Assembly: GCA_009602725.1 (NCBI GenBank) | Contig: WELB01000042.1 | Coordinates: 240,348 to 280,256, forward strand | Direction of reading: 5' to 3' | From: Spirogloea muscicola | Lineage: Eukaryota > Streptophyta > Zygnematophyceae > Spirogloeales > Spirogloeaceae | DNA: 39,909 nucleotides | Shown here: positions 1 through 39,909 of the stretch, in pieces | Position numbering within the stretch: position 1 is the first letter of the stretch | How the letters are laid out: each line of letters begins with the position of its first letter | Notes under the pieces: model-generated | The model's input: the letters and a program-made list of their open reading frames with translations, nothing else | Database searches by the model: none | What the model was told of the DNA's origin: nothing | Program-made: the position numbers and the translations under genes

Positions 1-4
1 CCAG

Positions 5-3000
5 GCCATGGAGCGCGAGCGCGCCCGGTTCGCCGCGGAGCTGCGGGCGGCGGCCGCCCACGGCGGCGACGGTGACGGCCTCCGCCGCCTGCTGCTGGAC
101 AAGGAGAAGCTCGTCGGGCAGCTCCGCGCGCAGCTCCACGAGCGCGAGCAACAGGTGCGCCATCACCGCAGCACCATCTCTCACCTCCAACATGAGCGCC
201 GCAATAGCTGTGCTGCTTCGAAGAACCATGGCTGCCATGCTGTCCAGCTGAGTGTGACGTGCCACTGCCTGTGCGGTGCGGCCTGATGATGCTTGGGATC
301 TTGGCGGTTGCTGTCAGCTCTCGCTGCAGCAGCAGGGCCACGAGGAGGCGCTGCTGGCGGCCGAGGGCGAGCGCCGCGAGTTGCAGCGGCAGTGCGAGGC
401 CGGCAAGGCGGCCCTAGCAGAAGCGGCCGACACCCGGACGGAGCTCGAGGCAGCGCTTGAGGACGCCAAGCGAGATGGCTACGGGGCCGGCGTGGAGGCT
501 GCCGCTGCCATGGTTCAGCTCCGTGCTGATGCCGTCGCCAAGGACGACCAGCTGGCAGCTCTGCAGGAAGAGCTCGCCTCGCTCGCCGCTGCACACGCTG
601 CCTTGCGGCGGTCAGCGGAGGAGCGCAGCACCTTGCTGGCGGAGCTGGAGGAGCGCCTGACTGCTGCCGAGGCAGACCGGGAGGCCGTCAAGGTGGACCT
701 GCACCGCAGCCTCGCGGAGCAGCGGCAAGCGGTCCGTGACACTGCACAGGCAGCTGCTCCAACATTGGCAACCAAGTCGCAAGGCCGCCGGTCGAGCATC
801 TGAAGCAGCGCGGGCGGGGGGGCTTGTGGCGCAGGCAAGTGAGCTGCAGCAGGAGCGCAACAAGCTCGCGAGGGAGCTCAAAGAGGCGGCTGTCTCTGCA
901 GCCAAGCAGCTGGAGGACACACGGGAGCGCGAGAGGGCTGCCGGCCAGGAGGCGCTCGCCTTTGCAGTCTCCGCCCTCGATGCCAAGGTATGGCTCTCTT
1001 AATTGTTTGTGTTTGACAACCTTTAAGTTTGTGCCTAACATCATGATAGACGATAATCAATCGCATGTAGCTGATACTGTGGCACATCAGTGGCAGCTCA
1101 TATGCCAACAGCATTGTGCTGCTAACTGTGCTGCTAATTGTGGTCCGGGCATGGGCCTGTGTAGGTCATGGAGGTGCAGCAGGAGGCGGCTTCAGCAGCA
1201 AAGGGCCACGACGAGGACACGCGCCGTCTCCAAGCCGAGCTGCTGGCAGCCCAGCACGCCCACGAGGCTGCTGCTCGGCAGGCTGCTGCGGCCGAGGCGG
1301 TGGTGGAGGACCTGCAGACTGCACTGGCACAGAGAGCAGGAGGCACTACGGCGTGCACAGGCGGACGCCGAGCGGGACTCGTCCCTGCTGACGGAGCTCA
1401 AGGCGCGCTTGGCCGCGAGCAAGGCGGATCATAAGGTGGCCATTGCAGAGCTGCAAAGCAGCTTGGCGGAGCAGCAGGAGGAGCTCGAGGCTGCTGCAGC
1501 TGCAGCGGAGCGGCAGATGAAGGAGGTGCAGGAACAGGAACGTGACCGACTTGCCAGTCAGGAGGCCGTCGCCGCTGCTGTCATGGCTCTGGAGGCCAAG
1601 GTAGGACTACAATTACCACTAACACCACTAGCTAACAGTGTGTTATGAGAGTTATCGTCGTACCAAGTGATCATCAGATTTCGGATGCTGCTTCATGTCG
1701 CGCTTGCAGCAGCTCTTTGCTGCCAATCACATGCGCTGCTCACTGTAGCGCCCCATGTGGTCAATTGCAAGCGCAGGCGAACCTGGCACAGCAAGAGTCA
1801 GCAGAGGCAGCTGCAAGCCATGCTGAGGATGTGCGTCGTCACCAAGCTGAGTTGCTTGATGCTCAGCATGCTGCCGAGACGGCTGCCCAGCAGGCGTCCA
1901 AGGCTGAGGCTTTGGCCGCAACCTTGCAAGCGGCGCTGGCCACAGAGCGCGATGCAACGCAGAGTGCCCAGGCAAGCGCTATCGACGCCGACCGGCGGCT
2001 CACTGATCTTGCAAGCGACTTGAAGAAGGCATATGAGGCTCGTGACCAGCACGCTGCCGCCGCACAGGCAGCAAAGACGTGCATTGCGGCTGCTGATGAT
2101 GAACTTGCGGAGGCGCGGAGCGCCGCCAAAGCACTCGCGGCCAAGCTTGCCTCATTGCAGGAGGCTTTGGCAGCCAGCCTCGAGCGGGAGCGTACATTGC
2201 AGGAAGCCCTCGACAAGGCAAATCAGCTTGTGAGCTCCCAAAAGAAGCATCATAATAGCCGCATCTACAGAGGTCTCCACCGCTGCAGCGGCGAGCACCG
2301 GCTGCTGACAACAGTTCCCCTGCCATTGTTGCAGAAGAGCGAAGCCGACAGGGAGCAAGCACGGCTGTCAGGAGAGCTCAGCGCCGCAGCGTCTGCACGA
2401 TCGGCGCTGAAGAGCCGCCTGGCGGAGGCTGGCGCGCTCGACGAAGCAAAAGCGGCGGCGGTTGATTCGCTGGAGGCCAAGGTACCCACCGTTCCCTGAC
2501 AGCCTGGCTGTTCGCAGCCATGGCTGCCGTGTGGCTGCTGTCGTCGATCGAGGAACTGAAAGTGACCACACTCTGCGGCTCTTGCTGCCACAAGCAGCTT
2601 GCGCAGGCAAGGCAGGCAGCCAGGGACGACGCTCGCGACGCTGAAAGCGAGCGGGAGCGGCTGCTAGGAGAACTGGTGGCCGCACAGGATGCTCTTGCAG
2701 CAGCGGCTGCACGGATTGCTACCACCGAGGCTGCCAGCAAGGAGCTGCGCGAGAGGCTGGAGGCTGCGCTTGCCGAGCAGCGGGCCAGCGCCGAGGCAGG
2801 CACGGAGATCTTCCAAAGGAACATGCTGCTGCAGCAATCGCTGCAAGAGGCCCGCGAGGCTGCGAGCGCTGCGCAGGCGGAGGTTCGCCGGCAGCTCACC
2901 GAGACGGCAGCGCTGGCTGAGAAGCGGGACTCGGAGGTGGCGCTTCGTGCTGCTGACGCCCAGCATTTCCAGGACTCGCTGGATAAGCTGCAGGAATTGC

Positions 3001-6000
3001 TGCGTGAGCGTAAAGAAGAGGTGAGCTACTGCTGCAACGTCTGCCCTGCCGTTCTCTGCACGCCGTTGGCTTTGCTATGGCTGCTTGCAGTAGCTAACGT
3101 CCGTTGAGACCGAGCAGGTCGTGCAGCTGCAGCAGGCGGCAGAGGCGACGGCGCTGGATCGGCATGCCCTCGAGAGGGCGGTGGCAGAGGCCCAAACCCG
3201 GCTTGCCGCGAGCGAGGCCGTGTCAGCAGAGCTCCGCACGGCCCTCTGCGCCGCTGAGGATGCCATCTCCAAGCAGCTCCAGGTCGCCGCCAGCGAGGAG
3301 CAGGTTGCCACCATCCTGCAGCAGCTGGCGGCAAAGAGTGAGCGGCTCGTGGAGGCCGAGGCGGCGCTGCACGCAGCCGAGGTCAGCGCCAAGGAGCTGA
3401 GGGCGGCCAATGCGGCAGCGGCCGAGGCGCAGGAGCGCGCCGCAGTGGCTCTCAAGGAGGAGTTGTGCCGGGAGGCTGACCTGCTGCGGCAGCAGCTGAC
3501 CGACACTGAGGGGAAGCTTGCCAGCTGCACGGGCGCGCTGCAGGAGGGCGCAGCGAAGCTCGACGCCAACCAGCAGCAGACAGCGGACCTTTGCCAGGCT
3601 CTGGAAGCGGCCCGTGGCGTTGCACGTCGCGACCTCGAGGCTTGCCAGGAGGCAGCTGCCGCCGAGATGGCGGCAACGCTGCAGCGGCTGCAGAAGAGCG
3701 ACGAGGCCTGGACAGCGCTTGAGGTAGCCCTGCAGGAGGCTGGCAAGCAGACCGAGAGCAGCGATCGTGCTGCAGCAGAGCTACAATCAGCGGTGGAGGC
3801 GGCACAGGCAGAGGTGTCTGGCTTGCAGGCGGAGCTGCGGCAGATGCAGGCTGCGCTTGCGACAGCAGATGACGCTTTGAGGCAGTCAATCGAACACCTT
3901 GGCAAGCAGGAGGAGGCAGCTACTGCGCTGGCGTTGACATCAAAGGCTGTGCAGACGGAGATGGCAGCGCTGGCCGCACAGCTGGAGCACGAGCAGATGG
4001 CGCGTTGCGACGCCGAGGCCGCGGTGGAAGCCGCCGCAGCCAAGCTCCGCGCAAGCGAGGCGGGTTTGGCGGTTGCGGAGCAGGCCGTGGGCAACGCCGA
4101 GGCACTTCTGCATGTGGCCACGGCAGACCATTCCAGCAGCGCCGCCGCTGCGGCAGCAGAGCTGCAGGCAGCTCTGGAGGCCGCCCACCGGGCTCATCAC
4201 CAGGAGCTCGACCACGCCAAGGCCAGGGCGACGGCACTGGCAGACCGGCTGCAGGAGAAGGACGTGGTGCTCGACCAGTTTGTGGTAGAGGCTCAGCGGA
4301 TGAGCTGCACGCTGATTGACCGTAACCGTGAATTTGTCGAGGTGCGGGCGACCGCCACGGCTGCCGCTGGCCGGGCAGATGCTCTTCAACAGGAGGCGGA
4401 GGAGATGGCGGCGCGCTTGCAGGCCATGGAGGCTGAGGTCAAGGGCCAGGAGAACCATGATACTGAGGCGGAGACTGCTGGCTTGCCGGAAGAAATGGTG
4501 CTCGCTGCCAAGGAGGACGGTCTGAGCGCGGAGACCGTGCAGCTCGAGGAGGCATCCGGTGGCCAGTGGCAGCTGGAGTGCAAGGTCGCGGCGCTCAACG
4601 ACAGCAATGCTGGGCTGGCAGCCCAGCTTGTTGCAAGCAAGGCCCTTGTCGTGGACCTGGAGGCGGACCTGGGCGCGAGCAAGGCCATCGTGACGGACCT
4701 GGAGGCAGCACTGGCGTCTGCGAAGCGGGACACGAGCAATGGTGCTGAGGCGGCGCTGCAGCTGGCCGCTGATAATTTCGCTGCAAGCACCGCGGCACTT
4801 GCGGCCAAGCTCAGCGCGAGCGAGGCCCTCGTCTCGAACTTGCAGGTGGCTCAGGCAGCCGCAGAGCGCGAGAAGAGCGACGCCAAGTACTCCTTGCAGG
4901 CGGCCATGGAGAAGCTCGACTGCAGCGCTGCAGCCATTGCAGGTCTGCAGGCATCCCTGGAGGCTGCAGAGCAAGCTCGCAGCCAGGAGCTCGATGTCGC
5001 GAAGGCCTCTCTGGCGACTCTGACGGAGCAGCTTCATGAGAAACATACTGCCCTCGAGCACGCTGCTGAGGAAGCCCAGCAGATGCTCTGCACCCTGGCT
5101 GGGCGGGAGCACGAGCTGAATGAGCTCCACGCGGCGGCCGCCACGGCAGCAGGCCAGTACAACACTCTGCAGCAGGAGGCAAGGGAGGCAGGGGTGCGAC
5201 TGTGCGGAGCTGAGGTAGAGGCGAAGCGCCGGGAGGACGCCGCTGCCGAGCGGCAGCAACAGCTGGAGGCAGACGTGAGTTCTTGGCTCCTGCATTTAAT
5301 CACAGCATATTGTCCTTACCTTTCTGTGCTTGTTCGCCCCACAGCGTCAACCGTCCCGCCCACAGGCCAAGGCAAGCATATATAAGAGTCTGACAAGTTG
5401 GACATCGTTCCCTTGTTGACAACAGCTGCAGGTTGCGATCGAGGGCAGGTGCTCGTTCGACAAGGCGTGTCAGGCTCACGTGGCCGAGGCTTCGGCGCTT
5501 GCACTGCAGGTGATTGCCAATAGCAGCCAGCGTGCTGAGCGCAGCAGGCATTGCATGCCGGCAGCCAAGGGCCTGCTTACCGAGTGGGTGGCTGAGGCTC
5601 TCAGAAGTGGCAGCTATCTCCGCGTCGGCTGCAGGTGGTGCAGCTCCGCCAGGCCTTGGAGGACGTGAAGAGCAAGGCGGCTTCAGCACGGTCAGCCCAG
5701 GAGGAGGAGTCGCTGGCGTCGGAGCAGGAGCTGGCGTCTGCAAGCTACCCCCGCGTCGTTGGGGAGCTGGAGCCCAGGCTGGCCGCAACGGAAGCCGCCC
5801 TCGCGACGAAGCAACGCGACTCTGTGGCTGGCGGCGAGGCGCTTGCAGCAGGTCTTCGGGTTGCTGCGGAGGGAGCCGAGCAGGGCCTGCAGCTGAACGT
5901 CGGAGACGGCCAGGCGAAGCTTGCTGCAGTGGCAGAGAACCACTTAAGGCTAGAGGAGCGCATCGCACAGCAGCACGCGCAGCTCCACATTGCACGGAAG

Positions 6001-8022
6001 AACAACGAGAACTTGGTATCGCGCGTTCTCAAGCTGTAATCATAGCAAGTGTGCCATGCAATGCTCCTGTGTAGTCGTGGATCCTTTGGAAACTGGCAAA
6101 ATGTAACCTGCCAGCCTTCACCACCTTGTTTGTTGTGTCTCAGGTCCAGCTCCTACACAAAACGGGTGCCTCTGAGCATGTGGATCTGCTGGCCAGCGGG
6201 CAGGCACTCGACGGCGCGGTCCACCAGCTGCTGGAGAAGCTGCAGCTGCTGGCTGACGGCGACCGCGCTGCGGCACTCGCGAGCATCACCGCACTGCAGT
6301 CGCACATCGCCGTGCTGGAGGAGCGCTTGGCAGCGTCACGGGCGGAGGAGATGAAGCTGCAAGAGGGCATTGAAATCATGCAGGGCGTCATGGTTGCGCG
6401 TGGCGACCTGATTACCCGAATCAAGGCGCAGTTACTGCAGCGCAGCGCCGGCAATGGCGGCACCCAAGGAGCAACAGCCGACCAGACGGAGGGCCTTGGT
6501 ATAATCAGACAGCTCGAGGAGCTCGAGGCAACACTGTGGGCCAAGGATGGCGAGGTGCGGCGTCTGCAGGAGGAGCTGCACAGGGAGAAAGCATCCACGG
6601 CCGCCATGGAGGCACGGCTGGCGGCGCTGGAGGATGACGTCCACAACAAGGCTGCCAGCATTGAGCTGCTGCATGAGGAGCTCCGGGCTACCAAGCAGCT
6701 CCTGACTGCGGAGCAGACAGCTCGCACAGCAGAGCGGCGAGAGCACATGCTTTCCTCGATAGTCGAGAGAGCGGCGATGGATCCTCAAGAGGTCCACCGG
6801 CTAGTTGCGGAGGCCGCTGGATCTGATCGCGACGCGCTTGAACGGCAGAGTCTGGAACGCAGGGAGATGAGCCACATGGAACTCAGTGCTCTCACCTGGG
6901 CGCTTGAAGAGAAGAAGTCCACCGTGCAGGTCAGCATAGACGCATGCAGCCCACCCGTCGTCTCACACCTCTCTGGCACTTCAGCGGCTGTGTTCCTTTG
7001 GTTGTCAAGGTGCTCGCGCGCTCTCTTTACTGACCGCCACCGTCTGGCAAGTTCCAACAATCGGCACAGCCTGGTTCAGACTGGGTTTGCTCGTGTTGTG
7101 AGTCATTGTTGTGGTGGCACGTGCAGACGCTTCAAGCGGAGCTCAAGGAAGTCAAATGCAATCTCGTGAAGAGCGAGGTGCTCCTAGCTGATGTGCAGCA
7201 GGCGCACTCGCATTGTGCGCAGCACGAGGGGTCGCTTGCCCAGCAATTGGTGGCAGAGGAAGCCAAGGCGTTAGTCGCCGCCGCAGTCGGCAGTAGCAAG
7301 TTGTACAAAGAGGTATTTGAGTCCATTGTCCAATCAAGGTATCTCTGTAGAGCAGCATCCAATCAGGACAGCGCAAGGCATGCTTGAGACTGTTGAGAAT
7401 CGTCAATCTTAATGCACGGGACTTGCTGAGTATCGGCGTCGTGCAGGAAAAGGAGGAGCTGGTGGCGCAAGTCGAGCAGCTCCAGAAAGAGCTCGCGGTG
7501 GTTACGGCGGCATTGGTGGCCGCAGAGAGCAGTGAGGGGCAGATCAGCTACTACGTGGAGACTTGCGAGTCCCTCGTCAGGTGACACAATACCCCTTCAG
7601 CAAGTCCTTATGCCAGTCGTTGCAATATGTAAGCAATTGCGACAGTCACAGTTGCTCTGACATTGCAACTAGTGTGACGCAATGGGTGCAGGATCAATGA
7701 CACGTTGCAGAAGCGGATCGCGAAGCAGCAAGTGCGCATTGAGAGCCTGACGCACAGTTACACACGCTCGGCACAGACAACACCGCTGTCGTCGCGGCAG
7801 AGCAGCCCCCCTGCACTGCACCTGCTCGGCAAGGAGAACCGCAGTGTCAATATCGAGCACGTCCCTGGCCAGCTGCATGGCCTTGGGAGCCTCTTTGACC
7901 TGCAGGACGTTGTCGACAACAACCTGCAGCTGCAGAAGAGCGGCAGTGCGCAGCAGCTGTCTGCTCATTGCATAGCAAGCCCCAGTAAGGAGCCCCTCTT
8001 CCCTAAGCGGCAGAAGCTCTGA
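5..8022 (+). CDS. Large Ala/Glu/Gln-rich coiled-coil protein (5' partial)
   Basis: I do not recognise the family. Proposed exons: 5-154, 330-731, 835-987, 1165-1600, 1777-2229, 2335-2481, 2607-3020, 3118-5274, 5432-5509, 5635-6015, 6144-6929, 7127-7312, 7447-7580 and 7692-8022, about 2,070 residues. Every junction has GT...AG; all are phase 0 except the last (phase 2). The first seven bases read as an acceptor (cag) followed by GCC ATG, so the gene probably starts upstream of the window. Nearly the whole product is heptad-like coiled coil rich in Ala, Glu, Gln and Leu. Only the last ~80 residues are different: a Ser/Thr/Pro segment, GKENRSVN, and a basic end PKRQKL. No motor, kinase or membrane segment is visible. 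Exon 4 needs one base removed (or two added) near 1330 to stay in frame; the intron at 732-834 has a weak donor (gtccgt). Exons 4/5 and two parts of exon 8 are internal duplications. A cytoskeletal, centrosomal or golgin-like scaffold would fit, but nothing decides between them. Confidence 0.8.
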
Positions 8023-8233
8023 ACTGCAGCCCATTGTATAAATACCTGAAGGAAGTTTCCCTCAGAGTATTGAGCCCCTCTTTCCAGCTTGAGAAGGACA
8101 CTCAATGACTTCTGAGAAAGCATTGAAGATAGGCAAACATGCACAGCCGGTCAGCATTTCTTAAGGCCGAGCATCGTTCACATTGGGACGGTCTGGCGTG
8201 CTGTTGCCTAAGAGGGTTGCAGACTCTTTTCAA

Positions 8234-8605
8234 CTAGTGATCTGAAAGTAGGGGCCCAATGCAGAAATTCCAAGCACCAGCTGAGCTCGCCGCACACATG
8301 ACTCGCTCGCTCACCGGGATGGCCTTGCACAGCCACCGCCTTCCCCTTGAGGAGCTTGTTTCCTCGCTGCTGCCTCTGGCTCTGGCCAGGGGACCCACTT
8401 CCAGGAGCCTAGCTTCTCTCTTTCCTCTGGGCCTGATGTTGCTCACTCGTGGGTACTGAGCTTCCCTCTGCATCGTCTCTGTGTTCTGCAGTGTTTTGTA
8501 GTGTAGTCCTTTTTCCGGCTCCTCTTTCTTTGGCTTTGGACATCGTCCATTCTTTTTTGGGGCTGGCTTTGCCAGCCCCTCTTCTCTATGGGCGCGCACT
8601 TCTGG
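8234..8605 (+). mobile_element. LINE family A, degraded 3' end
   Basis: A short reading frame ending at 8459 begins with residues like the zinc-motif segment of other copies (PAELAAHM) and jumps, through internal deletion, to the family's C-terminal ending LLTRGY followed by TGA. The next ~100 bases match, in inverse orientation, the 3' UTRs at 24690-24771 and 28880-28968. The copy closes with a perfect 9-bp hairpin: GGGGCTGGC at 8559-8567, loop TTT, GCCAGCCCC at 8571-8579. It lies just downstream of the coiled-coil gene and upstream of the transporter gene. There is no poly(A). Confidence 0.7.
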
Positions 8606-8715
8606 GCTGGCCAGATATGACAGCCATCGCCTTCTACTGGAAGAGTCTCTCTCTTTCGCTCCACCACGAGCTTCTCTTGCCAGCCCCTCTTCTTGATGGG
8701 CGAGCACTTCCCTTG
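8606..8715 (+). repeat. Second LINE-tail segment
   Basis: This segment repeats the tail vocabulary of the neighbouring LINE end: TGCCAGCCCCT followed by ATGGGCGAGC near 8678-8706. It shares the stretch around 8625-8645 with 23775-23795. It looks like a second, partly deleted LINE tail fused to the first. It lies about 200 bases before the first recognisable coding sequence of the nucleotide-sugar transporter, so it could form part of that gene's 5' flank. Confidence 0.5.
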
Positions 8716-8909
8716 CTGTCGTTTCTCGTCAACAAGGCGGCTACATCCCCAGCTCGACACACTCACAGCCGCTCATTCAAACATCAGCAGCCGCAAGTCC
8801 CCCCCTCCCCCATTTTGGCGGGAAGGGCTTGCAGCCACGCCCCCAAGCCCTAGCTTTTGCGCCTGAACCCTAAATCCTCAACCCAACACGAGCCGCCATC
8901 GCCCGCCGC

Positions 8910-11691
8910 GTGCGGCGGCGGCGGCGGCGGCGGCGCGTGAGAGGCAGCGCCGCCGNGCCCGCGGGGCTTGCCGGCGGCGGCCGTGGCACCCTGCTGGTGG
9001 CTCTAGACGACGACGACGGCAACGCGGCGCTGACCCCCACGGCGCTGCCGCTGCCCGGCGGCACCCCGCTGCTGGCGCGCGCGTCCGCGAGCTTCCAGGA
9101 CCTGCTGCGCCTGCGCCGCCGCCCGCAGTCGCCGCGCCTCCGCCGCCTCGGCGTCGCGGCCATCCTCATGGTCTTCACCAGCTCCCAGGTGCGCGGCACC
9201 ATCACTTGTGGCCGTGTCAGTGTGTTGTGGTGTATGGGGCAAGTGTCAATGAACAGGTCAAGTGCTCAACTCGCACAGGCGAAGGTGTCGGAGATGTCAG
9301 CTCTGGCCTGGTCTGCGGGTACAGTGTCCGGTAACAATGTCGCGCAGTCCATGAGATGTTCAAGCCCATACGTGCGAGCAAGGCCTTGCTCACGAAGCCC
9401 TTGCGCTGGCGTCGAGCACAGGGCCTGCTGACAGCCCTGTCGCGCGGGGAGCGCGGCTATGCGTACGACTACGCGACTCTGCCGCTGTTCATTGAGCTCC
9501 TCAAGGTGCAAAGTCTGTCTCTGTCGTGCATTGCTTCGCGCTTTCACTTGTGCCTTTCGAGCTCTGTAGACACACAGTGGCATGTCAGCTGACTGCAGCA
9601 ATTTGCTGCTGCTCTGCCATCGCCCCAGATCATGATCTGCTCCATCATGCTGTGGCGCGAGGCCCGGGGCCCGCGGCGGCTGCAGATCACCGCGACCTGG
9701 CGCCAGTTCTGCCTCTTCCCGGCGCTCGCGGCTGTGTACCTCGTCAACAACAACCTGCAGTTCCCGGCGATCCACCTGCTCGGACCTGTCACGTACCAGA
9801 TTCTCAGCAACCTCAAGATCCTTACCACCGGCGTCCTCTTCCGGTGCGTGCACCACCATGCCCTCCTTTCTGCATTTGGGCTCGGCACCCACTCTAGCCA
9901 GGACGGCGTCTGACGCCAGGAGCTGCCCCCGCTGTGCTGTGCACTGCGACGGCAGGATTGTGTTGCGGAAGAAGCTCACAATGCTGCAGTGGATGGCGTT
10001 GGTCCTCCTCATGGTCGGCACTGCAACGAGCCAGGTCAGTGGCCCCCTACTGTTTCAACTGCCTGACCTCCTTAGCTGTACTCCCCTTATCCAGGAGCAA
10101 TAAGTACCATCACATCTTGGGTGGTCACTGCAGGGTACAGCCCAAGGTCCAGGGCACCAGTTGTTTTACTGGAAGTCGAATCTCGACTTAACTGGAAGTC
10201 GAATTTCAGTTAGAGTGCTTGCCAAGCTGCTGGAATTTGTGATCTTTGAGCTCGTCTGGGAGAGGCCTGAAGCTCTGGTTGCCACAGCCCGCAGCCCGGC
10301 TAGTGCTGCCAGCTCGGAGTCAATGCAGTGCTTGCCGACAAGCTCTGTCGCTGAAGGTGCAGCCACCTAAGTGCCAATGCCGCTCTCATCGAGTCAATGC
10401 TGCCCCTTTCGCAGCTTCACGGCTCCGGCATGGATGGCGCGGTCTTTCAGGCGCCAGTGGAAGGCTACGCTCTAGCTGTGCTCATGGCGTGTCTATCCGC
10501 GGCAGCGGGCGTGTACGCTGAGTACCTGATGAAGAGTACCAATGATTCGATCTACTGGCAGAACCTGCAGCTGTACAGGTCAGCAACACGCAGCATCAGC
10601 TGCCCTTGAGAAATTGCAAGTGCAGCTGCCCATCACTTCATTTGCCGGGCTTCATAACACTTCTGGTACCCGATCACCTCATGGCACCTCAAGCCATGAG
10701 GTCGTTGAAGGATTCAGTTGCACACCCTATCTTGTGATTGGATCACCTAGACATTCCAGATGCTCTAGCTGAGGCGGCTGCTGTGTACGTAAGTTTCTGT
10801 TCAGCTGTGGCGTCGTCTTCAACGTCCTGATATTGACGGCGCGCGACGTTGGGTACCGTGGCGGCGAGCCAATCTGGTGGCAACAATTGGGCGTCAACTT
10901 CAATGCTGCCACGTGGCTTGTTGTGCTCAACGCCGCCCTCACAGGGCTGCTCGTTTCGTGGGTCATCAAGTACGCTGACAACATTGTCAAGGTTTGCATT
11001 GCAAGGCACTTGAGCCAGACCACCTTAATTCACATTGTCTGGTCAAATTTATCAGAGAAAGCCTCATTTTCAGTCCTCGTTTTTCTCCACCAAGCCTTTC
11101 TCCAAAGAGATGATAGCGAGCTTGACGTATTGGGTGGTATTCTCTGGTTGTGAGGTGCACTTGCAAGTAGAGCTGATTGTGAACATCGCCTCTTAGGTCT
11201 ACGCAACTTCCACCGCCATGCTGCTGACAACTGTCATGTCAGCGGCGCTGTTCGAGTTCAGCGTCACACCTCAGGTGCTATTAGTGATCAATGGTGCTGC
11301 TCTTCAAATCAACATTGCTCCTTTCTTATCACCTGCGCAGCGCAATCAACCTCCAGTCCCAGAATCATGCATTTATATACTCAAAGCACTAAGGCCCTTG
11401 ATTGCTGTCAAAGTCCTACTTCGCAGATCCTGTACCTCAGAATCAGAGGCTGCTGAAGCTACCCTGGAAAGATGGAGCTGTCAGGGTTGCTTAGACCGTG
11501 TGGGCTGCAAGCCTGCTGATGGTGGCAGGGTTGGGGCGCAGGTCTTGCTGGGCATTGTGACCTGCGGGCTGTCCTTGCAGATGTACTTCACGCCTGCGCA
11601 CATCCTTCTCAGTGTGCAGGCGTCCGCCGACACCTCTGACACTGGGGGCCAATTTCTTACTTCCGTGCGCGTGTCCAAGCAGAGCGACTGA
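8910..11691 (+). CDS. Nucleotide-sugar transporter, CMP-sialic acid/UDP-sugar type
   Basis: Predicted Golgi or ER antiporter that exchanges a nucleotide sugar for the matching nucleotide monophosphate; the exact substrate cannot be read from sequence. Exons: ~8910-9188, 9422-9505, 9629-9843, 9956-10034, 10415-10578, 10805-10991, 11197-11274, 11542-11691; phases agree at every junction, giving about 411 residues. Family marks in order: YAYDYATLPLFIELLK, LVNNNLQFPAI, QILSNLKILTTGVLFR, LQWMALVLLMVGTATSQ, GVYAEYLMK, YWQNLQLY, GLLVSWVIKYADNIVK and VYATSTAMLLTTVMS. These match the Nuc_sug_transp family (PF04142), usually ten membrane spans and 320-400 residues. The start is unresolved: no in-frame ATG lies between a stop at 8871 and the N at 8956. 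The listed start is a GTG, and an ATC at 8898 sits in a Kozak-like GCCGCC context. A TGTAA at 11776, the usual chlorophyte polyadenylation signal, lies 85 bases past the stop. Confidence 0.88.
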
Positions 11692-12779
11692 CTTTCTTGA
11701 CATCCAGCACCATGCTGCTAGAGTAGCATGAGTGCTCCATGTGCATCATCTGTTGTTAAGTAACTTGCAATTACATGTAACTCACGCAGCTCAACACTGT
11801 ACTGTTTTGGTTTCCATATGGACTTTGCCATGGAGTCTAAGAGAACTAGTCATCCTTCAGTACAGGTCGCACGACTCATGCTGGTTGTTGACCAAATGAA
11901 TCTGCACCAGAAGCTATGCTGTCAGCCAGCTTAATCCTCTGAGGAGATGTTGATGCTTTTACCCTGTCTGATGTTAGCATCCATGTATGCTTTCAGTGTT
12001 GTAGCATAGTTGTGGAATCAATGCGAGAGCATAGTTGTGGAAGCGATAGCAGCTATTGAGTGGTGGAGATGTGCCTGACACAGCAGTAGCGAAGTTGCAG
12101 TTGGGCTTGGTTATTGTGTCATGAGTTTGCAAAGCCAGGCTGGTGCAGATGCATTGCCACTGCGGCGCACCAAGCAATTGTCGAGGAAATGGCTGTCACA
12201 TGCGCGTATAATTGAGAGAAGACCTTGTGTTGGTAATGCAGTCTGAGGGCGTGCAAGTGTGAGGTCATGGAGGGTGAGTTTGTAGACGTGTGAGTTCATG
12301 TAGGGTGAGGCTGTACGGTGCTAAGGATTTTCATTGCGAGCTCAGCATCCGGGTGCTCGATGGTGCAGCAGCAGCGAGCCAAATTATTTGTTTACCGCTC
12401 GGCAACACAATCTACATGATGGTGTAAGCCATGGTGAAGCTGCATTCCAGGGTCAAAGCAAGTTTCTAAGCAGCAGTCAAAGATTCGAGCGCTGATAGCA
12501 ACAGCAAGACGCCCTTGCCCTCCACATAAGTTGCCCTGTCACCAAATCTGATTTGCCAGCATTTTGTTCAGGAATGTGTAAGTAAATTAATACGCCCCTG
12601 AGTTACATGGTGCAGGGGTCGCTTTTACACACATCTGGATCACCAAATCCTTTCTTAATACTTGGCTCGAATATGAAATGTACAGCCCATGAATACAAAA
12701 TCTTGCAAAACAACCCACTAATTATGATGTTCATTGTATTACTGTCTTCAATGCACTATTTTCTGATTAAGACGGCAGC
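11692..12779. other. Intergenic region, no gene seen
   Basis: This is the space between the convergent ends of the nucleotide-sugar transporter and MsrA. It is AT-richer than the neighbours and has only short random frames. A few short imperfect direct repeats occur (for example GCATAGTTGTGGAA near 12005 and 12030, and AGGGTGAG units near 12270-12310). Nothing supports an RNA gene or mobile element. Confidence 0.6.
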
Positions 12780-14675
12780 TCAGCCATAACACCGAATAGG
12801 GTCGGAGCAGCCCTTGGCTGCTGATTGACCGCGACCCATGCGGCCACCCTTTTCAAGGTACTGCTGATGATACGACTCAGCGGGGTAGAATTTAGGTGCT
12901 GGCTTCACCTCTGTGACAATCTTGCGCCCAATGCGTGCCTCCTCCTTGGCTATTGACTCCTTCAAAGTCTTCTCCTGCTCTGGCGAATAGAAGTAAACGA
13001 CTGACCGATACTGTGTACCGACATCGTTACCCTGCATGCACCACACATGATTGTGGAAGCTGCATGAGAACTTGCACCAAGTAAGTAAGTCATCATGCAA
13101 AATCAAATCAGTCATAGGTTTGCTGTGTTATTTTTCCATATCCCTTTATAAGGAATAATTCACTAGAATAACTGCATACCTGGCGGTTGAGCTGTGTCGG
13201 GTCATGGCGCTTCCACAGGACTGATAGCAGCTGGTCGTAGCCAACCTCCTGCGGATTGTACTGCACCCTCACAACCTCAGCGTGACCTGTGCGACCACCG
13301 CAGACCTCCTCATAGCGCGGCTGATCCGTCTTGCCGCCAGCATACCCAACCTCCGTCTTCACCACACCAGGCACACGCTGGAAGGCCAGCTCCACGCCCC
13401 AAAAGCACCCCGCACCAAAGGTTGCAAATTCCGTGCCCTGTTGTGCAGGGCCAAGCCAGCTTAGGCGACCACAGTCTCTGGTAGCTGTGATACCTACTTT
13501 GATGGGTCTATGTAGACCTCGAGCTGGTCAAAGTTCACATATCCCCTCTGCCTATCGCTACTGCAGCTGCAGGACAGCACAATTGGCACAAATTGGGACA
13601 CCATTTGTGCCAATGCTCCCAGCAGCACTGATGACTTATGCAGATAGTAACCTTCCTCTTACTGACTTGCACGAAGCACTATAAGGGGGATGGCCACCGA
13701 GCACAAGTCCAGGTAATGAACAGGCTAGGGGGTTTTATCAAAATACCTTAAGTGGCACGTCGTCGTCGGGCCCAAGCGCAATGCTGTTCGACTCGGTCGA
13801 CATGGCAGCCCGGCTATTACCGAAGATGCCTCCAAACAAACCCTTCATCCGCAGGCTCGCCGGTGCACTCTGCTCGGCTTCTGCAAAGAAAACCCCACAA
13901 GGCAAAGCAATCAGCTTCTAAGCACACTGAAGTGAGAAACACCATTGAGACCGACAACTCGGATGTGGCCAACGTACTCAAAGGATGAAGCTTCAGGACT
14001 GCGGTGGCGGCTGACTGTAACTTGCAGACTTAAGGTCTCTGCCTCCTGTGCTGAAACCTGCCAGCCTCTACAGAGTGTGACAGAGCTTGCCCAACGAAAG
14101 AACACACTGTGGAGTAACACGCGGGAGAACAACAACCCCTGCCGCAGTTTCAGGTAGCCACTCAGGCCTGCCTTGTTGGCTTGGCGGGGATACCTAGCAC
14201 GCTCGGACTATCCAGACGCACATGCAGTCACGACAAGCGAGACGGCGAGGACTCCTTAAGCACACAGCAATTCGATGAGCTGGAAGGACGATTGGACAAA
14301 CAGCCAGCTCGCTGGAAGGACGACTCGACCAACAGCCAGCTCGCTGGACCAATTCAGCTCAGATGCTTTCGTGGGTGTGATGGCCAGCAGAGCGGGGTGC
14401 GGATGCATACGGAGAACGCAGCAGCACAGAGAGCAGACCGCCAGAGTCGACCACAGAAAGGCGGCGGCAAAGGTCCTCAGAGCGGAGGAGCGCGGAAGCT
14501 CACGGGGCCTCGTGCGGCGGAGCAAGCGGGCACCGCCGGAGCCAAGGAACGGGGCGCGGAGCGGCGGTGCGGCGAGCGAGGCGCAGCAGGCGAGGGCGGA
14601 GGAGCAGCGGCGGGCGAGGGCGGCGGCGGCGAGCGGGGAGGTGGCTGTGGCGGCCGCAACGGCCGCGGCGGTCAT
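12780..14675 (-). CDS. MSRA: Peptide methionine sulfoxide reductase A, probably plastid-targeted
   Basis: Reduces the S epimer of methionine sulfoxide in oxidised proteins. Exons on the minus strand: 14675-14504, 13880-13747, 13437-13180, 13031-12780, with matching phases (1, 0, 0), giving 271 residues. Exon 1 encodes an Ala/Ser/Arg-rich leader (starts [11 protein letters not shown]) with almost no acidic residues, typical of a chloroplast transit peptide. Exon 3 carries the catalytic GCFWG motif and VGYAGG. Exon 4 carries YRSVVYF and the plant-type end [10 protein letters not shown], whose cysteines are candidate resolving residues. The ATG at 14675 is the first in frame. The mature part is complete compared with plant plastid MsrA. 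Intron 1 (13881-14503) holds a 32-bp tandem duplication. An internal ATG at 13848 could give a form without the leader. Confidence 0.9.
14280..14343. repeat. 32-bp tandem duplication in MsrA intron 1
   Basis: Two adjacent 32-base units, starting CTGGAAGGACGA and ending CAGCCAGCTCG, differ at a few positions; a third partial unit begins CTGGACC. They lie within the first intron of the MsrA gene and have no sign of coding function. Confidence 0.75.
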
Positions 14676-15840
14676 CTTCAAGGGGCGCGCGCTCGGGGTC
14701 TGCTGGCAATGGTGTGGCGAAGGAAGGAGCGGGCGCAAGTACCCGCGCTCGGACTGGGCAGTAACCGACAGGACCGGGGCAGCCCGTTATATGCACGTCA
14801 AAAGCTCGGTAAGTTAGATAATGGAGAATGGTGGTGGCAAGTACTAAACGACACGAAGGGGAGTGTAATCATGCAAGCCCGCGGAGCATTCGGTGACGGA
14901 TTTAGCGCGGCCCCACCCCAATCGGGGAAGGTCCGGGAGAGGGCGAGCGGCGCTTCGTGGGCAGCCGGCAGCGTGGGCAGCCGGCAGCCCGTCAGCGGTG
15001 ACGGCGTGCTAGCTAGCGGGCTGGCCCCCGGGGGAGCCAGACGCGGAACAAGCGAGAAGATGTCGGCGACGCACGCGCCGCCGTTGGTAGCACCGCCCGC
15101 CGGGCCTCCTTTGGGCCGCGGCCGCCACGTGGCTCCACATGACGCCTGCTAGAAGCTCCCGTCCGACGTGGACTGAAGCGGAACCCTTTGATTGGATGCC
15201 GCCGGAGTGGCAAGGCTACGTGGCGGCCTGACGCGCCAGATGTTGATACAGCCGGCCGCCGGTGGATGCTCCCCGACACCGGCGGACCCGGCTCGTCGGG
15301 CGCTCCCCGACGGCGCGCAGGCGCCCCGCCCGGAGCCGGGCCCCTCGGACTTTCCGCCCGGCGCGGGCAGCGGGCACGCCTGCCCGAAGGCGGAGACTTT
15401 CCCGTCGGGGGCAGCCACCCCGGCGGGGAGCAGATATTTGGGCGAGCGGCCCGGGCTGCCCGACACGTCGCGGCACAGGACGGGGGCAGGCCCACGTGCT
15501 TCCTAGCGCGGTGACCAATGACGCGCCGGCGGGGACGCCGTCGATTGGCCGAGGCAGCGCGCTGAGCTGCCGGGGGCCGCTCGTGCGGGGGGCGGGCATT
15601 GGGCCCCGGGGGGGCCACTGGAGAAGGGGTTTGGTGGGGGGGCAACTGTTGGGGTTTGGTGGGCGCGGGCAGGCTAGGGGCGAGCGAGCTCCACCAGCGC
15701 CCCCCGGCGCAGGATCGCGCCGCCCATTCGCGCAGCCGCGCCCCTGCCGAACCGCCCAACCGGCAAGGGGGCGGCCCCGGCGACAAAACCCCCCAACAAT
15801 ACAATCAACCAATTGCCATCGCTTCTCAGCTGAAGATGTG
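14676..15840. promoter_or_regulatory. GC-rich 5' flank of MsrA
   Basis: Very GC-rich DNA between the divergent MsrA and TPR genes. Open frames here come from base composition and show no family marks. G-box-like CACGTG sites lie at 15126-15131 and 15493-15498, and a CCAAT box lies near 15515. Whether these act on MsrA is inference. There is no clear TATA box near the MsrA start. Confidence 0.35.
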
Positions 15841-15844
15841 AAGG

Positions 15845-16060
15845 GGGCCTCGGCAAGTAGGCGAAGGGCTCGCCCATTGAGGATAGGGGCTGGAAAGGCC
15901 AGCCCAAAGAAGAAGGAACAAAGTACGAGAAGGGGGCCAGGGGAAGCGCTAAGAAAAACAAGCACAACAAGAAACAAAGCAGCGACGTATTACTCAGTAA
16001 CCCCTGCCGAGCAGCCTCAAGTCAGAGAAGCTAGGCTCCTGGAAGGGCAAATAACTCCCC
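15845..16060 (-). mobile_element. LINE family A, short 3' end
   Basis: Read on the minus strand this holds the last ~15 codons of the LINE frame (EPSFSDLRLLGRGY then stop), a ~110-base 3' UTR, and the hairpin tail (GGGGCTGGAAAGGCCAGCCC near 15886-15905) followed by ATGGGCGAGCC. It is very similar to 28230-28420 and to 32975-33250. There is no poly(A). The copy is strongly 5'-truncated and sits in the divergent promoter region. Confidence 0.75.
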
Positions 16061-16064
16061 ACCC

Positions 16065-16700
16065 CCCTGTCGGCGCGGGCCCGCCCGCAAAGATTTGGGC
16101 ACCCCGGATCTCCGAGGGGCCGGGAGGGAGCAGCGGCCCCTGTCAGCCGACGCTGACGCGTCGGGCTGCCCGACGGGCTCCCCGCGGCCGGGCAGTCCAG
16201 GCAAAGGTTCCCTCAGGCTGCCCGGCCGCCCCCGCCACCCAGCAGCTTCTTCCGCCACCGTCCCCTCCCTACCCATACCCGCGTCGGCGACCGAGCGCCA
16301 TGGCCGCCGCCGACGCCGCCGCCGCCGCGCCCGGAGCTCGCTGAGCGNAGGCCCGCTCCGCCGGCTCCAACAACGATTGCATCGTAGGTATGGTCGATAA
16401 CAGGATACGCTCCTCCAGGCTGGGCAGAGATTCACACACAGCATCTCGTCACGCTTCATCTGTTGCGCAGACTCTGTGAAAAGGCTAGTCTTACGTAAGC
16501 TGTGCAAGCTGTGCTTGCACTGCTTCAGTACGTCTTGAGAACCTACAGCTTCACATGTTTGGCAAGTGCCGCTTCAGAAATCCATATCGAGGCGTGCAGC
16601 TGAGGTGCGTGACGATATTAACCAAGAGACTACAGATAGCTGAGGCTTGTTGACTATCCCCATATCACCCCAGAGCAACAACCTAGTGACTAGTCTTTGT
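16065..16700. other. GC-rich intergenic segment
   Basis: High-GC DNA upstream of the TPR gene with one N at 16348. An ATG at 16300 opens an Ala-rich frame that stops after about 15 codons. I reject it as the TPR start because a better start with a TATA box lies at 16775. A GGGCTGCCCGAC-like motif occurs here and near 15450. Nothing else can be assigned. Confidence 0.45.
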
Positions 16701-16705
16701 TGTCC

Positions 16706-16711
16706 TATAAA
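16706..16711 (+). promoter_or_regulatory. Candidate TATA box of the TPR gene
   Basis: TATAAA lies about 65 bases upstream of the proposed ATG at 16775, which would place transcription start near 16736 with a ~40-base leader. It fits the gene model but is untested. Confidence 0.4.
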
Positions 16712-16774
16712 CGCAGCTTGAGGCACCTTGTAACAAGTAAATGCGTACTGGACGGACACAACAAGAGTAACATC

Positions 16775-17128
16775 ATGCATGTAAGCGAGCCCGACCACGA
16801 AGAGCGCGGCTTTCAGCTCTGCAGGGCAAGCACAGGCCGCGCCAAGCCGTCCTGGCCTACCTGGCTGACGGTGCTCTCGGCGACCGCGCTGCGCAGCACG
16901 GCCGAGCCCTGGGAGTGGAAGCGCCTCGCGGCGCGCGGCCACAGGTGCCTGGCTGCCGCCCTTAGCATGGTGGCGGCCAGCTTCCGACGCCGACGACGAC
17001 ACCAAGAGCTCAGGCAGTGCAACAGGAAGCCGTCAGGCCCTCCTGGCGTCTCCTCGGCTTGGCCTAGCCAGCTAGCTGCTAAGAAGGTCCTGGCGGCGTC
17101 CTCCTGGACACCGGCGCCAGTGGCGGCG

Positions 17129-17161
<33 letters not shown>

Positions 17162-18352
17162 GCGGCGGCGGCGGCGGCGGAGGCCATGTCGGCGGAGGCG
17201 GGCACGGCAGGAGAGGGGGCGGCCAAGGCGGGTACAATGGCGGTGGCAGCAACAACGGCAGCAATGGCGGGAGCGGCGGTGGCATGGACTCGTCCGGCAG
17301 AGATCTGTACTACCGGCAGGCGCTCCGAGCGGATCCCGGCAACCCGCTGCTCCTGCGCAACTACGCCCGCTTCCTCTTCGAGGTACAGCTGTCCCCCAAC
17401 TGGCGACGGCCGTCGCTCCCAGCTGTCATCGCGAATCTGGGGTCGCTGCTGTGCCGGCTCTGTCGACAGCTGTGGGCGGCTGCACGGGTCGTGGAGGGTC
17501 GCTGTGGCAGTCATGTCGGTATCACTCACATTGTTGAGCACCGGCGTTCTCACTGCCAGGCCCAGCGGCGAGTCTCGCTGTCGTGAACTTGGTGATTGCC
17601 TTGAGCAGTCGGCTCTGACATAGCTCGGGTCTAGCTGCAGCTCGGAGCAGTTCCCCGTCCCTGCCTGGGACTAGCTAGTTGTGGTCGGCATCTGATGCTG
17701 TCTTGGCCTCTGGTTGCTCCACTCCTGCAGATTCAGCAGGACTACGTCCGTGCAGAGGAGTACTACGAGCGCGCAATCCTGGCCAACCCGGGGGACGGGG
17801 AAATCCTTGCACAGTATGCAAAGCTGGTGTGGGATGCACACCACGACATGGAGCGCGCCAGCAGCTACTTTGAGCATGCCATCCGAGCTGCTCCCGAGGA
17901 TTGGTAAGCCCTCGTTGATGGTAGCGCATCCTGCTGCCCTGGCTGCGCGTGTCTGCAGCTTGTTGTCACTCTGCCGACAAGTTGATCCGCCACCCACCAT
18001 GGCAGATGGACACGCATCTTCCCCGGGCTGCTTATGGGCCATCTGAGCTTTGCTACTTGTAATGTAGATGATCGTAGGCCCTGAAGTTTTCGAGGGTGTT
18101 AGCATGATTCTGCAGGCCACATGAGATGCGGTGCCAGTGGCCAATTCACTCTACTGACATTCGGATCTGGCATTATCATGTTGCAGCTACGTGCTCGCAG
18201 CACATGCCTCGTTCTTGTGGAACTCAGAGAATGGCGATGAGAGCCAAGCGGCGGGCGGCAGTGATGAGACAGTGCCGCTGACTTGCCCTGCGCTTGTTGC
18301 ACACGGGTCAGCGCTCCTGGGACGCGGTCCCGCTGCCACAGCGTCCACCTGA
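16775..18352 (+). CDS. TPR-repeat protein with poly-Gly linker, plant At1g80130/At5g20190 type
   Basis: Probable protein-interaction scaffold of the small TPR family common in land plants; the function is not established. Exons 16775-16944, 17121-17382, 17731-17903 and 18187-18352 with matching phases (2, 0, 2), giving about 256 residues. Order: a short N-terminal region (MHVSEPDHEERGF), a glycine-rich linker coded by a GGC/GGA run, then TPR-like helices: YYRQALRADPGNPLLLRN, AEEYYERAILANPGDGEIL and ASSYFEHAIRAAPED, ending with AAHASFLWNSENGD. The last phrase corresponds to the AAYASFLWE motif that marks this plant family. The C-terminal ~30 residues are not conserved in a way I recognise. The first exon rests on reading frame, TATA position and splice phase, so it is less certain than the TPR exons. 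The intron-1 acceptor at 17120 is only moderate. Confidence 0.82.
17121..17186 (+). repeat. GGC/GGA trinucleotide run in coding sequence
   Basis: About 21 glycine codons in a row open exon 2 of the TPR gene, followed by a looser Gly/His/Asn-rich stretch to 17283. The run is in frame with the TPR exons and is probably length-polymorphic. Confidence 0.8.
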
Positions 18353-19111
18353 AGTAGCGGCTCGTACTGCACTTTTTTAACTCCTACACGAAGATGCTGA
18401 CATACACAGCCCGCTACTTTCCTCCTTCCCACCAATACGATGACCACCTGTTCCTCCACTTATTGGCCTCCCTTGGCCCACCCCTTGGCAGCAGTTTGTG
18501 CGGAGTTGCTGTACTGGGGCTGTCACATTGTGCTGGCAGCGATGCCAGTAGTTGGCACTGTGCTGGGAAGAGTCAAGTGCAGTTGCCTGTTGGCCCTTAG
18601 AAAGAGCCTAGCTAGGAGTTTCTTTTCCCTGTGGTAGGTAAAAGCGGCTTGCTGGTTGCTGCTGCTACCGCAAGGCTATTGCTGCGTGGGGCCGTCTATG
18701 CTGCAAGCCCCAGTGCCCCCCATTCTGTGTACATTTGTGTGGCTCCCTGTGGAATTCGCGTGTCAGCTGAGCATGAGGTAGCATGTTTGCACAATCTGCT
18801 TACTGCCATTTTTGCGTGTGTAGTTATTGGAAGCCTTGCCCGCTCCCCAGTGTGCAGGCCATTCTGCTCCGTGGTGTGTCAGCTTTGCATTTCTGCAAAG
18901 TGGCTAGTGTTTACCAAGAAATTGCCCTTTGCTTGGTCATCATCCCACAGGCTTGCCCAAGTACATGCCCCGTTGATGCAGGTGTGCAATCAGTGCAGTC
19001 GACCAATTGCATGTACTTCCAATTTCCTTGCGGAGATATGATGATACAAGGCTGTGGCGCAGGGGTTCTGCTGCTGGTGCTTAATCAGTAACAGTGTCCT
19101 TGCTTACACCA
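18353..19111. other. Convergent intergenic region, no gene seen
   Basis: Lies between the 3' ends of the TPR gene and the PC-esterase-like gene. Frames here are short, change often and lack family marks. I see no RNA gene, hairpin or repeat worth naming. Confidence 0.55.
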
Positions 19112-22100
19112 CTACTCCTTGGCTGTGCACACAACATGCGCCACAATGTTGGTGTGCATGCGCACAACATTCATGTCGTAGTGTAGGCCGTCTCCCAGCA
19201 CCTGGTCTGGACGTGATTGGGTTGTCTGGCAGAAGACAAAATGGAGTGATTTGAAACAGCTCAATGATGTATATACATGCATTTGACCCCAGCTCAGCAA
19301 CTCTCCTACATGTGCCTGGCTTGAAGACATGAGTTATCCTCCAAATTGTGCTACTCATTACCATCACAGCCGGACACCAGCACTGAAGCTATCTGCCAGC
19401 AGGAGACCAAGCCAAAGTCCACTACGCACCTGATAAAAGTCAACAAGAGTGTAGCCCTCCTCGTGGAATCGAGTGTAAGCCCAGTCCTGGTAGAGCTCAT
19501 GCCTCTCACGTGCGCGCCAGTAATCCACCCTCTTGACTTTGCCAACCCACAGAAAAGGCGACTTGACCCACACCAGCCGCGTCGTTGGCATCAGCGATGC
19601 CTTCAGAGTTCCCAAGAGGTCCTCCATGTCACGCTTGAATTCTGCAAAGTCCTCCGAGAGACTGCCAACCTTGCGGCCAGCCTGCTCCTGGACCTCACCG
19701 GTCCCCACGTTAAGGATGATGAAGTCGGGGGCGCGTGCTGACCCCGACTTTATCATCCTCAGGAAATGGTTGCTAAGCTCCAGCTCATCCGGCCCGCCGG
19801 GCTACAAGACGCATACCCAGGCTTCAAGGAGCAGCAATGAGCGGCGGACGGGAGAGCAAGCACTTGCCCTATACATTAGGATGGAGCGGATGGCCTAACA
19901 CGCAACAGCAGTGAAGGAAACTTGGCCGCTGTCTGTGATCAGTGTCAGCAGTGGTCTACAACACTTAATTGCAGGTACGAAATGCACCAGCTTATGCGGC
20001 TGACGGGAAATCCAGTTGCGGGCCATGTAGCCAACCCGCGGAACATCCTCGAAGAGCACTGCCTCCAGCAGAGACCGAGCCCCTCCCTCTCGCTTCATTG
20101 CCCTGCAAACAGTAAATTATCCACTCAGGAGAGTCATGAATACACTGATAGTAGCAATGGACTGTAGCCCACACGCACGGGTTAATGCTTGGGTTGCTGA
20201 ATTGGCTGTCACAAATTGCACAGTCAATGGTCGAGACCCTGATCAGGGTTGTACTGATGTTTACTAGAGACCGTCTGTCTGGCAGCTCCGACATACCGGG
20301 AGGTCTCCTTTGCCAACGGAGGCGAAGCCGATGCCTTCGAACTGACAGGGCTCTTGCTCGCCGGGCTCTTGGGCAACTCCCAGTCCCGCCTCATGACTGC
20401 CATCTGACATGGAACAAACACACATGCCCATTGTAATGTGGATGAGCCAATCTGAAGATGACGCACCCCTTGCGCCACTGTGTGCCCCTTACTATTGGTA
20501 AGGCAGCTTCCCTCCTACCAACTGCTGATGGTTTGCGAAGAGAAGATGCCAGCTGAGTGCAAGAGCTGGCCGAGGCTGCGGGCCTCCCACCAGCTTGGCG
20601 AGCTCGTTCGTGACCATGCGGGCATTCATGTCGCCGATGAACTGCACCCACGTGCCGTTCAGGCACCGCCGGAGCTCGTCCCCTGTGACAAATCTGGCAT
20701 GACATGCAGCATTGAACTTTCAGAAGCAAAGAGCATATGGCAGCACAAGATGTCTTCTCCAGCCTTGGCCGACATTCTATGGCAGCCAGAGCTCCAGCAC
20801 ACGAGTTTGAGGGTTGTAGACTTGCCTGTACTTGCAGGTGTCAGCCTCCCAGGTATCACTGCTTGTCCACCTCCCCGGGCTGTCACCGTCCCGGCATGGC
20901 GGCTTCGCCACTTCACCTCCCAACTCAGGCAGCAAGCTAGAGGCAGATGGACAACAAAGTCCTGGTCAGCCTGGAGCTCGTCCGTTGCTGATAGTTCCAA
21001 GCAGAGGCTTCCACCAGAATCACACAATCCATCATCTTCCTGTAACGAGCTGTAACGACAGCAGGGTCCTGCTGACTCAAAGCAGGTGTATTTGCTCCAC
21101 AATTGCCGTGGCTCATGATGGCAGTGGCTGCAGGTTACAAGACGATGGGGGCAGACTGGCGGAGCTTGCGGTGGCGGGCACCTGCTTCGTGTGCCCATGG
21201 CATCGCCTGCCCTGACGCGCTGCGGGGCAAGGACCATGGGGCATGGCTTCGCTGCACCAACGTGACATGCGTGTTAGCGGTGCAAGAGAGGTCAACCATG
21301 TGGCCCCTATACATTATCACTCATCCAACGTCAGCAACAAATGTCTTCACTTTCAAATTCCCCAATCTAAATACCTTCGCCGTGAATTGTCGAGTGAGGT
21401 GATAGTGCGGGGTCATCATTGCTTACTGGGCGGGCACGTGGGGCACGGAGGGGGGGGTTTGGGGCAGGTCTTCTGCGGGGGGCAGGTCTTCTGCGGCGGG
21501 CAGGGCTGTGCAGGCGGACAGAGCAACGCGGGATTGCAAGCGACTGGCGGCGCCAACGGCGGGCAAGCTGGGGGCGGCGGCGGGCAGGCTTTCTCCACAG
21601 GCCGCACGCTCTCAATCAGCGACCGCAGATGCGAGTTACCCTGCAGTGGCCATTACAGAACTTCCTGCGAGCTTACTTCTTTGTCGGGTGCTGCTGTATG
21701 ACTCACATGGCCACTGCTAGTTCACCCATCCATGGATAGCCCGTGGTGTGGCTCCATTTGAGCTGACGGCTTGGTCAACCGCTGCCATTGAGCATATCTC
21801 ACACATCCCTCAAGCCAGGGTGGAAGGGCAGACGAGGCAACCTGCACACTGAGGGCATTGCGCAGCTCCTCTTTTGTGGACTCTGACACTGTGGAGGCAA
21901 CCAAGGCAGCCACCTTCTCGCGCTCCTCCTGCTTGTCCTCCACACTTGTTGTTGGCAGCTGCTTCGCAGACTCTGAGACCCTGAAGGCAACCAATGCGGC
22001 CACCTTCTCACGCTCTTTTTGCTTCTCCTCCTCGGTTGCCGTAGTGGGCGGCTGCACGTGCGTGCGCTCCTTCTGCAGCAAGTGCCACGTTGCTAGGCCA

Positions 22101-23486
22101 GCTGTGATAGATGAAGACTTGGCAGCAACCAATATGTGCCGGATTAACTTTGGAAAAGTGGCAAGAATAGAGTATCTGGGGTTTAAGGATTAAGCGGCGC
22201 TCACGCGGACGTGCTCGACTGCCGCCTGCAGCCGCGTGCTCAAGTCCGTGTTGAGGGAAATCTGCAAGCGAGCCTGGCATCAGTCCAACTCTGAAAAGTG
22301 TGGACCGGACTGTCCCATAGCTTACATGTAGACACCCCATACAAGCTGAGATTGCTCCCTCGCTTGTGAATCAGTGAGCAGGAAGGTAAGTGGCCACCAG
22401 AGCCCCTTCTGAAATTGTGTGCTGTTTGCTTCTTGGCATGTTGGGTACAAAGACAATACGTGTAAGCATCCGCCCCTCTTCCAGCTTCCTGACTTGTCAA
22501 GCACGCCCGTACCTGTGACCCAAGCGTAGCAATCTGGACTCTCAGAGTCTCCTCCTGCAGCACAGAGTCACCAAGGGGGAAGCTCGTCAGCAGAAAGAAG
22601 CAGCTCAGCTGTATGCATGCTCAATATTAACGCATGCTCATTCCGCATGGTGACTGCACTTCTGACTTAGGCAGACAAATTGATAGCAAGAGTGCTGCTT
22701 TGTAAGGATTTCTGTGTCCTTTGGCGCGGCCCAGCTGATGGCAGTATGTATTCTGCTGGTCAGCAGCAGACAAGAGAGGAAGTTCTGAACACGGCCTCAC
22801 TGACCTGAGAGGTGTCGCGTGGGGGGCAGGCTGGCGGCCGAGGGGCTGGAAGAAGAAGGAGGGCAGCGCAGACGGTGGCGCACAGCACGATGGCAACCAG
22901 CGGCAGGGAGCAGTGCGACGAGATGGCGACGGGCAACCGTGCCGCGACTTTGTTCAGGAACACCTTGGGCGGGTCCCAGTCGGGGCTCCAGTCTGCCGCC
23001 ACTGCGCAGCCGCGTGCATCTGTCCCGCACGCACGAGGTGCACAAGACAGTCAGTCATCAGCGGCCGAGACCGAATGGTGCTTCTTAGCATTGGCTTGAC
23101 AATATAGCTGGCCATAACATCGCCCTCTGACACTGTGCCAGTCTATGCCAGCTCGTCTCACGCTGCATCAGTGCTGGGGTTGCGGACACGGCGACTGGCG
23201 TCGAGCTGGCCAGCTGCCAGCAGAATTGGTAGGTAGGGTTGTTGCTCTGGACATGGACGAGGGACGCTTGAGGGAAGGATGTGCGGAAGAAGGTTCGGAC
23301 TGCCGACGTGTGAATTGTGACTCCGTTGTGATGAGAGGAGGGAGGACGGAGAGGAGGAAGCATCAGCAGCGGGCAGCGGCGGCAACCTGCAGAGCGCTCG
23401 CGGCGGGCCTTGGAGGGCGAGCGCTCGCCGCCGCCGCCGTTGGCCTCACGGTTGGCGGCCTCGCGGGGGGCGCGCGAGCGCTCCAT
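19112..23486 (-). CDS. Type II membrane PC-esterase/SGNH-like protein
   Basis: Probable Golgi-lumen enzyme or pseudo-enzyme of the PC-esterase group (TBL/NXPE/CASD1-like), which as a family moves or removes acyl groups on glycans. Minus-strand exons: 23486-23387, 23019-22805, 22554-22513, 22261-22205, 22072-21842, 21640-21427, [unresolved part 21240-20937], 20936-20803, 20682-20519, 20403-20297, 20102-19979, 19801-19430, 19225-19112; about 620 residues or more. Order: basic cytosolic tail (starts MERSRAPREAANRE), one membrane span (LPLVAIVLCATVCAALLLL), a coiled stem, two 30-residue repeats containing EREKVAALVA, a Cys/Pro-rich linker (ACPPPPPACPP), then the domain: SDTWEADTCKYR, WVQFIGDMNAR, PDFIILNVG, and the final DGLHY. 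The DGLHY motif carries the Asp-x-x-His pair expected of the family. The usual block-I GDS is GDM here, so the nucleophile serine appears to be absent. Splice phases agree everywhere except across the unresolved part, where one exon is probably missing. Confidence 0.78.
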
Positions 23487-23739
23487 CGTCGCGCGTCAGC
23501 CGTCGTAGGGGCTGACGCGCCGAAGGTTGACGGCGGTGGCGTCGTCACGGCAGCGGGCCGACGGGCGGCCGCAGCGGCNGGCGGCGAGGAGAGGGGGGCT
23601 GGCGGCATGGAGGTAGGCGGGGGGGGCGGAGTGCAGGGCCGGGGCTGCTCCGCGCCGGGAGGAGGGCCAGGGGGAAGTAGATGGACAGTGTTCCTGACTT
23701 CTTCCTGATACTGACTGACGGAGGGGGCCTGAGTGTTGA

Positions 23740-23950
23740 TTCCTCGTTCCGTTTCGTGGGCTGGCCCTCTCAGGCATCGCCCTCTGCTGGAAGAGTCTTC
23801 GTTCCTTCTATTTTGGGCCGGCTTTTCCAGCCCCTATCCTCAATGGGCGAGCCCTTTCTCTTTCTGTCTTGGAAGCGTGCTACTGCTCTGTCGCCCTGTC
23901 GGCCCTTGGGCTGGCTTTGCTAGCCCCTCTTTATCTATGGACGAGCAATT
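23740..23950 (+). repeat. Tandem LINE 3' tails
   Basis: Two or three tail hairpins in a row in the same orientation: a stem near 23815-23833 (GGGCCGG...CCAGCCC) followed by ATGGGCGAGCCC, and another near 23907-23925 (GGGCTGGC...GCTAGCCCC). A third, partial GGGCTGGCC lies near 23759. This suggests repeated insertion at or next to an existing tail. No coding part is attached. Confidence 0.65.
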
Positions 23951-24047
23951 TCTTTGGACCTTTTGCAATCAGCCACACTACACAGAGACAGCACAGGCTC
24001 CGCCTGACCGCACCCTTGGAGCACCCTTGGAGCATCCAGCATCGACA

Positions 24048-24520
24048 CACATCGCTCGCCACGCAGTGGGCGGTGCAGAACAAAGAAAGCTGCAGCACTA
24101 CTCCGATTACCCCCAATGCGATCAGCTCCTGCCAGCCGCAGTCGACATCTTTGGCTGTCTGGGTACTCGTTTCCACACCCTCCTTCAAAATATTACCAAT
24201 CTAGGCTACACACGATGTGCAGATGTGTTTCCGGCTGAGATGGGCTTGCCAGCTGCATATCTGTTGTTCTTGCGACGACGAGTTCCGGCCTGTTTGCAGC
24301 GTGCTCAGGCTAATGCCTTGCACCAGAAAGGTGGGCGAGCTTTACTTGGTGGCGGATGGGCTTCGCATCTGACATCTAGTACTCAGGCATCGATTAGCGA
24401 CCTTTATGTTTTGACCCGTGATTACTGAGCGGGTCAATCTGCTGTAGCTTATGTAGATCTTCAGATGTGCCTGCCCTTTTACTTGGCATTTGGCCTTCGT
24501 TTGTTTGAAATGCACGTAAT
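24048..24520 (+). mobile_element. LINE family B, 3' end
   Basis: Frame ending at 24428 contains QLLPAAVDIFGCLG, CADVFPAEMGLPAA and the C-terminal ending ISDLYVLTRDY. The ending is homologous to, but clearly diverged from, family A. It is followed by a 3' UTR beginning TGAGCGGGTCAAT, shared with 30320-30391 (inverted) and 31738-31835. The terminal nested hairpin is recognisable but decayed near 24478-24515. The 5' part is missing. Confidence 0.75.
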
Positions 24521-24639
24521 TTCCCTTGGAGGGCTGCAGCCGTAGCTAGGGCGCACAGAGCAGCGCGATCGGCCCCGGAGTCAGACCGGTGTGCCGGGAC
24601 CGCCCTTCTACAGGGAGGCTCCCACGGCCGATGAAAGTG

Positions 24640-24875
24640 CTCGTATGTAGAGAAGAGGGGCTGGCAAAGCCAGCCCAAAAAGAATGGACAATGTCCAAAG
24701 CCAAGGAAGAGGTGCCGGAAAAGGACTACACTACCAAACAGGACAAAACACAGGACGATGCAGAGGGAAGCTCAGTACCCGCGAGTGAGCAACATCAAAG
24801 AGGCACTCCGCCGAGACCCAGGGGCGGCGGCCAGAGCACGTCCTGCTCGCCTGTGGACGGTGTGGGCGAGAGAGC
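24640..24875 (-). mobile_element. LINE family A, 3' end (tail at 24657-24676)
   Basis: From right to left: C-terminal codons ending LMLLTRGY and a stop at 24772-24774, an ~80-base 3' UTR, and a hairpin tail, GGGGCTGGC-AAA-GCCAGCCC (24657-24676). It is inversely repeated at 8450-8580 and directly similar to 28880-28968. Its 5'-truncated end meets the 5'-truncated end of the next copy, so the two are head to head. Confidence 0.75.
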
Positions 24876-24879
24876 GTTA

Positions 24880-25130
24880 AAATGATACCTCCAGGCGCAT
24901 TCGGAAGACTTGGGCGACTGTTTCCGCCTGCTAGCTATTCAGATCTGCATCTACTGACTAGAGGTTACTGAGCGTCCGCTTGCTGCTGTCTCAGTCCTTA
25001 GCACTCCGGCTCCTTCAGACCTTCGTCCATTCCTTTAGCTCGTAGTTTGGCCCCTTCGAACCTTGTCAATTCTTTTCGGGCTGGCTTCTCACAGCCTTTG
25101 CCCCCATTGGGAGAACCACTTCTCTCTTAT
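24880..25130 (+). mobile_element. LINE family A, 3' end
   Basis: Begins in C-terminal coding sequence (PPASYSDLHLLTRGY, stop 24969-24971), then a 3' UTR shared with the inverted copy at 28697-28745, then a hairpin tail of a different subtype (GGGCTGGCTTCTCACAGCC near 25078-25096, then CCCCCATTGGGAG). The 3' UTR of one subtype is joined to the tail of another near 25040, so a second insertion or template switch is likely there. Confidence 0.75.
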
Positions 25131-25135
25131 AAGAG

Positions 25136-25242
25136 CAAGCGCGGCCAGAGTAACTGGTGGCTGGGAGAGGCCAGCCCAAAAAAATGGACAAAGGCTGGCC
25201 TCTCCCAACCACCAGTTAATCTGGCCGCGCTGGCTAAGATCT
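25136..25242. repeat. Palindromic pair of solo LINE tails
   Basis: Two copies of the ~55-base tail (GCGCGGCCAG...CTGGTGGCTGGGAGAGGCCAGCC...AATGGACAA type) in opposite orientation, sharing their inner ends around 25187-25191. The outer ends are the 3' termini. The unit has two possible stems of its own and the pair forms a ~50-bp inverted repeat. Confidence 0.8.
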
Positions 25243-25254
25243 GGTGGGATTAGC

Positions 25255-25336
25255 GGAGTCGATACAGCGAGCGCGGCCAGATTAACTGGTGGCTGGCAGA
25301 GGCCAGCCCAAAGGAATGGACAAGGAGTCGATGCAG
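25255..25336 (-). repeat. Solo 56-bp LINE tail with 13-bp target-site duplication
   Basis: Insert 25268-25323 consists only of the tail (AGCGCGGCCAG ... CCAGCCCAAAGGAATGGACAA). It is flanked by GGAGTCGATACAG (25255-25267) and GGAGTCGATGCAG (25324-25336), a 13-bp duplication with one mismatch. It sits inside LINE coding sequence, which continues on both sides when compared with the copy near 29614. Confidence 0.85.
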
Positions 25337-25930
25337 TCAGTTGTCACCACATCGGCGATGATGCGGGGACCGCCGCCGGGCGGGATGGCGACCAGGTCGG
25401 CGCGTCGAGTATGGGGCTGGCCGTCCGCGTCCGGCTGGATGGGCATTATGGAGGTGTTCTCCACAGCCACCTTGAGGCCCGCCGCCATGAACACCCCCTG
25501 CATACCATCGCGCAGGAGATCGTGGGAGCCGGTCCGCTCGCCCCCGTGCGCGCAACGGAGCATATGCGCAGCCAGCTCCGCAGGGTCGGCGTGACGGGCA
25601 CCGCACTCGCACTGAGTGACGCCCACGAGGCAGGGAGGGAGGAAGCCCAAGAGCCGATGGACCGCCGTCCTAAAGACCTCATCGGGCATGGTTTGCGCCG
25701 CGTAGAGTGGGAGCGCTGACAACCACGCCGCCGCCCCTGAGGAAGAGGCTGACAGGAGCCTGGCACGCCCGCGGAGGTCAAACGGAGGGATAAGCTCCAC
25801 CACCTGGTCAGAGGCTGTTCTTTCAACCAACGCCGTGAAGCGTGCCTGGGCACGCAGGTCGGGGGTGTAGGCGAGGTGAATGGGACGGCCTGCTCCGACA
25901 TGTTGGGGTGGACCGCCAGGAGCCCGTCGC

Positions 25931-26040
25931 GGGCAGAGCGGAAGAAGTGGCTCTCCCAACGGGGGCAAGGGCTGTGAGAAGCCAGCCCGAAAAGAATTGA
26001 CAAGGTTCGAAGGGCAGAGCGGGCAGAGCGGGCAGAGCGG
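25931..26040 (-). repeat. Solo 70-bp LINE tail, 11-bp target-site duplication, then 9-bp tandem units
   Basis: Insert 25942-26011 (AAGAAGTGGCTCTCCC ... GACAAGGTTCGAA) lies between two copies of GGGCAGAGCGG (25931-25941 and 26012-26022). Two further GCAGAGCGG units follow to 26040. The uninterrupted target is visible in the inverted copy near 26245-26265. The tail matches 33015-33085 and, inverted, 29890-29970 and 25050-25125. Confidence 0.88.
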
Positions 26041-26171
26041 AGGGCGACCTGGAAAGGCAGCTGGCCGGTCTCCACTTCAGCTGCCGCCCGCTGGCGCGCT
26101 GGCCGTGCAAGAGGAATCTCTGGCACATGGGGACCCCACGTGCCAGAGGTTGCAGCCCCCCTGTGCCAGAG

Positions 26172-26580
26172 GTTCCTCGTCCACGGCCAGCGCGCCCTGG
26201 AGCGGGCGGCAGCTGAAGTGGAGACCGGCCAGCTGCCTTTCCAGGTCGCCCTCCGCTCTGCCCGCGACGGGCTCCTGGTGGTCCACCCCAACATGTCGGA
26301 GCAGGCCGTCCCTTTCATTCATCTCGCCCACACCCCCGACCTGCATGCCCAGGCACGTTTCACGGCGTTGGTTGAAACAACAGCCTCTGACCAGGTGGTG
26401 GAGCTTCTCCCTCCGTCTGACCTCCGCGGGCGTGCCAGGCTCCTGTTAGCCTCTTCCCCAGGGGCGGCGTCGTGGTTGTCAGCGCTCCCACTCTACGCGG
26501 CGCTAACCATGCCCAATGAGGTCTTAAGGACGGCGGTCCATCGGCTCTTGGGCCTCCTCCCTCCCTGCTGCAACCTGAGC
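26172..26580 (+). mobile_element. Inverted copy of LINE family A segment
   Basis: Plus-strand sequence coding RAAAEVETGQLPFQVALRSA through RLLGLLPPC matches the minus-strand copy on the left, but lacks the 70-bp tail insert. The arms meet around a ~60-base centre (26112-26171) that itself contains smaller inverted CTGGCAC/GTGCCAG segments. The copy ends abruptly where minus-strand LINE sequence resumes. Confidence 0.8.
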
Positions 26581-26582
26581 CC

Positions 26583-26930
26583 AGCTCCCCATGTAGGCCG
26601 CCTCACAGACGCGGGCAACCGAGCTGCATCCCAGGTTGCCGCGACTGGTCGGCAGGCTAGCCTGCAGCAGCGCAGCTGGTGAGGTGAGGAACGCGGGGTG
26701 CTGCACGAGGGTGGCTGCGGACGCCAAGATGCCGGAGTCAAATGCCGCATACGCTGCCTTCACCGCCGATGAGGGAGTGACGGTGCGGGCCAGATAGTGT
26801 GGCCGCTGCGCGATGCAGCGTGTCAGCATAGCGGTCGCCAGCTGCATGTCCTGCAGCGTGTGGAGGCAGTCCGCCGGCCGGAGGTGTTCCTGCAGCCGCG
26901 CCTGCAGCCGATGGGCTGAGTCAGATGATC
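26583..26930 (-). mobile_element. LINE fragment, region after the reverse transcriptase core
   Basis: Minus-strand frame with LATAMLTRCIAQRPHYLART, AAYAAFDSGI and VARVCEAAYMGSW resembles the segment that lies between the reverse transcriptase core and the zinc/endonuclease module of many LINEs. No catalytic YADD-type motif is in the window. It is probably the upstream part of the same insertion as 25245-26111, separated by the inverted piece. Confidence 0.65.
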
Positions 26931-27104
26931 ACCCAACCCGACCTGCGGGTTCACCATATGACTACATCAAACAACAAGCAATGCTGCAGAAGGTAATCTG
27001 CCGCATTCAGTACATTAGGGCCTGAGAGCCTGTGGCATTAAACATCTGCCTGCTCCCCAGGCCGAGATCGGAAGACCGGAAAACTTCATCGTTGAGGCCT
27101 TGAG

Positions 27105-27137
27105 TGGAGAAGGCCAGCGCAGAAGAATGTTGACAGG
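27105..27137 (-). repeat. Diverged LINE tail remnant (possible)
   Basis: GGAGAAGGCCAGCGCAGAAG followed by AATGTTGACAGG resembles the GTGAGAAGCCAGCCCGAAAAG...AATTGACAAGG tail with several substitutions. It is short, so the match could be chance. Confidence 0.35.
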
Positions 27138-27198
27138 ATCCGGAGGGGTTTGTATTGAAGCGCTCGCTTTCAATCACTGTCTACTTTTGGAGGGGGGG

Positions 27199-27205
27199 TA
27201 TAAAA
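27199..27205 (+). promoter_or_regulatory. Candidate TATA box
   Basis: TATAAAA follows a G-run (27191-27198). No coding sequence is visible downstream on this strand. A perfect hairpin lies ~115 bases further on (27318-27349), so a short non-coding transcript is conceivable. Confidence 0.3.
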
Positions 27206-27317
27206 TGTCTCTTTCCTCCGGTCACATTCATCAACATGTATCGCTCGTGGTGTGACATGTGTGCCCTTTGACCAGCCATCCGGTCACAAGCCGTTGCTGA
27301 CAGTCAATTGGCTGAAA

Positions 27318-27349
27318 GCAACGGCCCACATACGAATGTGGGCCGTTGC
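27318..27349. other. Perfect 14-bp hairpin with ACGA loop
   Basis: GCAACGGCCCACAT (27318-27331), loop ACGA (27332-27335), ATGTGGGCCGTTGC (27336-27349), no mismatch. It is not the LINE tail and does not resemble the histone mRNA stem-loop. Its role is unknown. Confidence 0.8.
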
Positions 27350-27439
27350 AGCAAGGACGACCCTAAACCCCTCAGTCTCTTAAGTACACCTTTCTCGCAT
27401 TCATATCAATATCCTGTTTCATCATTTTCACAGCAGCTA

Positions 27440-27809
27440 CGAAGGGCCCTGAAGATGCTATGTCAGAACGGGGGAGGATGGACCACTCAGTAGTTACGAG
27501 TGAGGAGCCTCAAATCCGACAAACCAGCTGCCGGAAAGCTATCCCCCTGCCGAAAGCCTGAGGCCGCGGCGAGAGCACGGCCAGCACACAGATGCAAGGC
27601 GTGGGCCATGGACCGCTGAAGGGAGACCGACAATCGCATGCGGTATACCTTGGCCCACGAACCAGCGGCGTTGAAGTCAGCCGGCTCACCGCGCCTGCGG
27701 GACACAGCGCGCCGCGCAAGCCTGGCCAGCAGGTCGGGCCACTGACAAGAGAGTGCTCGCCCATAGACCCCCGCCACTGAGACCCGAGAGCCCCGTGCAC
27801 GTCCACAGC
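27440..27809 (-). mobile_element. LINE family A, C-terminal region and part of 3' UTR
   Basis: Minus-strand coding pieces AVDVHGALGS, then (after a frame change) WPDLLARLARRAV, SWAKVYRMRLSVSLQRSMA, GRALAAASGFRQGD and the ending LSDLRLLTRNY with a stop at 27487-27489. The 3' UTR start (GGTCCATCCTCCCCC on the minus strand) matches the plus-strand copy at 29838-29855. The hairpin tail is not seen here. Confidence 0.75.
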
Positions 27810-27880
27810 CATTGCCCCCATTGGGAGTGCCACTTTCCTTCCTTTTCACAGCCCTTGCCCCCATTGGGAGCTCTCGTCTC
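27809..27880 (+). repeat. Partial LINE tails, plus orientation
   Basis: TTGCCCCCATTGGGAG occurs twice (27809-27830 region and 27856-27872), the second preceded by TTTTCACAGCCC. These are outer parts of the tail subtype seen at 25078-25125. They abut the 5'-truncated end of the minus-strand LINE. Confidence 0.6.
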
Positions 27881-28189
27881 CTGGTAGCTGGTCCCCTGGC
27901 GAGGAAATGCTCGCCCTGAGAGAAGAGGGAAAGGCGCGCGGGGCGCATGAAATGAAAAGGGAGGCCAATTCAAGCCAATACACAGTTCAAGCAGAGGCGA
28001 GTGCAAACTAAACAAGGCTACATGAAATAGAGACCTAAACTAAGGTGCCTAAGGTGACATTACTACCCACGGGAGAGCACAAACAAATCGGACAAGCTAA
28101 CTTGGGGAGCTGGAGCGCCGCCACGAAAGCCGGAGGCCCGACTTAGAGCGCGCCCTGCACGTTGATGAAGAGCCAAGGCTTGCAAAAAG
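27881..28189. other. Unassigned spacer
   Basis: No gene or clear repeat. The stretch near 27950-28010 (AGGGAGGCCAATTCAAGCC...) weakly resembles 31925-31975, so it may be an old repeat. Confidence 0.4.
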
Positions 28190-28550
28190 GGGGGGCTAAC
28201 AAAGCCAGCCCAAAATAAGAAGAAAGGGCTCGCCCACTGAGGATAGGGGCTGGAAAAGCCAGCCCAAAGAAGGATGAACGAAGTACTAGAAGGGGGCCAG
28301 GGGAAGCACTAAGAAGAAACAAGCACAAAATGAAACAAAGCAGCTACGAAGCACTCAGTAACCCCTGCTAAGCAGCCTCAGGTCAGAGAAGCTGGGCTCC
28401 TGGAAGCGGGTCCCCTGGCCAGAGCCAGAGTCAGCAGCGAGGGCTCTGCCGGCACGCAGGTGCAGCGCGCGGGCCATAGACCGCTGCAGCGAGACGGCCA
28501 AGCGCATACGGTACACCTGCGCTAGCAACCCGGCTGCAGGAAAGTCCACC
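28190..28550 (-). mobile_element. LINE family A, 3' end with two tails
   Basis: C-terminal coding sequence (QVYRMRLAVSLQRSMA, GRALAADSGS, FSDLRLLSRGY) with a stop at 28355-28357, a ~110-base 3' UTR, a hairpin tail near 28247-28266 (GGGGCTGGAAAAGCCAGCCC), and an additional, imperfect tail near 28192-28212. The 3' UTR closely matches 15905-16000 and 33140-33237. Confidence 0.8.
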
Positions 28551-28635
28551 GGCTACCCATGGAAGCGGCGGACGATGGCGTGGCGGGCGAGGTGGTTGAG
28601 CAGCTCGAGCCACCGAGCCACCGAGCGAGACAAAA

Positions 28636-28870
28636 GAAGCAAGCGCGGCCAGGTTAACTGGTGGCTGGGAGAGGCCAGCCCAAAGGAATGGACAAGGTCT
28701 GAAGGAGCCGGAGTGCTGAGGACTGAGACAGCAGCAAGCGGACTCTCAGTAACCTCTAGTCAATTGATGCAAGTCTGAATAGCTAGCAGGCGGAAAGACG
28801 TCGCCCTGACGGAAGCCGGAGGCCGCCGCCAAAGTGCGGCCTGCGCGAGAGTGGACCGCGAAGGCAAGGG
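28636..28870 (-). mobile_element. LINE family A, 3' end with GCGCGGCCAG-type tail
   Basis: C-terminal coding end (PPASYSDLHQLTRGY, stop 28746-28748), a 50-base 3' UTR shared with 24972-25030, and the tail 28640-28696 (GCGCGGCCAGGTTAACTGG, then GGCTGGGAGAGGCCAGCC, then AATGGACAAGG). This copy shows that the solo tails at 25136-25323 and 39674-39745 are LINE 3' termini. Confidence 0.82.
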
Positions 28871-28874
28871 ACCA

Positions 28875-29125
28875 CTGCAAAGAAAAAAGAATGGACGACG
28901 TCCAAATGCAAAAAAACGGTGCCGATAAAGGACTACACTACAAAACACGAGATGATGCAGAGGGAAGCTCAGTACCCGCGAGTGAGCGACATCAAGTCAG
29001 AGTAGCTTGCTGCAGGGAAAGAGGCACTCCGCCGAGACTCAGAGGCGGCGGCCGTAGCACGGCCTGCTCGCGTGTGGACATCGTAGGCAAGGGACTCCAT
29101 CGACTCGCGGGCGCAGGCGCGATAC
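28875..29125 (-). mobile_element. LINE family A, 3' end
   Basis: C-terminal codons (TRAGRATAAASESRRSASF, then SYSDLMSLTRGY) with a stop at 28969-28971 and a 3' UTR similar to 24690-24771. The outer tail is cut off near 28880. The 5'-truncated end abuts the next copy at about 29126, in head-to-head orientation. Confidence 0.75.
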
Positions 29126-29985
29126 GTGGCGGAGGTCGACAAGGCGGCATTCGCGGCCACGCTGCGGCTCCTCACTCCGACGGACGTGCGCGGCCATGCT
29201 CGGCTGCGGTCGATTGCCTCCCCTGGCGCGGCAGCCTGGCTTTCCGCGCTGCCCCTCTACGATGCACTCAGGATGCCGGATGAACTTGTCCACACGGCAG
29301 TCCACCGCCTGTTGGGTCTCTCCCCGCCCTGTCTGCTGCAGTGTGAGTGTGGGGAGCGGTCGGCGGACCCGGCGGAGCTGGCGGCGCATGTCCTCCGCTG
29401 CGCCACTGGAGGTGAACGTACAGCTGCTCACGACATCCTCCTGGATGCAATGTTCGGCATCTTCCAGGAGGCCGGATACACGGTGGCGACGGAGAAGACT
29501 TCTGTCTTGCCAATCCTCCAGAGGGCCGACGGACTCCACAAGCGTCCATTTGGTGGCGTCCAAGCTGGGCGGGGGCGCGCGCATCATTGCTGATATGGTC
29601 ACCACTGATGTAGTCGACTGAAACAATCCGGGGCTTTCTGCCTCGCGGGCTGGCCACGCTGCGGCGTAAGCCGCTCACTGCAAGGCGGCCAAACACGCTG
29701 ATCACCTGGCTGGGGACGACTTCGTACCCCTGGCCGTGGATGTACTCGGGGCTCTTGGATCCCAGTGGCTCGACCTGCTGGCCGAGGCGGCAGCTAGTCT
29801 GTCGGATGTGAGGCTCCTCCCTCATCGCTTCTGAGTGGTCCATCCTCCCCCCGGTCTGCCATAGCGCTTTAGGCCCATCCGTCATTTGGCCCCTTCGAAC
29901 CTTTGTCAATTCTTTTCGGGCTGGCTTCTCACAGCCCTTGCCCCCATTGGGAGAGCCACTTCTTCTTCTGCTTTTAGCCCCCATT
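29126..29985 (+). mobile_element. LINE family A, endonuclease region to 3' tail
   Basis: The longest plus-strand copy. It codes AAWLSALPLYDALRMP, a zinc motif (QCECGERSADPAELAAHVLRC), HDILLDAMFG, then after a frame change ARIIADMVTTDVVD, then in another frame DDFVPLAVDVLGALGSQW, and ends LSDVRLLPHRF with a stop near 29833. An internal deletion removes the VYRMRL...GRALAAAS part. The 3' UTR and tail (GGGCTGGCTTCTCACAGCCC, CCCCCATTGGGAGAGCCACTTC) run to about 29972. At least two frame changes make it non-coding. Confidence 0.82.
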
Positions 29986-29994
29986 GGGAGAACC

Positions 29995-30310
29995 ACTTTC
30001 AGGGAGCGTTGAAACTATACCGCCAGGCGCATTCGGAATGGCGAGCGAACCGGCGGCGTTGAAGCCGGGCATCGCCCCTGGCAGACCCGGCCGCCGGTCA
30101 ATGGCCTGACGGGCAAGCCGCTGGAGGAGATGCAGCCAGCGGCTGCCGAAAGCCCCGTGAACATCTATCGCCAGGGCCGCGAGTTCGTCACCAAGCGGGT
30201 GATCCGCGTCTTTACGCTCCTTGCCCGGGCCGCCAGGCCGACCGCGTGCCCTGCAATCGACTCCGATCTGGCGGAGTCGACGGCCCTGGCGAGGGCCAGG
30301 ACAACTGTCG
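29995..30310 (-). mobile_element. LINE family A, C-terminal fragment
   Basis: Minus-strand coding sequence GDELAALAIDVHGAFGSRW, LLQRLARQAIDRRPGLPG, FNAAGSLA. It corresponds to the segment just after the endonuclease signature. It lies between the tail of the copy on its left and a family B 3' UTR on its right. Confidence 0.7.
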
Positions 30311-30319
30311 TTCGTGTAT

Positions 30320-30635
30320 TTGTGAGAAACAAAGGCCAAATGGCCAAGTACAAAGGCCAGCACGTCTACAGACATATATCGCCTACAGCAGGTTGACCCG
30401 CTCAGTAACCACGGGTCAACACGTGAAGGTCGCTTATTGATGCCTGAATACTGGATGGCAAATACGAAGCCCTTCTGCCACCAACTAGAGCTCGCCCAGC
30501 TTTCTGGTGCAAGGCATTAGCCTGAGCACGCTGCAAACAGGCCGAAACGCGTCATCGCAAGAACGACAAATATGCAGCTGGCAGGCCCATCTCAGCGGGA
30601 AACACATCTGCACGTCGTGCATAGCCTAGATTGGC

Positions 30636-30675
<40 letters not shown>

Positions 30676-31290
30676 TTCTTTAGGAGAGTGTGGAAACGAG
30701 AACCTAACAGCCAAAGATGTCAACTGCAGCTGGCAGGAGCTGATCGCATTGGGGGTAATCGGAGTAGTGCTGCAGCTTTCTTTGTTCCGCACTGCCCACT
30801 GCGTGGCCAGCAATGTGCGTCGATGCTGGACCTTTTATACACCTCCATGACAACAACATCGACCAAGGCCCGTGGTCCTCCACCAGGTTGCGCGCCCACA
30901 ACGTCAAGTGTGCGGCGATGATGGCGTCCCTTGGCATCCGTGGTGATAGGCATGATGTTGTTCACTTCCACGATCGCACGGTATTCGGCATCGCGTATCA
31001 AACCCGCCAGGGCATCGCGGAGGAGGTTGTGAATGCCAACCACTTCCCTTCCAGTGGGGCAACGCAGCATATGAGTGGCGAGCTCAGCACCCTCTGCACG
31101 GAAGCCACACTCACACAGGCGCACCCCAATCAGGCAATTAGGTGGGAGGCCGAGGAAGAGTTGAAGCGACGTCCGAAAGGCCTCGGAGCTGAATCTGAAG
31201 GTGACGGCAACGGCGTGTGATGTGATCCAGTCGGTGGCACCAGGTGTGGCGAAAGAATTAAGTCTTGCCTCCTTGGATTGTTCTGAATCA
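30320..31290 (-). mobile_element. LINE family B, endonuclease region to 3' end
   Basis: Minus-strand: SFATPGATDWITSHAVAV, SSEAFRTSLQLFLGLPPN, a zinc motif (LCECGFRAEGAELATHMLRC), HNLLRDALAG, RHHRRTLDVVGAQ, RALVDVVVMEV, then after a frame change the QLLPAAVDIFG region, with a stop at about 30391. The 3' UTR and decayed hairpin end are at 30320-30390. The endonuclease module is homologous to family A but strongly diverged. An AAT microsatellite has expanded within it. Confidence 0.8.
30636..30674. repeat. (AAT)n microsatellite
   Basis: About 13 AAT units inside LINE family B coding sequence. Other copies have only a short AATATTACCAAT-like seed at the matching place (24188-24200), so the expansion happened after insertion. 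Confidence 0.9.
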
Positions 31291-31295
31291 GGGGG

Positions 31296-31835
31296 TCTTG
31301 GAGGACCACGGGCCTTGGTCGATGTTGTTGTTATGCAGGCTTTATTATGGTCCAGCATCGACGCACATCGCTGGCCTCGCAGTGGGCAGTGCAGAACACA
31401 GAAAGCTGCAGCATTACTGCCATTACCCCCAATGAAATCAGCTCCTGCCAGCTGCAGTCGACATCTTTGGCTGTTTAGGTCCTCGTTGCCACACTCTCCT
31501 TCAGAATATCCCCATTCTGGCCTGTGCACGACGTGCAGATGTGTTTCCGGCTGAGATGGGCTTGCCAGCTGCGTAAGTATCGTTCTTGCGATGACAAGTT
31601 TCAGCATGTTTGCAGCGAGCTCAGGCTAGTGCTTTGCAGCAGAAAGCTGGGCGAGCTCTAGTTGTTGGCAGAAGGGTTTCTAATCTGCCACCTGGTTTCC
31701 AGGCATCGACTAGCGACCTTCATGTATTGACCCGTGGTTACTGAGCGGGTCAATGTGATGTAGGTGATGTACGTCATTAGATGTGCTTGTTTTCGTACTT
31801 GGCCATTTTGGCCTTCGTTTGTTTCAAGTACACGA
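31296..31835 (+). mobile_element. LINE family B, 3' end, inverted relative to its left neighbour
   Basis: Plus-strand: RALVDVVVM, then in shifted frames the segment matching 24048-24428, ending TSDLHVLTRGY with a stop at 31740-31742. The 3' UTR is followed by a nested hairpin: GTACTT (31795-31800) pairs with AAGTAC (31826-31831) and encloses GGCC-ATTTT-GGCC (31801-31813). It begins within ~30 bases of the start of the minus-strand copy, so the two are head to head. Confidence 0.8.
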
Positions 31836-32239
31836 TAGAATTTCTTCTTGGTGCAGGGCTGCATGGCGGTGCTGGTGACCATAGGTCAGATTTGTTATAG
31901 GTAGAAGGCGCGGGTGAGCATGAAATTGAAGGGGAGTCAAGCCGAGCCAGTGCACAACTCACGGCCCAAAAAGTGCAATGTGCAAAGAATGGCGAAAGTG
32001 AAGGCCTAGGCGCACTTTGAGTTGGCGCTTTCTTGTACAATTGGAGATAGCAACTCTAGGACCTAGTTGAGTGCTATGTGTCAATGGGAGGCCGTTGGCC
32101 AAGGTTTCAATATACATCTACGCCTCAGGCCCCGCTGTATGTTACAGCCACTGCACGGAGCCAGTTGGCAACGGTCGTCGGGTTGGCAGGACGGACTGCT
32201 CGAGCAGGCCCTCACCCCATTTCGACGCTCTTTCTGCGA
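31836..32239. other. Unassigned spacer
   Basis: No gene seen. It includes a stretch near 31925-31975 weakly similar to 27950-28010. Confidence 0.4.
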
Positions 32240-32725
32240 TTCACATAGTTACGATGCTTGACCTTCCCAAGCGCTCTCGGCTCTTGGCTGATGTAGGTGC
32301 CTCGACGTTGACAGCCCATCCTGTGTAGTTGCAGCAAGCACTGGAGGAGACTGACTCACGTCTGGCCTGGCTGCAGTCCTTGGCGGGGCCTGTCTCGAGG
32401 ACGCTTCGTAGCTGCATGGTCAGCGATGCCGGAACGCGGATCTGTGGCAAGAGCTCGCAGCAAGGGACGCCGCCAGCTTTGCGATGCGCTGCTTGTCTGG
32501 GGGTGCTGCCTGGCATCTTGGGCACAGGAGCTCGTAAGGGGTCGGACGGCAGCTAGTACATCAGCTCGCGGGATCCCTCGGCGGCCTGCTCGCAGCCTCG
32601 CAGCAGCTGGCGAAGGCGGCGACGGCGGCGGCGGAGGCGGGCGGCGACGGCGCTGAAGGCGACGGCTCGCCCGCAGCCACTGCCGAACGGCCGTCGGCGC
32701 CTCCGGCCGCGCTGTCTGCCTCTTC
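32240..32725 (+). other. Possible gene remnant with coiled-coil-like codons
   Basis: After a possible acceptor at 32328 the plus strand reads LQQALEETDSRLAWLQSLAG; further on (32580-32720) an Ala/Gly/Pro-rich frame with high GC3 reads LAASQQLAKAATAAAEAGG. The two pieces could be exons of one gene, but start, end and frame linkage are not visible, and the stretch is cut by a poly-T/CCG tract. The family is not recognised. Confidence 0.25.
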
Positions 32726-32726
<1 letters not shown>

Positions 32727-32758
<32 letters not shown>

Positions 32759-32761
32759 NTT

Positions 32762-32801
<40 letters not shown>
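32727..32801. repeat. Poly(T) 32-mer, one N, then (CCG)n
   Basis: 32 T residues (32727-32758), N at 32759, TTCTCG, then about 12 CCG units (32764-32801). This could be the poly(A) end of a minus-strand retrocopy, or an assembly join. Confidence 0.85.
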
Positions 32802-32802
<1 letters not shown>

Positions 32803-32974
32803 GCGGCGCCATGGCCGGGCAGCAGGGAAGGCTGCGTCGTCGGCGTTCCTTCCTCTCTGTCGCGTTTGCCGTCTAGCGTCCCCGGAAGGCGCCTACGCGG
32901 CCGCATTTGGGGCCGGCGGATCCGGGACGGGGATCGGACCCGCCTGGGGCGACCGGTCGGATGATCCTCCCCAG

Positions 32975-33250
32975 AAACGGAAGGGCTCGCCCATTGAGGA
33001 TAGGGGCTGGAAAAGAAGAAGTGGCTCTCCCAATGGGGGCAAGGGCTGTGAGAAGCCAGCCCGAAAAGAATTGACAAGGTTCGAAGGGGCCAAACTACGA
33101 GCTAAGCAGCGACTGCGGGGCCTGAAGGGCTGGCTTTTTTGGGCTGGAAAAGGAAGAAGGAACCAAGTACGAGAAGGGGGCCAGGGGAAGCGCTAAGAAA
33201 CAAAGCACAACCAGAAACAAAGCGGCTACGTATCACTCAGTAACCCCTGC
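32975..33250 (-). mobile_element. LINE family A 3' end, nearly all 3' UTR, with fused tails
   Basis: From right: the last few codons and stop (TCA at 33237-33239), the family A 3' UTR (33140-33237), then a tail of the GTGAGAAGCCAGCCC subtype (33015-33085) fused to a truncated tail of the GGGGCTGGAAAAG subtype (32980-33014). The copy is 5'-truncated almost exactly at the stop codon. Confidence 0.75.
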
Positions 33251-33328
33251 AGTCCCGAGGCCCCCCCGCCTGCAACTGCGAGCTCGGGAGACAGCTATTT
33301 CATTTCAAATATATTCTTTCTATATAAG

Positions 33329-34150
33329 GGGGGAGCTGTGAGAGGCAAGCCCCGAAGAAGTATAAGGTCCGGCAACCAGAGAAGAAAGGGAGGAAGGCGC
33401 AAATGCACGAAAGTGGTCTCCATGGCTCCTGCCGAGTGGGCGTTCAGTGACCTGTGGTCAGCAAGTGCCGATCAGAATGAGTAGAGTGCGGGAAAGCGTC
33501 GCCCTGTCGGAGCCCGGAGGCAGCAGCCAAGGCGCGGCCTGCCCCCAAGTGGACGAAAAACGCCAAGGGCCGTTGCAGGGGAGGAGGCCCGCGGTGGCGA
33601 GCTCGGGGGGAGCCCGCCATGGCGGCCCCCGGGGTGGGGCCCACCCCCGGCCCGCGGCGGCGCGCCGTGGTTCCGTGCATGGCGCCGGGGCGGCAAGCCC
33701 GAGAAACGCGTCGCCCGGGGCGATGGGGGGTTTGTTGGGTAGTCCACAGCTTGCCCGTGCCAGTGCCGTGGTACGAGGGGACGTGGGCGGGGCCGCCTCG
33801 AAGCTTGCCGCGGCCGCCATGGCAGCGGGCGCGCGCGCGGAGTGCGGCGCCAGGCCGTCGTCCCACATGGCGTAGGCCGCTGCTAGGAGGCGGGACTACA
33901 ACAAAGCGTCGTCTGCCGGAGCTGCGGCGCGCAGCTCGCTCGCTGGGAGGGCGCGCATGTCCTGGAAGGGCGCAAGCCTTCGCGTGTAGTCCCGCCGCCG
34001 CCCAGCGGATGCGAGGATTGCTGAAGGAGCTGCCTCGCGCGCTTTGGTCGTTTGCGGGGAGCGGCGGCTGCATCGAAGCGTGGCATTGGCGAGCTCCTGC
34101 GCAGGGCTGAGAAGCGCAGATGTGCCTGCGGCGCTCGCCATGCTTCAGCG
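33329..34150 (-). mobile_element. LINE family A, old degraded copy
   Basis: The minus-strand frame ends GRALAAASGLRQGD then a diverged ending before a stop at 33444-33446. A possible decayed tail (GAGCTGTGAGAGGCAAGCCCCGAAGAAG) lies at 33334-33368. Upstream pieces (RRDYTRRLAPFQDM, AAYAMWDDGLA) lie in different frames. It is more diverged than the other copies, so probably older. Confidence 0.55.
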
Positions 34151-34433
34151 ACTGCCAGTGGCCTGTGACACTCACAAGGCACCTCGGCCGGCCAGGCGTC
34201 AGAACACTCTTGGCACCGTGTTGCGTCACTGGTCGGCTGCATGAGAGTAGCTTCGCTTGAACATGGGACTCGAGGGCCGCTTCTAGCAGTAGAGCGAGTT
34301 GGCGTCATGGCTTCAACGCAAGCGAGCGTACATCGGCTACCTATGCAAGGAGAGGCGCCGTTCACCCCTTCCGCTGGGGGTCCACGGGCTGTCTCCGTGG
34401 CACTCACGTTGCTGCGGCCGCTTAGCATGAGCC

Positions 34434-35446
34434 ATGGCGTCCGCTTCATCCTCTGTGATCACCAGCCCCACCCGCCTTTTCCAAGTGCTTTCCAATTATG
34501 CATATTTCGGTAGGGTAGTAAAAGTCGCATTCTGCGGTTGCTGAGCAAAGTCTATGTCCCCACGTTCATGCCCTTGCCTCTTGGTGCAGTACGTGTGCTT
34601 CACGAATTTGATCGACGCATCCGTGGGCTTCGTCACCTGTGATCTTGACTGCACGTGCTCTTGCCCCTCACGCGGATGTCTGCACAGGCACTGGGCTGGT
34701 GGTGCTGCTGCTCGCTTACACGCTTGAGCTGTCCTTTATCGTGGGCATCACCCCCGCACGCGACACGGCCGTTCTCAGCAACGGAGCCCGCGACGGCCGG
34801 CCCCTCATCTGCCACCGCTGCGTGCTCCTCCCCTTGAGCCTTCATTCAGGTCGGCCACCTCACCAATCGCTCGTCCAGTCAATCGATCTGCTGTGCCAGG
34901 GGCACGCAGCTCAACTGGGCCACCTTGCTACTACGCTGAGTGGACTTGCTGGCGCACACTGCACGCACTCAAGCCACACCCCTGCTTACAGCTGTTGGCC
35001 GGCTTGATCTGCAAGCGATGAAACGTTGTCGGGTGTAGCTCGTGCATGTCATGTCAATACGGCCCTGCATGAGCTTGCAGGGGCACCTGAGTGCTCCTAA
35101 AGGCTGTTCGTGAAGGGCTGCATACACCGCTGGCAGCTTCCACCGGCTGCTCCGCTGTCAAGAATTTAGTGTGCCTAGCACTCAAATAGCACTCGTGCCG
35201 CTGTGGTAGATCCTTAGCAGCCACTTGATTGCACGATGGCCGTTGCAGAACGTCGTCGTCCTCAGACCTGACTTTACCATACACCCGTGCTTGCATGCAG
35301 GCATGGTGGAAAGGATCCCTGTGCCAGTTGAGGCCTTCCGGTCCGGCCTCAACCCTGGATTTGCGATTGAATTCCTCATGTCCTTCATCGTCTCGCTATT
35401 GGTCGTCCTGTCCGCTGGCCTCACTGTCTTGGCCATCGGCGTCTGA
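34434..35446 (+). CDS. Small membrane protein, family not recognised
   Basis: Four exons with consistent phases: 34434-34514, 34590-34638, 34688-34849, 35301-35446, giving 145 residues. The start MASASSSVITSPTRLFQVL sits at the first ATG that joins the frame. Hydrophobic segments: LVVLLLAYTLELSFIVGI (middle) and FLMSFIVSLLVVLSAGLTVLAI (C-terminal, ending IGV). A weaker hydrophobic stretch is near YVCFTNLIDASVGFV. A Cys-containing loop (LICHRCVLL) lies between them. No known motif is seen; location and role cannot be stated. The second and third introns are short or ordinary GT-AG; the last (34850-35300) is the longest. The large hydrophobic C-terminal exon and phase agreement support a real gene. 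Confidence 0.5.
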
Positions 35447-35734
35447 CGTGAGCTGCCATCAGCTCCATGTAGCCGTAAGGCAAAGGCAGATATGCTGTGC
35501 CATTTCAATCAACGCAGATGCATCTGCATCACTGCGTTCCCGGTCACAGGCTGCGGAATACTGTTCAATAAGGCTTGTCAACAAGCACGCCTAGGACTGG
35601 CAATATTTGGTCACATCACCATGAAGGCTTCTTGAGTGGTCGGGGAGCATAGTCATGCACCGATACCATGCCAAGACGACAACAAGCTTCCGAAGTTGCA
35701 TACTATCACTGAAAACAGAGGTTGAACTCCAACA

Positions 35735-35785
35735 ATGAGGCAATGGCTGTGAGCGACCAGCCCAGAAGACTGTACAAACGTGTCT
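35735..35785 (-). repeat. Diverged solo LINE tail
   Basis: AATGAGGCAATGGCTGTGAG, then CGACCAGCCCAGAAGACTG, then TACAAACG matches position by position the AATGGGGGCAAGGGCTGTGAG...GCCAGCCCGAAAAGAATTGACAAGG tail, with about a quarter of bases changed. No coding part or target duplication is evident. Confidence 0.55.
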
Positions 35786-36734
35786 TGAAACGCGAACAGC
35801 GTCAGCACAGTAAAGCTGGCCCACGGACTTGAGCAATAGCGACCGGACAATTACGCCAGCTCAATGGTAACGAGTCTATTGCCTGAGTTCAGGAAGACTG
35901 GTGCAGGAGTTTGCGTCCCCTACCGCGAAAAGGCTACGCAAGGCAATCATCCAGCCCCGCCGTTGCCGCTGGTTGGCAGCGGGAGGAAGAAGTGAGATTG
36001 CAGCTATGTAGAGGACATTGTCTCCAGCTGCGGCGAAGATGGCTGCACTGCTCTCCTGGCTCGGAAACGGCACTGCTCTCATGGCTTGGATATGAGACTG
36101 GCTGCCAGATTGCAGGGATCTTAAAGTCAACCTGTATCTGAGATGCGCTCTAGCCCTGCCGCAGGCGATCAATCTAGAGCAGAGGTGTTATTCATACGTG
36201 CACGCCCCAGAATCACTGTGAAACTCAGCCTCCCTGGCTGTGCTGGTCGCCCTACTAAGCTCACGCAGGCTAGCGTCTTTGAGACACTCTTTGGCTGAAA
36301 TTGCTGCTAGTCAAGCGTCGGGGTCACGGGGTGGCTGAGCCGTACTATGATCAAGCTACACATGAATGGAGCTGTGCTCCGCCATTGGCATTTGGTTCTT
36401 GTAGTTGACCCCTCGAGACTTCGCATCCCCCTCTTCTGATGGTGGTCTTCAGACACCAAAGGCCCTTCGCTTCTTGGCTGGGCTCCACTTCTGCTCGGCT
36501 CCACTGCATCCACAATCTCAATGAGACACGAGCTCGGGCATTCTATTCAAGCAGTTGCTGCGACTGCAGTCTTCATTAGCTATATGTACACAGGTTCTCA
36601 CTAGTTAGCAGCCTTCTCACCTCATCAGAAGCACAGCCGCCCGCTACGAAAAACATGGAAGAACAAGTATTGAAGCGCAGCCAGCTGCAGTTAGGGTGGA
36701 GAAATAAGTTTCCCGATACTGGATTAGAGTGTAG

Positions 36735-36890
36735 CTCCCAGCCCGTCCACCTATTCAAGCGAGTTGCTTTCAACTGGATAACTCTCTTTTCTGGGTGCAT
36801 ATGTTGAGGAGCATCTGTGAAGCTCACAGTCCGTCCACCAATTCCAGCGAGTTGCTCGGAACTGGAAGCCACTCTCTTCTGAATGCATGC
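36735..36890. repeat. Diverged direct duplication, ~65-base unit
   Basis: CCGTCCACC...TTC.AGCGAGTTGCT and ACTCTCTT..CTG..TGCAT occur in the same order twice, about 91 bases apart (from ~36737 and ~36828). No coding signal is convincing. Confidence 0.55.
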
Positions 36891-37031
36891 ATCGTGGGCT
36901 AGGCTTCCCGCAGATGTAACTCATACATCTCACTGCTGGTGGCCTAGTGGCCTCCTCATCCAGAGCTTAAGACTTGTCCCAGTGTCTGGTCAATGGATGC
37001 CAAGCTCGTAAGAGTTCAATTCTGCGAAGTG

Positions 37032-37880
37032 CTATTGCTCTTCGTGCTCCTGCTTGATGTCCACGTTGACCAGCTTGCCCCTGACATACTACAATCTGCT
37101 CTATATCCTTATCGACGCTTTTTGGCGAATATGAACTCATCGACCCTGCTAAAAAGCCAGGCATTTGGAAAAAATGACGACGCTTGGGCTTCACACACAC
37201 CATGTCCACTGCTCCATAACGACCGTCAAGTTGGCTCCACCAAATCCAAGTTGATGAGCAGAGTATGCCGCACTTCTAGCTGTTTCTGCAAGCGGGCAGC
37301 TTCATAACAGGCAAGAAGCTCATAGCACGTTGTAGTCCTCTGAAATGGAAGACTGCGCCAAGCGATGCTGGTCCGAGGTGCTAACAAGGAATCCACTTTA
37401 AGAGTGGAGCATCTGCGTCTGGAGTCGTCCGTGCATGCAAGCCCTCTTCTAGGCCGCTGCACAGCTTCTGTAGCACAGGCTAGGGTGCCGCTTTGTTTGA
37501 CCAGCATGCATACCTGCTAGTCATGCTCCTTACCTTGAGCTCTTCCTTGACAAGAAATTAAGCTTACGGTAATAGTGATCCAGTCAAGCAGGAAATGCGT
37601 GTTGCCGGGGTAACAGCTAGTATGGAAGAGCTGCTTGCCTTTCTTCAGGAGCTCTAGTCGAGGGAAAGAACATGGCCCGGCCATCTCTTCGACTGTCAGC
37701 TTGACAGCAAGACACACTTGGCATCATCTTACCTGTTGAAAGAAAGCTTTTGTACTTGTCAAAGCTGCTGTTACTTCTTCCACGTTGAGGACAGGCCCTC
37801 ACCTCTTGGTATTTCTGCCTACTGTCCACTGCGAGAAAGTGCTGTTGACCACGGAGCTTCTGCCTGGAAAGATGTCCCAA
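37032..37880 (-). other. Possible multi-exon gene, unresolved
   Basis: Three minus-strand stretches look exon-like: 37710-37570 (AVKLTVEEMAGPCSF, LLKKGKQLFHTSCYPGN, FLLDWITIT before gtaagc), 37340-37230 (CYELLACYEAARLQKQLEV after a CAG acceptor), and 37080-37032 (KLVNVDIKQEHEEQ then stop, after a CAG acceptor). I could not join them with consistent phases or find a start. The family is not recognised. Confidence 0.28.
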
Positions 37881-37884
37881 AGTC

Positions 37885-38322
37885 TTTGTATTGGGAATTT
37901 GAACTTGAGGTCTATACTTGTCTTTGCTCCAGGTGTTTGTTCATCTGTTCTAGGGCGAAGGCTGCCGGGCACCTCCAAGTATGAGCAGATGAACTAGAAG
38001 CGGGGGTAACCTAAACAAACACACCCAGTCACTGTTCTGTCCGCTCTGAGGGCAAGCCCAAGCTCAACCATGTCGTCTGGGCGTGGAGCCCGACCGAAGG
38101 GGCAGCTGTCATGCTGTTGCACTGCGACTGAGCTTGTGTCTATGACACAAGCACAGGAGGCGCTGGCTGAGCTACAGCCACCAACATGCTCTGGACTGAA
38201 TATGATGTATAGTGTTTAAATTTGCCTGCGAGCAGCAGTTCACGACTATATATACCTTCTGTACAAAAGGCTAGTGCTTGGCCTGTTCCCAAGTCGCCTT
38301 TATTGCACTCCACAGCCTGTTG
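37885..38322. other. 3' flank of the iron transporter, no gene seen
   Basis: Nothing coding is supported. It probably includes the 3' UTR of the transporter gene read from the minus strand. Confidence 0.45.
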
Positions 38323-39606
38323 TCATTGGAAGCCAGCGAGCTGGACAAGCCGAAGAATGCCGTACGTGATGAGCATGGCCAGCCAGCCGCCGAGCACGCT
38401 CCGGAGGCCCGCCCGCAGCATCTTGGCGCCGCCCACCACAGCGCCAAGGACCCCAAACAGTGCTAGGGCCACCGTCGAGGCGATGACGACTGAGATGAGG
38501 CGTATCCAGAAAACGGCGATGAATGCGGCCGACAGGAGGGGAAACAGGGCTCCGACCGAGAATGCTGCTGCCGATGCGAGCGCAGCCTGAGTGACAGCAG
38601 ACCCAACAAAGCAAAAGGTGAGCACGTTGTGGATATAGTAACACCGTTTAGTACTACGGTGTCTATAGTTCCTGGTGCAAAGCAAATGCTCCAGCGAAGG
38701 TCGTCGATAACAATGACAGCAGGGGAGCGTGGACAGTGCCGAACACCTGTGTGGGGTTGGAGAGATCATCCACGTCGATGCCGAGCTCGTCACGCACATG
38801 CGCTTTGACGGCGTCCACACTGCTCATCGCAAGGTTGACAAGGGAGAGTGAGAGGAGAACGGAAGACAGCAAGAGGAAAGGGAGAGGGGAGGAAGGCGAG
38901 GCCGTGCCCGCGAGCTGGAGAGGGGGGGTGAGAGGGCAAGAGGTGGGGAGACATGGGCGGTGCGTACATAGATCCGTGATAGAGGAGGGGAGGAGGGGTT
39001 GGCAGCAAAACAGAGTGAGAGCGAGGAGTGGAGAGTTGGAGCAATGGCAGCTGTGGCTCCTCCTAGTGACTTAACGTGCTTTGCCGGTGGCATGGACTGG
39101 CACTGTGGCCACGCACGTCGCCGGCGACGGCAAGCGCGACAGCGGAGAGCCTGGAGCGCCCACCTGGAGAGCTCCACGGCGACCTCCTTGGCCAGGCGGT
39201 GGGACAGGCCGCGGCCGACGTAGATGGCGGTGAGCTCCTCGAGCTCGCGCTGGCGCGCCTCGGGGCCCCGGGCGTGCTCATCGCGCTCCTTCTGGATGTC
39301 CGCCTCCTCGGTGTCGCGCTGCCCGTAGACGGAGACGTACTCGCCGATGGCCATGGACAGCGCGCCCGCCACGAGGCCCGCGACGCCGGAGAGCAGCATG
39401 GTCCGGGCGTCACTGCGGACGGCGCCGACGCCGACGAGGAGCGACGCCACGGACACGAGGCCGTCGTTGGCACCCAGCAGCGCGGCGCGCAGCCACGGCG
39501 CGCGGTGCACGTAGTGGTGCGCGCTGCAAGCGGCGTGGCCGGCGCCGCCCTCCGCCGCGGCCTCGATGTCCACGGCCGCCGGCGCCGCTTGCGCCGCTGC
39601 GGCCAT
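38323..39606 (-). CDS. Vacuolar iron transporter family protein (VTL/nodulin-21-like)
   Basis: Predicted Fe2+ (or Mn2+) carrier that moves metal from cytosol into the vacuole or an acidocalcisome. Minus-strand exons 39606-39164, 38819-38747, 38586-38323 (phases 2, 0), giving 259 residues, the usual family length. Order: Ala-rich N-terminus, WLRAALLGANDGLVSVASLL (first span with the family motif), LLSGVAGLVAGALSMAIGEY (second span), VSVYGQRDTEEADIQKE and a Glu-rich cytosolic helix region to AHVRDELGIDVDDLSNPTQ, then three spans (SAAAFSVGALFPLLSAAF, VVIASTVALALFGVLGAVV, LGGWLAMLITYGILRLVQL). GANDGLVS and SMAIGEY-VSVY fit the VTL branch better than VIT1. The central metal-binding-like region is longer than in short plant VTLs. 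The ATG at 39606 is the first in frame upstream of the conserved part. A LINE tail lies 70-140 bases upstream. Confidence 0.9.
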
Positions 39607-39673
39607 GGCGGCAACGATTTTCCGGAGTCTCGCACGGGGGAAACGGCGGGGGGGGTGGTCGCCCTGTCCTCCT

Positions 39674-39745
39674 CCTCCGCTACCTTGTCCATTCCTCTGG
39701 GCTGGCCTCTCCCAGCAACCACTTAATCTGGCCGCGCTTGCTGTC
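39674..39745 (-). repeat. Solo LINE tail in the 5' flank of the iron transporter gene
   Basis: The minus strand reads GCGCGGCCAGATTAAGTGG, then TTGCTGGGAGAGGCCAGCCC, then AGAGGAATGGACAAGG. It matches the tail of the LINE at 28636-28870 and the solos at 25136-25323. No LINE coding sequence is attached. The flanks (GGACAGCAA and GTAGCGGA) show no clear target duplication. Confidence 0.8.
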
Positions 39746-39749
39746 CTTC

Positions 39750-39909
39750 CAGACGGGGAGTGGGAGAGAGAGGGGGAGAGAGAAAAAGAGAGGAGGGGGG
39801 AGAGAGGGGGGGGGAGCGAGAGACAGAGAGGCACCGAAGGAATCAGGGGCCGAGAGAGGAGGCAGGGGAGGGGAATAGGGGAGAGGGAGGGAGAAGGGCC
39901 ATTTCTTCT
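39750..39909. repeat. Purine-rich (GA/GGGA) tract
   Basis: Almost pure A/G on the plus strand from about 39758 to the window end, with G-runs up to nine. A similar purine bias occurs in intron 1 of the transporter gene (38838-39030). It lies in the presumed promoter. Confidence 0.75.

Follow-up and report, generated by a model that had tools for sequence, protein, structure and literature searches.

A hairpin-bearing tail insert with a target-site duplication in a nested cluster of retroelement-like tails of Spirogloea muscicola

Several LINEs of the stringent type are described as requiring a stem-loop at the 3′ end of their RNA, and such a stem-loop is reported for algal L1 elements too (PMC5135761; PMC3747384). 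Target-site duplications in the L1 clade are reported to peak at 13–15 bp (PMC4245944), and for human L1 nearly 80% of the 5′-truncated insertions are reported to carry microhomology at the 5′ junction (PMC2912911). The algal LINE Zepp is portrayed as building nested clusters that consist mostly of 3′ ends, owing to frequent 5′ truncation (PMC8226300), and nested Zepp-like clusters are also described in PMC3446292.

The DNA analysed here (the window, a stretch of 39,909 nucleotides taken as a whole) resembles the stringent LINEs (UnaL2, ZfL2, SART1, plant and algal L1) in a predicted, apparently conserved hairpin near the 3′ end, in 5′ truncation and in target duplications, and one copy of the family here called B runs into a short TTC repeat, in keeping with the accounts in PMC5135761 and PMC3747384. 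Unlike in those elements, the insert considered below consists of the tail alone. With Zepp and Zepp-like L1 elements, as described in PMC8226300 and PMC3446292, the locus shares nested clusters made mostly of 3′ ends and insertion into existing copies. However, Table 3 of PMC3747384 gives the 3′ repeats of Zepp as poly(A), whereas the tails in the window finish in GCGCTTGCT or in CACTTC-like ends. We do not claim membership in Zepp, as the tails have no poly(A) and the scanned reading frames yielded no reverse transcriptase for comparison. SINEs with a LINE tail (e.g. the SINEX families of Chlamydomonas; PMC3747384) are likewise non-autonomous and have a LINE 3′ tail in common, but the insert has neither head nor body, and no tRNA gene was found in the window. 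A narrow literature search, judged by titles and abstract openings, brought up no account of comparable inserts made of a tail alone.

The 56-bp insert and the coding segment it interrupts

The insertion at 25268–25323 is confirmed as real and well bounded, and it lies in a nested cluster. It is defined by the following features:

25255–25267, no strand assigned: first copy of the target-site duplication, GGAGTCGATACAG
25268–25323, minus strand (sense): A-family tail insert of 56 bp, with the conserved hairpin GGGCTGGC..GCCAGCC and a weaker second hairpin
25324–25336, no strand assigned: second copy of the target-site duplication, GGAGTCGATGCAG
25324–25881, minus strand: interrupted retroelement-like coding segment with a C-C-H-C motif, with paralogues at 29087–29590 (plus) and 30840–31358 (minus)

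Read on the plus strand (25255–25336), the two flanks are identical at 12 of 13 positions at zero offset. Only 6 of 200,000 random 56-bp intervals of the window had 13-mer flanks with at most one mismatch at this fixed offset, and since flanks this alike are so rare, we regard the tail insertion as a real observation. A duplication test with flexible boundaries gave p = 0.004 (0.4% of 2000 random intervals scored as high). Each junction is ambiguous by up to 2 bp, namely CC at the sense 5′ end, which could serve as microhomology, and CT at the sense 3′ end. The first-pass annotation had described a 56-bp insert with near-perfect 13-bp flanking duplications, and its coordinates proved exact. 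Its description of the unit as a 3′ tail alone, free of poly(A), is borne out as well: aligned copies have the 3′ end in common and differ at their 5′ ends, and the insert carries no poly(A). Because the common end lies on the 3′ side of the minus strand and the variable end on its 5′ side, the minus strand is taken as sense. The interrupted reading frame (minus strand, 25282–26076) has the same sense and reaches its stop within the insert. No empty site was found for this insert, since the alignment of the paralogue at 29521–29720 breaks off at the target.

The interrupted segment aligns with its two paralogues at 56% (29087–29590) and 41% identity (30840–31358), and keeps the residues C-E-C-G..H...C. 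By resemblance, it may be the C-terminal part of a LINE protein. The segment had no Pfam match. Of the 121 listed open reading frames, 43 were scanned against Pfam, among them every one of the 37 with a start between 23085 and 33883, and none showed a reverse transcriptase or endonuclease domain. Two matches exceeded the cut-off, PMSR and a nucleotide-sugar transporter; GDSL lipase, tissue factor and AZUL matched weakly and stayed below it, and nothing retroelement-like turned up. The earlier claim that the insert interrupts a LINE coding sequence holds for the interruption of a reading frame; the name LINE is one that we infer, since these 43 frames show no reverse transcriptase domain. PDB searches with the segment gave nothing significant (a profile search returned four weak, unrelated matches, best E 0.48), and a structure model built with three sequences, of mean pLDDT 41.5, was too poor for use.

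Elsewhere in the window, the best PDB match of a methionine sulfoxide reductase is 2j89, a plant protein; this and the base composition would suit a eukaryotic host, perhaps a green alga. Large palindromes are found at 25630–25942/26252–26568 (94%), 30312–30882/31299–31835 (80%) and 26028–26265 (87%), the first two of which consist of retroelement-like coding segments. Single N bases occur at 8956, 16348, 23579 and 32759, each in or beside GC-rich or homopolymer sequence.

Related tails in the window

A profile built from 14 tails gives 24 matches in the window at E<0.01, comprising its own 14 sequences and 10 new ones, and no match below E=1.7 in the reversed window. The matches sort into four families, A to D, with some smaller scraps besides, and make the window a nested graveyard of tails. 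An A-specific pattern has four matches in the window and none in 100 shuffles. Apart from the insert, the A tail recurs as follows:

25134–25192, minus strand: short A tail, head-to-head with the next, with no duplication
25193–25235, plus strand: partial tail, the 3′ part of an A copy (reference 259–301), whose reference part 133–257 lies at 24912–25036 on the same strand
28638–28698, minus strand: A tail as the 3′ end of a longer copy, with an upstream body in common with 24912–25036
39683–39742, plus strand: short A tail of about 60 bp, convincing duplication not found

The sequence upstream of the tail (A-reference 133–257) recurs at 24912–25036, which agrees with the first-pass statement that the same tail forms the 3′ end of longer copies. 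The three short A copies have no base in common by which they could be told from the long ones, and hence there is no sign of a separate short-A lineage. A tails finish in GCGCTTGCT or near variants, and C and D tails in a comparable CCCTT(T)C or CACTT(T)C. Among the B copies, all four main ones finish in CACTTCT; on a 121-base reference numbered from a position chosen by the analyst, they begin at 1, 31, 42 and 48.

Some rearrangements of these copies may be recorded separately. The two A tails at 25134–25235 make up a small palindrome. One A copy (24912–25036 with 25193–25235) and one D copy (28883–28994) are broken at homologous positions, reference 257 and 258, where the 3′ hairpin has its 5′ base, and the A copy picks up again at reference 259 beyond an inserted stretch. 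At that point a C copy (33150–33250 with 32980–33013) is missing about 9 bases (260 to 270) next to a B insert, which itself sits further on, in the 3′ arm of the hairpin. The break point common to the A and D copies could mark a hot spot of insertion or a place of template switching.

Tails of the other families include two further inserts with duplications and two other copies:

25943–26011, minus strand: B-family tail-only insert of 69 bp, with the duplication TCCGCTCTGCCC at 25931–25942 and 26030–26041
33016–33140, minus strand: B-family insert of 125 bp, with the duplication CTTTTCCAGCCC at 33004–33015 and 33141–33152
23798–23857, plus strand: short C-family tail of about 60 bp that starts at the homologous point, convincing duplication not found
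29885–29967, plus strand: B-family tail of about 80 bp that runs into three TTC units, convincing duplication not found

The 69-bp insert is located in the same coding segment as the A insert. Its 12-bp duplication (p 0.0015) is less clear-cut in that 25931–26041 lies within a local 9-base repeat, the target itself being a short repeat. An empty site is available for it: the inverted paralogue at 26171–26330 holds TCCGCTCTGCCC once and lacks the insert. Two extra 9-base repeats (26012–26029) at the sense 5′ junction are missing from the empty site and look like the product of junction slippage. The 125-bp insert sits within the hairpin of a C-family tail and has an exact 12-bp duplication (p 0.007); in the uninterrupted C copy the 12-mer is present once, at 28247–28258. 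Altogether 18 tails were subjected to the duplication test over 19 intervals (one copy at two lengths), leaving out 6 of the 24 matches (the long copies 15922, 28282, 8541, 24693 and 28696, and the C piece). Convincing duplications were found for three, the A insert and the two B inserts; the copy E8677 was borderline (p=0.04), and 14 tails were without.

In profile coordinates, the lengths of 17 truncated tails are 32, 35, 37, 45, 46, 48, 49, 52, 59, 60, 60, 60, 60, 70, 77, 87 and 114; the last value measures 125 by its duplications, and the P values given below were computed with 114. Start positions were entered by hand from profile matches and alignments, such that those of degraded copies depend on the profile alignment. 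This count leaves out the same five long copies and two others that later insertions have divided (25193 and the C piece 33015–32981). The first-pass annotation had described uniform units, which the window does not confirm: the tails range from about 32 to over 110 bp, and the other two duplicated inserts measure 69 and 125 bp. Continuous lengths without an excess at tail size, which that annotation names as counting against its reading, are largely the picture within these 40 kb, except that 4–5 of the 17 tails start together.

Searches outside the window returned no relatives. The general tail pattern hit two stretches in viral_contigs and three in genome_contigs, none with a hairpin before the match, and with the hairpin missing all five were taken as chance. 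The A-specific pattern gave no match in viral_contigs, and 125 pattern stretches from the coding alignment A1 included no confirmed relative there. There was also no match to phages with the B tail, to plasmids with the coding segment P0001, or to E. coli genomes with the A copy including its body.

Structure of the tail RNA

The first-pass annotation had emphasized that the tail keeps a double hairpin. Folding does predict this structure in two of the three A tails folded; however, none of them clearly beats its shuffles (z of −1.57 in the insert and of −0.42 and +0.23 in the other two). Among 11 tails folded singly, those clearly above shuffles were D8540 (z −5.99), D24630 (−3.23) and C28221 (−2.66). 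Each pair of the main five-pair hairpin is kept in 13 or 14 of 14 tails, and the pairs are almost invariant, so that they offer no covariation support; in the weak second stem, one pair has two-sided changes.

A closing stem is predicted in D8540 and C28221, where bases near the start of the domain would pair with its 3′ part. In a swap test over four families, at least one swapped 3′ arm in each paired as well as or better than the cognate arm. The test shows no compensatory change, and the closing stem was dropped as evidence.

Rfam gave no match at gathering score in the whole window. At E values up to 5, the region 23600–33400 yielded 11 sub-threshold matches, all far below gathering scores: eight lie at 25138–25307, the tail palindrome (seven microRNA models and one Plasmodium RNA model), and three elsewhere. 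All matches being sub-threshold, an identity as a ribozyme or known RNA was rejected.

Origin of the insert and its meaning

The insert is very probably a severely 5′-truncated copy of a LINE-like non-LTR retrotransposon that arrived by target-primed retrotransposition. The reverse transcriptase of the source element probably recognises the 3′ hairpin. The machinery of the element would nick the target near the end of the coding region of another copy, and reverse transcription would be primed at the 3′ end of the RNA (..GCGCUUGCU in the A family). About 56–58 nt would then be copied before reverse transcription stops early, and the other cDNA end would be joined to a staggered second nick, possibly aided by up to 2 nt of microhomology per junction, giving rise to the 13-bp duplication. 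In favour of this origin stand the flanking duplication, the common 3′ end with its variable 5′ starts, the second tail insert with an empty site, the third with a duplication, and the lack of poly(A). Points against it are that no reverse transcriptase or endonuclease domain turned up in the 43 scanned frames, that convincing duplications flank just 3 of the 18 tails tested and neither of the other two short A copies, that the 69-bp B insert has its duplication in a local repeat, and that the A insert itself yielded no empty site. A start point common to 4–5 of the 17 tails also exceeds what random stopping would give, provided that all of them are independent.

This clustering invites a reading in which reverse transcription tends to halt on reaching the 5′ edge of the conserved 3′ domain, for instance with the enzyme staying bound, which would create an excess of domain-sized pieces. 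At about 60 bp, five of 17 starts fall in one 2-bp bin (P 0.003; P 0.046 if four are counted) under a null of uniform starts, which is crude. A conservative count, in which two A copies 75 bp apart are taken once and the degraded copy 35736 is dropped, leaves three of 15 (P 0.30), and the data give only a weak hint that pieces of this size are favoured. The common start lies near the onset of the similarity of A to C (reference 241) and D (240), and could reflect a stop at the border of a bound RNA domain or simply a limit of constraint. This edge is not sharp, however: between A and B the likeness extends about 11 bases further upstream, and D resembles one C copy upstream as well (70% over 243 bases, one comparison). 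The closing stem predicted in D8540 and C28221 would join the start of the domain to its 3′ part, but shows no covariation in the four families, and many tails have their 5′ limit elsewhere. We consider such a preferred stop rather unlikely. The broader idea of independent movement of the conserved domain of about 60 nt, by way of a short, discrete RNA or of a programmed stop at its 5′ edge, seems to us improbable.

As an alternative to very frequent stopping of reverse transcription, the first-pass annotation had raised a distinct mini-element, for which the spread of lengths and the absence of a diagnostic base in the three short A copies provide no support. Under this explanation, a short RNA of the conserved 3′ domain would be made or trimmed and mobilised in trans as a non-autonomous unit of about 58–60 bp. 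The same start clustering and the nearby onset of similarity to C and D tails are compatible with it, and the homologous point CCTTGTCC/CTTCGTTCC is where one short C copy and every one of the three short A copies begin. However, the clustering fades in the conservative count, two of the three duplicated inserts are longer, no convincing duplication flanks the short C copy or the other two short A copies, no base tells short from long A copies, and the window has neither a tRNA gene nor an Rfam family at gathering score. We give this explanation little credence.

Local segmental duplication or slippage could account for three A-tail pieces within 190 bp (25134–25323), two of them in a palindrome, but is very improbable in view of the exact-offset duplication around the insert, the same tail in other contexts at 28638 and 39683, and the B insert with its empty site. 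A MITE with a long target duplication would likewise be short, hairpin-rich and duplication-flanked, but can practically be dismissed, as CGAGCG.. at one end and ..GGACAA at the other do not form inverted repeats and related copies keep one end and vary at the other.

If the 5′-truncated retrotransposition that we favour is of the ordinary kind, the locus adds one more case of heavy 5′ truncation and nested insertion in an apparently hairpin-tailed LINE family. If a discrete mini-element were real after all, an RNA of about 58 nt beginning at CCUUGUCC would be expected. A genome-wide excess at about 60 bp would suggest that an RNA domain recognised by the reverse transcriptase sets the end of copying, which could be tested in vitro. 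Finally, if the 3′ domain moves alone, domain-sized inserts could seed host transcripts with a retrotransposition tag.
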